Shown in pieces: positions 1-64,000 of a DNA stretch of 64,000 bases. The notes under the pieces are model-generated. The model ran no database searches and was not told the origin of the DNA. It worked only from the letters and a program-made list of their open reading frames with translations. Position 1 is the first letter of the stretch, and every line of letters starts with the position of its first letter. The stretch is from Flavobacteriaceae bacterium YJPT1-3. GTDB lineage: Bacteria > Bacteroidota > Bacteroidia > Flavobacteriales > Flavobacteriaceae. The DNA lies in NCBI GenBank assembly GCA_029866965.1, contig CP123444.1:723501-787500 (forward strand). Reading direction: 5' to 3'. The translations under genes were made by a program, and so were the position numbers.

Positions 1-776
1 TCAAAAAGGGGCTCCCGGTGGGGTTTGCTAAACCGATTCCAAGGGCAAACGTCCTGACAGACATCACAACCGAAGATCCAATCGTCCATTTTCGCTTTCG
101 CGAAAGCGGGAATTGCCTCTTTAAGCTCAATCGTAAAGTAGGAAATGCACTTGCTGCCATCTACCTTGTAGGGCTCGACGATGGCCTGAGTAGGACAGGC
201 ATCGATGCAGGCAGTACAGGTACCGCAATGGTCCATTACGGGAGTGTCAGCTTCCAACTCCAGATCGATGATCAGTTCAGCAATAAAATAGAAGGAGCCC
301 GTTTGCTTGGAAAGCACATTGGTGTGTTTACCCATCCAACCCAGACCACTTTTGACGGCCCAGGCCTTGTCGAGCACCGGTGCCGAGTCTACAAAGACTC
401 GTCCATCTACCGCTCCAATCTGCTCTCGAATGACAAAGAGCAGTTCTTTCAGTTTATTCTTGATGACCCAATGGTAGTCTTTGCCATAGGCGTATTTGGA
501 GATTTTGTAACTCTCCTCTTGCTGGGTTTGTTCAGGGTAGTAGTTGAGCAGTAAGGAGACCACACTTTTGGCACCCGGGACCAGTTTGGTAGGGTCCAAT
601 CGCTTGTCGAAATGATTTTCCATATAGCTCATTTCCCCATGAAGATTTTCATTCAACCAGCGCTCCAACCGGGGCGCTTCCTCCTCTAAAAATCCGGCTT
701 TGGAGACACCGCATGACAAAAAACCCAGGCGTTTGGCCTCTGCTTTGATCAGTTGGGTATGTTTTGAAATACTCAT
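1..776 (-). CDS. queG: Epoxyqueuosine reductase QueG (C-terminus cut by window edge)
   Basis: This enzyme reduces epoxyqueuosine to queuosine in tRNA, the last step of queuosine synthesis, using cobalamin and two [4Fe-4S] clusters in the cytoplasm. The start codon is at 776 and 258 codons run to the left edge without a stop, so the 3' end is missing. The ferredoxin-like motif [12 protein letters not shown] places cysteines at 184, 187, 190 and 194. Further cysteines are at 210 and in [11 protein letters not shown] (237, 240, 244). The catalytic-type aspartate lies in [10 protein letters not shown] (about residue 130). It follows the P450 gene by 22 bases and is probably the last known gene of a ruvB-P450-queG transcript. 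Codons around 94-107 carry the window's recurrent palindrome and read AFAKA. The family assignment is firm. Confidence 0.93.
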
Positions 777-798
777 GGACCGGATGCCGATTTATCGC

Positions 799-2133
799 TT
801 AGGCTCGTGGTATAAACTCCAAACGGGCCTCTTTGGGCTTAAGGGTGATCAGTGGTTTGATGCTGATGGGGCTGTCTTTAGGCGTAATGGAAAAACGCCG
901 CATGATCGCTGCAATAGCCAGGATCATTTCATACATGGCAAAATTATTTCCAATACACATACGGGGTCCGGCACCAAAAGGATAGTAATAATTAGCGTAG
1001 GTCATTTTGTTCTCCGGATCAAAGCGAGCAGGGTCAAAACGTTCCGGCTCCTCCCAATAGTCGGGGTGACGATGGATCTCATAGCAAGAAAGAAGCACAT
1101 TGGTCCCTTTAGGGATTTTGAAGCCCTCAAATTCATCATCTTCCAAACTGATCCGATCAATGAAATAAGCCGGTGGATACAGCCGCATACTCTCTTCAAG
1201 CACTTGTTTGGTGTAGGTGCACTGCTGGATCAACTCCATCAACGAAAGTTCTTTATTCCCAGCCTCGGTGACTTCCTCGTAGATACGCTGCTGTGCCTCC
1301 TGATTTCTGGCTAGTAATTCGCACGTAAAGGTGAGCGCATTGGAGGTGGTCTCATGACCTGCGGTAAACAGGATCAATATTTCGTCAATAAGTTGTTCTT
1401 CCGCAATAGCGCTACCGTCCTCATAACGGGCATCCAGTAACATATCCAGAAGGTCTCCCTGGCGCTCGCCGCTTTCTTTTCTTGCGTTGACGATATCTTT
1501 TAAAATCTGGCGGGCTTCCTTGGTCAGAGCAAGTGTACGATCGATGGCCCCACCCCAGTCGAACCACCATTTTTTAAAGGGCTGACGAAGTTCTTTGACC
1601 AGCATACGTTGCGCGGACTCGGTGATGTACTGCAAACGATTGATCTCCTCTTCTCCAGCCGCGCTGCTGAACAGGGATTTGACCACTGTTTGGAAGGCCA
1701 GGTCGTTGAAAATGGGGAAAATGTCACGTTCTTCGTTGACGACTATTTTATCCAATTCGGCCACTACAGCTTGCTGCATGGTATCGAGCAGCTGCACCAG
1801 CTGCTTTTTGTGGAAAGCCGGTTGGATCAGCTTGCGCTGCTTTTTCCAGAGTTCGCCATTAGCGGTAAGCAATCCGTGCCCAATGTACTTGGACAGGTCT
1901 TTGGTCTGTATGGGTGATTTTTCGTAATTGCGTTGGTTTTTTTGCAGTACATGTTCAGCCAATCCGGGGCTTCGTGTAAAGATAATGGTCTCAAAGGGCG
2001 TGATCTGTACGCTAAAGGTGTCGCCTAAGCTTTCAAATTTTTCTTTGTGAAAGGGCAACGGATTTTTGAGGATACCGCCGGCTCTGGTTAAAAAGCGGAA
2101 CATGGAAACATTGGGGATGCGCGTTGCAGTCAT
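799..2133 (-). CDS. Cytochrome P450
   Basis: This is a soluble bacterial cytochrome P450 monooxygenase, 444 residues from the chosen start. The hallmarks are all present: the oxygen-activating helix I motif AGHETT (about 258-263), the ExxR pair in EESMR (about 314-317), and the haem-binding loop FGAGPRMCIG with the cysteine ligand at about 393. The substrate cannot be read from sequence, and no ferredoxin or reductase partner gene is nearby. An earlier ATG at 2166 would overlap the end of ruvB by 23 bases; the ATG at 2133 leaves a 10-base gap and starts with MTATRIPNVSMFRF, so it is preferred. It lies between ruvB and queG on the same strand and is probably co-transcribed with them. Confidence 0.9.
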   Translation of the reverse strand: MTATRIPNVSMFRFLTRAGGILKNPLPFHKEKFESLGDTFSVQITPFETIIFTRSPGLAEHVLQKNQRNYEKSPIQTKDLSKYIGHGLLTANGELWKKQRKLIQPAFHKKQLVQLLDTMQQAVVAELDKIVVNEERDIFPIFNDLAFQTVVKSLFSSAAGEEEINRLQYITESAQRMLVKELRQPFKKWWFDWGGAIDRTLALTKEARQILKDIVNARKESGERQGDLLDMLLDARYEDGSAIAEEQLIDEILILFTAGHETTSNALTFTCELLARNQEAQQRIYEEVTEAGNKELSLMELIQQCTYTKQVLEESMRLYPPAYFIDRISLEDDEFEGFKIPKGTNVLLSCYEIHRHPDYWEEPERFDPARFDPENKMTYANYYYPFGAGPRMCIGNNFAMYEMILAIAAIMRRFSITPKDSPISIKPLITLKPKEARLEFIPRA

Positions 2134-2143
2134 AGCCTGTTTT

Positions 2144-3166
2144 CTAAAATAGTCCGCCCTGGACATTGCCTTTTATTCGGCCCAGATGCTTGTAGGCGGC
2201 TTCGGTCACTTCGCGCCCTCTGGGGGTACGCATGATAAACCCTTGCTGGATCAAAAAAGGTTCATACACCTCCTCTATGGTCTCCGCACTTTCCGAAACC
2301 GCAGTGGCCAGGGTGGTAATCCCCACCGGGCCTCCTTTAAATTTATCGATGATGGTCGCCAGGATCTTATTGTCCATTTCATCCAATCCATGGGCGTCCA
2401 CATGCAAGGCTTTCAGGCTGAATTTAGCAATCTCCAGATCGATCGTTCCATTGCCTTTGATCTGTGCAAAATCGCGTACCCGTCTCAACAGCGCGTTTGC
2501 GATACGGGGAGTTCCCCGACTTCGCCCGGCAATCTCGATAGCAGCATCGTGATGGATGGGTACCTGAAGAATCTCCGCACTTCGTTCGACAATGGTTGTT
2601 AGTAATTCCGTATTGTAGTACTGTAGGCGGCTGGCGATCCCAAACCGGGCACGCATAGGAGCCGTTAAAAGTCCACTTCGCGTGGTAGCCCCAACCAGGG
2701 TGAAGGGATTGAGATTGATCTGCACGCTACGGGCATTAGGACCGGTTTCGATCATGATATCAATCCGGTAATCTTCCATAGCCGAATAGAGGTATTCTTC
2801 TACTATTGGACTCAGGCGATGGATCTCGTCGATAAATAAGACATCCCGTTCTTCCAGATTGGTCAGCAAACCTGCAAGATCACCCGGTTTATCCAGTACC
2901 GGACCTGAGGTCACTTTGATCCCCACGCCCAACTCGTTGGCCAGGATGTGGGCCAGGGTGGTCTTTCCTAGTCCGGGAGGCCCATGAAATAAAGCATGGT
3001 CGAGGGCATCCCCGCGCTTGTTGGCCGCTTGCACGAAAACTAAAAGGTTTTCAAGTACCTGTTCCTGACCGGTAAAGTCGTCAAAGGTAAGCGGGCGCAG
3101 TGCGCGCTCTATATCGAGTTCTTCATGAGAAAAATGCTCCCCTGACGGATCCAGATTTTCATTCAT
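2144..3166 (-). CDS. ruvB: Holliday junction branch-migration ATPase RuvB
   Basis: RuvB is the hexameric AAA+ motor that works with RuvA to drive branch migration of Holliday junctions in recombinational repair. The 340-residue length is normal. The Walker A motif GPPGLGKTT lies at 62-70, Walker B DEIH at about 113-116, a sensor segment GATTRSGLL follows, and the C-terminal winged-helix region ends in the usual FIMRTPRGR segment. A TATCTTTG promoter box lies only 4 bases before the ATG, so the mRNA may be leaderless. P450 and queG follow on the same strand. ruvA is not in the window. Confidence 0.97.
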
Positions 3167-3170
3167 AGCT

Positions 3171-3178
3171 CAAAGATA
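3171..3178 (-). promoter_or_regulatory. TAnnTTTG promoter box of ruvB
   Basis: Read on the minus strand this is TATCTTTG, matching the Bacteroidetes -7 consensus TAnnTTTG. It ends four bases before the ruvB ATG, so the transcript would start at or next to the start codon. No matching TTTG lies 19 bases upstream, which lowers confidence. Confidence 0.5.
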
Positions 3179-3291
3179 ATCAATGTGTATGGGCTCATCA
3201 CGTTAAAATAGATGCTAGCTGACTGTCTTTTACAAATATGTTGCTCTGTAAAGTACAAACAGCAAATGTCAATGGCCATATGCAGAATTTA

Positions 3292-3305
3292 GCTTTCGCG
3301 AAAGC
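3292..3305. repeat. Intergenic copy of palindrome GCTTTCGCGAAAGC
   Basis: An exact copy of the 14-bp palindrome that recurs through the window, here between ruvB and coxA and directly beyond the coxA terminator. It abuts the terminator T-run. Confidence 0.85.
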
Positions 3306-3307
3306 AT

Positions 3308-3334
3308 AAAAAAACCCCTTCTTGCGAAGAGGTT
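3308..3334 (-). terminator. Terminator of the act-cox operon
   Basis: A 9-bp stem (313-321 with 326-334, including one G-T pair) and a 4-base loop are followed on the minus strand by a run of T. It lies about 20 bases after the coxA stop codon and ends the respiratory operon. Confidence 0.8.
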
Positions 3335-3355
3335 CTTACTAAGTTGTTATCAACT

Positions 3356-5182
3356 CTAATGATTCATTTCTTCTTCATTAGGCTGTAGGGGGACATTCTG
3401 AGGTACAAAATCCTGCCCTGGAATGACATAATCCGTTTCATCCTCATTCATCTTACTGTAATCATAAGACCAGCGGTAGACGTGAGGGATAGGACCGTCC
3501 CAGTTTCCATGGATGTGCTTCACTTCTGCAGTCCATTCCAACGTGTTGGACTTCCAAGGGTTCTTGGGTCCTTTCTTACCATAGAACATGGAGTGAATGA
3601 AGTTGTACAGGAAGACCAGCTGTGCTGCTGCTGTGATCATCGCAAAGATGGAGATCACCGTATTTACATCAGCAAGATCATCGAAATAAGGGAACGCTGT
3701 ATTCGTATAATAACGACGTGGCAATCCGGCCATACCGATAAAGTGCATCGGGAAGAATACCCCGTAGGCTCCAATAGCGGTTACCCAGAAGTGTACGTAA
3801 CCTAAATTCTTGTTCATCAGTTTCCCCTCGAACATCTTAGGGAACCAGTGATACACTCCGGCAAACAATCCGTAGAGTGCTGAGATACCCATCACCAGGT
3901 GGAAGTGAGCTACTACAAAGTAAGTGTCATGTACGTTAATGTCGAGCGTACTGTCTCCCAAAATGATTCCGGTCAAACCTCCGGTAATGAAGGTAGAGAC
4001 CAATCCAATGGAAAACAACATACCCGGATTCATCTGTAGGTTACCCTTCCAGAGTGTGGTGATGTAATTGAAGGCTTTAACTCCCGATGGAATGGCGATC
4101 AATAAAGTCGTAAAGGTGAAGACCGATCCCAAGAAAGGATTCATCCCGGAAATAAACATGTGGTGTCCCCAAACGATAGTCGATAAGAACGCAATCGCTA
4201 AAATCGAAGCAACCATGGCACGATAGCCAAAAATAGGCTTACGCGAATTGGTAGCAATGACCTCTGAAGTGATTCCCAGCGCAGGAAGTAATACGATATA
4301 TACTTCCGGGTGACCCAGGAACCAGAATAAGTGTTCAAAAAGTACCGGTGAACCACCACTGTTGTGAAGCACCTCTCCCTGGATAAAAATATCAGAAAGG
4401 AAGAAAGAAGTTCCAAAACTACGGTCCATGATCAACAACAAGGCTGCTGAAAGAAGAACCGGGAAGGAGATCACACCAATCACGGCAGTAATAAAGAACG
4501 CCCAGATGGTCAAGGGAAGACGAGTCATCGACATTCCTTTGGTACGTAGGTTAATCACCGTTACGATGTAGTTTAATGATCCCATTAAGGAAGAAGCGAT
4601 GAAAATAGCCATAGAGACTAACCACAGGGTCATTCCTAAACCTGATCCAGGCATGGCAGACTCCAACGCACTCAAAGGAGGATAGATGGTCCAACCTGCA
4701 GCTGCCGGTCCGGTTTCAACGAAAATGGAGATGACCATGATCACAGAGGAAACGAAGAACAGCCAGTAGGACACCATATTCAGGAATCCTGAGGCCATGT
4801 CTCGCGCACCGATCTGAAGCGGGATAAGCAGGTTACTAAAAGTACCACTTAATCCTGCGGTCAATACAAAGAATACCATGATGGTACCGTGGATAGTTAC
4901 CAGAGCCAAGTACATGTTGGGGTCTAGAACACCGTTCTCTCCCCAGCGTCCAAGCAGGATCTCAAAGACGGTAAATTCTTTGTCCGGCCAGGCGAGTTGC
5001 AGACGCATCAATAGAGACATCGCGATTCCGATGATCCCCATGATCAGTCCGGTGATCAAATACTGCTTAGCGATCATCTTATGATCCTGGCTAAAGATGT
5101 ATTTGGTTATAAAGGTTTCCTTATGGTGATGATGCCCATGATCATCATGTGCATGATCAAGAGCGGGTGCGTGTGCTGACAT
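3356..5182 (-). CDS. coxA: Cytochrome c oxidase subunit I (aa3-type)
   Basis: This is the catalytic subunit of the haem-copper terminal oxidase, which reduces oxygen to water and pumps protons across the inner membrane. The haem a ligand His is at about 98. The CuB site and cross-linked tyrosine are in HPEVY (His 291, Tyr 295), the paired CuB histidines are at 340-341, and the haem a3 and haem a ligands are in HDTYFVVAHFHL (about 426 and 428). Some twelve hydrophobic segments are evident, with the length of 608 typical. The N-terminus is strongly His-rich (HAHDDHGHHHH). It is the last gene of the actABCDEF-coxBA operon, 41 bases after coxB. Confidence 0.97.
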   Translation of the reverse strand: MSAHAPALDHAHDDHGHHHHKETFITKYIFSQDHKMIAKQYLITGLIMGIIGIAMSLLMRLQLAWPDKEFTVFEILLGRWGENGVLDPNMYLALVTIHGTIMVFFVLTAGLSGTFSNLLIPLQIGARDMASGFLNMVSYWLFFVSSVIMVISIFVETGPAAAGWTIYPPLSALESAMPGSGLGMTLWLVSMAIFIASSLMGSLNYIVTVINLRTKGMSMTRLPLTIWAFFITAVIGVISFPVLLSAALLLIMDRSFGTSFFLSDIFIQGEVLHNSGGSPVLFEHLFWFLGHPEVYIVLLPALGITSEVIATNSRKPIFGYRAMVASILAIAFLSTIVWGHHMFISGMNPFLGSVFTFTTLLIAIPSGVKAFNYITTLWKGNLQMNPGMLFSIGLVSTFITGGLTGIILGDSTLDINVHDTYFVVAHFHLVMGISALYGLFAGVYHWFPKMFEGKLMNKNLGYVHFWVTAIGAYGVFFPMHFIGMAGLPRRYYTNTAFPYFDDLADVNTVISIFAMITAAAQLVFLYNFIHSMFYGKKGPKNPWKSNTLEWTAEVKHIHGNWDGPIPHVYRWSYDYSKMNEDETDYVIPGQDFVPQNVPLQPNEEEMNH

Positions 5183-5223
5183 GATCTAGTTTCTTTCGTT
5201 TAACAATTTCTTTTTCTACAAAA

Positions 5224-6294
5224 TTAGTTGGCGACGATGGTTTCTCCAAAGGTTTTCTGCTCAGACATCCAAGCTTCGAATTCTTCAGGGGTTTCTACGA
5301 CAATCCGCATTTGCATGTTATAATGGTTTGCTCCGCAAATTTTGTTGCACAGCAAATAGTAATCAAAATCTTCGTAGGGGTCTAAAGCAAGATCACCGTC
5401 GGCGACAAGCTCTTTGCTCTTCTCTCTTCGGATCTCGTTGATGGTTCTTACCTTATCGCGCATATAGTCGGTTTCCCGAATTTCTTCTGTAGTGACCGTT
5501 GGCGTAAAAGAGAATTGGGTGATCATACCCGGCACCACGTTCATCTGCGCTCTAAAATGCGGCATATAGGCAGAATGCAATACATCCTGTGAGCGCAATT
5601 TAAAGATGACCTGTCGTCCAGCAGGCAAGTGCAATTCTTGTGCGGTCACATCATCCAGGGCGTCGGTATCACTTTCGTCTATCCCTACTGTATTCGCTCC
5701 TTCGATAAAACGTACGTTGGCATTGCCCAATGTATTATCTTCACCGGCATAGCGTGCGATCCATCCATAACGATAGGCATAGAGCTCCACCACCAAAGCG
5801 TCATCTTCTTCTTCAAAATTCATGATGTCTGACCAGGTGAACAGTCCGTAAATGATCAATCCTGACAATACGATCACCGGGATGATCGTCCAGATGAATT
5901 CTAATTTATCGTTATCCGCATAGAACAAGGCGCGATTTCCCTTACGCCCTTTGTACTTGTAGGCGAACCAATGCAATAAGCCTTGGGTAAAGATCTGGGT
6001 CACCATGATCACCGCCAGAGTGATAAACATCAAATTATCGTACAGCGGCCCGTGCTCTGAAGAGGCTTCTGGAAGGTAAAATTTGGAGTAGTTCCAAAAA
6101 CAGTAAATGGTAATGACGTAGAGAAATATCAGGAACATTAGCATCAACTTCCCGTTGCGACGGTTGTCGTCATCATTTGCAATCTCTTTATCATCCGTCT
6201 TGGTATTCAGCTGGGATAGCTTGAATATTTTAGACATCTGCCAAAGCGTCACTGCAAAGAGTATAACTACAATAAGGGCTAAAAGTATGGTCAT
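5224..6294 (-). CDS. coxB: Cytochrome c oxidase subunit II (CuA)
   Basis: Subunit II takes electrons from cytochrome c at its binuclear CuA centre and passes them to subunit I. The N-terminus has one membrane segment before about residue 20 and further segments at about 50-70 and 90-110. A periplasmic cupredoxin domain follows. The CuA ligands are visible in CNKICGANHYNM (Cys 316, Cys 320, His 324, Met 327), with the upstream His in SQDVLHSAYMP. The 356-residue length is longer than the minimal family because of the extra N-terminal segment, as is common in Bacteroidota. It lies between actF (27-base gap) and coxA. Confidence 0.95.
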   Translation of the reverse strand: MTILLALIVVILFAVTLWQMSKIFKLSQLNTKTDDKEIANDDDNRRNGKLMLMFLIFLYVITIYCFWNYSKFYLPEASSEHGPLYDNLMFITLAVIMVTQIFTQGLLHWFAYKYKGRKGNRALFYADNDKLEFIWTIIPVIVLSGLIIYGLFTWSDIMNFEEEDDALVVELYAYRYGWIARYAGEDNTLGNANVRFIEGANTVGIDESDTDALDDVTAQELHLPAGRQVIFKLRSQDVLHSAYMPHFRAQMNVVPGMITQFSFTPTVTTEEIRETDYMRDKVRTINEIRREKSKELVADGDLALDPYEDFDYYLLCNKICGANHYNMQMRIVVETPEEFEAWMSEQKTFGETIVAN

Positions 6295-6321
6295 CGTTAT
6301 CTAACTTCTAAAATCTTAATA

Positions 6322-7758
6322 TTAATAGTGGAAATGCTTACTTTCTTCCAATAATGGATTGCGCTTAGGCACCAGAGATTCTTTGGCCAGGGTGCTGAAC
6401 ACCACCAGAACAAATAATCCAAAGAAGAAGAAAATAGCTCCTATTTCTAATAATCCAATTCCCCATGAGGCTCCTACCGTTGCCGGAGAAATCATCATGA
6501 ATACATCCAGATAATGACCTGCCAGAATAATTACTCCGGCCATGATCACGATCAGATTAATACGTTTGTAATCGCTGTTCATCAAAATAAGCAAGGGGAA
6601 CACAAAATTCATCACGACCATTCCGAAGAAAGGCAATTTAAAATCTTCAATTCGCGTCACAAAATAGGTGACTTCTTCAGGGATGTTGGAGTACCAGATC
6701 AACATGAACTGGGAGAACCAGAGGTAAGTCCAGAAAATACTAAATCCAAACATGAATTTGGCCAGGTCATGAATATGACTGTCGTTCACCTGAGGTAACA
6801 GACCTAGTGATTTCAAATACATGGTCACCATAGCGATCACCGTAATGGCACACACCATCATTCCTGCAAATACATACCATCCAAATAAAGTACTGAACCA
6901 GTGCGGGTCGACAGACATGATCCAGTCCCAGGACATGATGGATTCGGTTACGATAAAGAATACCAGGAAAGCGGCCGCAGCCTTGAATGATTTTCGGTGC
7001 CAGCGGTTATCGGTAGCTTCGTCCTGCTTTAAGCTGAATTTTCGTGCAAAGTGGCGGTAAATGTTCCATCCTGCGATAAAGATGATCGCACGGATCAAGA
7101 AGAAAGGCACGTTCAAGTATCCTGATTTCCCGTCGATCAGTGCATCGTAATGATCACTGCTGGGGTCTGTCAATTCCGGATCCATCCAGTGGAACAGGTG
7201 ATTTAGATGCAAACCGGAGAGCACGAGCAATAGTAATACGATCAAGCTACCAGGCAGTAGATAACCGGTTATTCCTTCCATCACGCGCAGCAATAATGGA
7301 GACCATCCGGCCTGAGCTGCGTATTGAATTGCATAGAAGGCCAAGGCTCCTAAGGCAATCATGAAAAAGAAGAAGGCAGCAATATAAATAGCCGCCCAGG
7401 GCTTATTGTGGTACTGATCCAACGCATGCGCTGCATGGGCATCCGGATCATCGTGACCGGCCTCTGCGTGGTCGGCATCGTGATCAGCAGTAGCGTGTGT
7501 AGTGGGCTCTTCTGTAATTCCTCCAGCGTTTCCATGGGTATCGGCGCCACCGCGCACTCCGGCTCCGTCCAATTCACTGGCCTCCTGATGGGTTGCGGTT
7601 GCATGTTCTTCTCCATGATCTCCACCATGAGCAGCCATTTCATGCTTCACCTCTTCAATGGTCGATGGATTCACAATGTAGCCTACTATAAAAAGAAGGG
7701 CTCCCACCGCCATGAAGATGATGGAAAACATTCTTAACTTGTTGGATAGCGTATACAT
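6322..7758 (-). CDS. actF: Alternative complex III membrane subunit ActF
   Basis: This is an integral membrane subunit of the quinol:electron-acceptor oxidoreductase called alternative complex III. It resembles a short form of the quinol-binding, NrfD-like subunit ActC, with about ten hydrophobic segments in 478 residues. A striking soluble insert between the first and second membrane segments (about residues 38-125) is rich in His, Asp, Glu and Ala, including DHDADHAEAGHDDPDAH. The gene lies directly upstream of coxB and downstream of actE, the expected act order. The family assignment rests on operon position and membrane topology. The role of the His-rich insert is unknown. Confidence 0.9.
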   Translation of the reverse strand: MYTLSNKLRMFSIIFMAVGALLFIVGYIVNPSTIEEVKHEMAAHGGDHGEEHATATHQEASELDGAGVRGGADTHGNAGGITEEPTTHATADHDADHAEAGHDDPDAHAAHALDQYHNKPWAAIYIAAFFFFMIALGALAFYAIQYAAQAGWSPLLLRVMEGITGYLLPGSLIVLLLLVLSGLHLNHLFHWMDPELTDPSSDHYDALIDGKSGYLNVPFFLIRAIIFIAGWNIYRHFARKFSLKQDEATDNRWHRKSFKAAAAFLVFFIVTESIMSWDWIMSVDPHWFSTLFGWYVFAGMMVCAITVIAMVTMYLKSLGLLPQVNDSHIHDLAKFMFGFSIFWTYLWFSQFMLIWYSNIPEEVTYFVTRIEDFKLPFFGMVVMNFVFPLLILMNSDYKRINLIVIMAGVIILAGHYLDVFMMISPATVGASWGIGLLEIGAIFFFFGLFVLVVFSTLAKESLVPKRNPLLEESKHFHY

Positions 7759-7783
7759 AGTTCTACTCGTCTCTAGTAATTTA

Positions 7784-8443
7784 TTAGTTTTCTTCTGGGG
7801 TTTCCGTCATGGCCATTTCCGTATTCATTTCCATTGCCGTTTGGGTAGAATCGGTCGCTGTTTCCATGTTTTCAAAGTCAGGAGCGCTTCCTCCTTCCAA
7901 TTGAGTTTTCAAGCTCATCACATAATGGATAATTTGCCAACGCTCTTCCTCAGTAGTTTGCGAAGCATAGCTCCCCATGGTATTGATTCCATAGTACAAT
8001 ACGTGATAAATACTCCCCGGAGTTATTGCGCGACCGGCATCATCATAACTAGGCACCCCTAGTATTTTTTCTTGCTCTACTAAATAACCTTGTCCGGCTC
8101 CTTTTGATCCGTGGCAGATACCGCAGTAAATTTCGTACAGCTCTTTACCGGTCTCGTAATTCTCTTCGGTGAGTGGAACTGGATTCATTAGGTTCGCTTT
8201 CGCGGAAGCGTAGCCTTCATTGCTATCTTCATAGTCGTAGGGCAACCAACCTCTTGATACCGATCCCTGAGCAGGCTGCATGGCCTCATAGTTATCCGGG
8301 AATACCTCGTACTTTCCGTAGGTATCATAGGGTACGGATACATACATGTTTGGCATGTATTGGTAGTTGGGCTCATCATTGTCTGCACAACTGAAGAGCA
8401 TCAAACTCAAAACAACAAGGCTTATGTTAAGAAATGCTTTCAT
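7784..8443 (-). CDS. actE: Alternative complex III monohaem cytochrome c lipoprotein ActE
   Basis: A 219-residue periplasmic cytochrome c anchored by a lipid. The signal peptide ends in a lipobox with Cys 19 (LFSCADND), and the single haem c site is CGICH at 107-111. Within alternative complex III this subunit carries electrons from the multihaem subunit toward the oxidase. The C-terminal tail is Met/Thr/Glu-rich and low in complexity. Codons near 8196-8209 contain a one-mismatch copy of the recurrent palindrome (reading ASAKA). It starts 2 bases after actD. Confidence 0.93.
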   Translation of the reverse strand: MKAFLNISLVVLSLMLFSCADNDEPNYQYMPNMYVSVPYDTYGKYEVFPDNYEAMQPAQGSVSRGWLPYDYEDSNEGYASAKANLMNPVPLTEENYETGKELYEIYCGICHGSKGAGQGYLVEQEKILGVPSYDDAGRAITPGSIYHVLYYGINTMGSYASQTTEEERWQIIHYVMSLKTQLEGGSAPDFENMETATDSTQTAMEMNTEMAMTETPEEN

Positions 8444-8445
8444 TC

Positions 8446-8979
8446 TTAGTGTTCTTCATTAGTTACAATCGTGATCTCACTGGCTCCAGTGTCTCTAAGG
8501 AAAGATGATAGTTCTTCCACGTCGTGGTTCTCTACATCAATTTCCATTAAAAAGTGATCATCTGTGGTTCGTACGTCCGGATTTTCCGCTTGCTTGAACG
8601 GCCATAATTTGCTGCGCAAGTAAAAAGTGATCACCATCAAGTGAGCCGCAAAAAATACGGTCATCTCAAACATGATGGGCACAAAGGCCGGCATATTTTC
8701 GATATAGCTGAAACTAGGCTTCCCGCCAATGTTCTGAGGCCAGTCTTCAATCATGATGAAGTTCATCATCAGTATCGCTACGGTCAGACCAACACATCCA
8801 TACATAAAGGAGGTGATCGCAAGACGGGTATGCTCCAACCCCATGGCTTTGTCTAATCCGTGGACCGGGAAAGGACAATATACCTCAGCGATGTGGTAGC
8901 GCTTAGCCCTAACCTCCTTGACAGCGTTCATCAGAACGTCGTCATCGGTGTACATTGCATGTATAACTTGTGATGCCAT
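8446..8979 (-). CDS. actD: Alternative complex III subunit ActD (DUF3341)
   Basis: A 177-residue membrane protein of the DUF3341/ActD family. An N-terminal soluble segment (IHAMYTDDDVLMNAVKEVR) precedes two transmembrane helices at about 55-80 and 95-120 and a C-terminal cytoplasmic tail. It is a structural subunit of alternative complex III with no cofactor ligands visible. Gaps of 2 bases to both neighbours show tight co-translation with actC and actE. Confidence 0.93.
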   Translation of the reverse strand: MASQVIHAMYTDDDVLMNAVKEVRAKRYHIAEVYCPFPVHGLDKAMGLEHTRLAITSFMYGCVGLTVAILMMNFIMIEDWPQNIGGKPSFSYIENMPAFVPIMFEMTVFFAAHLMVITFYLRSKLWPFKQAENPDVRTTDDHFLMEIDVENHDVEELSSFLRDTGASEITIVTNEEH

Positions 8980-8981
8980 AC

Positions 8982-10748
8982 TTATTTATTTTTAAGATTT
9001 TGTGCCTGCCCTGCCCAGTTGTCGCGCTCTGCACGGCCCGGGAAAGCATCAATGATACTGTCTAAAAGGTCGTATTCCGTCTTGGTCATTTTACTTACCT
9101 GATCATAGGTATAAATACCCAACTGATGTAATTTTTGTTCCATGACCGGACCTACCCCACTGATCTTTTTCAGATCATCTGGAGTTTGCGTTTCCGGATC
9201 ATAAGTCCCGATAGTACTCAACAAGTTGTCGATCTTATCTCGATCCTTCTCCGTGTCGATCAAAGCCTCGGCATTGACCGTAGGCTCATGCTCCTCCTCT
9301 GCTTTAAGGGTCACGGTAGTAGCCACTCCAGAAGTACGAGGATCCGCGCCTGTTCCTACCAAAGACTGTCCTGATTCTCTCAATTTCTTATAGCGCTCAC
9401 CGGAAGACTTTAAAATTGTCTTGACCTCGGCCTGTGCGATCACCGGGAAGGTTCTGGCGTACAGTAAGAAGAGTACGAAGAAGAATCCAATGGTACCGAT
9501 AAAGATCCCGATGTCCACAAAAGTGGGCGAGAACATCGTCCAGGAAGACGGAAGGTAATCGCGGTGAAGCGAGGTTACGATGATCACAAAACGCTCAAAC
9601 CACATCCCGATATTTACGACAATCGAGATAAAGAAGGAGAACATGATCGATCTTCTCAACTTAGGGAACCACATGAACTGCGGGGAGAATACGTTACAGG
9701 TCATCATCGCCCAATACGCCCACCAGTAAGGTCCGGTTGCCCGGTTCAGGAAAGCGTACTGCTCGTACTCCACTCCAGAATACCAGGCAATAAATAATTC
9801 GGTGATGTACGCCACCCCAACGATGGATCCCGTGATCATGATCACGATGTTCATCAATTCAATATGCTGTACGGTAATGTAATCTTCCAGATTACTCACC
9901 TTACGCATGATGATCAACAGGGTATTTACCATGGCAAATCCTGAGAAGATCGCACCGGCCACGAAGTACGGCGGGAAAATGGTGGTGTGCCATCCCGGAA
10001 TGACCGAGGTAGCAAAGTCAAAAGATACAATGGTATGTACTGAAAGTACCAGCGGTGTGGCCAAACCGGCCAAAACCAAAGAGACTTCCTCAAAACGCTG
10101 CCAATCCTTGGCGCGTCCGCTCCATCCAAAGGAAAGGAGACTGTATATTTTTTTCTGGAAAGGCTTAACTGCCCGGTCACGAATCATCGCAAAGTCAGGA
10201 AGCAGACCGGTCCACCAGAATACCAGAGATACCGATAAATAGGTAGAAATCGCAAATACGTCCCAGAGTAGCGGTGAGTTGAAGTTCACCCAAAGTGATC
10301 CAAACTGGTTAGGAATAGGCAATACCCAATAAGCTAACCATGGACGTCCCATGTGAATGATGGGAAACAGACCGGCTTGCACTACCGAGAAGATGGTCAT
10401 TGCCTCCGCAGAACGGTTAATCGCCATACGCCATTTCTGACGGAAAAGTAGGAGTACAGCAGAGATCAGTGTTCCTGCGTGACCAATACCTACCCACCAA
10501 ACGAAGTTGGTGATGTCCCAGGCCCAGCCTACCGTTTTATTAAGACCCCATGTACCAATACCGGTGGAAATGGTGTAAACAATACACCCGATCCCCCACA
10601 AAAAGGCGATCAGAGCAATTGAAAAAACCACCCACCACGATTTATTTGCACGTCCCTCAACCGGAGCGGCTACGTCAAGCGTAACATCGTGATACGTCTT
10701 GTCGCCCGTTACTAGAGGTCTTCTTATAGGTGCTTCATAATGCGCCAT
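8982..10748 (-). CDS. actC: Alternative complex III quinol-binding subunit ActC (NrfD-like) with C-terminal helix-hairpin-helix tail
   Basis: A polytopic membrane protein of the NrfD/PsrC family that oxidises menaquinol in alternative complex III. About ten hydrophobic helices occupy residues 40-450. A charged linker follows (about 450-520), and then a soluble tail at 524-588 beginning DDLKKISGVGPVMEQKLHQLGI. This tail has the form of a helix-hairpin-helix repeat (LxxIxGVGPxxxxxLxxxGI). Such domains usually bind DNA or mediate protein contacts and are not needed for quinol chemistry, so the tail is an addition to the core subunit. The gene lies 33 bases after actB and 2 bases before actD. Confidence 0.94.
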   Translation of the reverse strand: MAHYEAPIRRPLVTGDKTYHDVTLDVAAPVEGRANKSWWVVFSIALIAFLWGIGCIVYTISTGIGTWGLNKTVGWAWDITNFVWWVGIGHAGTLISAVLLLFRQKWRMAINRSAEAMTIFSVVQAGLFPIIHMGRPWLAYWVLPIPNQFGSLWVNFNSPLLWDVFAISTYLSVSLVFWWTGLLPDFAMIRDRAVKPFQKKIYSLLSFGWSGRAKDWQRFEEVSLVLAGLATPLVLSVHTIVSFDFATSVIPGWHTTIFPPYFVAGAIFSGFAMVNTLLIIMRKVSNLEDYITVQHIELMNIVIMITGSIVGVAYITELFIAWYSGVEYEQYAFLNRATGPYWWAYWAMMTCNVFSPQFMWFPKLRRSIMFSFFISIVVNIGMWFERFVIIVTSLHRDYLPSSWTMFSPTFVDIGIFIGTIGFFFVLFLLYARTFPVIAQAEVKTILKSSGERYKKLRESGQSLVGTGADPRTSGVATTVTLKAEEEHEPTVNAEALIDTEKDRDKIDNLLSTIGTYDPETQTPDDLKKISGVGPVMEQKLHQLGIYTYDQVSKMTKTEYDLLDSIIDAFPGRAERDNWAGQAQNLKNK

Positions 10749-10781
10749 AATCGGTTCTAATTATTTCTTTGATTAGTTAGT

Positions 10782-13700
10782 TTAAGCTTCTTCTGTGTTT
10801 CTTACCACCATCTGGTACACCACATTGGGTTTAGTACCTACACTTTCCAATAAGTGGTAACTGCGATCCGCATCTCTTAATTCAGCAATCTTGCTCTCTT
10901 TATCATTGATGTCACCAAACTGAATGGCTCCGGTTGGACAAGCGTTGCTACATGCGGTAGCGAACTCACCATCCTTAATTGGACGTCCTTCGCGCTTCGC
11001 ATCCAAAATGGTCTTTTGGGTCATTTGAATACACATCGAACATTTCTCCATCACCCCTCGCGAACGAACGGTCACATCCGGGTTCAATACCATACGACCC
11101 AAGTCGTTGTTCATGTGGTAATCGAACTCATCATTTTGGTTGTACAAGAACCAGTTGAATCGACGCACTTTATACGGACAGTTGTTGGCACAGTAACGCG
11201 TACCTACACAACGGTTATAAGTCATGTGGTTCTGCCCCTGGCGGCCGTGTGCAGACGCTGCTACCGGACAAACCGTTTCACAAGGTGCATGGTTACAATG
11301 CTGACACATCACCGGCTGGAAGACTACCTGCGGACTTACCGCGCTAGGCTCTTCCATTTCGGAGAACATGTCAGTAACTCCGTCGCCAAATAATCCTACG
11401 CCGCTATACCCTTCTTCTTCAGCACGCTCTTCAGTCATGTCTGAAGAATAGTAGCGGTCAATACGCAACCAGTGCATATCGCGGCTCTTTCTAATTTCAT
11501 CTTTACCCACAACAGGAACATTGTTCTCTGCGTGGCAAGCGATCACACACGCTCCACAACCGGTACAAGAGTTCAAATCAATCGACAGATTGAAGTGATG
11601 CCCGATACTGCGGTCAAACTCCGTCCAAAGGTCAGCGTCCGGAGAGGTTACCGGAATTTCCTGATGGTCTTTAGACACATGTGGAATTTCGTTGTAATAG
11701 TCTTTATCGCGGGTGTTGAAGATCTCCAAAGTGGTTTCTTTGATGATATCTCCACGACCCATTAAGGTATTCTGTAACTGGACGCAAGCAAACTCATGGT
11801 TTCCACCTGCATTTTCAATCGTTACATTCTGTACGGCTTTTAGGCCTTTATAGAGTGGGAATGCGTTCGCTCCTACCTGCATTTCTTCCTGAAGGCCTTC
11901 GCGTTTTCCATATCCTAAAGCCAGGCCTACAGAGCCTTTAGCCTGTCCGGGCTGGATCAATACGGGTACGGTCACGGTAACGTCATCCAGAGTCACTTTC
12001 GCGTAAGCGCCATCCAGACCACCGTTGGCTACATTTTTATTTTCAATACCTAAGGCATCGGCATCCGCCTTAGACATGGTCAGGTAATTATCCCAGGAGC
12101 ATCGAGTGATGGGGTCCGGCATTTCCTGCAACCAGGGGTTGTTGGCCTGCTGCCCATCTCCCATAGACACTTTGGTGTATAAGGTCAATTCGTAACCACC
12201 GGTATTTTCCTGAACCGCTGCGGTCATGGCGGCGGCCGGAGTTACGCTGTTCTGATCTGTAGAGCTTGGACTCGCGCCTTGCCTGCCGGCAGGCAGGAAA
12301 GCATCACTCTTCACCACGCCGTCCTGAAGCGCTTTATTCCAATTGATACCTGCACTACTGATACGTTCTTTCAAGTAATCCTGATACGAAGTATCGTTTC
12401 CTGTCCACTTCAATAAGGTATCCTGTAGCTGACGGGTGTCAAAAATAGTTCTGATGGTAGGCTGCATAAAAGACAGATGTCCTTGCTTCAGCTGCACATC
12501 ACCCCAGGCCTCTAAATAATGAGGCACAGTGGCCAAATAGTTCGTTAAGGTAGCGGTCTCATCTTCTTTCATAGAGAAAGACACACTAACATCTACTTTT
12601 TCCAAACCGGCTTTGAATGCTTCTGCATTGGGTAAGGAGTAGGCCGGGTTCACTCCGGCGATCAATAGAGCTCCTACGCGCCCCGCATTCATATCTTCTA
12701 CCAATTGCATCACGTCAGCCGCTTTACCCTGACGGGTAAGTCGAGGCGCTGAAGTATCCATGGCCGCACTGTTCAGTCGCTCATTGATGGAAAGCGCCAG
12801 AGATTGGGAACGCATGTCCTGCAATCCGGTGACCACGATTCCTTTCGAACCCGCTTTACGCAACTGGGCTGCAGCTTGCTGTACGGCTAAGCTTACATTT
12901 TCAGGAAGACCGGACGGATTACCGCCGCTCATCATCACCTGATGTAGTCCTTCCAATACTTGTCGTTGCTGTGAAGGGGTTACCGGCACACGCTTATCAG
13001 CATTCGCTCCAGTCATAGACATATTGGCCTCAAACTGCACGTGACGCGACATCTTTCCGTTTTTAGGAACGCGTCTCTCTGCATAGCCCTTACTGAATCC
13101 TCCCCCTTGCCAGTCAGCCAGGAAGTCGGCGCCTACACTCACGATCACTTCCGCTTTCGCGAAATCATAATCCGGTAAGGCTCGAACGCCAAACTTGGCT
13201 TCAAAAGCGTCTAAAGCAGCTGATTCGTCGATGGTATCATAAACCACGTGTTTCCCATTAGGGAACTGCGCCAAAAAGTCGCTGATGATCTGATCAGTAC
13301 TCGGACTTGCAAAAGTTTGAGAAAGCACTACCACCTGCTTGCCGCTGGCAGCTTGTAGTTTATTAGCTACTTCGGTGTCCAATTGTTTCCAGGAAATATC
13401 TTCCCCCATGCCTTTAGGTCCCTGGGCACGCTTGGTATCGTACATAGAAAGTACGGAAGCGTGTACACGAGCATTAGCACCGCCGCCTACCTGAGCGAGA
13501 TCATTGCTCTCGATCTTGATGGGACGTGCTTCCCGGGTTTTGACCAGAACACTGGCAAAATCAAAACCATCAGCAATGGTGGTCGCATAATAATCTGCCA
13601 CCCCTGGAATGATGCGTTCAGGCTGTACTACGTAAGGCACCGACTTATACACCGGTCCTTCGCAGGCAGCCAAAGAAGCCGCAGCTGTAGAAAACCCTAC

Positions 13701-13874
13701 GTACTTTAGAAAGTCCCTACGCGAGGTATTGGTGTTCGACAATTTGTCCTTGTCCCCCAGAAACTCATCGGTAGGAATGGGTTCTACAAACTCATTCTGT
13801 TTAAGCGCCTCAACCATGGAGTTGTTATCGTCCAACTCCTCAACACTTTTCCAGTATTTCTTGTTTGATGACAT
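10782..13874 (-). CDS. actB: Alternative complex III iron-sulfur subunit ActB
   Basis: A 1030-residue periplasmic subunit that fuses a molybdopterin-oxidoreductase-like domain, expected to lack the cofactor, to a four-cluster ferredoxin-like domain. The Tat-type signal is internal: SRRDFLK at 51-57 is followed by a hydrophobic stretch and a possible lipobox at Cys 71. The C-terminal third carries CTGCGACVIACHAEN, CQHCNHAPCETVCP, CVGTRYCANNCPY and CSMC/CSNACP. Between the two halves, residues reading LPAGRQG are encoded by a GC-rich 16-bp palindrome at 12280-12295, in a low-complexity linker. A one-mismatch copy of the other recurrent palindrome lies at 13153-13166 (FAKA). It is the second gene of the operon. 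Confidence 0.96.
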   Translation of the reverse strand: MSSNKKYWKSVEELDDNNSMVEALKQNEFVEPIPTDEFLGDKDKLSNTNTSRRDFLKYVGFSTAAASLAACEGPVYKSVPYVVQPERIIPGVADYYATTIADGFDFASVLVKTREARPIKIESNDLAQVGGGANARVHASVLSMYDTKRAQGPKGMGEDISWKQLDTEVANKLQAASGKQVVVLSQTFASPSTDQIISDFLAQFPNGKHVVYDTIDESAALDAFEAKFGVRALPDYDFAKAEVIVSVGADFLADWQGGGFSKGYAERRVPKNGKMSRHVQFEANMSMTGANADKRVPVTPSQQRQVLEGLHQVMMSGGNPSGLPENVSLAVQQAAAQLRKAGSKGIVVTGLQDMRSQSLALSINERLNSAAMDTSAPRLTRQGKAADVMQLVEDMNAGRVGALLIAGVNPAYSLPNAEAFKAGLEKVDVSVSFSMKEDETATLTNYLATVPHYLEAWGDVQLKQGHLSFMQPTIRTIFDTRQLQDTLLKWTGNDTSYQDYLKERISSAGINWNKALQDGVVKSDAFLPAGRQGASPSSTDQNSVTPAAAMTAAVQENTGGYELTLYTKVSMGDGQQANNPWLQEMPDPITRCSWDNYLTMSKADADALGIENKNVANGGLDGAYAKVTLDDVTVTVPVLIQPGQAKGSVGLALGYGKREGLQEEMQVGANAFPLYKGLKAVQNVTIENAGGNHEFACVQLQNTLMGRGDIIKETTLEIFNTRDKDYYNEIPHVSKDHQEIPVTSPDADLWTEFDRSIGHHFNLSIDLNSCTGCGACVIACHAENNVPVVGKDEIRKSRDMHWLRIDRYYSSDMTEERAEEEGYSGVGLFGDGVTDMFSEMEEPSAVSPQVVFQPVMCQHCNHAPCETVCPVAASAHGRQGQNHMTYNRCVGTRYCANNCPYKVRRFNWFLYNQNDEFDYHMNNDLGRMVLNPDVTVRSRGVMEKCSMCIQMTQKTILDAKREGRPIKDGEFATACSNACPTGAIQFGDINDKESKIAELRDADRSYHLLESVGTKPNVVYQMVVRNTEEA
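12280..12295. repeat. 16-bp palindrome TGCCTGCCGGCAGGCA inside actB
   Basis: A perfect 16-bp palindrome in frame inside actB, encoding part of LPAGRQG. Its half-site resembles the GCCTGCC..GGCAGGC cores of the intergenic repeats at 20509-20735, which suggests that a short repeat element was inserted in frame into a tolerant linker. Confidence 0.7.
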
Positions 13875-13928
13875 ATGCGTTCTAATTATTTATTCAGAAG
13901 CAGTGATCACACCGCTTGTTTTTTGTTG

Positions 13929-15245
13929 TTAATAGTGGCATTTACCACATTCGATCCCGCCCATTTGCGCTGCGGTCACTTTCTCGACCCCGTATTTCTG
14001 CGCGAGCTGCTCATGAATTTTATCATAGTACTCGTTACCCTCCATAGCCACATTGGTTTCGCGGTGACAGTTGATACACCAACCCATGGTCAATGAAGAA
14101 TGCTGATACATGATCTCCATCTCTTCTACGGGTCCGTGACATTTCTGACACTCAATTTGACCCACGGTGACGTGCTGAGCGTGATTGAAGTAAGCGAAGT
14201 CAGGCAGGTTGTGGATACGGATCCACTCTACCGCTTGTTCTTCTCCGGTATAGGATTGGGTCGCTGCATCCCAGCCAACAGCCTTATAGAGCTTTTGAAT
14301 TTCCTTATCGTAAAAATCTTTGCTGTATTCTTCGGTTGCGGTCTCGGCAGCCACCTCTTGAATTTGCTTGTGACAGTTCATACACACATTCAAGGAAGGA
14401 ATTCCCGAATGCTTAGAGACTCGAGCGGAGGAGTGACAATACTTACATTCAATCTGGTTCACTCCGGCGTGAATACGGTGAGAGTAATGAATAGGCTGGA
14501 TAGGCATGTACCCTTGATCAACTCCGATCTGCATCATCCATCCGTAGGCGAAATAGGCTCCTCCTAAAAGAAGACCGATCACGGTCACCAGGATCAAAAA
14601 CTGATTTTCCAGGAAGGCTTTCCAGATGGGCGTGCCTTTTTCCTCTTCCGGCATTTCAATGCCTTGCTGCGTTGCAAACTGGCGCAGGGTTCTGTTCACC
14701 AAGAACAACACCGCGATCAGCATGAGGAACACCACGGCCAGTAGGCCCAGGATAATGTTGTTAGAAACACCTCCACCGGTAGCAGGCGCTTCAGCAGCCG
14801 TAGCTACAGCTACAGCAGGTTCTGGTTTAGGCGTGTCTGTATACGCCAGAATGTCGTCAATCTGCGCATTGCTCAATCCCTCAAAAGAGTTCATGGCGGT
14901 TTTATTGTACTCTTCCCAAATGGCGATCGCCTGAGCATCACCACTGGCAATTAACTCCTGGCTATTTCTGATCCACTTGTACAACCACTCCCGCTCGTAC
15001 TTCTCAGTCACGTTGTAGAGCGCCGGACCGGTCGCACGCTGATAAAGTCTGTGACAAGCCGCACAATTCGCCTTGAACAGTCTTTCACCATTCTCTGCGT
15101 TGGCGCCAGGCTCTTGCGCAACTTCTTCAGTCTCAGCTAAAGCCGCTCCGTCCTGTGCGATAAGTTGGGTGGTAAAAGTGAGCAGAAATGCTACACTGAA
15201 AAATATAATTCTGGGTAAGGAACTACGGTATTTCACCTCTTTCAT
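13929..15245 (-). CDS. actA: Alternative complex III multihaem cytochrome c ActA, with N-terminal monohaem domain
   Basis: This is the first gene of the act-cox operon and encodes its multihaem electron-transfer subunit. An N-terminal hydrophobic segment precedes a monohaem cytochrome c domain (CAACH at 61-65). A second membrane segment lies at about 170-195 and another at 220-240. A C-terminal five-haem domain follows, with CKYCH, CMNCH, CQKCH, CINCH and CGKCH, the last only one residue from the end. Six CXXCH motifs in total make this a fusion of the usual pentahaem subunit with a class I cytochrome domain. It probably sits in the periplasm, anchored to the membrane, and receives electrons from ActB. 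Confidence 0.94.
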   Translation of the reverse strand: MKEVKYRSSLPRIIFFSVAFLLTFTTQLIAQDGAALAETEEVAQEPGANAENGERLFKANCAACHRLYQRATGPALYNVTEKYEREWLYKWIRNSQELIASGDAQAIAIWEEYNKTAMNSFEGLSNAQIDDILAYTDTPKPEPAVAVATAAEAPATGGGVSNNIILGLLAVVFLMLIAVLFLVNRTLRQFATQQGIEMPEEEKGTPIWKAFLENQFLILVTVIGLLLGGAYFAYGWMMQIGVDQGYMPIQPIHYSHRIHAGVNQIECKYCHSSARVSKHSGIPSLNVCMNCHKQIQEVAAETATEEYSKDFYDKEIQKLYKAVGWDAATQSYTGEEQAVEWIRIHNLPDFAYFNHAQHVTVGQIECQKCHGPVEEMEIMYQHSSLTMGWCINCHRETNVAMEGNEYYDKIHEQLAQKYGVEKVTAAQMGGIECGKCHY

Positions 15246-15333
15246 ACTGTGATTAAATTAAAATCTGGATAAGGGTCACAGCACTAGTGTTTTCGGTGAA
15301 AAGCAGGTACTGGGATTCCTCCAAATTCGAACG

Positions 15334-15341
15334 CAAAAATA
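15334..15341 (-). promoter_or_regulatory. Candidate promoter box of the act-cox operon
   Basis: Minus-strand TATTTTTG matches TAnnTTTG and would give an mRNA leader of about 80 bases before actA. No clear TTTG is seen at the -33 spacing. Confidence 0.45.
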
Positions 15342-15439
15342 AGACTTAGATGTGGATTTTACGGACGTTAATGAACCGTTAATTGGTAATTTATAATTAT
15401 TCTAAATAATAAAATGCAGCCATGACGAGTTATTAATTT

Positions 15440-15447
15440 TACATTTG
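15440..15447 (+). promoter_or_regulatory. Candidate promoter box of the SPOR gene
   Basis: Plus-strand TACATTTG matches TAnnTTTG and lies 26 bases before the ATG at 15474, in the intergenic region shared with the divergent act operon. Confidence 0.5.
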
Positions 15448-15473
15448 TTTCTCGCACCCTAAAAGCACTACTG

Positions 15474-15851
15474 ATGACAAAAAAATGGTTTTTTAGCTTC
15501 TTGCTTATCGGCACATTTTCAATGACTTTATTGGCTCAACAAGGCACGGTCGTGGTCAAACAAGACAAACGCATTGACGACCTTCTGGTCTTAAAATCTC
15601 AAATGAGTAAAGACAACGAACTGAGCGATCGCTACAAGATTCAATTGTATTACGGCAATCGCGCCGAGGCGACCAACATTCGAAAAAAATACCTCAATAA
15701 GATCGGCGAATGGCCCTCCTCTATTGAGTATCAGACGCCTAACTACAAAGTGTGGATCGGGAATTTTAGAAACAAATTGGAGGCAGACCGGGCCTTGATC
15801 CGCATTCACGAAGTATTTCCGAATGCATTCATCTTTAAGCCGGAACGCTAA
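15474..15851 (+). CDS. Small secreted SPOR-domain protein
   Basis: A 125-residue protein with a signal peptide (about residues 1-21, ending near LLAQQ) and a C-terminal SPOR-like domain: YKVWIGNFRNKLEADRALIRI followed by FPNAFIF. SPOR domains bind denuded glycan strands of peptidoglycan, often at the division septum. The protein is therefore probably periplasmic and contacts the cell wall, but its specific role is not evident. It is a single-gene unit between the divergent act operon and the convergent infB, and it shares a hairpin terminator with infB. Confidence 0.82.
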   Translation: MTKKWFFSFLLIGTFSMTLLAQQGTVVVKQDKRIDDLLVLKSQMSKDNELSDRYKIQLYYGNRAEATNIRKKYLNKIGEWPSSIEYQTPNYKVWIGNFRNKLEADRALIRIHEVFPNAFIFKPER

Positions 15852-15868
15852 GAACGATCACCATTCAT

Positions 15869-15902
15869 AAAAAAAGGGAGGCCGATGGGCCTCCCTTTTT
15901 TT
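15869..15902. terminator. Bidirectional terminator between the SPOR gene and infB
   Basis: A perfect 8-bp GC-rich stem (15876-15883 with 15888-15895) and a 4-base loop are flanked by A on the left and T on the right. It can therefore terminate both convergent transcripts. Confidence 0.9.
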
Positions 15903-15918
15903 GTCTTTCCGCTACGCC

Positions 15919-18534
15919 TTATTTCAGCTTTTTCTTGACCGCTACCTCCTGGTAAGCTTCAATAATATCGCCTTCTTTTAGGTCGTTGTAGTTCTTGATC
16001 TGCATACCGCATTCGTAACCTTTAGCCACTTCTTTGACATCGTCTTTAAAGCGTTTCAAGGTCGCCAGCTCACCGGTATACACCACCACCCCATCGCGTA
16101 TCAGTCGGATACCGCTGTTGCGGAATATTTTCCCGGTCAAGACCATACATCCGGCAATCGTTCCCACTTTGGAGATCTTGAAGGTCTCGCGAACTTCAGC
16201 CGTTCCGGTGATCTCTTCTTTCATCTCCGGTGACAACATCCCTTCCATCGCATCTTTAAGATCATTGATGGCGTCATAGATGATGGAATACGTACGGATA
16301 TCGATTTCTTCTTTATCAGCCACCTGACGGGCATTTCCGGCAGGGCGCACGTTGAATCCGATGATGACGGCGTCTGAAGCCGAAGCTAACAAGACGTCGC
16401 TCTCTGTGATCGCTCCTACTCCTTTATGAATAATGTTTACCGCGATCTCTTCGGTGGATAGTTTCTGGAAGCTATCGGTAAGGGCTTCTACAGATCCGTC
16501 CACGTCCCCTTTAAGGATGATGTTCAGTTCTTTAAATTCACCCAGCGCAATTCGACGGCCGATCTCATCCAAGGTAATGTGACGTTGCGTTCGTACCGCC
16601 TGCTCGCGTTGTAATTGGGTTCGTTTAGAGGCAATGTCTTTAGCTTCCCGTTCGTCTTCCATGACGTAGAACTTGTCTCCCGCTTGTGGAGCCCCATCGA
16701 GTCCTAGAATAGAAACTGGAGTTGCCGGACCGGCCTTCTCAATATCTTTACCACGCTCATCCTGCATGGCTTTTACTTTTCCGCTGTTGGTACCTGCAAG
16801 GACATAGTCTCCTATTTTTAGCGTACCTCCTTCTACCAGGATGGTCGAAACATACCCTCTTCCCTTATCCAGGAAAGCTTCCACCACGGTTCCGGTTGCT
16901 TTTTTATCCGGATTGGCCTTCAATTCTAAGATTTCCGCCTCAAGCAATACCTTTTCGAGTAATTCCTTGACCCCGGTTCCGGTCTTAGCCGAAATATCAT
17001 GGGATTGGATTTTACCTCCCCAGTCTTCAACCAATAAATTCATATTGGCTAAGGCTTCTTTGATCTTCTCCGGATTGGCCGTAGGCAAGTCTACTTTATT
17101 AATGGCAAAGATGATAGGTACGCCAGCAGCCTGAGCGTGTGAGATCGCCTCTTTGGTTTGAGGCATTACATCATCATCAGCAGCGATCACAATGATCGCA
17201 ATATCGGTCACCTGGGCTCCACGAGCACGCATGGCCGTAAAGGCTTCGTGACCCGGAGTATCCAGGAAGGTCATTTTTTGTCCACCGTCTAAGGTCACTC
17301 CGTATGCTCCAATGTGCTGGGTGATTCCCCCGCTTTCGCCGGCAATTACGTTCTCTTCACGGATGTAATCCAGTAAACTGGTTTTACCGTGATCTACGTG
17401 TCCCATTACCGTAACAATAGGTGCTCTTGGCTCCAGATCTTCGGGAGCATCCTCTTCTTCAATGATGGCCTCGTCAATATCTTCGGTCACAAACTTGACG
17501 TCATAGCCAAATTCATCAGCCACGATAGACAGGGTCTCCGCGTCTAGGCGTTGGTTCATGGTCACCATCATCCCCAAGGTCATACAGGCAGAAATGACTT
17601 TAGTCACCGGTACGTCCATCATGGTCGCCATTTCACTGGCCGTCACGAATTCAGTAACCTGCAGTGTTTTGCTTTCCGCTTCCTGCTGTGCCTGATCCTC
17701 CTCAGTCTTTTGACGGTGTTGTTCTCTCTTTTCTCGACGGTACTTGGCGCCTTTACCTTTACTGGATTTCCCTTGTAGTTTTTCAAGCGTTTCCCGCACC
17801 TGTCTTTGTACTTCTTCCTCGCTCGGTTCTTCCTTGACCACCGCCTTACGTCGGCCACGGTTATTTCCTGAAGAGCGTCCGGTTGTACTGTTATCGGTTT
17901 TGGTAATTCGACGACGTCGCTTGCGCTTGGAATCGTCCTTATCCTTTTTCTTCTCCGGTTTTTTGAATTTCGAGAGGTCGATCTTCTTCCCGGTAAAGTT
18001 GAGTCCGTCTAATTTCTTGTAGTTGGTCTCTATTTTATCATCGTCAACAGCCTCCGTCTTTTCTTCCTTGCCGCCACTTTCCTTAGCCTCGACCTTCTCT
18101 TCGGTCTTGACTTTGGGCGTTTCCTCTTTAGGAGCAGCTGCTTCAGGCTTAGGCGCTTCCTCCTTTTTGGCTTCTGGTTCTGCTTTCGCGGAAGCGGGCT
18201 TTTTATCCAGATCGATCTTACCTACCTGCTTGGGTCCGGCAAGATTGGCCTTGGCTTTAACCACCTTCGGTTTTTCCTCCTCTTCCTCCCGGGCCGTGCG
18301 CAGGGCTTCTTTCTCCTTCTGCTTTTCTTCGATGACTTCTTTGGAAGCTACTCGTTTGTTGGCATCAGTCTGAAACTCCTCAGAAAGAACCTCATAGACG
18401 TCTGCAGAAATTTTTGTGGTAGGGCGTGCCTCAACCTCAATGCCTTTAGAATCCAAAAATTCTACGGCACGGTCTAGCGAGATATTGAGCTCACGCAATA
18501 CCTTATTTAATCTCATGGTCTTTACTTCTGCCAT
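15919..18534 (-). CDS. infB: Translation initiation factor IF-2
   Basis: IF-2 is the GTPase that places initiator tRNA on the ribosome. This copy has 871 residues. The variable N-terminal region (about 1-290) is highly charged and rich in Lys, Glu and Ala, and the IF2_N module lies near 300. The GTPase domain has [17 protein letters not shown] and NKVD, followed by the beta-barrel and C-terminal tRNA-binding domains. A one-mismatch copy of the recurrent palindrome (18182-18195, reading ASAKA) lies in the low-constraint charged region. It is the third gene of a rimP-nusA-infB operon, 49 bases after nusA. Confidence 0.97.
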
Positions 18535-18583
18535 AAATAGCTTTCAATTTGTACTCAAAAGTACTTAATATAATGTTTAATCT

Positions 18584-19816
18584 CTAGTCTCTAAATTCTT
18601 CTTTCAGAATTCGGAATACTTCTTCTACGGTTTCTTCTTCTAAATCAGTACGCTTTACCAGATCCTCCACGTCGTGTTCCAGGATCCGTTTTGCGGTATC
18701 CAGACCGATCTTGGCAAACTCTGCAATGATCCAATCTTCAATCTCATCTGAGAACTCACGAAGTTCAACATCTTCTTCCACCCCTTCGCGGTAGACGTCA
18801 ATTTCATACCCGGTTAACTGTCCTGCCAGACGGATATTGTGACCCCCACGACCAATCGCCTTAGAAACCTCTTCCGGCTTCAGACTGACCTCTGCCGTTT
18901 TGTTTTCTTCATCCAGTTTCATGGAAGTGATCTTCGCCGGACTCAATGCACGCGTGATGAATAACTGGATGTTGTTGGTCCAGTTGATCACATCAATATT
19001 TTCATTACCCAGTTCGCGAACGATACTGTGGATACGCGATCCTTTCATCCCCACACAGGCTCCTACCGGATCGATACGATCATCGTAAGAATCAACGGCT
19101 ACTTTCGCCTTCTCTCCGGGGATACGTACTACTTTCTTCACGGTGATCAAACCGTCAAATACTTCAGGGATCTCCGCTTCAAACAACTTTTCAAGAAATA
19201 AGGGAGAGGTGCGTGACATGATAATGGCCGGCTTGTTCCCTCTTAATTCTACAGTTTCGATCACCCCACGAACACTCTCCCCTTTACGGAAGAAATCAGA
19301 TGGGATCTGGCGATCCTTGGGCATGATGATCTCATTGCCTTCGTCATCCAATAAAATGATGGCGCGATGACGGATGTGGTGCACTTCAGCATTGTACAAC
19401 TCCCCTTCCAGTTCTTTAAACTGTTTGAAGGTGTTGGTATTATCGTGTTCGTGGATCTTAGAGATCAGATTTTGTCTCAAAGCCAATATAGATCGACGAC
19501 CAAGATCAATAAGCTTAACTTCTTCCGACACATCTTCACCCACTTCAAAGTCAGGCTCGATTTTACGGGCAGCGGTCAATGAAATCTCAGAGTTATCGTC
19601 TTCCACTTCGCCATCGGCAACCACGGTTCGGTTTCTCCAGATCTCTAAATCCCCCTTATCCGGGTTGATAATGATGTCAAAGTTGTCATCACTACCAAAG
19701 CGCTTCTTAAGCGTAGCTCTAAACACTTCTTCTAAGATCGCCATTAAGGTGACCCGATCAATAAGTTTGTCATCTTTAAACTCCGAAAACGAATCGATCA
19801 ATGCTAAGTTTTCCAT
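18584..19816 (-). CDS. nusA: Transcription termination/antitermination factor NusA
   Basis: NusA binds RNA polymerase and nascent RNA and influences pausing, termination and antitermination. In 410 residues it has the N-terminal polymerase-binding domain (1-125), an S1 domain (about 130-200, including GESVRGVIETV) and two KH domains (about 225-345, including GACVGMKGSRIHSI and AIGRGGHNIRLA). A short acidic tail replaces the long C-terminal repeats seen in some proteobacteria. It is 8 bases from rimP in the conserved rimP-nusA-infB order. The terminator-like hairpin in the operon leader may be a target for its own activity. Confidence 0.96.
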   Translation of the reverse strand: MENLALIDSFSEFKDDKLIDRVTLMAILEEVFRATLKKRFGSDDNFDIIINPDKGDLEIWRNRTVVADGEVEDDNSEISLTAARKIEPDFEVGEDVSEEVKLIDLGRRSILALRQNLISKIHEHDNTNTFKQFKELEGELYNAEVHHIRHRAIILLDDEGNEIIMPKDRQIPSDFFRKGESVRGVIETVELRGNKPAIIMSRTSPLFLEKLFEAEIPEVFDGLITVKKVVRIPGEKAKVAVDSYDDRIDPVGACVGMKGSRIHSIVRELGNENIDVINWTNNIQLFITRALSPAKITSMKLDEENKTAEVSLKPEEVSKAIGRGGHNIRLAGQLTGYEIDVYREGVEEDVELREFSDEIEDWIIAEFAKIGLDTAKRILEHDVEDLVKRTDLEEETVEEVFRILKEEFRD

Positions 19817-19824
19817 AATCCTGA

Positions 19825-20292
19825 CTAATTAAATTTTATTTTGACCGTAGCTTTCGCTACCTCATCATATGTAATGCGTGCCTCCTTTTGCACAGTTATC
19901 TTTCCTTTACCGACGGGTTTGGGTTCTCGAGCTTTCCACTGCAACACAAAAGCGTCAGCCTCGGTTGCGATCAGCTCTCCTTCCAGCTTTTCGCCAGAAT
20001 TGGTCTTCACCTCCAGGGTCCGTCCTTTGTTCTTGGCGTACTGGCGTCTGTTGGTTAAAGGAGCAGTGGCTCCTGCCGACATCACCTCCAGAGAAAAATC
20101 TTCTTCTTCGCGATCCAGATTGTGCTCAATCTTCCGACTGAAAGCAATACAATCTTCTACGGTAACTCCCTGATCTCCATCCAGAACCACTTTGATCTCT
20201 TTTTGTTCAGAGATGTTAAGTTCAATAAGAAATAGATCCGGTCGCTCGGCTAAAGCCTCTTCCAGCAATTCCTTGACGCGCGCTTCGAACAT
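19825..20292 (-). CDS. rimP: Ribosome maturation factor RimP
   Basis: RimP assists maturation of the 30S ribosomal subunit. The 155 residues show the two-domain layout of the family: an N-terminal alpha/beta domain with GVTVEDCIAFSRKIEHNLD, and a C-terminal SH3-like domain that begins after SAGATAPLTNRRQYAKNKGR. It is the first gene of rimP-nusA-infB. The ATG at 20292 lies 12 bases beyond a strong hairpin in the leader. Confidence 0.94.
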   Translation of the reverse strand: MFEARVKELLEEALAERPDLFLIELNISEQKEIKVVLDGDQGVTVEDCIAFSRKIEHNLDREEEDFSLEVMSAGATAPLTNRRQYAKNKGRTLEVKTNSGEKLEGELIATEADAFVLQWKAREPKPVGKGKITVQKEARITYDEVAKATVKIKFN

Positions 20293-20301
20293 TTTTTGGT
20301 A

Positions 20302-20331
20302 TAAAAAGAGGGGACTCAGTGTCCCCTCTTT
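20302..20331 (-). terminator. Terminator-like hairpin in the rimP-nusA-infB leader
   Basis: A perfect 11-bp stem (20305-20315 with 20321-20331) and a 5-base loop are followed on the minus strand by TTTTTAT. This forms an intrinsic terminator for transcription heading into rimP. It sits between the likely promoter (20356-20363) and the ATG at 20292, so it could act as an attenuator. Confidence 0.8.
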
Positions 20332-20355
20332 GAATTAATTTCTTGTACGGTGGCG

Positions 20356-20388
20356 CAAATATAATACTTTTTTTGCTTTCCTGCCAAA
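20356..20388 (-). promoter_or_regulatory. Promoter of rimP-nusA-infB
   Basis: On the minus strand TTTG (20388-20385) is followed after 21 bases by TATATTTG (20363-20356), a good match to the Bacteroidetes promoter. The leader would be about 60 bases and includes the terminator-like hairpin. Confidence 0.7.
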
Positions 20389-20508
20389 AAGGAAATCAGA
20401 GAGGAACATAACCCGACAAGCTGACGAGAGGTCACATCACAGTGGTATCAAGTTTACAACAATTCAACACCGCTTTAACTTCTCGACTGCGCTCGAAGTG
20501 ACAAGGGG

Positions 20509-20735
20509 TGTCATCTCGATCTATTCGGCTGCCTGCCAAGAGGCAGGCGCTCAGGACAAGCTGACGAGAGATCAAATCACTGTGGAGAAGAGCGGCGATC
20601 GGGAATTTCTATCAACAAGAAAGGAATAACCCCAATGTCATCTCGATCCATTCGGCTGCCTGCCAAAAGGCAGTCGCTCAGGACAAGCTGACGAGAGATC
20701 ACATAATTGTTGAAAAAAGTGGCGCGTGATTTCCC
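20509..20735. repeat. Two tandem copies of a dispersed repeat, period 127 bp
   Basis: Copies begin at 20509 and 20636 with TGTCATCTCGAT. Each continues through a GGCTGCCTGCCAA..GGCAG core and GACAAGCTGACGAGAGATCA to a variable tail. The core can fold as a hairpin. A diverged version of the same unit recurs at 21419-21633. Confidence 0.85.
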
Positions 20736-20828
20736 CGTGACCTCCATACATCCGCCTTGACTTCTATACAATTCCGCTTCCGTGGAATCACTCAGCGATC
20801 AGACGGACACTCAGGCAACTACTGTTTG

Positions 20829-20869
20829 GTCACTGAGTACTGGTACTAAAGCACCAATGTATCGAAGCG
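20829..20869. repeat. Left copy of GGTCACTGAGT...GTATCGAAG repeat
   Basis: About 41 bases from GGTCACTGAGTACTGGT to ATGTATCGAAG. The centre can form a hairpin (ACTGGT..ACCAAT region). A close relative lies at 21661-21702, so the pair brackets the lipoprotein gene. Confidence 0.75.
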
Positions 20870-20945
20870 GCCGATTCAATAACAACAATACAATCCATTA
20901 TCGAATTCAAAATCTTATTTTTAGAAGATGAATACCTTCCATAGT

Positions 20946-21407
20946 ATGACTACTAAAAATTTAATATTCGCATTTATCGGTTACCTGCTTTTTATTTGTT
21001 CTAGTTGTTCTAGTGATGATCAAAAAGATTCAATACAAGAAACCTCATTATTAGGTACATGGTTAGTAGAAAGTTATGAGAACACCGATGACAATAGCAT
21101 AACGTCAAGACCTGCCGAGGAAACCTCAATTATTATAGTTATTTCGGAGAAGAATATTTCTGGAACTACTTCAAGCAATGAATTTGAATTTGATGAATAC
21201 TCTCTAATGAATTCAAATACCCTGATATTTGAAGATTTTTTAACCACAGAAGCTGGAGAAACAGAATGGGGGGAGAGATTTTACAACTCCATCAATGCCC
21301 AGCTAGAAGTCATTGAATCTGTTTATGAAATTCCATTTGAAGTAGATGGTAGTCAACTATCTTTTACTTTAGATAGTGGTTTAGTCATGAATCTTACAAG
21401 ACAATAA
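20946..21407 (+). CDS. Small lipoprotein, lipocalin-like
   Basis: A 153-residue predicted lipoprotein. The ATG at 20946 gives a clean signal peptide (MTTKNLIFAFIGYLLF) ending in a lipobox before a cysteine in ICSSCSS. An in-frame ATG at 20928 would add six residues. The mature part begins LLGTWLVESYE, a motif common in lipocalin-like outer-membrane lipoproteins of Bacteroidota, and ends in short beta-strand-like segments. Function is unknown. The gene is clearly more AT-rich than its neighbours and stands alone between two blocks of dispersed repeats, so it may have been acquired. Confidence 0.75.
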   Translation: MTTKNLIFAFIGYLLFICSSCSSDDQKDSIQETSLLGTWLVESYENTDDNSITSRPAEETSIIIVISEKNISGTTSSNEFEFDEYSLMNSNTLIFEDFLTTEAGETEWGERFYNSINAQLEVIESVYEIPFEVDGSQLSFTLDSGLVMNLTRQ

Positions 21408-21418
21408 TTACTTAAAGC

Positions 21419-21633
21419 GTTCATCTCGAGCGCCCTCCCGAGGTGGGCAGGCAATCGAGAGATCACATCACCGTGGAGAAGAGTGGCGATCGGGAACTTC
21501 CATTAACAAGAAGGGAATAATCCCAATGTCATCTCGAGCGCCCTCCCAAGGCGGGCAGGCAGTCGAGAGATCACATCACCGTGGAGAAGAGTGGCGATCG
21601 GGAACTTCCATTAACAAAAAGGGAATAATCCCA
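21419..21633. repeat. Two tandem copies of a dispersed repeat, period 108 bp
   Basis: Copies begin at about 21419 and 21527 with TCATCTCGAGCGCCCTCCC. They run through GGGCAGGCA.TCGAGAGATCACATCACCGTGGAGAAG to AAGGGAATAATCCCA. The downstream half matches the unit at 20509. The two copies are nearly identical to each other, pointing to recent duplication. Confidence 0.88.
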
Positions 21634-21650
21634 CGGTCCCGTGGGCCCAC
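21630..21650. repeat. Nested palindromes CCCACGG/CCGTGGG and GTGGGCCCAC
   Basis: A 7-bp inverted repeat (21630-21636 with 21639-21645) overlaps a perfect 10-bp palindrome (21641-21650) at the right end of the repeat block. Function is unknown. Confidence 0.6.
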
Positions 21651-21660
21651 TCTGTCTTTT

Positions 21661-21702
21661 CGGTCACTGAGTGCTGGTGCCTTAGCACCAGTGTATCGAA
21701 GT
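21661..21702. repeat. Right copy of GGTCACTGAGT...GTATCGAAG repeat
   Basis: This matches the element at 20829-20869 with a better hairpin: TGGTGCC..GGCACCA type pairing around the centre (CTGGTGCCTTAGCACCAG). It closes the repeat island on the right. Confidence 0.78.
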
Positions 21703-21710
21703 GACAAATA

Positions 21711-21735
21711 AAAAATCCCCTACCAAAGCAGGGGA
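21711..21735 (-). terminator. Terminator of tRNA-Gln
   Basis: A 6-bp stem (21716-21721 with 21730-21735) with an 8-base loop is followed on the minus strand by TTTTT, 17 bases past the tRNA 3' end. Confidence 0.75.
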
Positions 21736-21751
21736 CTTTATTTTAACCTTG

Positions 21752-21824
21752 TTGGCCCACTAGGGCTCGAACCTAGACTCTTCTGGACCAAAACCAGACG
21801 TGTTGCCAGTTACACCATGGGCCA
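21752..21824 (-). tRNA. tRNA-Gln (TTG)
   Basis: A 73-base cloverleaf on the minus strand. The 7-bp acceptor stem TGGCCCA/TGGGCCA has discriminator A. The anticodon stem TCTGG/CCAGA encloses loop TTTTGGT, giving anticodon TTG. The T arm is CTAGG-TTCGAGC-CCTAG. No CCA is encoded. A textbook promoter lies upstream and a terminator downstream. Confidence 0.96.
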
Positions 21825-21875
21825 ATTAATGGTCAATTTGCTATTCCCAGCACCAAAGTACCGGTCAAGCGGGTG

Positions 21876-21906
21876 CAAATTTAAAACAAAACTTTAGCTG
21901 TGCAAA
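21876..21906 (-). promoter_or_regulatory. Promoter of tRNA-Gln
   Basis: Minus-strand TTTG (21906-21903), exactly 19 bases, then TAAATTTG (21883-21876). This is a full match to the Bacteroidetes housekeeping promoter, about 50 bases before the tRNA. Confidence 0.85.
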
Positions 21907-22023
21907 CTTTCCTGTTTAAAAAAGCGAGTCAAAATAAAGAAGCACCCCTATCGTTCTTTAAAAAATTCATTCCCGATTACCTTAAGAGAATTAGTAAATT
22001 CGCCCAAGGAATAAACAGACATT

Positions 22024-25000
22024 ATGGATAACTTCAATTTTTCGAAGTGGAATAAAATACTGGGCTGGCTCGCTTTTGCCATTGCTTTACTTACCTATAG
22101 CCTGACGGTTGAGCCTACGGCCAGCTTCTGGGATGCCGGAGAATACATCTCCACCTCCTCCAAATTAGAGATCGGCCATCCCCCGGGAGCTCCGCTTTAT
22201 CAAATGATGGGTGCGTTCTTCTCCATCTTCGCCCCAGACAGTTCCTACATCGCTTTGGCGGTAAACTACATGTCTTGTCTGGCCAGTGCCTTTGCTGTTC
22301 TTTTTCTGTTTTGGTCCCTAAGCCTACTCCTCCGTCGCCTACTCCAGCGTAGCGATCAAAAATTAACCCCCGTTAAAGCGCAAGCCATTCTCGCCAGTGC
22401 ATTCATCGGCGCTGTGGCCTTTGCATTTACCGATAGCTTTTGGTTCAGTGCCGTAGAAGCAGAAGTATACGCCATGGCGATCTGTATCATGTCTATATTA
22501 TTCTATCTGGGCCTCCTCTGGGAACGCGATATGTTTAAAGCACGTGGTAACCGCTGGCTGATCCTGATCTCATTCATCGTCGGTCTTTCTTTCGGGGTCC
22601 ACTTTATGGGACTACTGACCATCCCGGCCATCGGATTTCTTTACTTTTTCAAGAATTACAAAACCGTCACCCTCAAAAATTTTCTGCTGGCCAACGTCAT
22701 TGTGGTCGCTGTTCTCATGTTTATCTTTAAAATGCTGCTGCCGGCAACGCTGTCCTTCTTTGGCTACCTGGAAGTGTTCTTTGTCAATTCCATCGGACTG
22801 CCGTTCAACAGCGGAACCATCATCGCCGGATTGCTCATTGTTGCCGCCTTTTATTATGCCTTGCGCTTGACGCGAAAGAAAAACTACCCCCAACTCAATA
22901 CGGTGGTACTCTGCATCCTGTTTATCCTGGTAGGTTTCTCCAGCTGGATGATGCTTCCCATCCGGGCCAATGCAGGTACCGTGATCAACGAAAATAACCC
23001 CAATAATGCCCGGGAACTGCTGGCCTACTACAACCGGGAGCAGTATCCAGAAACGCATCTGTTTTACGGGCCTCAATTTACAGAGATCTACGGCGGACTC
23101 GATCCTGAAAATCCCTATACCGATGCTAAACCCAAGTATGAAAAAGACGAGACTCTGGGCAAGTACGTGATCGTCAATGAGTGGAAGAATGCATCCCAAA
23201 ATACGGAAGACCGGCACAAAGCCTTCCTTCCTCGTATGTGGAGCACAGAACACAATGCCAACTACATGGACTTTACCGGTCCTTTAGATTTCAGGATCAA
23301 ACCGGAATACGCTTCTAATCAGGACCTACAGGAGATCGTCAACGAATTCCGATCGGACGTGGCCCTGGGCCGTGTGGATTATGAAGGCTATGATGCCTTT
23401 CTCAAGCGGGTTCGGGAATATATAATAGTCGATAAGCCTTCTGCCTGGTCCAACCTCAACTATATGTTCGAATTTCAGTTCGGCTATATGTTCTGGCGCT
23501 ACCTGATGTGGAATTATACCGGACGCCAGGATGACATTCAGGGGAAATACAATGATCTTCACGGAAATTGGCTCAGCGGGGTCGACTTTATCGATGAAGC
23601 CCGATTGGGAAGCCAGGAAAATCTGCCCAGCGATGTCAAAAACAACAAAGCGCGAAATACCTATTACTTTCTACCCTTCCTACTCGGACTCTTAGGACTG
23701 GTCTTTCAATTCAATCGGGACCGAAAGAATTTTTGGGTGCTGCTGGTCTTTTTCTTATTCACCGGATTGGCCCTTAAAGTGTACCTCAATGAACGCCCCT
23801 TCGAACCTCGGGAACGGGATTACGCCCTGGTGGGCTCCTTCTATGTGTTTGCCATGTGGATTGGTTTTGGCGTCTACGCGCTCTGGGACCTTCTCAGTGA
23901 ATTCATCAAGAAACAAAAGCTCAAGCTCAGTAGAAAAGTGCTTTTACCCATTGTCACTGTAGTCTGTTTGCTGGCGGTGCCCGTCTTACTCGCCTCACAG
24001 AACTGGGACGATCACGATCGCTCCGGACGTAAGACCGCACTTTCTATGGCTCGGAAATACCTGGACTCCGTAGACCAAAATGCCATACTATTCACCATCG
24101 GAGATAATGACACTTTTGCGCTGTGGTATGTGCAAGAAATTGAAGGCTACCGCACCGATGTACGGGTGGTGAATACCAGCCTGATCAATACGGACTGGTA
24201 TATGGATCAAATGAAAAGGCAGGCCTACGAGTCGGAGCCCGTCCCTTCTATGCTTTCCCATGCCAAGTACCGCTACGGAACCCGAGATGCCATTTGGTAT
24301 TTCCCCGTCACTCAGGACACCATGGATGTTAAAGACTGGTTACGCTGGATCGCCAGTGATGACCCCAGAACGCAGCAAGAATTGCAGAGCGGGACCATGG
24401 TACATACCTTCCCGACCAAGAACATTCGCATCCCTGTCGATAAGCAGGCGGTGCTGAATAATGCTATCGTACCCCAAGCCGACAGTATCGAAATCGTGGA
24501 TGAGATCGTCATTGAATTGACCGGAGATATCTTGTACAAAAACCGACTTCTGATGCTCGATATCGTAGGGAATAACGAATGGAAAAGACCCATTTACTTT
24601 ACCGGGGGAAGCTTTGGCGATGACGACTATCTCTGGATGAAAGATTACCTGCAGTTGGATGGCGTTTGCTATAAACTGGTCCCTATCCAGACTCCGGTCA
24701 ATCCCCGCAATCCTTACGAAATGGGACGGATTGATACGGACAAATTCTATACAATCGCTAAAAGCTGGTACTGGGGAAATAGCGGCGATCCGGATATCTA
24801 CCACGATACTGAAACCCGCACCAATTCGATCACCTATCGAGGCAATATGGCCCGTGCCATTGAAGCCCTGATCGAAGAAGGAGACTATGTGCGTGCCAAA
24901 GAGTTACTCGATCTGGCTATGGAGAAAATGCCGGTGGATCTGTTTGGGTTCTATACGCTATTGGAGCCCTACGTTAGTGGATACTATACCATTGGAGAAC

Positions 25001-25317
25001 CCGAGCGTGCCCGCCAGATCTGGCAGCAATTGGCTGAGAAATATCAGGAGAAATTGACCTATTACAGCGGCTGGAAAGAAACACAACAGTTTCAAAATGC
25101 CGAAGAGATCTATACCACCATTGAACGCTATCGCAGTTTGATTGATGTTTTGGCACAGAACAGAGATGAGGAATTGCTTCCTCAAGAGGCTGAAAAGTTC
25201 AATAACTACCTGACCCGATTCCCCTTTTTGTATGATGACGGTACTGAGGACGAGCCTTTACCCGATCTGCTTCAAGATAACAGCATCCCGGTACCCATAG
25301 ATTCGGCTCAAGAATAA
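22024..25317 (+). CDS. DUF2723 family large membrane protein
   Basis: A 1097-residue membrane protein of the DUF2723 family. The N-terminal half holds about a dozen hydrophobic helices and the motif SFWDAGEYI near residue 38, which resembles the acidic loop of membrane glycosyltransferases. Several more helices lie at about 545-660. The C-terminal part is soluble and ends in helical repeats (about 950-1060). Eukaryotic relatives (TMEM260) are protein O-mannosyltransferases. That makes a lipid-linked-sugar-dependent glycosyltransferase plausible here, but this is inference from the family. It is followed after 5 bases by a polysaccharide deacetylase and probably forms an operon with it. Confidence 0.88.
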   Translation: MDNFNFSKWNKILGWLAFAIALLTYSLTVEPTASFWDAGEYISTSSKLEIGHPPGAPLYQMMGAFFSIFAPDSSYIALAVNYMSCLASAFAVLFLFWSLSLLLRRLLQRSDQKLTPVKAQAILASAFIGAVAFAFTDSFWFSAVEAEVYAMAICIMSILFYLGLLWERDMFKARGNRWLILISFIVGLSFGVHFMGLLTIPAIGFLYFFKNYKTVTLKNFLLANVIVVAVLMFIFKMLLPATLSFFGYLEVFFVNSIGLPFNSGTIIAGLLIVAAFYYALRLTRKKNYPQLNTVVLCILFILVGFSSWMMLPIRANAGTVINENNPNNARELLAYYNREQYPETHLFYGPQFTEIYGGLDPENPYTDAKPKYEKDETLGKYVIVNEWKNASQNTEDRHKAFLPRMWSTEHNANYMDFTGPLDFRIKPEYASNQDLQEIVNEFRSDVALGRVDYEGYDAFLKRVREYIIVDKPSAWSNLNYMFEFQFGYMFWRYLMWNYTGRQDDIQGKYNDLHGNWLSGVDFIDEARLGSQENLPSDVKNNKARNTYYFLPFLLGLLGLVFQFNRDRKNFWVLLVFFLFTGLALKVYLNERPFEPRERDYALVGSFYVFAMWIGFGVYALWDLLSEFIKKQKLKLSRKVLLPIVTVVCLLAVPVLLASQNWDDHDRSGRKTALSMARKYLDSVDQNAILFTIGDNDTFALWYVQEIEGYRTDVRVVNTSLINTDWYMDQMKRQAYESEPVPSMLSHAKYRYGTRDAIWYFPVTQDTMDVKDWLRWIASDDPRTQQELQSGTMVHTFPTKNIRIPVDKQAVLNNAIVPQADSIEIVDEIVIELTGDILYKNRLLMLDIVGNNEWKRPIYFTGGSFGDDDYLWMKDYLQLDGVCYKLVPIQTPVNPRNPYEMGRIDTDKFYTIAKSWYWGNSGDPDIYHDTETRTNSITYRGNMARAIEALIEEGDYVRAKELLDLAMEKMPVDLFGFYTLLEPYVSGYYTIGEPERARQIWQQLAEKYQEKLTYYSGWKETQQFQNAEEIYTTIERYRSLIDVLAQNRDEELLPQEAEKFNNYLTRFPFLYDDGTEDEPLPDLLQDNSIPVPIDSAQE

Positions 25318-25322
25318 TCCAC

Positions 25323-26021
25323 ATGGGGGCATTTATTCCGTTACCGGTGCGTGTCCCCTTATGGATTCAATGGCTTTATCCCAGGTATATTTGGCACCTG
25401 CCTGCCAAAGAAAAGGTGGTCTATCTCACCTTTGACGACGGACCAATTCCGGAAGTTACTCCCTGGGTACTTGATCTGCTGGACACCTATGACGCACAGG
25501 CCACTTTCTTTTGTATCGGGGAAAACGTATTGAAGCATCCGGAGCTATTCCAAAGCCTGGAGGAACGCGGTCATGCGGTAGGTAATCATACCCAACACCA
25601 CCTTCACGGATGGAAGAGTACAGTGCAGGAATACGTTAAGGACGTGCAGGACGCTGATCGCGCTTTCGCGAAAGCGCTACAGCAGGGGGCGCCCAACACA
25701 CCCCAAGAGAACAATTCCGAAGGGAGCTATCGACTTTTCAGGCCACCCTATGGGAAGATCAAAAGAAAGCAAGCCCGAGCCCTGGAGAATCTGGGTTACC
25801 GGATCATCATGTATGAGGTCATCGCTAAGGACTGGGACGCCCGATTGAATGGCTATCAATGCACCGCTAATGTCCTGAAACACGTGCGTCCGGGAAGTCT
25901 GGTCGTTTTTCACGACAGTATAAAGGCTCAAAAAAATTTAAGGGACTGTTTGCCGCAAATACTCTCAGCAATGCAAAAACAGGGCTATCGCTTTAAACGT
26001 ATTCCTGTACTAAGCCAATAA
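25323..26021 (+). CDS. Polysaccharide deacetylase (NodB family)
   Basis: A 232-residue carbohydrate esterase of the NodB fold, which removes N- or O-acetyl groups from glycans such as peptidoglycan or exopolysaccharide. Motif 1 is TFDDGP (36-41), with the catalytic and metal-binding Asp pair. Motif 2 is HTQHH (His 89, His 93, metal ligands), motif 3 is FRPPYGK, and the later D/H region is ending in LVVFHDS. No signal peptide is obvious, but the N-terminus is moderately hydrophobic. An exact palindrome copy is embedded at 25662-25675 and codes AFAKA in a loop between motifs 2 and 3. The last 29 bases overlap the convergent thioredoxin-like gene. Confidence 0.93.
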   Translation: MGAFIPLPVRVPLWIQWLYPRYIWHLPAKEKVVYLTFDDGPIPEVTPWVLDLLDTYDAQATFFCIGENVLKHPELFQSLEERGHAVGNHTQHHLHGWKSTVQEYVKDVQDADRAFAKALQQGAPNTPQENNSEGSYRLFRPPYGKIKRKQARALENLGYRIIMYEVIAKDWDARLNGYQCTANVLKHVRPGSLVVFHDSIKAQKNLRDCLPQILSAMQKQGYRFKRIPVLSQ

Positions 26022-26289
26022 GGGTGTTGGCATCTTGCTCACCGCTTTGCCGCCATTTCATCTCTCCGTCTTTGTAGATCATAAGCGTAGGTAAGCCTTT
26101 GATCCGTAAGGCTTCCGCCAACTCACTATTCTTATCGATATCGATCTTAATGACCTTGGCTTTGTCGCCCAAAGCAGCAGCGACATCGCGCAGCACCGGA
26201 TGCATGGCTGTGGAAGGCTCACTCCATTCCGTATAAAAATCGAGTAAGACCGGAATATCCAGATCGATCAGCTCTCCAAATTTTGACAT
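25993..26289 (-). CDS. Thioredoxin-fold protein lacking both active-site cysteines
   Basis: A 98-residue single-domain thioredoxin fold. The usual active site WCGPC is replaced by WSEPS at 22-26, so both redox cysteines are serine (codons AGT and TCC) and the protein cannot perform thiol-disulfide exchange at this site. The rest of the fold is well kept, including the cis-proline segment KGLPTLMIYK and the C-terminal GLVQEY helix. It may be a chaperone-like or binding form. There is no cysteine elsewhere in the protein. It overlaps the convergent deacetylase gene by 29 bases and has a TACATTTG box upstream at 26310-26317. Confidence 0.88.
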   Translation of the reverse strand: MSKFGELIDLDIPVLLDFYTEWSEPSTAMHPVLRDVAAALGDKAKVIKIDIDKNSELAEALRIKGLPTLMIYKDGEMKWRQSGEQDANTLIGLVQEYV

Positions 26290-26309
26290 GGTTGCTCGAA
26301 GTATTTTTC

Positions 26310-26317
26310 CAAATGTA
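26310..26317 (-). promoter_or_regulatory. Promoter box of the thioredoxin-like gene
   Basis: Minus-strand TACATTTG matches TAnnTTTG and ends 20 bases before the ATG at 26289. Confidence 0.5.
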
Positions 26318-26587
26318 GTAAAAATACCAATGTAAGCTGCAGTTCTACTTGATACTCAGGTTTTCAGAAAAATAGTGAGCTTGATCGAACCGTAGCTCAG
26401 GGGTCTTGCGTATAATTTTCACTATAATCGTTGAGAATCAACAGCCTACTTGCCGCTAAGCCTCCGTATCGCACAGCCCACTCACCCTAGATTTATAAAA
26501 TAGGCGAAGACTGCCTAACTATGAACCTATTGAGCATGGAGGAAGACATCATGAGTATACCTACGCGCCTTCCGCAAAGAAAGATTT
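26318..26587. other. Gene-free stretch, nothing recognised
   Basis: About 270 bases between the thioredoxin-like promoter and the end of the next minus-strand gene. No tRNA, strong hairpin, repeat or credible reading frame was seen. Confidence 0.6.
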
Positions 26588-28018
26588 TTAATAAATAAGC
26601 AAATTCATGGCTTCCACCTCTAAGGTCGTGCTGGCATTGGCACTCTGAGCCCATATTTCAATATAGTCCCCTTCGTCCAATTGGACAGTTCCGGTAAAGG
26701 CTAAGGATCGAATATCAGAATTACCTACGACGTTAGTTGGAATTCCTGTAGAGGGTAAAATGACCCCATTCTTCGCCACATAAAACGTAAACACCTTCTT
26801 GTTGTCCGCATCTACGGTACAACTCGCCGAGATAAAGAAGCGTCTTGATTTTGATCCCTCGTAAACAATTCGATTATTAGCGCTATTGGTGTCTGTTCTA
26901 AAATTAGCCACGGAGGTGGTGGTGCCGGAAACCTTTTTAGTTTCACCCGCTGAAGAGAAGGTAGTTGGCGATGAGGTGGAAATATAAATATTGCCGAATG
27001 CTGACTGGTCTGATTCTACAATCAAACCGTCTGTGTCTACGTTCCAGGAGCTACTAAAATTGTACCCGTTATAAATCTCCCCTGCGGTGTATGGATTGAC
27101 GCCCAGACCACCCGGGAGAATATTGAAGCCCACATTGCTAATGTTGGCATGACTCCCGATGGTCGGGTTAGCACTGACATCAATGCCAACCTCTCCACTA
27201 TTCACTCCCACGTATCCGGTAGACAACTCAAAAGTCTCAAAAGTTCCGGCCAAATCAAGATAGGTTCCTGTATTTGAATTCTGCCACAATTGACTGGTAA
27301 AAATAACGGTGATGATATTATTGAGCGCAATTCCGTCTGAATTGTTCAGATAACTGATCGTATCCATGAATACCAGACTCATGGAAGTAAATGAGCCCAC
27401 TGCTGAGGCCCCTGACAAAAACGTATCGGTAAGTATGAAATTATCTGTTGGCCCTTGAGATCCACTGACATTAAAAATGGTTTGACCATTTCCGACCAGC
27501 GTGGTGCGAATAATAGTTCCTCCTTTGCCTTGAAAGAGCGTGGAGCCGGAGTTATTTACGATAATATCTTCCTGGGCATCCCTGCCTTCTATTTTAGCAC
27601 CATTAAGATCGATGTAATTACTCACTGTTACCAGACCATTAATTTCATAGAGGGTGGCTTCGTCTAAAGTAATCTTACCCCCTACAGGGGCCGGAAAATC
27701 AGCTTCACTTTGAACCAAAACATAGTTGGAGCGTCTGGCCCCTGCGCTCATGGCGTTCCAACTGGACCCACTGTAGGCATAATGCACTCCCTCATCACTG
27801 TCATAAACGACTAAACCAGGGGCGGGACTGACTATGGCATTCCTTTGCGCAGTGGTCATTCTGGGAGGAAGAAGACCTTGAGAAGTGGAATTGATATCCA
27901 GGATAGCACTTGCTTCTGGGGTCGTGGTACCAATGCCTACCTGTGCTGAGGCGAAGGATAAATAAAGAAGTGTAACTAAAAAGAAAACAGACTTCAGATG
28001 TAGTGTCAAGTGTTTCAT
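26588..28018 (-). CDS. Secreted protein with AQVGIGTTTP N-terminus and beta-helix-like body
   Basis: A 476-residue secreted protein. A signal peptide (about 1-25) is followed directly by AQVGIGTTTPEASAILDI and GLLPPRMTTAQRNAI, an N-terminal module frequent in Bacteroidota surface proteins. The middle (about 110-330) is rich in Asn, Gly, Ser and Thr with short regularly spaced hydrophobic runs, such as NYIDLNGAKIEG and GGTIIRTTLVGNG, suggesting a right-handed beta-helix. The C-terminal part (about 345-476) looks like a jelly-roll domain ending LDEGDYIEIWAQSANAS. The exact function is unknown; a surface adhesin, glycan-binding or fibre-like protein is possible. A gene with a similar N-terminus starts at 62781. 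Confidence 0.8.
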   Translation of the reverse strand: MKHLTLHLKSVFFLVTLLYLSFASAQVGIGTTTPEASAILDINSTSQGLLPPRMTTAQRNAIVSPAPGLVVYDSDEGVHYAYSGSSWNAMSAGARRSNYVLVQSEADFPAPVGGKITLDEATLYEINGLVTVSNYIDLNGAKIEGRDAQEDIIVNNSGSTLFQGKGGTIIRTTLVGNGQTIFNVSGSQGPTDNFILTDTFLSGASAVGSFTSMSLVFMDTISYLNNSDGIALNNIITVIFTSQLWQNSNTGTYLDLAGTFETFELSTGYVGVNSGEVGIDVSANPTIGSHANISNVGFNILPGGLGVNPYTAGEIYNGYNFSSSWNVDTDGLIVESDQSAFGNIYISTSSPTTFSSAGETKKVSGTTTSVANFRTDTNSANNRIVYEGSKSRRFFISASCTVDADNKKVFTFYVAKNGVILPSTGIPTNVVGNSDIRSLAFTGTVQLDEGDYIEIWAQSANASTTLEVEAMNLLIY

Positions 28019-28056
28019 CAGCGATGGGGGATTAGCCGAGATGAGTTCTCTAAGAC

Positions 28057-28064
28057 CAAATTTA
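28057..28064 (-). promoter_or_regulatory. Promoter box of the VGIGTTTP gene
   Basis: Minus-strand TAAATTTG matches TAnnTTTG, 38 bases before the ATG at 28018. No TTTG is seen at the -33 distance. Confidence 0.45.
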
Positions 28065-28199
28065 ACTTGCTGATCGGAAGCGGTATAATAAAATCGACAA
28101 GGGACTCGTTAGAATATCACTTTAACATATTTTTAAGAGTATTCGTACAGGATTACAACGTACTAATTAACATTTTCTTAATAAAATGTGATCGATAGA

Positions 28200-29420
28200 T
28201 TACGCTTTACCGCTTTTTTTAAGTCTTATGACGGATATTTCCGGCCAGATGCCTACTCTTCCCGGATAGCCCAGGAAACCCAATCCGCGATTGACATTGA
28301 TAAATTGTTCTGAATCACTGTAAATACCGGCCCAATGCTCATACCGGTACTGCACCGGGCTCCACTTGATCCATCCGGGAATTTCGATACCGAATTGCAT
28401 GCCATGGGTGTGACCACTCAGGGTTAGATGCACTTTTTTGGGATGAGACTGTACTTTTTCCTTCCAGTGACTGGGGTCGTGACTCAATAAAATAGTGAAA
28501 TCATCGGGGTGCAGTGGCTCCACCGCACGATCCAGATCCCCCTTTTTTTTGAAGCCCCCGGCTCCCCAATTCTCTACACCCACTAAAGCCAATCGGTCTC
28601 CTTGCCGCTCGATGTAGCGATGTTCATTGAGCAGCAGGTCCCAGCCCATCTCCCGTTGTAGGCTCTTAAGATCTTCAAGATTGCGCTCTTTGGCCTGCTG
28701 TGATTCCCAGCTCACATAATCTCCGTAATCGTGATTTCCCAATACAGAGTACACCCCGTCGCTGGCAGTGAGTTGACCAAACAATTCCTTCCAGGGATTC
28801 ATTTCTTCGGCCTTATTGTTGACCAGATCACCGGTAAATAATATGGCATCACTGCCCTGCTCGTTAATCAGATTGACGGCATATTCAATTTCCTTGAAAT
28901 TATCAAAACTCCCGCTGTGGATATCACTGATTTGTGTGATCTGATATCCATCGAAGGCATCCGGTAGATCGGGAAAGGTGAGTTCGTATTCCAATACCCG
29001 AAAATTGTATTTACCACGGTACATCCCGTAAAGCAGGGAGGCAAATGGAATGGCTGCGACCGTTAGGGCCAATGTACTCACAAATTTACGACGGGAAGGC
29101 AGGGTAAGTCGGTCTTCACCGCCAACGAAGCGTTCATAAACACTGACGATACCTCTCAGCACATCTTCACCAAACATAAAGATCACGATCAACAGTTTCG
29201 GCACAACCAGCGCCAAGAGCAAGCCAAAGGCATAGCTTCGGGCACTGGATAAGCGCACTTCCGAAGGGGTAAGCGTCTGATAAAACACATTTCCAAGAAC
29301 CAGGAGAGAAAGAGCCAGATAGGCATAGTGAATCCATTTATTATCAGTGACCGTCTTGAGAGCCTGAAATGCATAAATATCGATCAGAATGTAAAAGACC
29401 AGAGGAAGGATCCAGCGCAT
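28200..29420 (-). CDS. Membrane-anchored metallophosphoesterase (YkuE-like)
   Basis: A 406-residue protein with four hydrophobic segments in the first 130 residues and a calcineurin-like phosphoesterase domain after about 145. The metal-binding motifs are in order: QISDIHSG, LFTGDLVNN, LGNHDYGDY, LSHDP and LSGHTHGMQFG. These ligate two metal ions for phosphoester hydrolysis. The natural substrate is unknown; the domain would face the outside or inside depending on topology, which cannot be settled from sequence. It is transcribed divergently from the Tat-exported hydrolase, with a palindrome copy in the shared intergenic region. Confidence 0.92.
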   Translation of the reverse strand: MRWILPLVFYILIDIYAFQALKTVTDNKWIHYAYLALSLLVLGNVFYQTLTPSEVRLSSARSYAFGLLLALVVPKLLIVIFMFGEDVLRGIVSVYERFVGGEDRLTLPSRRKFVSTLALTVAAIPFASLLYGMYRGKYNFRVLEYELTFPDLPDAFDGYQITQISDIHSGSFDNFKEIEYAVNLINEQGSDAILFTGDLVNNKAEEMNPWKELFGQLTASDGVYSVLGNHDYGDYVSWESQQAKERNLEDLKSLQREMGWDLLLNEHRYIERQGDRLALVGVENWGAGGFKKKGDLDRAVEPLHPDDFTILLSHDPSHWKEKVQSHPKKVHLTLSGHTHGMQFGIEIPGWIKWSPVQYRYEHWAGIYSDSEQFINVNRGLGFLGYPGRVGIWPEISVIRLKKSGKA

Positions 29421-29447
29421 TTTTTTGTTTTAAAAGTACATGATTTC

Positions 29448-29461
29448 GCTTTCGCGAAAGC
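29448..29461. repeat. Intergenic copy of palindrome GCTTTCGCGAAAGC
   Basis: An exact copy in the 90-base region between the divergent metallophosphoesterase and asparaginase-type genes, 27 bases upstream of the former. Confidence 0.85.
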
Positions 29462-29510
29462 ACACTTCCAGGCGTTTAACGTTACCCTAACTTTTACCTA
29501 TCTTCGTTAA

Positions 29511-30497
29511 ATGAAACGCAGAAAATTCATTCAGCAAACCGCCCTTGGTGCAGCGGCGGTGACCTCCGGAGCAAATCTGCTGAGCTGTACTTCCAATCAA
29601 AAACAAACCGTTATGAATTCATCCAATACTCCTATTGCCATTTGTACCTGGGCTTTTCGTCAGGCAAATGCCACTGCCGGACAGCAATTGCTCGCCGGTA
29701 AAAGCGCCTTAGACAGCGCCATCGAAGGTGTAGCTGTAGAAGAACGCAATCTCAAAAACACCACTGTGGGTAAAGGAGGAGCCCCTGACCGCGAAGGACA
29801 CGTCACTCTGGACGCCTGCGTCATGGCGCCTGATGGGAATTGCGGCGCTGTCGTTTTTGTGGAGGGCTATACGGCTGTGGCCGCACTGGCTCGTGATGTA
29901 ATGCTGAAGACCCCTCATGTGATGCTCGCCGGAGATGGGGCAGAAGCTTTCGCGAAAGCACAGGGATACACCCAAGAAGATCAGTTGACCCCGGAATCTG
30001 AGGCCGCCTGGAAAGAATGGCTAAAAACAGAAAACTATCAACCCATCATCAATATTGAAAACCACGACACCATTGGTATGCTCTGTTTAGATCAGGACGG
30101 AGACCTGGCCGGGGCTTGCACCACCAGCGGACTGTCCTATAAAATGCGCGGCCGGGTGGGTGACTCCCCCATCATTGGATCAGGACTTTTTGTGGATAAC
30201 GAAGTGGGTGCAGCCGTGGGAACAGGAATGGGCGAAGAGATCATGAAAACGGTAGGCAGCTTTTTAATTGTAGAGTTAATCCGCAATGGAATGAGTCCGC
30301 AAGCTGCCTGCGAAGAGGCCGTGCGAAGAACCGTCAAAAGAAATCCGGCTTCGGACTATCAGGTGGCCTATATCGCGATCAATAAGCAGGGAGAAACGGG
30401 TGGTTTTTGCATACACGAAGGATTTAATTTCATGAAATTTTCCAATGGGGATAATAAAACCGTAAAAGCACCGTTTTTAAGGAAGAAAGAGCAATAA
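29511..30497 (+). CDS. Tat-exported N4-(beta-N-acetylglucosaminyl)-L-asparaginase-type hydrolase
   Basis: A 328-residue Ntn-hydrolase of the aspartylglucosaminidase/isoaspartyl peptidase family. It is made as a proenzyme that cleaves itself before the catalytic threonine, here Thr 187 in NHDTIGM. Known members remove the GlcNAc-asparagine bond of glycopeptides or hydrolyse beta-aspartyl peptides. Supporting segments are GNVTLDACVM-like DREGHVTLDACVM, ACTTSGLSYKMRGRVGDSPIIG and GTGMGEE. The N-terminus has a twin-arginine signal (KRRKFIQQ) and a possible lipobox LLSC, so it is exported, probably as a lipoprotein. An exact palindrome copy at 29946-29959 encodes AFAKA just before the cleavage region. 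Confidence 0.93.
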   Translation: MKRRKFIQQTALGAAAVTSGANLLSCTSNQKQTVMNSSNTPIAICTWAFRQANATAGQQLLAGKSALDSAIEGVAVEERNLKNTTVGKGGAPDREGHVTLDACVMAPDGNCGAVVFVEGYTAVAALARDVMLKTPHVMLAGDGAEAFAKAQGYTQEDQLTPESEAAWKEWLKTENYQPIINIENHDTIGMLCLDQDGDLAGACTTSGLSYKMRGRVGDSPIIGSGLFVDNEVGAAVGTGMGEEIMKTVGSFLIVELIRNGMSPQAACEEAVRRTVKRNPASDYQVAYIAINKQGETGGFCIHEGFNFMKFSNGDNKTVKAPFLRKKEQ

Positions 30498-30570
30498 AAT
30501 TGGGATTAGCCACCGACTTGTACTTGTTAAAATTTTGTGTATTTAGTCGATTTTGTAACGAAAATTATTG

Positions 30571-30578
30571 TATCTTTG
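30571..30578 (+). promoter_or_regulatory. Promoter box of a possible small RNA unit
   Basis: TATCTTTG matches TAnnTTTG. A TTTG lies 15 bases upstream (30552-30555), shorter than the usual spacing. A terminator follows only about 60 bases downstream and no gene lies between. Confidence 0.45.
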
Positions 30579-30581
30579 TAT

Positions 30582-30672
30582 TTGAAAAACATTAAGATTG
30601 TTGTAATTGACTTGTAATAATCAATTATGATTTGGGGTGAAAACCGACTCGTCTGAGTCGGTTTTCTTTTTG
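30582..30672 (+). ncRNA. Candidate small RNA of about 90 bases
   Basis: A stretch between a promoter-like box (30571-30578) and a strong intrinsic terminator (30640-30672), with no credible reading frame. The final hairpin has an 11-bp perfect stem and is enclosed by an outer inverted pair, GATTTGGGG (from about 30628) and CCCCAAATC (from 30673). The outer right arm is also the start of the first tandem repeat. No known RNA family was recognised. It could instead be an unrelated promoter and terminator. Confidence 0.35.
30640..30671 (+). terminator. Strong intrinsic terminator
   Basis: A perfect 11-bp stem AAAACCGACTC (30640-30650) with GAGTCGGTTTT (30655-30665), tetraloop GTCT, then CTTTTT. 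It lies 143 bases after the asparaginase-type gene, so it may end that transcript or the candidate small RNA. Confidence 0.85.
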
Positions 30673-31230
30673 CCCCAAATCGAACGGGGTTTGGCGAGCG
30701 GTACAAGCGCAGCTTGTAAGCCATGAAGAGGCTAGCTGCGAAGCAGCGTAGCGCGAGGCGGCAAGCTTAGACTCGTCTTCCTATAACTCTCTCTATCCTT
30801 TGCCCCAAATCGAACGGGGTTTGGCGAGCGGTGCAAGCGCAGCTTGTAAGCCATGAAAAGGCTAGCTGCAAAGCAGCGTAACGCGAGGCGGCAAGCGTAG
30901 ACTCGTCTTCCTTTAGTTCTCTCTCTATCTTTTTGCCCCAAATCGAACGGGGTTTGGCGAGCGGTGCAAGCGCAGCTTGTAAGCCATGAAAAGGCTAGCT
31001 GCGAAGCAGCGTAACGCGAGGTGGCAAGCGTAGACTCGTCTTCCTATAATTCTCTCCCCATCTTTTTGCCCCAAATCGAACGGGGTTTGGCGAGCGGTGC
31101 AAGCGCAGCTTGTAAGCCATGAAAAGGCTAGCTGCGAAGCAGCGTAACGCGAGGTGGCAAGCGTAGACTCGTCTTCCTATAATTCTCTCCCCATCTTTTT
31201 ACCCCAAATCTTCCGGGGTCGCGAGCAGCG
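30671..31230. repeat. Tandem array, 4 copies of a 130-133 bp unit plus a partial fifth
   Basis: Units start at 30671, 30801, 30934, 31067 and (partial, diverging) 31200, so the period is 130 then 133 bases. Each begins TGCCCCAAATCGAACGGGG and contains TTTGGCGAGCGG, GCAAGCGCAGCTTGTAAGCC, a GCTAGCTGCRAAGCAGC inverted segment and GTAGACTCGTCTTCCT. Units three and four are almost identical. Minus-strand open frames across the array, such as the one near 30732-30941, simply translate the repeat. No gene is seen between 30498 and 31349 apart from the candidate RNA. Confidence 0.92.
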
Positions 31231-31349
31231 ATTAGCGAAGGCCTTATTCAACCGGAGATCACTTCGCTTCCTATGCTATACCACAGCACACTATGTCTTT
31301 TGGTTTACTCTTGTGGAATTCGATATCTTTAAAAGATAAAACCATCACT

Positions 31350-33548
31350 ATGTTTCGCAATTACCTCTCCCTGCTTTTAGCACTCAGTCTGACCTCCCTT
31401 TTCGCCCAACAGAAATTAACCGGTTTCACTCCAAAAAACGCGCCCGCTCAGCTGGCACTGGAACAGGATTATGCCTCTAGCCTGGAAACGGATAACCTGG
31501 ATGAATGGATGCAATATATGGCGGCACAACCGCATTGGGTAGGAACTGCCTACGGCGAGGAACTTGCTCAATGGATGAAAAAACAATTTCAATCCTGGGG
31601 CTATGAGGCCCGAATTGATACCTATCAGGTACTCTTTCCCTATCCGAAGGTTCGCGAACTCACCCTTACCGCCCCTTCAACCTACAAGGCCAAGCTTACG
31701 GCGGTTCCGGTAGAAGGAGATGAATTTACAGCCCAGGGAGATGCCTTGCTGCCCAGCTATAATGCCTTCTCTACTGATGGTGATGTGGAAGCGGAACTCG
31801 TGTTTGTCAACTATGGGGTTCCTAAAGACTATGAGGAATTAGAAAAATTGGGAATTGATGTCAAGGGTAAGATCGTCATCGCCAAGTACTATGGCTCCTG
31901 GCGTGGGATCAAACCTAAATTAGCTGCAGAGAAAGGCGCAATAGGCTGCATCATCTATTCGGATCCTAAAGATGACGGCTATGTAGCCGGAGATGTATAC
32001 CCAAAAGGGGCCTACAAAAACAAAACCGGAGTCCAGCGGGGCTCGGTCATGGATATGCCACTCTACCCGGGAGATGTCCTTACACCGGGGTATGGAGCCA
32101 CCAAAGAGGCAAAACGACTGGATCGTTCAGAAGCCCCTACCATCACCAAGATTCCCGTACTTCCTATTTCCTACGAAGATGCCCAACCCTTGTTGGCCGC
32201 CTTGGAAGGACCGGTAGCGCCTGATTCCTGGAAAGGAGGACTTCCCATTACCTATCATATCGGTCCCGGACCGGCACGGGTCCATTTAAAACTGGAATTC
32301 GACTGGCAGTTAAAACCGGCGCATAATGTGATTGCAACCCTGAAAGGCAGCCAGTACCCCAATCAGTGGGTGATGCGCGGAAATCACCACGATGCCTGGG
32401 TACACGGCGCTAATGACCCTATCAGTGGTATGGTCGCACTGCTGGAAGAAGCACGCGCCATTGGAACTCTTGCCAAAAAAGGTAAAAAGCCAAAGCGCAC
32501 CTTAGTGTATTGCGCCTGGGATGCTGAAGAGCCCGGACTCATTGGCTCGACGGAATGGGTGGAAGACCACAAACAAGAATTACAGCAAAAAGCGGTAATT
32601 TATGTAAATACGGACGGGAATGGGCGCGGCTTTCTAAGAGCAGGCGGCTCTCACAGTCTGGAGCAATTGGTCACGGAAGTGGCAGAAGTGACCACAGACC
32701 CTCAAACGGAGGTATCGGTCAAAGAGCGGCACATTGCCAGAAAACTGATCGCCGGGGGTGAAGATAGTTTTAACCTGAGTGCTTTGGGCTCGGGGTCTGA
32801 TTATACGCCTTTTATTCAACACGCCGGGATTGCTGCCTTAAATCTGAGTTTTGGAGGCGAAAACGGCGGAGGAGAATACCACACCATTTACGACACCTAT
32901 CCGCATTACACCCGCTTTAAGGACCCTGGTTTTCACTACGGAGTGGCCCTGGCTGAAGTGGCGGGTAGAATTACTTTGCGCATGGCCAATGCTGATGTGC
33001 TCCCCTTTGAATTTACATCCTGGCATACGACCGTTAAGGGATACTTAAGCGAGATCATGAAAGAGACCGAATCCATGCGCGACGCGGTGAACAAACACAA
33101 CAAATTGGTCGAAAAGAATGCCTACCTGCTCGCAGCTGATCCCAAGGAAGCTTTCGCGAAACCAGAATCCAAAGAACGTATTCCGTACATCGACTTCTCT
33201 CCGATACAAAACCAGCTCGAAAAGCTGGAGGCCAGTATTGCCGCCTTTTCTACAATGCAAGCCAGTGAGCTCACGGTAGCCCAACAAAATAAGCTGAATG
33301 AACTGCTCATGGATGCAGAACAGCAACTGACCTCAAAAGAGGGTCTTCCGCGCAGATCCTGGTACAAGCATCAGATTTATGCTCCCGGTTTCTACACCGG
33401 ATATGGCGTGAAGACCTTGCCCGGAGTGCGAGAAGCGATCGAACAAAAGAACTGGCAGGAGGCGCAACAACAGATTGAAAAATTAGCGGAAACCTTAAAT
33501 CAGTTCCATGCGCACCTTCAAAAAATGAATGCGATCGCCAAGCCGTAG
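31350..33548 (+). CDS. Secreted M28 family zinc carboxypeptidase (glutamate carboxypeptidase II-like)
   Basis: A 732-residue exported metallopeptidase. The ATG at 31350 is chosen over 31293 because it begins a typical signal peptide (MFRNYLSLLLALSLTSLFAQ). A PA domain spans about 120-260 (VKGKIVIAKYYGSWRG, AIGCIIYSDP). The M28 catalytic domain has zinc ligands in GNHHDAW, NDPISG and WDAEEPGLIGSTEW. A C-terminal helical domain (about 590-730) matches the transferrin-receptor-like dimerisation domain. Homologues cleave C-terminal residues from small peptides. A one-mismatch palindrome copy (33150-33163) encodes AFAKP in the C-terminal domain. The stop codon lies inside the terminator hairpin. 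Confidence 0.93.
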   Translation: MFRNYLSLLLALSLTSLFAQQKLTGFTPKNAPAQLALEQDYASSLETDNLDEWMQYMAAQPHWVGTAYGEELAQWMKKQFQSWGYEARIDTYQVLFPYPKVRELTLTAPSTYKAKLTAVPVEGDEFTAQGDALLPSYNAFSTDGDVEAELVFVNYGVPKDYEELEKLGIDVKGKIVIAKYYGSWRGIKPKLAAEKGAIGCIIYSDPKDDGYVAGDVYPKGAYKNKTGVQRGSVMDMPLYPGDVLTPGYGATKEAKRLDRSEAPTITKIPVLPISYEDAQPLLAALEGPVAPDSWKGGLPITYHIGPGPARVHLKLEFDWQLKPAHNVIATLKGSQYPNQWVMRGNHHDAWVHGANDPISGMVALLEEARAIGTLAKKGKKPKRTLVYCAWDAEEPGLIGSTEWVEDHKQELQQKAVIYVNTDGNGRGFLRAGGSHSLEQLVTEVAEVTTDPQTEVSVKERHIARKLIAGGEDSFNLSALGSGSDYTPFIQHAGIAALNLSFGGENGGGEYHTIYDTYPHYTRFKDPGFHYGVALAEVAGRITLRMANADVLPFEFTSWHTTVKGYLSEIMKETESMRDAVNKHNKLVEKNAYLLAADPKEAFAKPESKERIPYIDFSPIQNQLEKLEASIAAFSTMQASELTVAQQNKLNELLMDAEQQLTSKEGLPRRSWYKHQIYAPGFYTGYGVKTLPGVREAIEQKNWQEAQQQIEKLAETLNQFHAHLQKMNAIAKP

Positions 33549-33563
33549 GCGATCTCCTTTTTT
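33533..33563 (+). terminator. Terminator overlapping the stop codon of the M28 peptidase
   Basis: A 7-bp stem GATCGCC (33533-33539) with GGCGATC (33548-33554), then CTCCTTTTTT. The stop codon at 33546-33548 lies in the loop and stem, so translation to the end could disrupt the hairpin. Confidence 0.7.
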
Positions 33564-33597
33564 ATCAACACCCCCATCTAAACTCTCTGGGTCTTTA

Positions 33598-33605
33598 TAC
33601 CTTTG
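33598..33605 (+). promoter_or_regulatory. Promoter box of polA
   Basis: TACCTTTG matches TAnnTTTG and lies 35 bases before the polA ATG. Confidence 0.5.
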
Positions 33606-33640
33606 AGTCTACTTACTAACGTTTTAAGAACACACCCTTC

Positions 33641-36472
33641 ATGTCAGACCAAAAGCGCCTTTTTCTCCTTGATGCCTATGCCTTGATCTTCCGGGGTTAT
33701 TACGCCCTGATCAAAAACCCAAGAATCAACTCCAAAGGCATGGATACCTCAGCCATCATGGGTTTTGTCAACTCCCTATTCGACGTGATCAAACGGGAAC
33801 AACCGGATCATTTGGCCGTAGCCTTTGACAAAGAAGGAAGCGACGCCCGCACCGAAATGTATGAGGATTACAAGGCCAACCGGGATGAAACCCCGGAAGC
33901 CATTCGGATCGCTGTGCCCTACATTCAGAAAATCCTTAAAGCCATGCACATCCCCTGCATCGAGAAAAAAGGAGTGGAAGCGGATGACCTCATCGGCACA
34001 CTTTCCAAGCAAGCAGAAAAAGAGGGCTATCAGGTGTTTATGGTGACTCCCGATAAGGATTACGCCCAGCTGGTCAGCGAAAACATTTTTATGTACCGTC
34101 CGTCCCGCATGGGAAATGGTATTGAGATCTGGGGCATCCCGGAAGTACAAAAGAAATTTGAAGTCGAACGGCCCGAGCAGGTGATCGACTACCTGGGCAT
34201 GATGGGTGATGCCTCGGATAACATTCCCGGTCTACCCGGCGTGGGCGACAAGACCGCCAAAAAATTCATCAAGCAGTTCGGATCGCTGGAAGGGCTACTG
34301 GACAATACCGACCAGCTCAAGGGTAAGATGAAAGAAAAGGTGATCGAAAATGCAGAACTCGGTCGGATGTCTAAAAAATTAGCAACCATCAAACTCGACT
34401 GCGCGGTTACCTTTAACGCGGAAGATTACGAATTGTCTGAGCCGGATGCGGAAAAAGTACAGGAACTGTTCGAAGAATTGGAATTCCGCCGACTTAAAGA
34501 TCAATTTATAAAAATCTTTTCCGGAGAGGCCGAGAGTGGCACCCAGGTGACCAGTACGGCCACGGCTAAAAAACAAGCTACCACCACGGCCGGATCGGGG
34601 CAATTTTCCCTTTTTGGAAATGCCGGAGATACCCCGGATATCCAGGAACACTCCACCCGTAAGACCATCGAAGACACTGAGCATTTCTATCAATTGGTTT
34701 CGGAAGGGATGAGTATGAAACTCTTCCTGCAGAACCTGATGAAGCAGCCATCGGTATGCTTTGATACCGAAACTACAGGACTCAACCCGCTGACCGCGGA
34801 ACTCGTGGGAATCGCGTTTTCCTGGGAAGCCAGCAAAGGCTTCTATCTCCCTTTTCCGGAAGACCAAGCTGCTGCACAGGAGTTGATCGAACAATTGCGT
34901 CCCTTTTTCGAGTCTAAGGAGATTGAGAAAATCGGTCAAAATTTAAAGTACGACATCAAGGTTCTGGACAAGTATAAGATTAAAGTCCGCGGCCCCCTCT
35001 TCGACACCATGCTGGCCCACTACCTGATCAATCCGGATATGCGTCACAATATGGATGTGCTTAGCGAAACTTACCTCAACTACACACCCGTCTCCATCAC
35101 CGAGTTGATCGGTAAAAAAGGGAAGAACCAAAAATCGATGCGGGATGTCCCGGTGGAGGAGCAAAAAGAATACGCCGTAGAAGATGCCGACATTACTTTT
35201 CAACTCAAACAGCACTTTGCCAAAGAATTGGAAGAAGCCAAAACCCAGGACCTTTTTAAAGATATTGAAGTTCCCTTGTTGCGGGTTCTCGCCGCCATGG
35301 AGCTGGAAGGCATTAACCTGGATGTCGATTTCCTGAATTCGCTTTCGCGAAAGCTGGACGAAGACATTACCAGCCTGGAGGAACAGATCTATGCAGAGGC
35401 CGGAGAAGAGTTCAATATCGGTTCGCCCAAGCAATTGGGAGAGATCTTGTTTGACAAAATGAAGTTGGTCGACAAGCCGAAGAAAACGAAGACCGGACAA
35501 TACTCTACCGCAGAAGACGTACTTTCCTATCTGGCTAAGGACCATCCCATCGTGCAGCATGTTTTGGACTATCGGGGACTTACCAAACTGAAAAGCACCT
35601 ACGTAGACGCCCTTCCGGAACAAGTGGAGGAAAGTACGGGCCGAGTACACACGGACTATATGCAGACCGTAGCCGCTACCGGCCGACTGAGCTCCAATAA
35701 TCCCAATCTTCAGAACATCCCGATCCGCACGGAACGCGGCCGCCAGGTGCGTAAAGCCTTTATTCCCAGAGATGAGGATCATGTGTTGCTGGCCGCCGAC
35801 TATTCGCAGATCGAATTGCGGATCATCGCTGCCTTGAGTGAGGAAGAAAACATGATCGAGGCTTTTAAAAATGGAGAAGACATTCACGCCTCTACCGCGG
35901 CTAAGGTGTTCAATGTACCCATAAACGAAGTGACGAGAGAGCAACGAAGCAATGCCAAGACCGTCAACTTTGGAATCATCTATGGCGTATCTGCTTTTGG
36001 ACTGAGTAATCAAACCGATCTGTCGCGATCAGAGTCTAAAGAATTGATCGACACCTATTACAAAACCTACCCCAAACTGCGCAACTACATCAGCGATCAA
36101 GTGGACTATGCCCGCGATCATGGCTACGTTCAAACCGTACTGGGACGACGTCGTTATTTAAAGGATATCAATTCGCGAAACGCCGTTGTACGCGGTGCTG
36201 CAGAACGTAATGCCGTGAATGCGCCTATTCAGGGAAGTGCTGCAGACATTATCAAGATAGCCATGATCAATATCTACGAAGCCCTGGAAGAGCAGGAATT
36301 CAAAACCAAGATGCTGCTGCAGGTGCATGATGAATTGGTCTTCGATGTGCCTAAAGGGGAATTGGACGCGATCAAAAAACTGGTACAGGAGAAAATGGAA
36401 CAAGCCTATACTTTGGAAGTCCCCTTGGATGTTGAATTGGGCGTGGGTGAAAATTGGCTGGAAGCGCATTAA
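33641..36472 (+). CDS. polA: DNA polymerase I
   Basis: Pol I fills gaps and removes RNA primers in replication and repair. At 943 residues it has all three domains. The 5'-3' exonuclease (about 1-300) contains GVEADDLIGT and the H3TH segment GLPGVGDKTAKK. The 3'-5' proofreading domain retains its acidic residues (FDTETTGLNPL near 375), so it is probably active. The polymerase domain has DYSQIELR (about 720), the O-helix region RSNAKTVNFGIIYG and VHDELVF. An exact palindrome copy at 35341-35354 encodes LSRK in the thumb region. It is monocistronic, with its own promoter box. Confidence 0.97.
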   Translation: MSDQKRLFLLDAYALIFRGYYALIKNPRINSKGMDTSAIMGFVNSLFDVIKREQPDHLAVAFDKEGSDARTEMYEDYKANRDETPEAIRIAVPYIQKILKAMHIPCIEKKGVEADDLIGTLSKQAEKEGYQVFMVTPDKDYAQLVSENIFMYRPSRMGNGIEIWGIPEVQKKFEVERPEQVIDYLGMMGDASDNIPGLPGVGDKTAKKFIKQFGSLEGLLDNTDQLKGKMKEKVIENAELGRMSKKLATIKLDCAVTFNAEDYELSEPDAEKVQELFEELEFRRLKDQFIKIFSGEAESGTQVTSTATAKKQATTTAGSGQFSLFGNAGDTPDIQEHSTRKTIEDTEHFYQLVSEGMSMKLFLQNLMKQPSVCFDTETTGLNPLTAELVGIAFSWEASKGFYLPFPEDQAAAQELIEQLRPFFESKEIEKIGQNLKYDIKVLDKYKIKVRGPLFDTMLAHYLINPDMRHNMDVLSETYLNYTPVSITELIGKKGKNQKSMRDVPVEEQKEYAVEDADITFQLKQHFAKELEEAKTQDLFKDIEVPLLRVLAAMELEGINLDVDFLNSLSRKLDEDITSLEEQIYAEAGEEFNIGSPKQLGEILFDKMKLVDKPKKTKTGQYSTAEDVLSYLAKDHPIVQHVLDYRGLTKLKSTYVDALPEQVEESTGRVHTDYMQTVAATGRLSSNNPNLQNIPIRTERGRQVRKAFIPRDEDHVLLAADYSQIELRIIAALSEEENMIEAFKNGEDIHASTAAKVFNVPINEVTREQRSNAKTVNFGIIYGVSAFGLSNQTDLSRSESKELIDTYYKTYPKLRNYISDQVDYARDHGYVQTVLGRRRYLKDINSRNAVVRGAAERNAVNAPIQGSAADIIKIAMINIYEALEEQEFKTKMLLQVHDELVFDVPKGELDAIKKLVQEKMEQAYTLEVPLDVELGVGENWLEAH

Positions 36473-36526
36473 GCCTTTCATAATTATCTGAGGAATACTA
36501 TTTTTCCAAACCAAAGTTTAAAACTT

Positions 36527-37330
36527 ATGGCCGGAGCATTAGTTACTATCGATCGTCCTGACCGCTGCCTGAATTGTGAAAATCCCATCCTTCCTCAGGC
36601 GCAGTATTGCTTAGGCTGTGGCGCCAAAGTACAGGAATACCGCTTTACGACGAAACGACTCGTCAACGAATTCTCCGAGCGTTTTCTCAACGTAGACAAC
36701 ACCATTTTCAAAACCTACATCCACCTATTTACCCAACCGGAAGCGGTGATTGACGGGTTCCTGCACGGCTTGCGGAAACGCTACCTCAATGCCTTCAACT
36801 ACTTTGCGGTGGCCATCACCCTGTCAGGAATCATGCTCTTCTTTATGAAAAGATTCTTTCCTGAGGCGATGGAATTTGATTTTGGTGGTTTACCCGAAGA
36901 CCAGATCAATCCACAGATGGAGTCTATTATGGAGTATCAGTCGCTGCTCTATTTCGCGACGGTTCCTATTCTCGCCTTGTTGGGATGGGCGGTTTGGAAA
37001 TACAGAAAAGAGCATAACTATGCCGAACAACTCATCATTCAGCTGTACACCTATTCTCATTGTGCGATCAATGCAGCCATTTTGGGGGTGCTTTTGTTGT
37101 TTTCAGGTTTGCCCTGGATGACCATATCTATGTTTCTCACTCCCTTCTATGTTCTCTACAACGCTTATGTATATAAACGCTTGTATCAACTCCCCTTCTC
37201 TGAAATTACAGCACGAACGCTGATCTTTATCCTGATTGGGGTTGGCTCGTATATTGGGCTCATATTTCTGGGAATAGTTTGTACGCTACTGTACTTCTTT
37301 ATCACTCAGTCAGGCCCATTTGCCGGCTAG
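36527..37330 (+). CDS. DUF3667 membrane protein with N-terminal zinc ribbon
   Basis: A 267-residue protein of the DUF3667 family. The N-terminus has a four-cysteine zinc ribbon, CLNC...CLGC, at about residues 17-36. A soluble helical segment follows (FTTKRLVNEFSERFLN), then about four or five hydrophobic helices between 95 and 262. The function is unknown. It is 54 bases downstream of polA and convergent with the DUF5916 gene. Confidence 0.85.
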   Translation: MAGALVTIDRPDRCLNCENPILPQAQYCLGCGAKVQEYRFTTKRLVNEFSERFLNVDNTIFKTYIHLFTQPEAVIDGFLHGLRKRYLNAFNYFAVAITLSGIMLFFMKRFFPEAMEFDFGGLPEDQINPQMESIMEYQSLLYFATVPILALLGWAVWKYRKEHNYAEQLIIQLYTYSHCAINAAILGVLLLFSGLPWMTISMFLTPFYVLYNAYVYKRLYQLPFSEITARTLIFILIGVGSYIGLIFLGIVCTLLYFFITQSGPFAG

Positions 37331-37355
37331 CGACTTTAAGGTAAACGGTCATCCT

Positions 37356-40028
37356 TTAGAGTACAAATCGATAGGTCCACTTAATTAAAAAAGTATTCCT
37401 GATCTGCTGGTCAAAGATCACGTTGTTTGCCGCATCAAAAAGTCCGTCATCAATACTGCTTAAACCCTCGATCCCCTGAGACCAAACAAAGAAAAGCTCA
37501 GACCCGGGAATGTATTCCCAGCGGGCCACTAAATTGGACCGGAACTGCACAAAATTCAAGTCGGGATTATTGAAGCTGTAGTCGGTGATCCCATCCGTGT
37601 CTTCGTCCACCTCATACCGACCATTGGCAAAATTGATCTGATCATCCGTGTACAGGGTAACCCGCTCGTTTAAATCTTCAGCTATTGGATTATTGACAAA
37701 ATTAAAGTCATTGTATCTCGCCTTGAATATAAAAGGCTGCCCATAGTACTGTATGGTCAAATTGGGATTGATGCTGTAGTTCACCCGTAAGGTCATGCTC
37801 AGACTTTCATTGTCGATATTACCCAGAATATACCGCTGCGTATCTCCAAAAGCCTGCTGACTTACATACTGAGTTTTATTGGGATTGATTTCGTACTCAT
37901 TGATCAGGGAAAGACTTAAGGCATCCAGGGGCTGATAAAAGAAGCGCAACACGTAACGTTGAAAGGAAAAATTGTCCTGACGGGCCTGCGAATACACGTA
38001 GCCGGCGTGCATATTGAACTTCTTACGAGCGTCCGTTCCGGAAAAGAGAAATACAAAATTCTCATCGCTAAAACGCCATCGCGGACCGCCTCTCAAAAAT
38101 GAGTTAATAAAAATTCTGGGCTTATGGGCAGCTCCGGCTTCTGACCACCAGTTATTTTTCCAATTCACATATCCGTTAACTTCGTACTGGATGCGGTTGT
38201 AATTTCCCTCAAAGTCAAATTCAGTGAACTGACTGAATCCTAGATTGGCCTGGCGAAACCAGCTGCTAGATTTGTTCCAGAGGCGCCTTATATTGGCGTA
38301 TTGCCGCCATTGATCGGCAGAACGCAAAAATCCAATATCATTCAGTTCCAGTTCGGGGCTCCTAAAATTACCTCCCAGATTATAACGCCAGTCCCCGCTC
38401 TCCCGACCGATCTCGAAGTTTCCACCGGTTCCCATTAAGTCAGTTCGCGTAGGATCGACCTCCACATGACTGGCATCCTCCCGTTGAAAAAGATGGGTAA
38501 TGGAACGTTGGGTCAACGCAATGGCTTCTTCACTCCCGCGAACATTACTCATCAATGCCCGCCCTTCCACATAGTACTTACGGTTCTTCCAGTTGTGACG
38601 AAAGTCTAATCCGGCAGAGTAGGCCTGGGTGTGTAAAAAAGAGACTTCTTCTTCAATATTTCGATGAGTTGCGGTAAAGATCCCACCAATAAAGGAGTTA
38701 CGATCGTTAAAGTCTTTTTGAACTCTTCCCACAAAATAGTTCGTTAAGGGTTCGACCAGTTCGCGTCGCTCCTCTCCAGGCTCATCCAGCCCTTCCAGCA
38801 CATCTTCACGCGTATCCAATTCAATGGTTCCAAATTCCCGGGCCGTGACGCTTTCTAAGACGCCTACGGTCCATCCGTCTTTAGTCTTCCCGCTGAATTT
38901 AGCCGCTCCCAGAATAGTAGTATTGTTCGGGATGTCCTGATACTCGCCTCTGCTTCCATCCGCTGTAGTAAATCCTTGTGGAGTCCGTCCAATTCGTCGG
39001 GAAAAGAATAAATTATCAGCTCCTCCGCCTACGCGAAAGTCAAACACATTTTTGTTTTCCACAAAAAAAGGTCGGCGTTCCTGAAAGAAGATCTCAAAGC
39101 CATCCAAAGCGATCGCTCCGGGATCCGCATCCACCTGTCCAAAGTCCGGATTTACGGTCAGATCAAGGGTCAAATCATTGGTCACCCCAATCTTGGCATC
39201 CAGGCCTCCATTGAGTTTAAAGTTATCCCCATCCCGAAATGGATTCCCTTCCTGAGCCTCAAAGGTGTCGTACTGAACCAATCCGTAGGGCTGGATCTCC
39301 AATTGCTTTTGGGGTTTAATGCCTTTAATGCCACGCAAGATCCCAAACTCACTGACCCAGCCTGGTGGATTGGCTGGAAGTGGCTGCCAGGTAGAACGCT
39401 CTTCATTGGCAAAATAGCGGCGTGTGGATTGAATGCCCCACTCTTGCTCCTCGTTGTTTCCAAAGCGAAGCTGGCTCAAGGGTATACGCATCTCAGCCAC
39501 CCAGCCTTCGGATACTTCGGCCGTAGCTAAATACCAAATGGGGTTCCAACTGGAATCAAAATTCCCATTGTTAGAGATGAATTCATCGCCCTTTACTCCT
39601 GAAGCAGAAGCCGTAAACGAAAAACCGGTACGGTCATCATTGAAACTGTCTATATTCAATTCAACCCAGTCCCCCGGAAAATCATCACGCCTTCCCAGGC
39701 GCTTCTCCAGTTTAGTCTTGTCACTTTCCAGGCAGAGAAAAGCCACATAAAGGTTTTTGGCATCGTAGGTTATTTTCATTTGGGTTTGCTGTGTAGGTGG
39801 AGTACCTACATCAGGCTGAAATTCGACGTAGTCTGAAGACCAGTCTACTACTTCCCAAGCGGCATCATCGAGCACTCCATCAATAGTAGGCGGCTCTTGA
39901 TTACCTATAGAAGCCGTCGTATAAACGCGCTTGGCAATAGTTGCGGTGCTGTCGATTTGTGCGAATAAAGAAGTTGTGAAAAGAGCAATACCCAGAAACA
40001 AGATCTGCCCACTTGTTTTGATTGACAT
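37356..40028 (-). CDS. DUF5916 outer-membrane protein with CBM9-like domain
   Basis: An 890-residue exported protein. A signal peptide (about 1-23) is followed by a carbohydrate-binding family 9-like beta-sandwich (about 38-225, with EPPTIDGVLDDAAWEVVDW and DAKNLYVAFLCLE). A long C-terminal region (about 240-890) has alternating beta-strands rich in aromatic residues and ends in a terminal aromatic/hydrophobic strand (FLIKWTYRFVL), typical of an outer-membrane beta-barrel. DUF5916 proteins are common in Bacteroidota, often near peptidases; their function is not established. An unusual 18-bp perfect palindrome lies just upstream of the start. Confidence 0.88.
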   Translation of the reverse strand: MSIKTSGQILFLGIALFTTSLFAQIDSTATIAKRVYTTASIGNQEPPTIDGVLDDAAWEVVDWSSDYVEFQPDVGTPPTQQTQMKITYDAKNLYVAFLCLESDKTKLEKRLGRRDDFPGDWVELNIDSFNDDRTGFSFTASASGVKGDEFISNNGNFDSSWNPIWYLATAEVSEGWVAEMRIPLSQLRFGNNEEQEWGIQSTRRYFANEERSTWQPLPANPPGWVSEFGILRGIKGIKPQKQLEIQPYGLVQYDTFEAQEGNPFRDGDNFKLNGGLDAKIGVTNDLTLDLTVNPDFGQVDADPGAIALDGFEIFFQERRPFFVENKNVFDFRVGGGADNLFFSRRIGRTPQGFTTADGSRGEYQDIPNNTTILGAAKFSGKTKDGWTVGVLESVTAREFGTIELDTREDVLEGLDEPGEERRELVEPLTNYFVGRVQKDFNDRNSFIGGIFTATHRNIEEEVSFLHTQAYSAGLDFRHNWKNRKYYVEGRALMSNVRGSEEAIALTQRSITHLFQREDASHVEVDPTRTDLMGTGGNFEIGRESGDWRYNLGGNFRSPELELNDIGFLRSADQWRQYANIRRLWNKSSSWFRQANLGFSQFTEFDFEGNYNRIQYEVNGYVNWKNNWWSEAGAAHKPRIFINSFLRGGPRWRFSDENFVFLFSGTDARKKFNMHAGYVYSQARQDNFSFQRYVLRFFYQPLDALSLSLINEYEINPNKTQYVSQQAFGDTQRYILGNIDNESLSMTLRVNYSINPNLTIQYYGQPFIFKARYNDFNFVNNPIAEDLNERVTLYTDDQINFANGRYEVDEDTDGITDYSFNNPDLNFVQFRSNLVARWEYIPGSELFFVWSQGIEGLSSIDDGLFDAANNVIFDQQIRNTFLIKWTYRFVL

Positions 40029-40045
40029 GAATGGTTGGTTTGATT

Positions 40046-40063
40046 ATAAAGACGCGTCTTTAT
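40046..40063. promoter_or_regulatory. 18-bp perfect palindrome upstream of the DUF5916 gene
   Basis: ATAAAGACGCGTCTTTAT is its own reverse complement, without a spacer. It lies 17 bases before the ATG at 40028. With no loop it makes a poor RNA hairpin and a better site for a dimeric regulator. The binding factor is unknown. Confidence 0.55.
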
Positions 40064-40240
40064 CCGCTACGTGTCAAAAAGATCATTTTTTTATGAAAAC
40101 CTTAACTTTTCAGCACCACTTTTTAAAACGAAGATCCTCCTTTTTCAAGGCATCCGTTCAAAAATCCGCCTCAACATATCGTGCTCTATGACCGCTGAGG
40201 AACAGGAAGTAAAAGACTGTAAAATATTGTAGTTTCGGTA
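40064..40240. other. Gene-free part of the DUF5916/rplM divergent region
   Basis: The divergent region of 312 bases (40029-40340) holds the palindrome, the rplM promoter and the rplM leader. The part between them contains no recognisable gene, RNA or repeat. Confidence 0.55.
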
Positions 40241-40271
40241 TTTGCCAATACCAGATATAGTTGTACATTTG
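40241..40271 (+). promoter_or_regulatory. Promoter of rplM-rpsI
   Basis: TTTG (40241-40244), exactly 19 bases, then TACATTTG (40264-40271). This is a full match to the Bacteroidetes promoter and gives a leader of about 65 bases. Confidence 0.88.
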
Positions 40272-40283
40272 CACCCCTGTTTT

Positions 40284-40312
40284 CCCGATTGTTTGATCGG
40301 GGAGCAGGAAAT
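40284..40312 (+). promoter_or_regulatory. Leader hairpin before rplM
   Basis: CCCGAT..ATCGGG forms a stem with a short loop in the rplM leader, followed by AGCAGGAAATGG. Ribosomal protein leaders are often autoregulatory, so this may bind L13. That is inference only; no family was recognised. Confidence 0.4.
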
Positions 40313-40340
40313 GGAATGTTTAATCGATAAATAAATTAGT

Positions 40341-40796
40341 GTGGACACATTAAGTTACAAAACAGTATCTGCCAACAAAGCCACTGTAAACAAGGAGTGG
40401 GTTGTTGTAGATGTTGAAGGACAAGCTTTAGGCCGTGTTTCTTCCGTAATTGCCAGTCTTTTACGCGGAAAACGCAAGCCGAACTACACCCCACACGTTG
40501 ATTGCGGAGATAACGTCATTGTTATCAATGCAGACAAGATCAACTTATCGGGTAACAAATGGGAGGCGAAAACATACATTCGCCACACCGGTTATCCGGG
40601 TGGACAGCGCAGTGCGACAGCAAATGAGGTATTTGCTAAATCGCCTGAGCAGTTAGTAGAAAAAGCAGTGAAAGGCATGTTGCCTAAAACGAAATTGGGT
40701 AGTGCTCTTTTTCGCAATCTAAAAGTGTATGCGGGTGCAGAGCACGCTCAAGAAGCTCAAAAGCCGCGAGTAATCAACTTAAACGAATTTAAGTAA
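40341..40796 (+). CDS. rplM: 50S ribosomal protein L13 (GTG start)
   Basis: L13 is an early-assembly protein of the large ribosomal subunit. The 151 residues include the conserved [42 protein letters not shown] and GMLPKTKLG segments. Translation starts at GTG 40341, since the conserved N-terminus ([10 protein letters not shown]) begins immediately after it and there is no ATG in a suitable place. The stop overlaps the rpsI start by one base (TAATG), so the two are translationally coupled. Confidence 0.97.
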
Positions 40797-41182
40797 TGGA
40801 AGTTATTCACAAAATTGGCCGTCGCAAGACTGCTGTAGCTCGTGTTTATGTGGCTCCCGGAAAAGGGAAGATCACCGTAAACAAGAAAGACATGGATGCT
40901 TACTTCCCTACTGCAACTTTAAGATACAAAGTGAACCAGCCGTTGGCAATGACCAACAATGAGGGGGCTTTTGATATTAAAGTAAATGTTTTTGGTGGTG
41001 GAAATACGGGACAGGCTGAGGCCGTTCGTCTTGCGCTCTCTAGAGCCATGTGCGAATTGGACGCTGAAAACCGTGCCATCCTGAAACCAGAAGGTCTTCT
41101 TACTCGTGATCCACGAATGGTGGAGCGTAAGAAGTTCGGGCAGAAGAAAGCACGTAAGAAATTCCAGTTCTCTAAACGTTAA
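40796..41182 (+). CDS. rpsI: 30S ribosomal protein S9
   Basis: S9 is a small-subunit protein whose C-terminal tail reaches the decoding-site tRNA. All 128 residues are typical: [15 protein letters not shown] at the start, [18 protein letters not shown] in the middle, and the basic tail ending [12 protein letters not shown]. The start codon overlaps the rplM stop. Confidence 0.97.
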
Positions 41183-41194
41183 TTGGACCTTTAC

Positions 41195-41342
41195 GATCAT
41201 CAGTGTATGATCACTCAATTAAAATAATAATCAGCATACTAGCTATGCACCGTTAGTTTAGCATCTAAATAATCAAGGCGATACGCACCGGCGATGACCA
41301 CTTGAATATTGCGATTACAAACAGAACGTAAACTAAATTACA
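41195..41342 (+). promoter_or_regulatory. rpsB leader region with two hairpins
   Basis: The 160-base gap before rpsB contains GATCAT-CAGTGT-ATGATC (41195-41212) and GCATA-CTAGC-TATGC (41234-41248), neither followed by a T-run. This may be a regulatory leader for rpsB, or an ordinary promoter region. No clear TAnnTTTG box was seen. Confidence 0.3.
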
Positions 41343-42203
41343 ATGGCAAATAACATCAAAGTAAAAGATTTACTGGACGCTGGAGTTCACTTTGGTCACC
41401 TGACCAGACGTTGGGATCCAAACATGGCGCCATACATCTACATGGAGCGCAATGGCATCCATATTATTAACCTGTACAAAACCGTAGCGAAAATTGAAGA
41501 AGCACAAGCGGCTCTTCACAAGATCGCTGCTTCCGGAAGAAAGATCCTTTTTGTAGCTACCAAGAAACAAGCAAAAGAGATTGTTGCAGACAAAGCAGAA
41601 AAGGCGAATATGCCGTATATCACTGAGCGCTGGCCCGGTGGTATGTTGACCAACTTTGTAACTATCCGTAAAGCGGTTAAGAAAATGCAGATGGTAGACC
41701 GCATGAAACAAGACGGTCGTTTTGATACCCTTTCAAAGAAAGAGCAATTGCAGGTTAACCGTATGCGCGATAAACTGGATAAGAACTTAGGTTCTATTGC
41801 AGATATGACCCGCCTTCCAGCAGCCCTTTTCATTGTAGACATCAAGCGTGAGCACATCGCGGTTAAAGAAGCACAGAAATTAAACATTCCAATCTTCGCA
41901 ATGGTTGACACCAATTCTGACCCTCGTGAGGTCGATTATGTCATCCCTTCTAATGACGATGCTTCTAAATCGATCGAGAACATCATGACTCATGTCACCG
42001 ATGCCGTAATTGCCGGTCTTGCGGAACGCAAGTCAGGTAAAGACAAAGAGAAGGACGGTGACGATGCTCCAAAGAAAGCCAAGAAATCAGAGGCTAAAAA
42101 GGAGGAGAAAGCCGCTAAAGCAGAAAAAGCACCTAAAAAAGCGAAAGCGAGAAAAGAGGAGCCTGCAAAAGCTACTGCACCAGCCGGAGACGAAGAAGAG
42201 TAA
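41343..42203 (+). CDS. rpsB: 30S ribosomal protein S2
   Basis: S2 sits on the back of the small ribosomal subunit and is needed for S1 binding. The core (1-225) is conserved: LLDAGVHFGHLTRRWDP, FVATKKQAKEIV, ERWPGGMLTNF and NSDPREVDYVIPSNDD. A C-terminal extension of about 60 residues, rich in Lys, Ala and Glu (230-286), is extra to the bacterial core but common in Bacteroidota. It precedes tsf. Confidence 0.97.
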   Translation: MANNIKVKDLLDAGVHFGHLTRRWDPNMAPYIYMERNGIHIINLYKTVAKIEEAQAALHKIAASGRKILFVATKKQAKEIVADKAEKANMPYITERWPGGMLTNFVTIRKAVKKMQMVDRMKQDGRFDTLSKKEQLQVNRMRDKLDKNLGSIADMTRLPAALFIVDIKREHIAVKEAQKLNIPIFAMVDTNSDPREVDYVIPSNDDASKSIENIMTHVTDAVIAGLAERKSGKDKEKDGDDAPKKAKKSEAKKEEKAAKAEKAPKKAKARKEEPAKATAPAGDEEE

Positions 42204-42224
42204 ATCGATATTTAACAGCAAAAG

Positions 42225-42269
42225 AGTCGTTTGGTGCCGCATTTCATTATCGCCTGAACGACTTTTTTT
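42225..42269 (+). terminator. Terminator-like hairpin between rpsB and tsf
   Basis: AGTCGTT (42225-42231) pairs with AACGACT (42257-42263), with an inner GGTG/CGCC pairing in the 25-base loop, followed by a seven-T run. Position between two co-regulated genes suggests partial termination that lowers tsf relative to rpsB, or a separate tsf promoter. Confidence 0.65.
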
Positions 42270-42289
42270 ATACCAAAACATACATTAAA

Positions 42290-43111
42290 ATGGCAAAAAT
42301 AACAGCCGCAGAAGTAAACAAACTAAGAAAGACTACCGGAGCCGGTATGATGGATTGTAAAAAAGCATTGGTGGAAGCCGATGGTGATTTTGACAAGGCT
42401 ATCGAAATCCTTCGTAAGAAAGGACAAAAGATTGCTGCCAAACGCGCTGATCGTGATTCTTCAGAAGGCGCCGTTATCGCTAAAGTGAATGAGGCCGCCA
42501 ATAAAGGCGTGATCGTTTCTTTAAACTGTGAAACTGATTTTGTTGCTAAAAATGACTCTTTTGTAGACATGGCTCAGCAATTGGCAGAAATCGCTTTGGA
42601 TACGAGCTCTAAGGAAGAACTTTTATCTAAAGATTTTGGAGGCATAACCGTGGCCGAAAAACTTACCGAACAAACCGGAGTCATTGGCGAGAAAATCGAA
42701 ATCGGTGATTTCCGAACGCTGGAAGCGCCATTTGTAGGCTCTTACATTCACGCTGGAAATAAAATCGCTGTTCTCACCGGCTTATCTCAAGCAGGTGACA
42801 ACGCTGAGGAAGTAGCTAAGGATGTAGCCATGCAGGCCGCTGCAATGAATCCTGTAGCTTTGAATGAAGAGGGTGTCGATCAGTCGACCATCGATAAAGA
42901 AATCGAGATCGCTAAAGACCAACTTCGTCAGGAAGGTAAGCCGGAAGCTATGCTTGATAATATTGCTAAAGGTAAAATCAAGCGGTTCTTTAAAGACAAT
43001 ACCCTGGTTAATCAGGATTTCATTAAAGACAGTAAACAAAGCGTAAGTCAATACGTTAAAAGTAACGCCAACGCAGAGGTTGTTGCTTTTGAGCGTGTCG
43101 CTTTAGGCTAA
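42290..43111 (+). CDS. tsf: Translation elongation factor Ts
   Basis: EF-Ts exchanges GDP for GTP on EF-Tu. The 273-residue protein opens with the UBA-like domain (AAEVNKLRKTTGAGMMDCKKAL). It contains the conserved CETDFVAKNDSF segment that contacts EF-Tu and ends with the second dimerisation half (GKIKRFFKDNTLVNQDFIKD). It follows rpsB, the usual arrangement, and is closed by a strong terminator. Confidence 0.96.
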   Translation: MAKITAAEVNKLRKTTGAGMMDCKKALVEADGDFDKAIEILRKKGQKIAAKRADRDSSEGAVIAKVNEAANKGVIVSLNCETDFVAKNDSFVDMAQQLAEIALDTSSKEELLSKDFGGITVAEKLTEQTGVIGEKIEIGDFRTLEAPFVGSYIHAGNKIAVLTGLSQAGDNAEEVAKDVAMQAAAMNPVALNEEGVDQSTIDKEIEIAKDQLRQEGKPEAMLDNIAKGKIKRFFKDNTLVNQDFIKDSKQSVSQYVKSNANAEVVAFERVALG

Positions 43112-43145
43112 TCACATACTTCCCTTAAGGAATATTAGGGAAACT

Positions 43146-43178
43146 AAACCCGCTCTCCAATGGAGAGCGGGTTTTTTT
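43146..43178 (+). terminator. Terminator after tsf
   Basis: CCCGCTCTCC pairs with GGAGAGCGGG (43149-43171), flanked by AAA and a T7 run. Confidence 0.92.
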
Positions 43179-43217
43179 ATTGGTTAGGCTTCTATCCTTT
43201 ACAGCCTTCTATTCATT

Positions 43218-43225
43218 TATTTTTG
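43218..43225 (+). promoter_or_regulatory. Candidate promoter box of pyrH
   Basis: TATTTTTG matches TAnnTTTG and lies about 73 bases before the pyrH ATG. No -33 TTTG is evident. Confidence 0.4.
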
Positions 43226-43298
43226 CCTGATAAACCTAATAATTTCCTAATTTTACGCGGCTTTCGTTCACGCTGTTCGAGCTGTCAATTCCCACAAC

Positions 43299-44006
43299 AT
43301 GCAGTATAAAAGAATCCTACTTAAACTCTCCGGTGAAGCGCTCATGGGCAATCGTCAATACGGTATTGATCCTGAACGATTGGCAGAATATGCCTCAGAG
43401 ATCAAAAAAGTGGTCGACAAAGGCATCCAGGTCGCAATCGTAATTGGAGGCGGTAATATTTTTAGAGGAGTTGCCGGAGCCAGTAAAGGCATGGATCGGG
43501 TGCAGGGAGATCACATGGGCATGCTGGCCACAGTGATCAACGGCCTGGCCCTGCAAAGCGCTTGTGAAGATGCGGGAATCCCTACCCGTCTGCAATCAGC
43601 CATCAAAATCAATGAAGTAGCAGAGCCTTTCATTCGCCGTAAGGCCATCAGGCATATGGAAAAAGGGCGTATTGTGATCTTTGGAGGAGGCACAGGAAAC
43701 CCATACTTCACTACCGACTCTGCCGCTGTACTTCGTGCCATTGAAATTGACGCCGATGTGATCCTTAAAGGCACCCGTGTTGATGGCATCTATACCAGTG
43801 ATCCTGAAAAAAACAAGGAAGCCACAAAATTTGACTTTATTTCCTTTGACGAAGTGCTTAAAAAAGGCCTGAAAGTGATGGACACCACCGCTTTCACCCT
43901 CAGTCAGGAGAATAAATTGCCGATCATTGTTTTTGATATGAATAAAGAGGGAAATCTCCTGAAAGTGGTTTCCGGAGAAAATATAGGAACCACGGTAAAT
44001 CTGTAG
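43299..44006 (+). CDS. pyrH: UMP kinase
   Basis: This hexameric kinase phosphorylates UMP to UDP in pyrimidine nucleotide synthesis. The 235 residues carry the amino-acid-kinase signatures [25 protein letters not shown] and [13 protein letters not shown], with the uridine-binding region VDGIYTSDP. It is followed by frr after 56 bases, the classic pyrH-frr pair. Confidence 0.97.
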
Positions 44007-44062
44007 TCCATCTTTTGGTGCAATTTTTGTAAAATTGTGTATCGCTAAGAATTAAAAATACT

Positions 44063-44620
44063 ATGAACGAAGAACTTCAAATGATCATCGAAGAGGCCGA
44101 AGAGTCCATGCAACGGGCCATTGTCCACCTTCAAAAACAATTGGTGAATATTCGAGCAGGTAAGGCAGCTCCTTCTATGGTCTCCGGTGTGATGGTTGAT
44201 TATTACGGCAGTGCTACTCCGCTTCCGCAGGTAGCTAACATCAATACTCCCGATGGCCGTACCATTTCCATTCAACCTTGGGAAAAGGCGTTGATTGGCG
44301 ATATAGAGCGAGCCATCATGAATGCCAATTTAGGATTCAATCCTCAAAACAATGGAGAAAGCGTGATCATCAACATTCCGCCTCTTACGGAAGAACGCCG
44401 CAAGGAATTAGTAAAACAAGCTAAGGCAGAAGCCGAAGAAGCCAAAATTGGTGTCCGTAACGACCGTAAGGTGGCTAATAATGATATTAAAAAGGTGGAC
44501 GATGCTTCTGAAGATGAAAAGGCCAATGCCGAAGTTGACATTCAAACCCTGACCGATAAATACATTGAACGTATCGATGAAATTCTGGTTGTAAAAGAAA
44601 AAGAGATCCTCACCGTTTAA
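44063..44620 (+). CDS. frr: Ribosome recycling factor
   Basis: RRF works with EF-G to split the post-termination ribosome. The 185 residues show the long three-helix bundle (NIRAGKAAPSMVSGVMVDYYG, ERRKELVKQAKAEAEEAKIGVRNDR) and an insert domain with TISIQPWEKALIGDIERAI. It is followed by a clean terminator. Confidence 0.97.
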   Translation: MNEELQMIIEEAEESMQRAIVHLQKQLVNIRAGKAAPSMVSGVMVDYYGSATPLPQVANINTPDGRTISIQPWEKALIGDIERAIMNANLGFNPQNNGESVIINIPPLTEERRKELVKQAKAEAEEAKIGVRNDRKVANNDIKKVDDASEDEKANAEVDIQTLTDKYIERIDEILVVKEKEILTV

Positions 44621-44640
44621 GGTATTAGAAGACACCTTTT

Positions 44641-44668
44641 AAAGCGACCTTTTGGTCGCTTTTTTTCT
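44641..44668 (+). terminator. Terminator after frr
   Basis: A 9-bp stem AAAGCGACC (44641-44649) with GGTCGCTTT (44654-44662), a TTTT loop, and a T-run. Confidence 0.92.
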
Positions 44669-44699
44669 TACATTTAAAAGACACGAACTCCTAGCGCTC

Positions 44700-46868
44700 T
44701 TGAAATATTTCCTGCCCTTCTTCTTCCTTTTAGTCTCGACCTATGCCGGGGCACAACAACGAGATCAAAGCGCGGGAGAGCTTATTCAGCGGGCCATTCA
44801 GAACCGAAGTGATAACGATCCGCGAAAGCGATTAGACACCTACGGCTATTTGGTTTATGAAAAAACGGTGATCACCGACAGTGTGCAGGAAACTCCACAC
44901 GACTACCTCTCTGAAAAAGTAAGTAGCATTGTCTTCTCTGAGGAGGATGATTTTACAGAACGGGTCATCGGTTTTCAGCTCGCAGGGTTTGATACGCCCC
45001 GTTATGAAGTACTCGCTATCGATTTACAGTCGCGCTCCTTCTACGACGAGGACTTTGTTATTTTCAATAATCGCTATGCCGGGATTCTCAGCAAACGAGG
45101 GTTGAAAAATTACAATTACCGTATTGAGGACACTACAGTCATCAACGGCCGACCCAGTATCGCTCTGGCCTTTGCTCCTAAACGCCCCAAAACGGTTCCA
45201 GGATTATCTGGAGCCCTTTATCTGGATCAGGAGACCCTGGCCATTCAGCGGGTAAATATCAGCCTGGTGGATGAATTGATCATTCAACTGGATCAATCCT
45301 ATAATTACCTGGCCACCCAAAATATCTATCTGCCCAAAGAGCGTAATCTTCAGATCTCTAAAGGAACTAATGCACAACGTCTCTCATTTTTTGGAGGTCG
45401 CATTTCCATAGGCACAGTGAGTGGAGAAGTGTTAGAAGATATGGTACGGAAAAATCAACTGAACAGTACGACCCGCTATCAAGACTATACCCTGGGTAAA
45501 GAAGCCCTGACCACTCCCTTCCTTACCGGGGCTAAGGCCGCAGAACCCGCCGAAAAACCAATCACCACCATTACTGTCTTGGAAGGTGCCGCCAATCAAC
45601 CGGAATCATTTTGGCAGGAATACCGTACTGAAGCGCTTTCGGAAAAAGATAAAAGAAGTTTTAGAGCCATCGAAAAGATCGTCAAGGCAGAGAACATAGA
45701 GCGCCGACTGGGTCGAATTGACAATTTCAGTATCGGCTATTTCTCCCTCAATTTTTTTGATGCCGATCTCACCTATCCCGTAAAATTCAATAACTATGAA
45801 GGTCTTCGACTGGGGTTTGGTGGGGTTACCAATGCCCTGTTTTCTGAGCGCATTCGACTGGAAGGGTATGCGGCCTATGGTTTTAAAGATCAGGAATTCA
45901 AATATGGAGGTGGGGGTGGCTATCTGCTGGATCCCGATCGGGGAGTCTGGTGGAGCGCCAGCTTCAACAAAGACCTGGAAGAGGTGGGAAGCTATGCCTA
46001 CCTGACCGATAGACGGGTGTATTCTTTGTTTGAACCCCGCCTGGTCAACATCAACCTGTTTTACAAACACCGCACCCTGCGGACCAATCTCGAATACCGT
46101 CTTACCCCCAAAGTGCTCACCGAATTTCAGTTGGCACACCGACGCATCGAACAAACTACCCCGTACCGATTTGTACTCGACAATCAGGAATACAGCGATT
46201 ATGATATCACAGAGGCAACCTTCGGCCTGCGCTGGAGTCCGCGCAGTAAATTCCTGAAGTCTCCGGCAGGGCTCACTGAAATTCAGAATCAATACCCCAT
46301 CGTTACCGCTCAGCTCTCCCAAGGTTTTGATGGTTTGGGAGGATCTTTCAATTATACTAAGCTGGGCGCAAAGGCTTTTTACCGTTTGGATCGACTCAAT
46401 AAAAGTGCGACCGAGATTTTAGTCGAAGGCAATCTGGGCTTTGGCGAACTTCCGTTGTCTCATCTCTTTCACGCCTACCCTAACGCCCCGACCAAAGAGA
46501 CCATTTTACAACGCTTCTCCGTGGCCGGAGTCAATAGTTTTGAAACCATGTTCTTTGGCGAGTTTTTTTCGGATCAATTGTTTATGGCTCAAATCAAACA
46601 CCGCCTGCGTCCCTTCGATCTTGGAGAAAAATTCAAGCCGGAAATGGTGCTGATCACCCGCTATGCCTTAGGCGACGTCAGCAATCAAGAGCGGCATCAG
46701 GATATCAGTTTTAATTCGCTAAGGTATGGCTATACCGAAAGCGGTTTTGAAATCAATAAACTCTTCTTCGGTTTTGGAACCAGTTTAACCTATCGCTACG
46801 GCGCTTATCATTTACCCGACTTTGAAGATAATATTGCTCTAAAATTCACCTTCTACCTCGCCTTGTAA
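44700..46868 (+). CDS. DUF5686-like outer-membrane protein (TTG start)
   Basis: A 722-residue exported protein. No ATG is available near the 5' end. A TTG at 44652 lies inside the frr terminator, while the TTG at 44700 gives a proper signal peptide (KYFLPFFFLLVSTYAGAQ), so 44700 is preferred. The N-terminal soluble part contains YGYLVYEKTVI and SSIVFSEEDDF. The C-terminal half (about 350-722) has alternating amphipathic strands and ends in a hydrophobic strand (ALKFTFYLAL), suggesting an outer-membrane beta-barrel. This layout fits DUF5686-type proteins, but without the N-terminal carboxypeptidase-regulatory-like domain. Function is unknown. Confidence 0.78.
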   Translation: MKYFLPFFFLLVSTYAGAQQRDQSAGELIQRAIQNRSDNDPRKRLDTYGYLVYEKTVITDSVQETPHDYLSEKVSSIVFSEEDDFTERVIGFQLAGFDTPRYEVLAIDLQSRSFYDEDFVIFNNRYAGILSKRGLKNYNYRIEDTTVINGRPSIALAFAPKRPKTVPGLSGALYLDQETLAIQRVNISLVDELIIQLDQSYNYLATQNIYLPKERNLQISKGTNAQRLSFFGGRISIGTVSGEVLEDMVRKNQLNSTTRYQDYTLGKEALTTPFLTGAKAAEPAEKPITTITVLEGAANQPESFWQEYRTEALSEKDKRSFRAIEKIVKAENIERRLGRIDNFSIGYFSLNFFDADLTYPVKFNNYEGLRLGFGGVTNALFSERIRLEGYAAYGFKDQEFKYGGGGGYLLDPDRGVWWSASFNKDLEEVGSYAYLTDRRVYSLFEPRLVNINLFYKHRTLRTNLEYRLTPKVLTEFQLAHRRIEQTTPYRFVLDNQEYSDYDITEATFGLRWSPRSKFLKSPAGLTEIQNQYPIVTAQLSQGFDGLGGSFNYTKLGAKAFYRLDRLNKSATEILVEGNLGFGELPLSHLFHAYPNAPTKETILQRFSVAGVNSFETMFFGEFFSDQLFMAQIKHRLRPFDLGEKFKPEMVLITRYALGDVSNQERHQDISFNSLRYGYTESGFEINKLFFGFGTSLTYRYGAYHLPDFEDNIALKFTFYLAL

Positions 46869-46907
46869 TTTTCCAATATCCGGATCGGTCAGCGTACTTA
46901 AAATAAG

Positions 46908-46915
46908 TACCTTTG
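46908..46915 (+). promoter_or_regulatory. Promoter box of the MMPL exporter gene
   Basis: TACCTTTG matches TAnnTTTG and lies 18 bases before the ATG at 46934. This also argues against the TTG at 46913 as the start, since it falls inside the box. Confidence 0.55.
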
Positions 46916-46933
46916 CCGTCTCAAAGACCTGCT

Positions 46934-49396
46934 ATGGCTAAGCTTTTTACCTTGGGATTCTGGGGACGTGTGGCTCAGATTATTCTGCGCAACCGAACCC
47001 TGATTCTTACCCTCCTGGTGATCAGCACCGTCTTTATGGCCATGCAATGGCAACATATGCGCTTCACCTACACCGAAGCGAATTTATTGCCTGACGATCA
47101 TGAGGTCAACGTCGCCTACGACGAATTCTTGGGGCAATTTGGCGAAGAAGGAAATCTCATCGTTTTGGGTATCAAAGACCCGGAACTCTTTACCCCGGAA
47201 AAACTCAATGCCTGGAACTCACTGGGGAGTACGATTGATCAATTTCCTGAAATCACCTTTTCTGTTACGCTTAAGGATTTACAACTGCTACAAAAGGAAG
47301 AAAATCCGCAGCGTTTCGATCTGGTTCCCTTCATTAGCGATAGCATTACGACCTCGGCTCAGGCTAAGGCCTATAAAGAGCAACTATTTGAAGATCTTCC
47401 CTTCTATGAAAATCTGATCTACAACAAAGAAACCGGAACGGTGCGCTCTGCCTTTTACATGGATAAGAGCATCGTCAACACCTCGGTACGTAAAGACTTT
47501 ATCCTTAAGAAATTAGTCCCTCTGCTTAAGGATTTTAAAGAAGAAACGGGGCTGGATGTGCGCACCAGTGGGATGCCCTATATCAGAACGCTCAACTCCA
47601 AGAATATCATCGATGAGATCGGCCTTTTTGTGGGTGCTGCACTTTTGGTCACTTCGTTGATCTTTTTCTTCTTTTTTCGCTCTTACCGGGCCACCTTTAT
47701 CTCTATGCTGACCGTGATTGTAGGGGTGATGTGGGCCTTTGGATTTTTGGGTCTTCTTCGCTACGAGATCACCGTTCTTACGGCTCTAATCCCACCTTTG
47801 ATCATTGTCATTGGTATCCCCAATTGTATTTTCCTGATCAATAAATACCAGCAGGAATACAAAAAACACGGAAACAAAGTGAAAGCCCTGCAACGGGTGA
47901 TCACTAAAATTGGGAATGCCACGCTCATGACCAATCTGACCACGGCCTCCGGTTTTGCTACTTTTATCCTGACCAACAGTTCGTTGCTCAAAGAATTTGG
48001 GGTGGTGGCCTCCATCAATATCGTGGCTATTTTTCTATTGTCGCTGTTGATCATTCCGATTGTCTACAGCTACATGAACCCGCCCAAAGACAAGCACTTG
48101 AGGCATCTGGAAAAAACCTGGATCGCCAATTTTGTAGAGTGGATGGTGCGCATGGTCAGACACAAGCGTATTGCCATCTACCTCACGTCGCTAGTCCTGC
48201 TGATCGCCAGCATCATTGGGATTTACAAAATCAAGATCTCCGGAAGTCTGATCGAAGACATGCCTAAGAAAACCGCATTCTTTGAAGACATTCGCTTCTT
48301 TGAAGAGGAATTTGATGGGATCATGCCCCTGGAAATTCTGATCGATACCAAACGTCCCAAAGGGGTACTGAAATTACCTACGCTCAAACGTATGGATGAG
48401 TTGGGTGAGACCATCGATGAGATTCCCGAGCTATCCAAGCCCATCTCCATTGTCAATTTGGTCAAATATTCGAAGCAGGCCTTTTATGGAGGCAATCCCG
48501 ATTTTTATCAGATCCCTACTTCTAACGAACGGAATTTCATCCTGCCCTACGCCAGTAGTTTTTCAGAACAGGCCGGTTTGATGGACAGTTATGTAGACAG
48601 CACTGGCCAGTACGCTCGAATGACCACCTTTATGAGAGACATTGGGACCGATCGTATGGAGCGCATCGAAGAAAATCTCCTGGAAAAGATCACTACTATT
48701 TTTCCAGAGGACCGCTACGAAGTTACCCTGACCGGAAAAGCTCTGGTTTTTCAAAAAGGCACCAATTACCTGATCCAGAATCTGGTCATAAGCTTGTCAC
48801 TGGCCATTCTGTTGATCGCCTTATTTATGGCCTGGATGTTCCGTTCGTTGCGGATGATCATTGTGTCTCTAGTGCCCAATCTACTGCCTTTGCTGGTCAC
48901 TGCCGGACTCATGGGCTATTTGGGAGTACCCATTAAGCCGTCCACCATTCTGGTTTTCAGTATTGCTTTTGGTATTTCAGTCGATGACACCATACATTTT
49001 TTAGCCAAATACAGACAGGAACTGCGCACTACACGATGGAAAATTAAAACCTCTGTGTACGAATCTATCCGTGAAACCGGGGTCAGTATGTTCTATACCT
49101 CCATTGTGCTCTTCTTTGGCTTCTCGGTCTTCATGATCAGTAGTTTTGGAGGTACGGTAGCCTTAGGCGGACTGGTCTCGGTGACCCTGGTCTTTGCCAT
49201 GCTAGCCAATTTACTCCTGCTTCCCTCGCTGCTGTTATCGCTTGAACGCAACATCGCCGACAAGAAAATCTTTAAAAAACCAAGCCTGCAGATCATTGAA
49301 GAGGAGGATGAGGAGGATGTTTCGCTTTCGCGAAAGCGCAAAAAGAGTAAGGGAAAGACCAACACCTCAGTGACCTACACTTCAGATACAGATTAA
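46934..49396 (+). CDS. RND/MMPL superfamily exporter
   Basis: An 820-residue transporter with two repeats of the RND fold. An N-terminal helix (about 25-42) is followed by a periplasmic domain, then six helices (about 230-410). A second periplasmic domain follows, then six more helices (about 610-765). The second set contains FSIAFGISVDDTIHFLAKYR, which carries the paired acidic residues of the proton relay. The C-terminal tail is highly charged (EEEDEEDVSLSRKRKK), and an exact palindrome copy at 49324-49337 encodes its LSRK. MMPL proteins in bacteria export lipids or hopanoids; the substrate here is unknown. The ATG at 46934 was chosen over an upstream TTG. Confidence 0.92.
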   Translation: MAKLFTLGFWGRVAQIILRNRTLILTLLVISTVFMAMQWQHMRFTYTEANLLPDDHEVNVAYDEFLGQFGEEGNLIVLGIKDPELFTPEKLNAWNSLGSTIDQFPEITFSVTLKDLQLLQKEENPQRFDLVPFISDSITTSAQAKAYKEQLFEDLPFYENLIYNKETGTVRSAFYMDKSIVNTSVRKDFILKKLVPLLKDFKEETGLDVRTSGMPYIRTLNSKNIIDEIGLFVGAALLVTSLIFFFFFRSYRATFISMLTVIVGVMWAFGFLGLLRYEITVLTALIPPLIIVIGIPNCIFLINKYQQEYKKHGNKVKALQRVITKIGNATLMTNLTTASGFATFILTNSSLLKEFGVVASINIVAIFLLSLLIIPIVYSYMNPPKDKHLRHLEKTWIANFVEWMVRMVRHKRIAIYLTSLVLLIASIIGIYKIKISGSLIEDMPKKTAFFEDIRFFEEEFDGIMPLEILIDTKRPKGVLKLPTLKRMDELGETIDEIPELSKPISIVNLVKYSKQAFYGGNPDFYQIPTSNERNFILPYASSFSEQAGLMDSYVDSTGQYARMTTFMRDIGTDRMERIEENLLEKITTIFPEDRYEVTLTGKALVFQKGTNYLIQNLVISLSLAILLIALFMAWMFRSLRMIIVSLVPNLLPLLVTAGLMGYLGVPIKPSTILVFSIAFGISVDDTIHFLAKYRQELRTTRWKIKTSVYESIRETGVSMFYTSIVLFFGFSVFMISSFGGTVALGGLVSVTLVFAMLANLLLLPSLLLSLERNIADKKIFKKPSLQIIEEEDEEDVSLSRKRKKSKGKTNTSVTYTSDTD

Positions 49397-49454
49397 GAGC
49401 TAGGGGGCAAACGCTGCGGCGGCATCTGAAGTTGGCGAACTTCTACTGAACGCC

Positions 49455-49462
49455 TATATTTG
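49455..49462 (+). promoter_or_regulatory. Promoter box of asnS
   Basis: TATATTTG matches TAnnTTTG and lies 27 bases before the ATG at 49490. The TTG at 49460 falls in the box and is not a start. Confidence 0.6.
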
Positions 49463-49489
49463 CCCCACTTTACGCATAATTTTGATCTC

Positions 49490-50932
49490 ATGAAGCAAGA
49501 ACAGATTGTCGACATTCTACAAAGCGAGCAACTTCATCGTACACTGACGGTTAAAGGGTGGGTACGTTCTTTTCGAGCGAATCGATTTATTGCCTTAAAT
49601 GATGGCTCCACCTTGCAAAATTTGCAATGTGTAGTCGATTTTGAGCATACGGATGAACGTATCCTAAAGCGCATTACCGTAGGAGCTGCTATTGCCGTGA
49701 CCGGAGAATTGGTGGAGTCGCAAGGAGCGGGACAGCGGGTCGAACTGACGGTTGCCGAAGTGGAAATTCTAGGGGATGCTGATCCTGAAGAGGTCAAAAA
49801 AACCATACTGCAGCCCAAGCGACACAGTTTAGAAAAACTACGCGAGCAAGCGCATTTACGCGTACGTACGAATACCTTTGGAGCCATCATGCGATTGCGC
49901 TCTAAGTTGGCATTTGCCGTACATGAATACTTCAACAACAATGGTTTTTACTACGTACATACTCCGGTGATCACCGGCAGTGATGCCGAAGGAGCCGGTG
50001 AAATGTTTCGCGTAAGCTCGTTGGATCCCAAGGCCATTCCATTGGATGAGCAAGGTAACGTAGATTATAAAAAAGACTTCTTTGGTAAAGAGACCAACCT
50101 TACCGTTTCTGGTCAGTTGGAAGCAGAGACTTATGCCCTGGGTTTAGGCCAGGTATATACCTTTGGCCCCACCTTTAGAGCAGAGAACTCCAATACTTCC
50201 CGCCATTTGGCAGAGTTCTGGATGATCGAGCCGGAGGTGGCCTTTTGTGATCTGGACGGCAATATGGACCTGGCCGAAGATTTCATCAAATATGTGATCA
50301 ATTATATCTTGGAAAACTGCCAGGAAGATCTGGAATTTCTCGAGCAACGCCTGGAGCAGGAAGATAAAGCCAAGCCTCAGGCCGAACGCTCCCCAATGGT
50401 ACTCCGCGAGAAATTGAGATTTGTAGTGGAGAACAACTTTAAGCGGGTGAGCTATACCGAAGCCATTGAGATTCTACGTAATTCCAAACCCAACAAAAAG
50501 AAAAAATTCAATTACCTCATTGAGGAATGGGGCGCCGATCTACAAAGTGAACATGAGCGCTATCTGGTCGAAAAGCACTTCAATGCTCCGGTCATCTTGT
50601 TTGACTATCCGGCCAATATCAAGGCTTTTTATATGCGGTTAAACGAAGATGGCAAGACGGTGCGCGCCATGGATATTCTCTTTCCGGGCATAGGCGAAAT
50701 CGTAGGTGGTTCCCAACGGGAAGAACGATTGGAAGTCCTGCAGGAGAAAATGAAAGCCCTCGACATTTCAGAAGAAGAACTGTGGTGGTATTTGGACACG
50801 CGTCGCTTTGGAACTTGCGTCCATAGTGGCTTTGGTCTGGGCTTCGAACGCCTGGTCCTATTTGCTACCGGCATGAGCAATATTCGCGATGTCATTCCGT
50901 ATCCGCGTACACCACAGAACGCGTCTTTTTAG
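49490..50932 (+). CDS. asnS: Asparaginyl-tRNA synthetase
   Basis: This class IIb synthetase charges tRNA-Asn with asparagine. In 480 residues it has an N-terminal OB-fold anticodon-binding domain (VKGWVRSFRANRFIALNDG) and a class II catalytic domain. The latter has motif 2 FRAENSNTSRHLAEFWMIEPE and motif 3 GFGLGFERLVLF. Its tripeptide HTPVITGSDAEGAGEMF in the active site matches the AsnRS type and not AspRS. It has its own promoter box and terminator. Confidence 0.97.
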   Translation: MKQEQIVDILQSEQLHRTLTVKGWVRSFRANRFIALNDGSTLQNLQCVVDFEHTDERILKRITVGAAIAVTGELVESQGAGQRVELTVAEVEILGDADPEEVKKTILQPKRHSLEKLREQAHLRVRTNTFGAIMRLRSKLAFAVHEYFNNNGFYYVHTPVITGSDAEGAGEMFRVSSLDPKAIPLDEQGNVDYKKDFFGKETNLTVSGQLEAETYALGLGQVYTFGPTFRAENSNTSRHLAEFWMIEPEVAFCDLDGNMDLAEDFIKYVINYILENCQEDLEFLEQRLEQEDKAKPQAERSPMVLREKLRFVVENNFKRVSYTEAIEILRNSKPNKKKKFNYLIEEWGADLQSEHERYLVEKHFNAPVILFDYPANIKAFYMRLNEDGKTVRAMDILFPGIGEIVGGSQREERLEVLQEKMKALDISEEELWWYLDTRRFGTCVHSGFGLGFERLVLFATGMSNIRDVIPYPRTPQNASF

Positions 50933-50960
50933 GGCTTCAAAATTTAGAGAACACATTCAA

Positions 50961-50996
50961 AAGCCACCGGTTTGCAGTAGTCTCCGGTGGCTTTTG
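50961..50996 (+). terminator. Terminator after asnS
   Basis: A 10-bp stem AAGCCACCGG (50961-50970) with CCGGTGGCTT (50984-50993), a 13-base loop, then TT. Confidence 0.85.
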
Positions 50997-51102
50997 CGTT
51001 AATTAACCTGAGCAAAAGGGGGTAAACCCCCCTAATTCTGGGGAGGATTTTTAATTGATTTCAAATTGAGTTACTTTAACAGTCTAATCAACACCATTGA
51101 TC

Positions 51103-51774
51103 ATGAAAATCATCAAAACCCTTTTCGCTCTTGTTTTTATGAGCGTTGCCTTCCTGGCTTGTGAGCAGGCCAAACCTCATGAGGAGGAGCACATGGAAAA
51201 ACCTGTCGATCCGCCTACACAAATAATCCCCGTTGAGGACGCTGAGATACTGGCACAAGATTATCGCAGAAATCGCATTCCACTCATCGAAGAATTCCAG
51301 AATAGGGATGACAACGGAGAGCCCATTGATCCGGAGGATCCGGAATACGTACGAGCCACCCAAGCGTTAACCGTGGATTTTGAAACGCTGAAAACCTATA
51401 TTACCTATATCGAGCAACAGGCGGATTCGGCCAAAATAAACATTAGCGGATTGCGCATTTATCTAGGGAAGTATCCCAATGCGGGTAAATTTCCGGACGG
51501 ACGCCCGGTGAAATATCCCAATGCAGAAACGGTGTTCTTAAATCCGGTTGCTCCTTTTGAGAACGCCCAGGGCCAAATGAGTGAGTCCGGTTTTGCGATC
51601 GTCACCAACCCGGATGGCACCAAAAAAGCGGTACCCGTTGGACAATTGTTGAATAAAAATATGAAAGGAAATGGACCGCCATACGTCCTAATGTTTCAGG
51701 ATGATGTGACGGATCTTTCTTTTAATGACATGAATAAAATTCCGCCACCTCAACAAAACGACAATGACTTTTAA
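51103..51774 (+). CDS. Lipoprotein of unknown function
   Basis: A 223-residue predicted lipoprotein. The ATG at 51103 begins a signal peptide (MKIIKTLFALVFMSVAFLA) with the lipobox cysteine next. The mature protein is charged and Pro/Asp-rich, with segments such as GEPIDPEDPEYVRATQALTVD and SGLRIYLGKYPNAGK. No known domain was recognised. It starts a cluster with a membrane protein, a histidine kinase and a response regulator (26-base gap to the next gene). This suggests a sensory or accessory role, but that is context only. Confidence 0.72.
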   Translation: MKIIKTLFALVFMSVAFLACEQAKPHEEEHMEKPVDPPTQIIPVEDAEILAQDYRRNRIPLIEEFQNRDDNGEPIDPEDPEYVRATQALTVDFETLKTYITYIEQQADSAKINISGLRIYLGKYPNAGKFPDGRPVKYPNAETVFLNPVAPFENAQGQMSESGFAIVTNPDGTKKAVPVGQLLNKNMKGNGPPYVLMFQDDVTDLSFNDMNKIPPPQQNDNDF

Positions 51775-51799
51775 AAAATAAGGTAAGGGCATAAGGAAA

Positions 51800-52456
51800 A
51801 TGGAAATCTACAGAGATTTTGTCATTCTATTTGAGTTTATGCCCGCCCTATTTGGTTTAATTTATTGGAAAAAAGTTAAGGACAACATCTTATTAAAATG
51901 GTTTGTCATTCTGCTGTGGTATACGGCACTTAATGAACACGTCGCTTCGTACTATGGAAATTATATTTCAGAAGAGAAGAACAACATACTTTTTTATACG
52001 GTTAAAGGGTTGTTATCCTATATCTTCTATTTTATCTTATTTCTGACTGCCCTTAAGCGACGAGCAAGTAAAATAGTAATATCCGTACTCTTCGGAACTT
52101 ACCTGATGGTCTCCGTAATTGAATTTACGCAGACTAATATTTTATTAGAAGATCAGACCTTTTCAGAGTATACAGGAAGCGTATTATTGATCATCGCAAT
52201 ACTCTATTACTTTGTGGAGTTGATTGTTTATCAAGGGATCGTAAATCTCAAAGAAAATATTCTGGTCTACATTAGTTCTGGATTACTTCTGTTTGAAGTG
52301 GGAATGATACCTATTGGTATTGCCAGAACTATCTTTTTAGATCAACGTGGACCGTTTTGGCAACCATTAACAATCTATCAAGGAATTATTATTTTATTAA
52401 TGAATTTATTATTTACAGCCGGCTTTATATGGGGCAGGAAGAAATCAGAAATTTAA
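51800..52456 (+). CDS. Multi-pass membrane protein next to a histidine kinase
   Basis: A 218-residue integral membrane protein with about seven hydrophobic segments spread over the whole length and almost no soluble loops. No family was recognised. Its 3' end overlaps the kinase start (52429) by 28 bases in another frame, so translation is probably coupled. It may be the sensor partner of a kinase that itself has only one membrane segment. Confidence 0.75.
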   Translation: MEIYRDFVILFEFMPALFGLIYWKKVKDNILLKWFVILLWYTALNEHVASYYGNYISEEKNNILFYTVKGLLSYIFYFILFLTALKRRASKIVISVLFGTYLMVSVIEFTQTNILLEDQTFSEYTGSVLLIIAILYYFVELIVYQGIVNLKENILVYISSGLLLFEVGMIPIGIARTIFLDQRGPFWQPLTIYQGIIILLMNLLFTAGFIWGRKKSEI

Positions 52457-53196
52457 TTTTTTTAGCAGCGGTGACGCTTTTACTTTTTGCGGTGATTTTT
52501 TTCATCCTGTTTGCTGCATTTATTAAACGCAAAAACAGCCTGGTTTTAGAACAACAAGAGGCCGAAAAGCGTTATGAGCGATTGATCGCAGAAACACAAA
52601 TCGAAATTCGTGAGGAAACCTTGCGGAATATCAGTTGGGAATTGCACGATAATATTGGTCAGTTATTGACTCTGGCTAAGATCAAAGCCCAAAATATCAT
52701 AGGAGGAGATGAAGCCATGATGGAGGTATCAGAAACTATTGGGAAAGGGTTGAACGAACTAAGGGCTTTGTCTAAATCCATCAATCCTGAGGCGATAAAG
52801 AACCTGTCACTACATCACTCGGTGCGCCAGGAGGTGGAGCGTTTTAATCGATTACAGTTTCTCGAGGCATCACTGCAGATTGAAGGAGAACCCCGAGTAT
52901 TGGATGATAAGGTCGAAGTGGTACTGTTTAGGATCTTACAGGAATTCTTTACCAACACCATCAAGCACTCCAAGGCCAGTGCCCTAGAAGTACTTTTAAA
53001 CTACACCCCCGATCATTTAGAAATTACAGCCAAAGACAATGGAATTGGGTTTACACCTGCTGCAGAAGGAGCGCGGGGAATTGGTCTGGGAAATATGAAA
53101 AAAAGAGGAGAATTGATCCAGGCTGATATCACCATCACTTCTACCGCCGATGTAGGCACCGCCCTTCGTATTCATTATAAATATCCGGAATTATGA
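52429..53196 (+). CDS. Sensor histidine kinase (HisKA_3/NarL-type)
   Basis: A 255-residue kinase. One membrane segment (9-31) is followed by a short coiled region and a HisKA_3 domain with the phosphorylated His 73 in WELHDNIGQ. The ATPase domain has FTNTIKHSKAS (N box), DNGIGFTP (G1) and GIGLGNMKKR (G2). It has no sizeable sensory domain of its own. The ATG at 52429 was chosen because it leaves the membrane segment directly at the N-terminus. The stop overlaps the next start (ATGA), so the kinase and regulator are coupled. Confidence 0.93.
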   Translation: MGQEEIRNLIFLAAVTLLLFAVIFFILFAAFIKRKNSLVLEQQEAEKRYERLIAETQIEIREETLRNISWELHDNIGQLLTLAKIKAQNIIGGDEAMMEVSETIGKGLNELRALSKSINPEAIKNLSLHHSVRQEVERFNRLQFLEASLQIEGEPRVLDDKVEVVLFRILQEFFTNTIKHSKASALEVLLNYTPDHLEITAKDNGIGFTPAAEGARGIGLGNMKKRGELIQADITITSTADVGTALRIHYKYPEL

Positions 53197-53831
53197 AAAC
53201 TCAAGTAGCTGTTGTTGATGACCATACCTTGCTCTCTGAAGCCATTGCTGGCCTGGTCAACCAATTCGAAGATTTTGAAGTCTATGCCGTTTGCAAGAAC
53301 GGTCAGGAACTACTGAACCTCCTAAAAGAGCGGGATACCGTACCGGATATTGTATTGATGGATGTGAATATGCCGGTCATGGACGGTATTGAAACGACGG
53401 TTCATCTTAAGGAAGATTATCCCGACATCAAGGTCTTGGCCCTGTCCATTGAAGAAGATGAACGTATCATCCTTAAAATGCTACGTGCGGGGGCTCGTGG
53501 TTACCTCATGAAGGACACTCAAAAATCCGTTTTGGAGAACGCCTTAAAGGAGTTGATGAGTCAAGGCTACTACCATACCAATACCGTGACTGAATTATTG
53601 GTGAATTCGTTGAATAAAAAGGACACGCCGGAAACTACCTTGAAAGAACGCGAAATTGAATTTATAGGCCACGCCTGTACCGAAATGACCTACCGCGAAA
53701 TCGCCGACGTGATGTTTCTCAGTCCGAAGACCATCGAAGGCTACCGAGACAGCATCTTTCAAAAACTCAACCTGAAGAACCGGACCGGCCTGGTTATCTA
53801 CGCCATTAAAAATGGGCTCTTTGTGCCTTAA
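53193..53831 (+). CDS. LuxR/NarL family response regulator
   Basis: A 212-residue regulator with a receiver domain (1-120) and a LuxR-type helix-turn-helix (about 145-210). The acidic pocket is Asp 9-Asp 10, the phosphoacceptor is Asp 57 in VLMDVNMP, and the conserved Lys lies in YLMKDTQ. The DNA-binding domain reads LKEREIEFIGHACTEMTYREIA and SPKTIEGYRDSIFQKL. It forms a two-component pair with the overlapping kinase gene. The target genes are unknown. Confidence 0.95.
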   Translation: MKTQVAVVDDHTLLSEAIAGLVNQFEDFEVYAVCKNGQELLNLLKERDTVPDIVLMDVNMPVMDGIETTVHLKEDYPDIKVLALSIEEDERIILKMLRAGARGYLMKDTQKSVLENALKELMSQGYYHTNTVTELLVNSLNKKDTPETTLKEREIEFIGHACTEMTYREIADVMFLSPKTIEGYRDSIFQKLNLKNRTGLVIYAIKNGLFVP

Positions 53832-54001
53832 CATAAGGTAGCAACATGGTCAAAAGCCAAAATCTAATCGTGCTATCAACGACCTCCGTTGAAATTAGAG
53901 ATCTTTAGCCCCTACACCTAATCTCAAACAAGGGTGCCGCGACGCTTTAATCACGGGCTTACCTTAACATAAATTTCGGCATGATGTGTGTGGCATTTCC
54001 G

Positions 54002-54009
54002 TACTTTTG
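54002..54009 (+). promoter_or_regulatory. Promoter box of rpoN
   Basis: TACTTTTG matches TAnnTTTG, 18 bases before the ATG at 54028. The preceding TGGCAT is not part of a sigma-54 site. Confidence 0.5.
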
Positions 54010-54027
54010 TAGGAGAAGCTCTTCAAA

Positions 54028-55482
54028 ATGCTAAAACAACAACTCAATTTTAAACTCTCGCAGAAACTGTCTCCGCAGCAGATTCAGCTCATGAAGTTGA
54101 TTCAGTTGCCTACGCAGGAATTTGAGCAGCGTTTAAAACAGGAGTTGGAAGAAAATCCCGCTTTGGATAGCGGGAAAGAAGAGATCAAAGACGATTTTGA
54201 TGAATTTTCTAATACGGAGGACGATGATTACGGCAACGACACTATTGAGACCGAGATCAATGTGGATGACTACCTGAGTGATGATGAGATTCCCAGCTAT
54301 CGCTTAAATGCCAACAATTACAGTGCTGACGATGAGGAACGACAAATTCCTTATGCCTCCGGCACGACCTTCCATCAAACCCTAAAGACTCAACTCAATA
54401 CCTATCGATTGAGTGAAACCGAGCGAGAGATCGCTGAGTTTCTGATCGGTAGCCTGGACGAAAGCGGCTATTTGAGACGAGCCATAGATGATATCGTGGA
54501 TGATCTGGCGTTTACGCAAAATGTTTACACCGAAGCAGAGGTAGTAGAACGGATGCTTAAAATAGTCCAGCAACTCGATCCTGCCGGCGTCGGAGCCCGC
54601 AGTTTAGAGGAATGCCTGCTCTTGCAATTAGAACGCAAGACACCAACCGCATCCATCAGTCTGGCCATCGATATACTTGATCAGGCTTTCGATCATTTTA
54701 GCAAGAAACACTATAAAAAACTGATCAGTAAATTCGACATTACGGAAGATCAGTTGCGGGATGCTATTGAAGAAATTGAAAATCTAAATCCCAAGCCCGG
54801 CGGATCATTTGCAGGAAACACCCGTATGGTGGAACACGTGGTTCCCGACTTTACCATCCGTATCGTGGATGGCGAACTGGAGCTCACTCTGAATGGTAGA
54901 AACGCCCCTGAACTCCACGTTTCCAGAGAATACAGCAATATGTTGAAAGGCTATAAGGCCGCTAAAGAAAAAAGTAAGGCGCAAAAAGACGCAGTACTTT
55001 TTATCAAACAGAAACTGGACGCTGCCAAGTGGTTTATTGATGCCATCCGGCAACGTCAGCAAACGCTATTCGTGACCATGAGCTCCATCATGAACTACCA
55101 AAAAGAGTATTTTCTGACCGGAGATGAGCGCAATCTACGCCCCATGATCCTGAAAGATATTGCGGATGAAATTGATATGGATGTGAGCACCGTCTCCAGG
55201 GTAGCGAACTCCAAGTATGTGGATACGCCCTACGGTACGAAGCTGATCAAAGAATTCTTTAGCGAAAGCATGACCAATGACCAGGGAGAAGAGGTCTCCA
55301 CGCGGGAGATCAAGAAGATACTCGAAACCGTGGTGGAAGAAGAAGACAAGCGTAAACCGCTGACTGACGATAAATTGGCCAAAATCTTAAAAGAAAAAGG
55401 GTATCCCATCGCGCGCCGAACCGTCGCTAAATACCGGGAGCAACTCGATCTTCCTGTGGCCCGACTGCGTAAAAAGATCTGA
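54028..55482 (+). CDS. rpoN: RNA polymerase sigma-54 factor RpoN
   Basis: Sigma-54 directs RNA polymerase to -24/-12 promoters that need AAA+ activators. The 484 residues include region I (LSPQQIQLMKLIQLPTQEFEQRLKQELEENP), an acidic region II, the core-binding domain (ELHVSREYSNML and AKWFIDAIRQRQQTL) and the RpoN box ARRTVAKYREQL close to the C-terminus. It overlaps the next gene by one base. Confidence 0.97.
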   Translation: MLKQQLNFKLSQKLSPQQIQLMKLIQLPTQEFEQRLKQELEENPALDSGKEEIKDDFDEFSNTEDDDYGNDTIETEINVDDYLSDDEIPSYRLNANNYSADDEERQIPYASGTTFHQTLKTQLNTYRLSETEREIAEFLIGSLDESGYLRRAIDDIVDDLAFTQNVYTEAEVVERMLKIVQQLDPAGVGARSLEECLLLQLERKTPTASISLAIDILDQAFDHFSKKHYKKLISKFDITEDQLRDAIEEIENLNPKPGGSFAGNTRMVEHVVPDFTIRIVDGELELTLNGRNAPELHVSREYSNMLKGYKAAKEKSKAQKDAVLFIKQKLDAAKWFIDAIRQRQQTLFVTMSSIMNYQKEYFLTGDERNLRPMILKDIADEIDMDVSTVSRVANSKYVDTPYGTKLIKEFFSESMTNDQGEEVSTREIKKILETVVEEEDKRKPLTDDKLAKILKEKGYPIARRTVAKYREQLDLPVARLRKKI

Positions 55483-56090
55483 TGACACGATTTTTTAAGC
55501 TGCTCTCCTACCTATTCCATCCCATTTTCATGCCTGTCTTTGGTTCCCTGCTCTACTTTGGGTTGAGTCCGAGGTACATTCCCCGCGGCTTGATGTACGC
55601 CAAACTTTTTGGAATCGCGATCATGACGATCCTGGTACCCATTCTATTCTTCCTGCTGTTTAAAAACCTAAAGATTGTTTCCTCCATTTTTCTAGAAGAG
55701 GTTAGTCAGCGAAAGATCCCCTTGCTTGCGCAAATTACCCTGTTATTATTCATTTTAAGGACAGTTTTAGAGGGTTATGAATTTCCGGAGCTGCATTACT
55801 TTTTCGTGGGCATATTGTTCAGCAGTGTGCTTGCTTTGATTTTGGTTTTGATCCGTATTAAAGCCAGTCTGCACAGTGCCGGTATTTCTGGCGTACTGAC
55901 CTTTATTACCGCATTGAGTATTCATTTTAATGAAAATATAATCGTTCTTCTCGCCTTGCTTGTTCTCCTTACCGGAGCGCTCATCACTGCCCGACTCTTT
56001 TTAAAAGCACACACGCCTGCGGAGATCGTTTGGGGACTTGTGGTGGGAGTTGCCCCGCAATTATTGGTAACTTACGCCTGGTTACAGTAA
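55482..56090 (+). CDS. Membrane protein, PAP2-like
   Basis: A 202-residue membrane protein with six hydrophobic segments. The C-terminal HTPAEIVWGLVVG resembles the last motif of PAP2 phosphatases, but the other catalytic motifs are not clear, so activity is uncertain. It is translationally coupled to rpoN (TGATG), and its 3' end overlaps the convergent neighbour by 9 bases. Confidence 0.7.
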   Translation: MTRFFKLLSYLFHPIFMPVFGSLLYFGLSPRYIPRGLMYAKLFGIAIMTILVPILFFLLFKNLKIVSSIFLEEVSQRKIPLLAQITLLLFILRTVLEGYEFPELHYFFVGILFSSVLALILVLIRIKASLHSAGISGVLTFITALSIHFNENIIVLLALLVLLTGALITARLFLKAHTPAEIVWGLVVGVAPQLLVTYAWLQ

Positions 56091-56807
56091 GTAGAAGGTA
56101 AGGCCTACTTTAAATACCCGCAATCCGATCTCTTCTCCATTGATCTGGGCTTCCGGCTTAAAGAAGTTGTTTAAACTGTAGTAGACATGAAAATTAAAGG
56201 TGTTGTAACCAAAGGTGATATTGGCGCCTACGCGAAAGGGATTATACTCCGGAATATCGGTTTGGATCACCTGATTCCCGGGCTGCTCGAAGGTAGCCTT
56301 GTAGTAAAGTGCATAGCCCAGTCGTAAACCGGCATAAATACGCCAGAACTTGTGGGAGCTCAACGTAGAAGTGCGCCAGCGGTATTCAATGGGCATTTCG
56401 ATAAGTGTGGTATGAAAGCGATTGATGTCATAATTGATCACATCTTCATCGAGGATCCGAAAAATGGAGTTCTCCTGTGGATCTTCGCCCACAAAAAGAT
56501 TGTAGTTATAAGCATTTAAGGAAAAGCCCAGGCCAACCCCAATCGCCTTGTTTCTCCGTTCATTAACCGGCATATCCCGCATTATACCGAAGTGCACGCT
56601 TCCGCTGAAGCCACTCTGGCTAAAATCGGAGGGTCCGTTACTCATTAAATGGATGGACAGGCCAATGTAAATTTGATCCTCCCGATAAAGCGAATCGACC
56701 ACGCTGATACTGCCTTCCTCCTCTTCGGTACTCTCCTGTGCCAATGCGGGAAGACTTCCGACCGTCCAGAAAGAGATAATCAAAAAATAGGAAAGGGCTC
56801 TGAGCAT
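56082..56807 (-). CDS. Outer-membrane beta-barrel protein
   Basis: A 241-residue secreted protein with a signal peptide (MLRALSYFLIISFWTVGSLPALAQ). Alternating beta-strands rich in Tyr, Phe and Gly run to a C-terminal strand GLRVFKVGLTFYLL, as in porin-like outer-membrane proteins (PorT-type). The upstream TTG at 56813 lies inside a TATATTTG promoter box, so the ATG at 56807 is used. Only three bases separate the box and ATG, so the mRNA may be leaderless. Confidence 0.8.
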   Translation of the reverse strand: MLRALSYFLIISFWTVGSLPALAQESTEEEEGSISVVDSLYREDQIYIGLSIHLMSNGPSDFSQSGFSGSVHFGIMRDMPVNERRNKAIGVGLGFSLNAYNYNLFVGEDPQENSIFRILDEDVINYDINRFHTTLIEMPIEYRWRTSTLSSHKFWRIYAGLRLGYALYYKATFEQPGNQVIQTDIPEYNPFRVGANITFGYNTFNFHVYYSLNNFFKPEAQINGEEIGLRVFKVGLTFYLL

Positions 56808-56810
56808 ATA

Positions 56811-56818
56811 CAAATATA
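56811..56818 (-). promoter_or_regulatory. Promoter box of the beta-barrel gene
   Basis: Minus-strand TATATTTG ends three bases before the ATG at 56807, with TTTA at the -33 distance. It implies a leaderless or nearly leaderless mRNA. Confidence 0.5.
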
Positions 56819-56840
56819 GGATACCCGGCAGGGTCCATAA

Positions 56841-56872
56841 ATAAAAAACATCCGCGAAATGCGGATGTTTTT
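56841..56872 (-). terminator. Terminator of the exb operon
   Basis: A perfect 12-bp stem (56844-56855 with 56861-56872) and a 5-base loop are followed by T on the minus strand, 25 bases past the last exbD stop. Confidence 0.88.
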
Positions 56873-56897
56873 CAATAATTAGTTTAATCTAAATTCC

Positions 56898-57377
56898 TTA
56901 ATTCTGATCCAACGGATCGCCCTGACGGGTAGTGTAATTGATCTTAAGCGCATTCACTTCACGTAATTCCTGCTTAATGTCAGAAACCAATCCCATATTG
57001 GTATCTCCATCTACCTTTAAGGCTGTTGTCAAATAAGGGATCAATTCTTCTCGTTTACTTTCGCGTTCAGCAAGAATAAACGACTGGATCTCTGAAACAT
57101 CGGAGAACTTATCGTTCAATTGAATTCGGCCTTCTGTTCCGTACTGTGACTGATAGCGCGCACTAGGCTTTCCAGCATAAATATAGATCACCCGATCTTT
57201 CTTGTCCAGCTTCTCTACCTGATCAGCAACCGGCAAGCGGTTTTGAACCATTAAGGTATTTTGACGCATCACCGTCGCTACCATGAAGAAGAAGAGTAAC
57301 ATGAAGACAATATCAGGCAAGGAAGCCGTTGATATCGCAGGTAGATCACCACTTTTTTTCTTATTAAACTTTGACAT
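56898..57377 (-). CDS. exbD: Biopolymer transporter ExbD (second copy)
   Basis: A 159-residue ExbD/TolR family protein. It has a single N-terminal membrane helix (about 20-40) containing the key acidic residue in STASLPDIVFMLLFFFMVAT, then a periplasmic domain. With ExbB it forms the proton channel that energises TonB-dependent outer-membrane transport. It is the last gene of an ExbB-orf-ExbD-ExbD operon, 23 bases after the first ExbD. Confidence 0.93.
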   Translation of the reverse strand: MSKFNKKKSGDLPAISTASLPDIVFMLLFFFMVATVMRQNTLMVQNRLPVADQVEKLDKKDRVIYIYAGKPSARYQSQYGTEGRIQLNDKFSDVSEIQSFILAERESKREELIPYLTTALKVDGDTNMGLVSDIKQELREVNALKINYTTRQGDPLDQN

Positions 57378-57400
57378 CTTGTCTCTATTATAAAATTAAT

Positions 57401-58024
57401 TTATGCCTTAGGTTCCGCCTCGGAGAGCTTCTGTGGAATCAATAATTTGACTTCTTCCAGCTTCGGGCGTAATTTGTCTTTAACGCTCTCGGTCGTTCTC
57501 GGATCGTTGTACGCACGTTCTGCCTCAGTATAGGTCATTCCAAAAGAAGGGAATAACCGAGCGAACTCACGATCGCGCAACTCATTATAGGCAGCTACCA
57601 GTTCGTTCTGAACCGCGATGTACATTTTGTACGAGGTACCCCGGTTATTAACCAACGAGATGATCGCCTTATCCGGATTATCAGAGGAAGAAGGATCTTT
57701 AGCCCCTCTACAAAAAGAACAAGCTTCCGGTCCAGTACCTCCACCATTGTCCAGGAACTCAAAGGCAGCCTGTCGCAGCTCTTTCAGTTGCATGGGCTTG
57801 TCTTCTACCAGCAGTTCATCATTTCGGTTCACCACTACCGTAAACAAGTTCTTTTGCTTAATGATGGGTGGTGGCGGTTGATTTTCATCCAATTTTGGAG
57901 GAAGTTTACGACTGATACCGCTATCCGTTTCAATAGTTGTGGTTACGAGGAAGAAGATGAGGAGTAGGAAGGCAATATCTGCCATCGATCCTGCATTAAC
58001 TTCGGGTGCTGAACGCTTTGCCAT
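57401..58024 (-). CDS. exbD: Biopolymer transporter ExbD (first copy, long form)
   Basis: A 207-residue ExbD. The membrane helix (about 15-35) holds the conserved Asp in GSMADIAFLLLIFFLVTT. The periplasmic domain is longer than in the second copy and contains a CSFC pair within GPEACSFCRGAKDP, which could form a disulfide. It is 5 bases after the small membrane gene. Confidence 0.92.
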   Translation of the reverse strand: MAKRSAPEVNAGSMADIAFLLLIFFLVTTTIETDSGISRKLPPKLDENQPPPPIIKQKNLFTVVVNRNDELLVEDKPMQLKELRQAAFEFLDNGGGTGPEACSFCRGAKDPSSSDNPDKAIISLVNNRGTSYKMYIAVQNELVAAYNELRDREFARLFPSFGMTYTEAERAYNDPRTTESVKDKLRPKLEEVKLLIPQKLSEAEPKA

Positions 58025-58029
58025 AATTT

Positions 58030-58467
58030 CTAAGCTCTAAATTTTCTGATTCCAGACCATACCATAGCTCCAATAGCGAGCAAGGCAAAGGCATAGAATG
58101 AACGAATTCCTGTTTCTACCCATCGTGACCCGGAAGCAGACAATACTTCACCATCTTTCATAGGAGTCTCTACACCGGTGGAAACCAACCAGCATAAGAA
58201 GACCACCGTGGCGAATGCACTCACCGCAACCAAGGTGTTTTTAAGGGTTTGAGGATTGGAGAACAATCCTTTAAAGATAAAGAACACTACAAATACGACT
58301 ACGATAGCCAGAGTGGCAAAAGCAAAGTACATAAATGGAGTGATCAAACTCGCTTGCAAATCGGCAGAGCCTTTGATGGCATCATCTCCGGCCAGAATAA
58401 TTCGAACCAACCAGACTGCTCCTAATAACGCGAGTATGAGGGCAACAATTTTAAGAATCTTATACAT
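58030..58467 (-). CDS. Small membrane protein within the exb operon
   Basis: A 145-residue protein with four hydrophobic helices and very short loops. No known domain was recognised. It sits between exbB and exbD with gaps of 24 and 5 bases, so it is probably part of the same machine or needed for its assembly. Confidence 0.78.
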   Translation of the reverse strand: MYKILKIVALILALLGAVWLVRIILAGDDAIKGSADLQASLITPFMYFAFATLAIVVVFVVFFIFKGLFSNPQTLKNTLVAVSAFATVVFLCWLVSTGVETPMKDGEVLSASGSRWVETGIRSFYAFALLAIGAMVWSGIRKFRA

Positions 58468-58491
58468 AATCTAGTTTTGGTTTGGTTAGAA

Positions 58492-59292
58492 TTACTTTTT
58501 GTATCGTACCAACATGTCGATAAGGGTGATCGAAGCATCTTCCATATCGTTTACAATGCTGTCAATTTTCGCTACAATGTAGTTGTAAAAGATCTGCAAT
58601 ATAATAGCAACAATCAGACCAAATACTGTAGTCAAAAGTGCTACTTTAATACCACCCGCAACTAAAGAAGGTTGCATGTCACCAGCGGCCTCAATTTTAT
58701 CGAAAGCCTGAATCATACCAATTACTGTACCCATGAACCCAAGCATTGGTGCCAGTGCAATAAACAGAGACACCCAGGAAACATTCTTTTCCAACTGTCC
58801 CATTTGTACACCACCATAGGCTACCACTGCTTTTTCTGCGGCCTCTACCCCTTCATCCATACGGTCTAAACCTTGGTAGTAGATAGACGCTACAGGGCCT
58901 TTGGTATTTCGGCAAACTTCCTTAGCGGCTTCCACACCACCACTCTTCAAAGCATCTTCTACTTCTTGAGCCAGCTTGTCTGTGTTGGTAGTCGCCAGGT
59001 TAAGATAGATGATTCGCTCAATGGCAATGGCGAGTCCTAGAATCAAACAAAGGAGTACGATCCCCATAAAGCCAGGGCCACCTTCGATAAAACGTTTTTT
59101 CAAGTCTTGTGTAAAACTTGCTTCTTCTTCAACATCTGCTGAAGCTTCATCTTGCATAGCCGTAACTATGTTCGTGGTGGCTGCAGTGAATTGTGCAGGG
59201 ATAGTTTGGTTAGACGCCGTACTTGCAGTAGCATTAAAGTTTCCTAAAGCTACAACAGCAGCGATTGCCAGAATAGAGAATAATCTTTTCAT
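58492..59292 (-). CDS. exbB: MotA/TolQ/ExbB proton channel family protein
   Basis: A 266-residue ExbB-type channel subunit. A signal-like N-terminal segment (1-25) precedes the three-helix TolQ core: helix at about 70-95, then the paired helices around VSLFIALAPMLGFMGTVIGMIQAF and KVALLTTVFGLIVAIILQIFYNYI. The conserved Thr and Gly residues of the channel are present. It is the first gene of the operon. Confidence 0.93.
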   Translation of the reverse strand: MKRLFSILAIAAVVALGNFNATASTASNQTIPAQFTAATTNIVTAMQDEASADVEEEASFTQDLKKRFIEGGPGFMGIVLLCLILGLAIAIERIIYLNLATTNTDKLAQEVEDALKSGGVEAAKEVCRNTKGPVASIYYQGLDRMDEGVEAAEKAVVAYGGVQMGQLEKNVSWVSLFIALAPMLGFMGTVIGMIQAFDKIEAAGDMQPSLVAGGIKVALLTTVFGLIVAIILQIFYNYIVAKIDSIVNDMEDASITLIDMLVRYKK

Positions 59293-59424
59293 TGCTCTTG
59301 ATCTTAATTTGAATTAGATTAATTAATTATTGGTTTTTAAAGATATAAAAATAATTATAGAACCCGACCGTTGCCAAGTGTTCCCTGGATTTCCAAAAAA
59401 CCGAGTCATTCAGTCTGATTTTAG

Positions 59425-59512
59425 CAGAGAGGAAGGGATTCGAACCCTCGATACGCTTGTGGCGTATACACACTTTCCAGGCGTGCGCCTTCGACCACTC
59501 GGCCACCTCTCT
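59425..59512 (-). tRNA. tRNA-Ser (GGA)
   Basis: An 88-base cloverleaf on the minus strand. The acceptor stem is AGAGAGG/CCTCTCT with discriminator G. Anticodon loop CTGGAAA gives GGA. A long variable arm (TATACGCCACAAGCGTATC) marks it as a class II tRNA, and the T arm is GAGGG-TTCGAAT-CCCTT. No CCA is encoded. Confidence 0.96.
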
Positions 59513-59550
59513 ATTTTCACCAAGCTTTAGGTTAAGCCCAGAAGACTTAA

Positions 59551-59564
59551 GCTTTCGCGAAAGC
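59551..59564. repeat. Intergenic copy of palindrome GCTTTCGCGAAAGC
   Basis: An exact copy in the short gap between tRNA-Ser and ansA (107 bases). There is no T-run, so it is not an intrinsic terminator. Confidence 0.85.
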
Positions 59565-59618
59565 GGACCCGAAAATAACGAAAAAAAGTTCAGTTGCTCA
59601 AGCCCAGCGCCTAAAATT

Positions 59619-60641
59619 TCAGGACATCTCACCTCGCAGTGGAGTTTCGAATATGGTTTTGAACACTTTAGCCGAAACCCGCTGTCCTAAAAGATACATG
59701 AGTTTGGCCAAAGCAGCCTCGGTGGTAATGTCTTTTCCCGAGATTAACCCCACCTTTTTCAGCTGAACACTGGTTTCATAGTTTCCCATTTGTACACTTC
59801 CACCGTTGCATTGGGTGACATTAATTACCGGCACCCCGCTTTGTACTTTTTCTTGAAGTAGCCCGATAAACCAGGAGGCCGAGGTTGTATTCCCGGCTCC
59901 AAAGGTCTCTAGAATGATGCCGCGTACCGGTTGGATGGCAAATAATTGCCTCATCACTTCTTCCTGAATACCGGGATGCAGTTTGATCAACAGTATATCG
60001 GGGACCATGGTTTTATGTACTTGCAGTTTTTTTCGGGGCCTTGGTAAAAGATAATCCCAGGCAATATCCAGGTGCACTCCGGAGGTCACTAAAGGCGGAT
60101 AGTTAGGTGAGGCGAAGGCCTGAAAATGTTCGGCGCTCACCTTGACCGTGCGATTGGCCCGGTAGAGACGGTATTCAAAATAGAGACAGACCTCATTGAT
60201 ACAAGGCACACCTCGCTGATGCTTGGCAGCCAATTGAACCGCAGTGATCAAATTTTCCTTAGCATCGGTACGCAGATCACCAATAGGCAATTGAGAACCG
60301 GTAAAGATCACCGGCTTGGCCAGATTCTCTAGCATAAAACTTAGCGCCGAGGCCGTATAGCTCATGGTATCGCTTCCGTGAAGTACCACGAATCCATGAT
60401 GCTGATCGTAATGTTCCTCAATGATCTCTGCCAGCTGAATCCAATAATCAGGATTCATATTGGACGAATCGATGGGTTGCTCAAAAGTTCGAGTTTCAAT
60501 CGCGCAATCCAGCAGGTGTAATTCAGGGATATTCTGGAGCAATTCGTCAAAATTAAAGGCCCGTAAAGCACCGGTCTCGTAATCTTTGATCATACCAATA
60601 GTACCCCCAGTGTAGATCAGTAAGATACTACGCTTACTCAT
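59619..60641 (-). CDS. ansA: Type I L-asparaginase
   Basis: This cytoplasmic amidohydrolase converts asparagine to aspartate and ammonia. In 340 residues the two catalytic threonines are in YTGGTIGM (about 10-17) and LHGSDTMSYTASALSF, with the conserved GSQLPIGDLRTDAKEN and LETFGAGN segments. No signal peptide is present, so it is the cytoplasmic type. The start overlaps the acyltransferase stop (ATGA) and the two are coupled. Confidence 0.95.
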   Translation of the reverse strand: MSKRSILLIYTGGTIGMIKDYETGALRAFNFDELLQNIPELHLLDCAIETRTFEQPIDSSNMNPDYWIQLAEIIEEHYDQHHGFVVLHGSDTMSYTASALSFMLENLAKPVIFTGSQLPIGDLRTDAKENLITAVQLAAKHQRGVPCINEVCLYFEYRLYRANRTVKVSAEHFQAFASPNYPPLVTSGVHLDIAWDYLLPRPRKKLQVHKTMVPDILLIKLHPGIQEEVMRQLFAIQPVRGIILETFGAGNTTSASWFIGLLQEKVQSGVPVINVTQCNGGSVQMGNYETSVQLKKVGLISGKDITTEAALAKLMYLLGQRVSAKVFKTIFETPLRGEMS

Positions 60642-61780
60642 AATGCTTTTTTATTGATTACCGGATTGGCGTACATCAACAGGAAGCTTTGTAAAGCGGT
60701 GGCCTTATCAGCCTCTACCCGACGCGCAATTCTACGTTCGAATTGACGCTTGTCTTTCTCGTTGTATTCGTCCTGAAATTCTTGCGTATCGTGCAGCAAG
60801 TCGTAAGCGATGTAATTGGAAGGCCACAGCTTGTAGTTTTGATGGAGGTGTTGGTCTATAGCCTCGCACAGTAATTGGAGCTTGTCATTTTCAGAAATGG
60901 TTTGCATATCTATGCTATCGAATACCTCATCAGGCAGCGATTCTGCGGTCAGACACACTTTCTTTTTATTCCCCAAAGCGCCTCGTAAAATACTGTTGAA
61001 GTCCTCGTTATTGGACTTGACATATTCTTCATCTTCCTGGCGGGCGACCATTTCAGGCACTTTTAAGACATCGGTAGGATCGAATTCGTAGGAAATACTC
61101 ACGGTCACCATATTCAATTGCTTCAAGTATTGGAGACTGGATAGATCTCCCTTAGCCATAGCCAGCATCTTGAGCACCCCTTGCTGGGTACGATCATTCC
61201 CATCTTTGGTTCGCCCTTCCCGCTGGGCCATCCAAACAGAGCGTCCGGCCTCGAAAGTGGATTTTATGTATTCAGAGAGCGTTCGCGAACTCGCAAGCAT
61301 TTCCCGGGGTGATAAGCCGCGACGAACCAAAAAATTCCGATTCAAACGGGACAAGGCCATCAAAAAGGGCTTATGAACCAAATTATCCCCTATGGCCGAA
61401 GCCGTCATGATCAGATCGTGATCGCTTAAGGTATAATTCAATAAAGAGGTATCCAGGATGATATCCCGATGATTCGAAATGTAGAAATAGGGCACCGACG
61501 GGTCGAGGTCTTCAAAACCATGAGTGTACAAACCGTCCATACTATCACGAATCACGCGATCTACAGCATAGTAGATAATGTTCTTTTGAAAGTCTTTGAT
61601 GGAATGACAGGCCTCTAAACGTTGCTGGATCTCGGCAGGCGTGTCTTCGGGAAAAGTAAAATGGAGGAGCGCCCTAAACATGGGGTGTTTGGCGTGCTCT
61701 TCCAGTGCCATCGCCACTTCGTCATCGTGGTAGGGCCTAATTTCTTCAAATGCGTTCAAAAGGTCAGGTTTTGTGCTCAC
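60638..61780 (-). CDS. PlsC-like glycerolipid acyltransferase (GTG start)
   Basis: A 380-residue protein with an acyltransferase fold. The catalytic block reads SNHRDIILDTSLLN near residue 102. The usual motif is HX4D, but here the spacing is His 104 to Asp 110 (HX5D, with another Asp at 106), a variant that should be checked. The start is GTG at 61780, chosen because the N-terminus continues without a nearer ATG until residue 24. It is followed by ansA with a 4-base overlap. It could acylate lysophosphatidate or a related glycerol lipid. Confidence 0.82.
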   Translation of the reverse strand: MSTKPDLLNAFEEIRPYHDDEVAMALEEHAKHPMFRALLHFTFPEDTPAEIQQRLEACHSIKDFQKNIIYYAVDRVIRDSMDGLYTHGFEDLDPSVPYFYISNHRDIILDTSLLNYTLSDHDLIMTASAIGDNLVHKPFLMALSRLNRNFLVRRGLSPREMLASSRTLSEYIKSTFEAGRSVWMAQREGRTKDGNDRTQQGVLKMLAMAKGDLSSLQYLKQLNMVTVSISYEFDPTDVLKVPEMVARQEDEEYVKSNNEDFNSILRGALGNKKKVCLTAESLPDEVFDSIDMQTISENDKLQLLCEAIDQHLHQNYKLWPSNYIAYDLLHDTQEFQDEYNEKDKRQFERRIARRVEADKATALQSFLLMYANPVINKKAL

Positions 61781-61803
61781 AAATGAACAAAAAAAGCATG
61801 GGT

Positions 61804-62571
61804 TTACCGAAGAAAAACAGCATCAGCATTCGCGTTGGTCTGCTCAGCGATTGCCTGTAAGGGTAGGTCATAGATCGAAGCCAGTTTTTCGGCTACCTGA
61901 ATCAGATAAGCACTTTCGTTACGCTTCCCACGAAAAGGACTGGGTGCCAGGTAAGGCGCATCCGTTTCCAACACAATGTGTTCCAATGGGATTTGATCCA
62001 GGAATTGATCGATCTTACCATTTTTAAAAGTAGCAACGCCTCCAATACCCAGTTTCATGTTGAAGTCTAAGGCGCGTTTCGCTTGCGCGAAAGTCCCCGT
62101 AAAGCAATGAAATATCCCGAAGAGCTGATCGTCCTTTTCCTGGGCCAACACTTCAAAAACTTCATCAAAAGCATCACGGCAATGAATAACGATGGGATAA
62201 TTAAAGGCTTTCGCCCACTGGATCTGGGTGCGGAAAGCATCTTGCTGAATAGCCAGCGTACTTTGATCCCAATAGAGATCGATTCCGATCTCTCCTACGG
62301 CATAAAAAGGACGTCGATCCAATTCTTGCTTGACCAATGTTAATTCTTCCTTATAATTTTCTTTGACATGGGTGGGATGCAGTCCCATCATTAAAAAGGC
62401 GGCGTCGGGATAGTCTTTTTCCAGCGCATACATGCTTGCGTGGTAACTGCTGTCTATAGCCGGAATAAAAAAACGACGCACTCCCTGCTGTTGAGCTCTT
62501 CGAATCATTTGCTTTCGATCGTCATCAAAAGCCTCACTGTATAAATGGGTATGCGTATCCGTCCAATTCAT
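61804..62571 (-). CDS. tatD: TatD family metal-dependent hydrolase
   Basis: A 255-residue TIM-barrel deoxyribonuclease/hydrolase of the TatD family. The metal ligands are in DTHTHL (His 7, His 9), GEIGIDLYW, HCRDAF and TDAPYLAP, and the closing segment matches TatD. Codons around 62081-62094 carry a degenerate version of the recurrent palindrome (reading FAQAKR). It is 23 bases upstream of the acyltransferase gene on the same strand. Confidence 0.94.
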   Translation of the reverse strand: MNWTDTHTHLYSEAFDDDRKQMIRRAQQQGVRRFFIPAIDSSYHASMYALEKDYPDAAFLMMGLHPTHVKENYKEELTLVKQELDRRPFYAVGEIGIDLYWDQSTLAIQQDAFRTQIQWAKAFNYPIVIHCRDAFDEVFEVLAQEKDDQLFGIFHCFTGTFAQAKRALDFNMKLGIGGVATFKNGKIDQFLDQIPLEHIVLETDAPYLAPSPFRGKRNESAYLIQVAEKLASIYDLPLQAIAEQTNANADAVFLR

Positions 62572-62752
62572 GCGGTAAAAGTAGGTGATTTTAAGCTATA
62601 GAGATCCGGTCTCCTTCTTACTTAACATGATTTTTGTAGGTAAAGGGCTCAAATTCAATAATTAAAATACCAGCAAATGAACATTTTATCGATGTTTATA
62701 TGTATTTCATCGAGTATATTAAATACCTATTATAGTAATTTTCAGTTACTTA

Positions 62753-62760
62753 TATATTTG
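62753..62760 (+). promoter_or_regulatory. Promoter box of the 62781 gene
   Basis: TATATTTG matches TAnnTTTG, 20 bases before the ATG. No TTTG lies at the -33 distance. Confidence 0.5.
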
Positions 62761-62780
62761 TACCCCCAAATCATATACTT

Positions 62781-64000
62781 ATGAAACAAGTACTACTCTT
62801 GAGTGGTTTACTTTTTACAACCTTGCTCTATGCCCAAGTGGGCATTCAAACCACCAATCCACAATCTCTTTTAGACCTTTCCACCCTGGATCCCTCCAAT
62901 CCGGATGCCAGTGATGGTTTGCTCATTCCGCGTATGAGTACTTTTCCAAGTACCAATCCCACGGGTACGCAACACGGAATGCTGGTCTACCTCAACACAG
63001 ATCTAACTGACCATACGGTAGACACCACTCCACGTGATTATCCTGCTGGATTTTACTATTGGAATAGCTCGCTCACCGACTGGTCGGCGATCAGTGCAGA
63101 TGACGATGCCTGGAAACGTACCGGCAACGCCAACATCACCCCCGGCACCCATTTTCTAGGAACCACCAATGCTTCTGAGATTGAATTTCGAGTCAATAAT
63201 CGATCCCTGGGTAATCTTACAGAAAAAGGGCAGTTTACTCTGGATTCCGAAGGACAATCGGTATTTATCGGAGTTAATGCGGGAGCCAACGATGCTCCAG
63301 CGGATGCCTCTGATTTTCATCAAAGTGTGGCTATCGGATACGGCGCTTATGAAAATAATACCGATGGCCAAAATAATGTAGCTGTGGGTTACCTAGCGCT
63401 TGCGGCAAATACTACTGGAAATCTGAATACAGCTATTGGCCATGAAGCACTACGATCTAATACCACGGGTGTTTCTAATACGGCAGTTGGAAACGACGCA
63501 CTAGAAGTAAATACCACAGGAAGAAGAAATGTAGCGGTAGGTTTCGACGCCTTAGAAGAAAATACGACAGGCGATGAGAACACAGCCATAGGTTACGATG
63601 CATTAACTCTCAATACTACTGGTGGTTTTAATACAGCACTTGGCTTTGGAGCTCTTGGAAACAACACCACGGCCAATGACAATACTGCAGTTGGCTATAA
63701 CGCCTTAACTGCCAACACCACAGGGGATGCTAATGTGGCGGTAGGGCATGATGCTTTACTATCAAATACAACCGGCCGTGAAAACGTGGTGATGGGTGAA
63801 GATGGTGCTGAACTGCTCACCACGGGAAGCGGCAATACCGTGGTTGGATCAGATGCCTTTGATCTGGGTACTACGGGAAATAATAATGTGATCCTTGGTC
63901 GAGATGCGGGAAGTACGCTTACTACCGGCTCTTCTAATGTAGTCATTGGTGCTTATGCCAACAATACCGGAACTGCTGTAATTGAATCTACGGCGGTAGG
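62781..64000 (+). CDS. Secreted protein with 17-residue NTTG..NTAVG..AL repeats (3' end cut by window edge)
   Basis: A 406-residue fragment, open to the right edge. A signal peptide (about 1-19, ending LLYAQ) is followed by a VGIQTTNPQSLLDL N-terminus like that of the 26588-28018 protein and by GLLIPRMSTFPS. After about residue 190 it consists of about 11 tandem 17-residue repeats of the form NTTGxxNTAVGxxALxx (51 bases each, about 63357-63959). The repeats resemble the Hep_Hag/YadA head, which folds as a trimeric left-handed beta-roll, so a surface adhesin or fibre is likely. The C-terminal anchor is outside the window. Confidence 0.85.
   Translation, partial: MKQVLLLSGLLFTTLLYAQVGIQTTNPQSLLDLSTLDPSNPDASDGLLIPRMSTFPSTNPTGTQHGMLVYLNTDLTDHTVDTTPRDYPAGFYYWNSSLTDWSAISADDDAWKRTGNANITPGTHFLGTTNASEIEFRVNNRSLGNLTEKGQFTLDSEGQSVFIGVNAGANDAPADASDFHQSVAIGYGAYENNTDGQNNVAVGYLALAANTTGNLNTAIGHEALRSNTTGVSNTAVGNDALEVNTTGRRNVAVGFDALEENTTGDENTAIGYDALTLNTTGGFNTALGFGALGNNTTANDNTAVGYNALTANTTGDANVAVGHDALLSNTTGRENVVMGEDGAELLTTGSGNTVVGSDAFDLGTTGNNNVILGRDAGSTLTTGSSNVVIGAYANNTGTAVIESTAV
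63357..63959 (+). repeat. Coding tandem repeat, 51-bp (17-residue) unit
   Basis: About 11 units starting NT(T/D)G. The first eight keep the exact 17-residue spacing; unit nine has 18 residues and the last ones have drifted (TTGSGNTVVGSDAFDLG). DNA-level identity is lower than protein identity, so the repeats are old and under selection. Confidence 0.85.

Follow-up and report, generated by a model that had tools for sequence, protein, structure and literature searches.

A lipoprotein and a seven-helix membrane protein as candidate sensor partners of minimal histidine kinases in Flavobacteriaceae

Four adjacent genes of Flavobacteriaceae bacterium YJPT1-3, encoding a lipoprotein (LIPO), a predicted seven-helix membrane protein (7TM), a minimal histidine kinase (HK) and a NarL-type response regulator (RR), form a tight operon with a real gene order. 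Dependence of this kinase subfamily on the LIPO-7TM pair is near-obligate, as LIPO and/or 7TM is encoded upstream of 126 of 129 minimal kinases; the kinase behind the pair is swapped between HisKA_3/NarL and LytS types; and an inverted repeat upstream of the operon tracks with the presence of the regulator. We consider it probable that the four proteins constitute one signalling unit that divides sensing and catalysis between separate chains, with the signal passing from LIPO/7TM to HK and then to RR. Annotation usually gets no further with kinases that lack a sensor; for this subfamily, which occurs in about half of the genera sampled, two protein families that are absent from Pfam and NCBIfam as tested now form a candidate sensor. 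We recognised no description of such a module in the open-licence literature under the terms searched.

Anatomy of the operon

The window, i.e., the whole stretch of 64,000 nucleotides that was analysed, contains the features listed in Table 1. The open reading frames that flank the module are, judging by their sequences, presumably asnS-like and rpoN-like. The overlaps of 28 bases between the 7TM and HK genes and of 4 bases between the HK and RR genes are as given in the preliminary description, which was made from the sequence alone; the distance between the LIPO stop codon and the ATG of 7TM is 25 bases, not 26 as stated there. Its reading of the individual proteins also stood: the first gene has a lipobox-type start (VAFLAC), the neighbouring protein is modelled as seven long helices, the kinase has one membrane segment and no visible sensor domain, and neither accessory protein has a Pfam or NCBIfam match over the cut-off.

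Table 1. Positions of the module and of neighbouring features in the window
Feature	Position	Strand	Remarks
asnS-like gene	49460-50932	+	ORF, presumed name; upstream neighbour, outside the module
Terminator-like stem 3' of asnS	50960-50995	+	Read from the sequence as AAAGCCACCGG ... CCGGTGGCTTTT; distinct from the candidate operator
Inverted repeat AGGGGGTAAACCCCCCT	51017-51033		Ends 69 bases 5' of the start of LIPO; putative operator for the cognate regulator
LIPO	51103-51774	+	Lipoprotein of 223 aa, lipobox Cys20; alpha/beta domain with no family name and conserved Asn...Pro tail
LIPO C-terminal tail, residues 204-215	51712-51747	+	Conserved Asn208 and Pro214
7TM	51800-52456	+	Seven-helix membrane protein, 218 aa; N-out/C-in predicted by charge
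HK	52429-53196	+	Minimal histidine kinase with a single N-terminal helix, HisKA_3 and HATPase_c
RR	53193-53831	+	NarL-type response regulator; receiver and GerE (Pfam)
rpoN-like gene	54028-55482	+	ORF, presumed name; downstream neighbour, outside the module

The kinase pair has the features of a HisKA_3/NarL two-component system, namely a conserved histidine, HATPase_c, a receiver and a GerE helix-turn-helix. HATPase_c and HisKA_3 are the only Pfam families over the cut-off in HK, and Response_reg and GerE both pass it in RR. In our reading of the sequence HK begins with about 8 residues and one hydrophobic segment, and charge suggests that its N-terminus is periplasmic. His73, present in 139 of 139 kinases, is likely to be the phospho-acceptor. 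The best NCBIfam match of HK is UhpB (93.4 bits, below the cut-off of 408), and HK is the sole member of its subfamily in the source genome (410 bits, the next kinase scoring 26.6).

Distribution of the module

We examined 199 genomes from the family, each representing a different genus, using our own open reading frame caller and profiles for LIPO, 7TM and the kinase that were purpose-built for this analysis. The profiles matched in 121, 114 and 98 genomes, respectively, and the 98 genomes with the minimal kinase contain 129 copies of it. Of these, 117 are preceded by a 7TM (at most 400 bp away) or a LIPO (at most 4.5 kb away) from among the matches listed. Nine of the other 12 likewise have LIPO and/or 7TM upstream; two of the nine (L297 and L299) lie at contig ends and show 7TM alone, and in a third (L304) the 7TM match is weak (26.9 bits). 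The remaining three have no LIPO-7TM pair, and one of them adjoins an MscS-type channel. Overlap of the 7TM gene with the HK gene was seen in 123 of 142 cases. In seven units the LIPO-7TM pair is followed by a kinase of the LytS type, in six of these together with a LytTR-type regulator. These observations bear out the earlier proposal of one sensory module. Relatives with the full operon include an Aequorivita strain (loci L091-L096) and Luteirhabdus (L109), and LIPO-7TM-HK-RR also extends to further families of the same order and class. The four-gene arrangement is not due to chance, because it recurs across the family and beyond.

The complete order LIPO-7TM-HK-RR makes up 90 of the 210 units, and LIPO-7TM-HK with no adjacent regulator another 41. 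The pair also occurs with no kinase in 55 of the 210 (5 of these truncated by a contig end), an arrangement that speaks against an indivisible module, tempered by the fact that 51 of the 55 stand at one kind of locus, next to rho-like or rpsT-like genes. Because of this shared location, the kinase-less units look like one vertically kept lineage and not like repeated independence. Fourteen of the 15 genomes with a kinase-less pair show no kinase of the minimal class; in the fifteenth, G129, the minimal kinase sits inside a second, complete operon. Since 41 units lack the regulator and 55 the kinase, synteny is not enough to establish in which order the signal flows.

The kinase-less units are one argument for an alternative that we consider unlikely, though worth weighing: LIPO and 7TM would form an envelope complex for transport, lipid or fibre assembly that the kinase pair regulates, or else a LiaF-like brake on the kinase. 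Tandem copies of 7TM, up to four of them (L171), would suit assembly or transport, and some LIPO forms have no export signal (see below). Against the envelope complex, no sensor domain is visible in the kinase, whose subfamily rarely occurs apart from the pair, two kinase types pair with LIPO-7TM, and the 7TM and HK genes mostly overlap. A braking role is conceivable, as it would rest on the same kind of physical coupling of LIPO/7TM to the kinase.

The two accessory proteins

The structure model of 7TM (pLDDT 90.7, pTM 0.88) is a confident seven-helix bundle. By charge we predict its N-terminus outside and its C-terminus inside: the summed mean of Lys and Arg is 12.0-13.1 in the would-be cytoplasmic segments versus 5.1-7.0 in the remaining ones, whichever of the three classes the LIPO partner belongs to (see below). 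The outer half of 7TM holds the conserved polar residues E46, N62 and N67. In the class with an anchored LIPO, the outer segment 2-3 (2.98 Lys and Arg) is more charged than two inner segments, which counts against this topology. The 50 fold matches shown from the Foldseek list are all GPCR- or rhodopsin-type proteins or designed GPCR-like ones, with 186-209 of the 218 residues aligned at an rmsd of 3.7-4.9; they are weak (Z 10.7-12.6, best E 0.47), below the level of about 13 trusted for helical bundles, and may reflect the common bundle only, so that the likeness to GPCRs and rhodopsins is suggestive only. No solved structure was matched by the 7TM sequence, a search for related loci with the 7TM protein alone as query gave no match, and neither the source protein nor 50 members scanned singly produced a reliable Pfam or NCBIfam family, the latter yielding scattered weak matches only.

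LIPO is modelled with pLDDT 84.4 and pTM 0.70. It has no reliable Pfam or NCBIfam family either, 44 members scanned singly gave only scattered weak matches, and no solved structure was matched by sequence. One of the 44 matched BSAP5b with E 0.00049. For its fold, nothing in the PDB matched (best E 0.25 in Foldseek, best Z 2.8), which does not imply that the fold is new. Among 49 sequences, Asn208 and Pro214 are invariant, and a Pro-Pro pair within the last 25 residues occurs in 190 of 211 LIPO proteins versus 79 of 1583 unlabelled open reading frames. Identity to the source protein is 20-35% for LIPO (48 relatives) and 18-32% for 7TM (49 relatives) versus 53-57% for HK (8 relatives), which suggests that the sensors diverge and the output is kept. 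In our own mean-field DCA of 166 LIPO-7TM pairs the outer half of 7TM was not enriched for coevolution, with too few sequences to decide.

Two versions of a simple hydrophobicity rule sort the LIPO proteins into those with a lipobox, an anchor or no export signal as 118, 48 and 45 (of 211) or 116, 57 and 47 (of 220), the second version assigning L052, L054 and L062 to the anchored proteins and L214 to those with no signal, though all four resemble lipoproteins. By the first version an export signal is missing from about 45 of 211 partners, while 7TM is predicted N-out throughout; LIPO therefore cannot meet the same face of 7TM everywhere, and ligand capture by the lipoprotein, a hypothetical role suggested in the preliminary description, cannot be general.

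The conserved tail invites another explanation, in which LIPO or its tail is a released peptide signal for cell-cell communication that 7TM exports, processes or receives. The succession of genes for a small membrane protein, a kinase and a regulator also resembles that of agr-type systems. We think this very improbable: the Pro-Pro tail is equally common in proteins that lack an export signal (40 of 45), and the folded domain of LIPO is conserved as well.

An inverted repeat upstream of regulator-bearing operons

We defined a strict repeat as GGGG-N2-7-CCCC within 250 bp upstream. It precedes 30 of the 90 LIPO-7TM-HK-RR units versus 15 of 1172 control open reading frames. With one genome per genus, it is found in 21 of 63 HK-RR units and in 0 of 83 others (kinase with no regulator, 0/45; no kinase, 0/32; LytS, 0/6). 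This distribution points to a likely autoregulatory site of regulator-bearing operons, described here for the first time. The repeat is missing from two thirds of the regulator-bearing units, and the bare GGGG-N2-7-CCCC pattern in the 64-kb window is not rarer than chance allows, which counts against this assignment. A terminator of the upstream gene was rejected as a general reading, since 12 of 32 repeat sites lie between divergent genes (neighbours being open reading frames of at least 100 aa, some of them several hundred bases off) and asnS has a stem of its own; some co-directional copies with T-runs could double as terminators. The pattern was also seen at 104 other intergenic sites, many of which are T-arm-like sequences beside rpsT that we take to be tRNA.

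Correlation with curlin genes

Curlin repeats (PF07012) are found in 23 of 48 genomes classed as having HK-RR, by the loci retrieved and among the matches listed, versus 18 of 151 others (odds ratio 6.8, Fisher p 5e-7, phylogeny not corrected for). By class, assigned in the same way, they occur in 6 of 50 genomes with the kinase and no regulator, 2 of 24 with the pair and no kinase, and 10 of 77 with nothing listed. Three of the 48 genomes were added by hand, and G057, which has HK-RR and no pair, is included; the 199-genome comparison supersedes smaller hand-picked sets (18/26 vs 3/26). A regulon of curli, surface fibres or adhesins is a correlative lead only. In 19 curlin regions from module genomes (L372-L390), the strict repeat lies in an intergenic stretch near the curlin genes, at varying distance, in four (L372, L381, L385 and L388). 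Most curlin genes have no repeat, and its reading as a general curli operator found no support.

Proposed mechanism

In the mechanism that we favour, 7TM would act as a receptor in the inner membrane, and the LIPO domain, in this genome a periplasmic lipoprotein, would be its co-receptor or gate, perhaps docking via the conserved C-terminal tail. Inside the membrane, the state of LIPO-7TM would be relayed to HK, a kinase with one helix and no sensor of its own, which is predicted to phosphorylate RR; RR in turn may bind AGGGG-N4-7-CCCCT-like repeats, first of all the one before its own operon. That an ordinary two-component system simply carries along two unrelated genes in the same transcript is hardly credible: HK and RR taken by themselves make up an ordinary HisKA_3/NarL pair, but the whole arrangement recurs in 90 of 210 units and in other families.

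A bolder generalisation, which we offer tentatively and rather doubt, is a detachable receptor. The GPCR-like seven-helix protein and its lipoprotein co-receptor would be a portable cartridge for sensor-less kinases (HisKA_3/NarL or LytS/LytTR), tandem copies would add inputs, the co-receptor could stand on either side of the membrane, and the NarL form would control the cell surface (curli-type fibres, T9SS-secreted protein) via AGGGG-N4-7-CCCCT operators. The module, if the coupling holds, would be a natural case of a receptor and a kinase working in trans with swappable outputs, and would offer a testable operator and a first handle on the stimuli that these bacteria sense.

Comparison with known systems

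In RcsF-IgaA-RcsCDB an outer-membrane lipoprotein, a multi-pass inner-membrane protein and a phosphorelay lead to a NarL-type regulator, the same order as proposed here; the protein families differ, the phosphorelay is hybrid, and the genes are not known to form one operon. In UhpABC a multi-pass receptor acts in trans on a kinase and a NarL-type regulator, and UhpB is the best, sub-threshold match of HK; UhpC, however, is of transporter type, whereas 7TM has seven helices and no transporter family over the Pfam or NCBIfam cut-off, and LIPO has no counterpart there. LiaFSR and VraTSR combine an accessory membrane protein with a minimal kinase and a NarL-type regulator, the latter two of the same classes as HK and RR. 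Both LiaFSR (PMC3543457) and the operon described here include such an accessory protein, but the latter differs in its seven helices, its lipoprotein partner and its phylum. No LiaF-type family was matched, in Pfam or NCBIfam, by the source 7TM or the 50 scanned members.

QseG, as presented in PMC12691602, is an accessory outer-membrane lipoprotein that activates the histidine kinase of QseG-QseE-QseF. The lipoprotein gene beside kinase and regulator genes, the bridge from outer envelope to cytoplasm and the activation via a lipoprotein C-terminal domain are themes shared with the unit proposed here; QseG, however, binds the kinase itself (PMC12691602), whereas here 7TM would stand between, and HK, with only HisKA_3 and HATPase_c over the cut-off, has no visible periplasmic domain of the QseEGF type for lipoprotein contact. 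QseF is described as acting at sigma-54-dependent promoters (PMC6075780); RR, a receiver with GerE, has no sigma-54 interaction family among its Pfam matches.

None of the 50 scanned 7TM members matched the membrane domains of 7TMR-DISM or LytS/5TMR proteins in Pfam at E<=0.1, and, unlike in those proteins, 7TM and the output kinase are separate chains. An analogy in shape is BtsS/BtsR, in which BtsS is described as a LytS-type receptor kinase with seven helices and a periplasmic N-terminus as the sensing part (PMC10653868). The predicted topology of 7TM is similar, and LytS/LytTR proteins are among the outputs found behind the pair; BtsS, however, carries its seven helices and kinase on one chain (PMC10653868), whereas here they are encoded by separate open reading frames and accompanied by LIPO.

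Organization of the operon

The genome of YJPT1-3 is a single contig of 3.16 Mb, in which genes for a lipoprotein (LIPO), a seven-helix membrane protein (7TM), a minimal kinase (HK) and a NarL-type regulator (RR) lie between what we take to be an asnS-like gene on one side and an rpoN-like gene on the other. The overlaps of 28 bases (7TM/HK) and 4 bases (HK/RR) are as previously read, but LIPO and 7TM are separated by 25 bases, not 26.

Features of the four-gene operon in the window
Feature	Position	Strand	Remarks
Candidate operator repeat	51017-51033	.	bare pattern no rarer than chance in the 64-kb window
LIPO	51103-51774	+	lipobox-type start
7TM	51800-52456	+	no Pfam/NCBIfam model over cut-off
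HK	52429-53196	+	HisKA_3 and HATPase_c only over Pfam cut-off
RR	53193-53831	+	receiver and GerE only over Pfam cut-off

LIPO and 7TM, two families without a library name

LIPO and 7TM are two families without a name in the libraries searched (Pfam, NCBIfam); the preliminary description, which matched neither protein to a family, is borne out by zero models over cut-off. When 44 LIPO and 50 7TM proteins were scanned one by one, the matches were weak and scattered, the commonest being to DUF6768 (19/50, best E 0.00012), and neither family profile matched a solved structure at E 0.1.

The predicted 7TM model is confident (pLDDT 90.7, pTM 0.88), with long helices at residues 2-21, 30-55, 59-84, 88-111, 120-144, 154-178 and 187-211. 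Foldseek with this model gave nothing significant (best E 0.47); the 50 VIA-align matches shown are to chains of GPCR or rhodopsin type or to a designed fold resembling a GPCR, with Z of 10.7-12.6, below the level trusted for helical bundles. Charge distribution fits a predicted N-out/C-in topology whichever class of LIPO adjoins (lipoprotein, anchored or no signal): summed mean K+R is, respectively, 13.1, 12.0 and 12.2 inside and 5.1, 7.0 and 5.6 outside, and in the anchored class one outer 7TM segment is itself K+R-rich. P171, Y202, G126, N62 and F156 are among the most conserved 7TM residues, and polar E46, N62 and N67 map, on the predicted model, to helices 2 and 3, in the outer half of each.

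LIPO is predicted to be a small alpha/beta domain (pLDDT 84.4, pTM 0.70), for which a fold search gave no match. R118, Y120 and P148 are conserved, and Pro-Pro occurs near the C-terminus in 190/211 proteins vs 79/1583 other ORFs. By a simple rule, about 45 of the 211 LIPO partners lack an export signal, most of them in regulator-bearing operons; this counts against a single docking face for LIPO, and is the main result at odds with the ligand capture by the lipoprotein that had been proposed.

Distribution and gene order

Of 199 genomes from the window's family, each standing for one genus, 121 match a LIPO profile and 114 a 7TM profile; profiles were needed because the window's 7TM protein (P0002) as sole query reached only 57. 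Among the matches listed (150 of each), 118/150 LIPO places have 7TM less than 600 bp downstream. LIPO precedes a 7TM in 60/60 loci of the first search and in 80/80 further loci; at 50 named loci found by LIPO alone, 7TM is next in all 50, with kinase and regulator in 17. A phylum search gave 20 loci, 14 of them outside the family but within its order or class (one more locus, L255, is likewise from the order), and LIPO, 7TM and a kinase are present in 20/20.

After removal of duplicates there are 210 units, 8 of which reach the end of a stretch: 90 LIPO-TM-HK-RR, 55 LIPO-TM, 41 LIPO-TM-HK, 6 LIPO-TM-LytS-LytTR, one LIPO-TM-LytS, 4 LIPO and 13 rarer orders. Up to four tandem 7TM genes stand between LIPO and HK in L171 (genome G049), L150, L151, L172 and L173; such copies might serve to add inputs to a single kinase.

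Dependence of the kinase on the pair

Since these loci were picked by LIPO or 7TM match, the kinase search is the less biased direction. The kinase subfamily is sharply bounded, with 129 matches in 98/199 genomes, all of at least 162 bits and in open frames of 253-305 aa; the window's genome holds one (410 bits, next 26.6). Apart from one true member (G129), which sits in a second, complete operon, the 15 genomes whose pair lacks a kinase score no higher than 118 bits, mostly in frames of at least 600 aa. Among the matches listed, 117/129 kinases have 7TM or LIPO upstream; inspection of the remaining 12 found the same in 9 (L053, L060, L295-L299, L302 and, weakly, L304), leaving L300, L301 and L303. 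In L303 (4018-6393) a gene for an MscS-type mechanosensitive channel occupies the position of LIPO-7TM ahead of a module-type HK-RR, a possible partner swap. As judged from gene neighbourhoods, HK appears to depend on the LIPO-7TM pair, and not vice versa, in line with the single module suggested earlier.

L295:4034-5955 has a kinase-like fragment of 78 aa (35 bits), placed after the 7TM gene and before a full-length kinase of the same type.

Pairs without a kinase, held earlier to speak against the module if frequent, do occur (55/210 units), but they appear to be largely one locus: neighbours that we take to be rho-like or rpsT-like genes accompany 51/55 LIPO-TM units (e.g. L102, L103, L105, L137; genera including Maribacter, Arenibacter, Cellulophaga and Zobellia), 0/41 LIPO-TM-HK and 1/90 LIPO-TM-HK-RR. 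Two of the other 4 LIPO-TM units are cut by a contig end. Presumed panB-like genes adjoin 23/41 LIPO-TM-HK units.

A LytS-type kinase with a LytTR-type regulator follows LIPO-TM in six units (L078, L086, L155, L177, L190 and, from another family of the order, L243), and a LytS-type kinase lacking the regulator in L059; these types were assigned by reading motifs in the sequences. The output of the pair is apparently swappable between HisKA_3-type HK and LytS-type kinase.

A candidate operator and a surface-fibre lead

AGGGG-N4-7-CCCCT-like repeats, suspected sites of RR, occur upstream of regulator-bearing operons. Strict GGGG-N2-7-CCCC is found within 250 bp upstream of 30/90 LIPO-TM-HK-RR, 1/55 LIPO-TM (L116, on a cut contig) and 0/41 LIPO-TM-HK units, and of 15/1172 control ORFs; relaxed GGG-N3-9-CCC precedes 54/90 LIPO-TM-HK-RR units vs 151/1172 control ORFs. 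In the one-per-genus sample the strict repeat is seen in 21/63 HK-RR units (reversed pattern, 1/63), 0/45 with kinase and no regulator, 0/32 without kinase and 0/6 LytS.

In the whole genome of the window a tighter pattern occurs 16 times and its reversed control 3 times. Of the 16 sites, some resemble tRNA arms or fall within ORFs, one precedes a secreted-looking protein, and one AGGGG-N6-CCCCT site lies between four tandem curlin-repeat genes (L372, G000:C1:1749711-1756182). In three genera (L031, L042, L045) the repeat and intergenic region are common to the operon and a divergent ~675-aa gene, whose product has a type IX secretion tail; a curlin-like gene shares the fetched stretch with the module in L031 and L036/L108/L109. 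Curlin repeats occur in 23/48 HK-RR genomes vs 18/151 others. Because this association ignores phylogeny and most curlin genes lack the repeat, control of surface fibres by the module may be taken as a lead, not a finding.

Relation to known systems

In sequence, a kinase that lacks a sensor occurs almost only behind a small partner domain and a putatively receptor-like membrane protein, and the kinases appear swappable. Receptor-in-trans signalling seems likeliest, in which the 7TM/LIPO pair, as putative sensor, would signal to a separate kinase. We file the module as a variant of accessory-protein two-component systems. It departs in at least one tested defining feature from each of four systems that are its kin in logic: QseG-QseE, whose lipoprotein acts on the kinase; BtsS, whose 7TM belongs to the same chain as the kinase; and LiaFSR and UhpABC, in which a membrane partner accompanies a minimal kinase.
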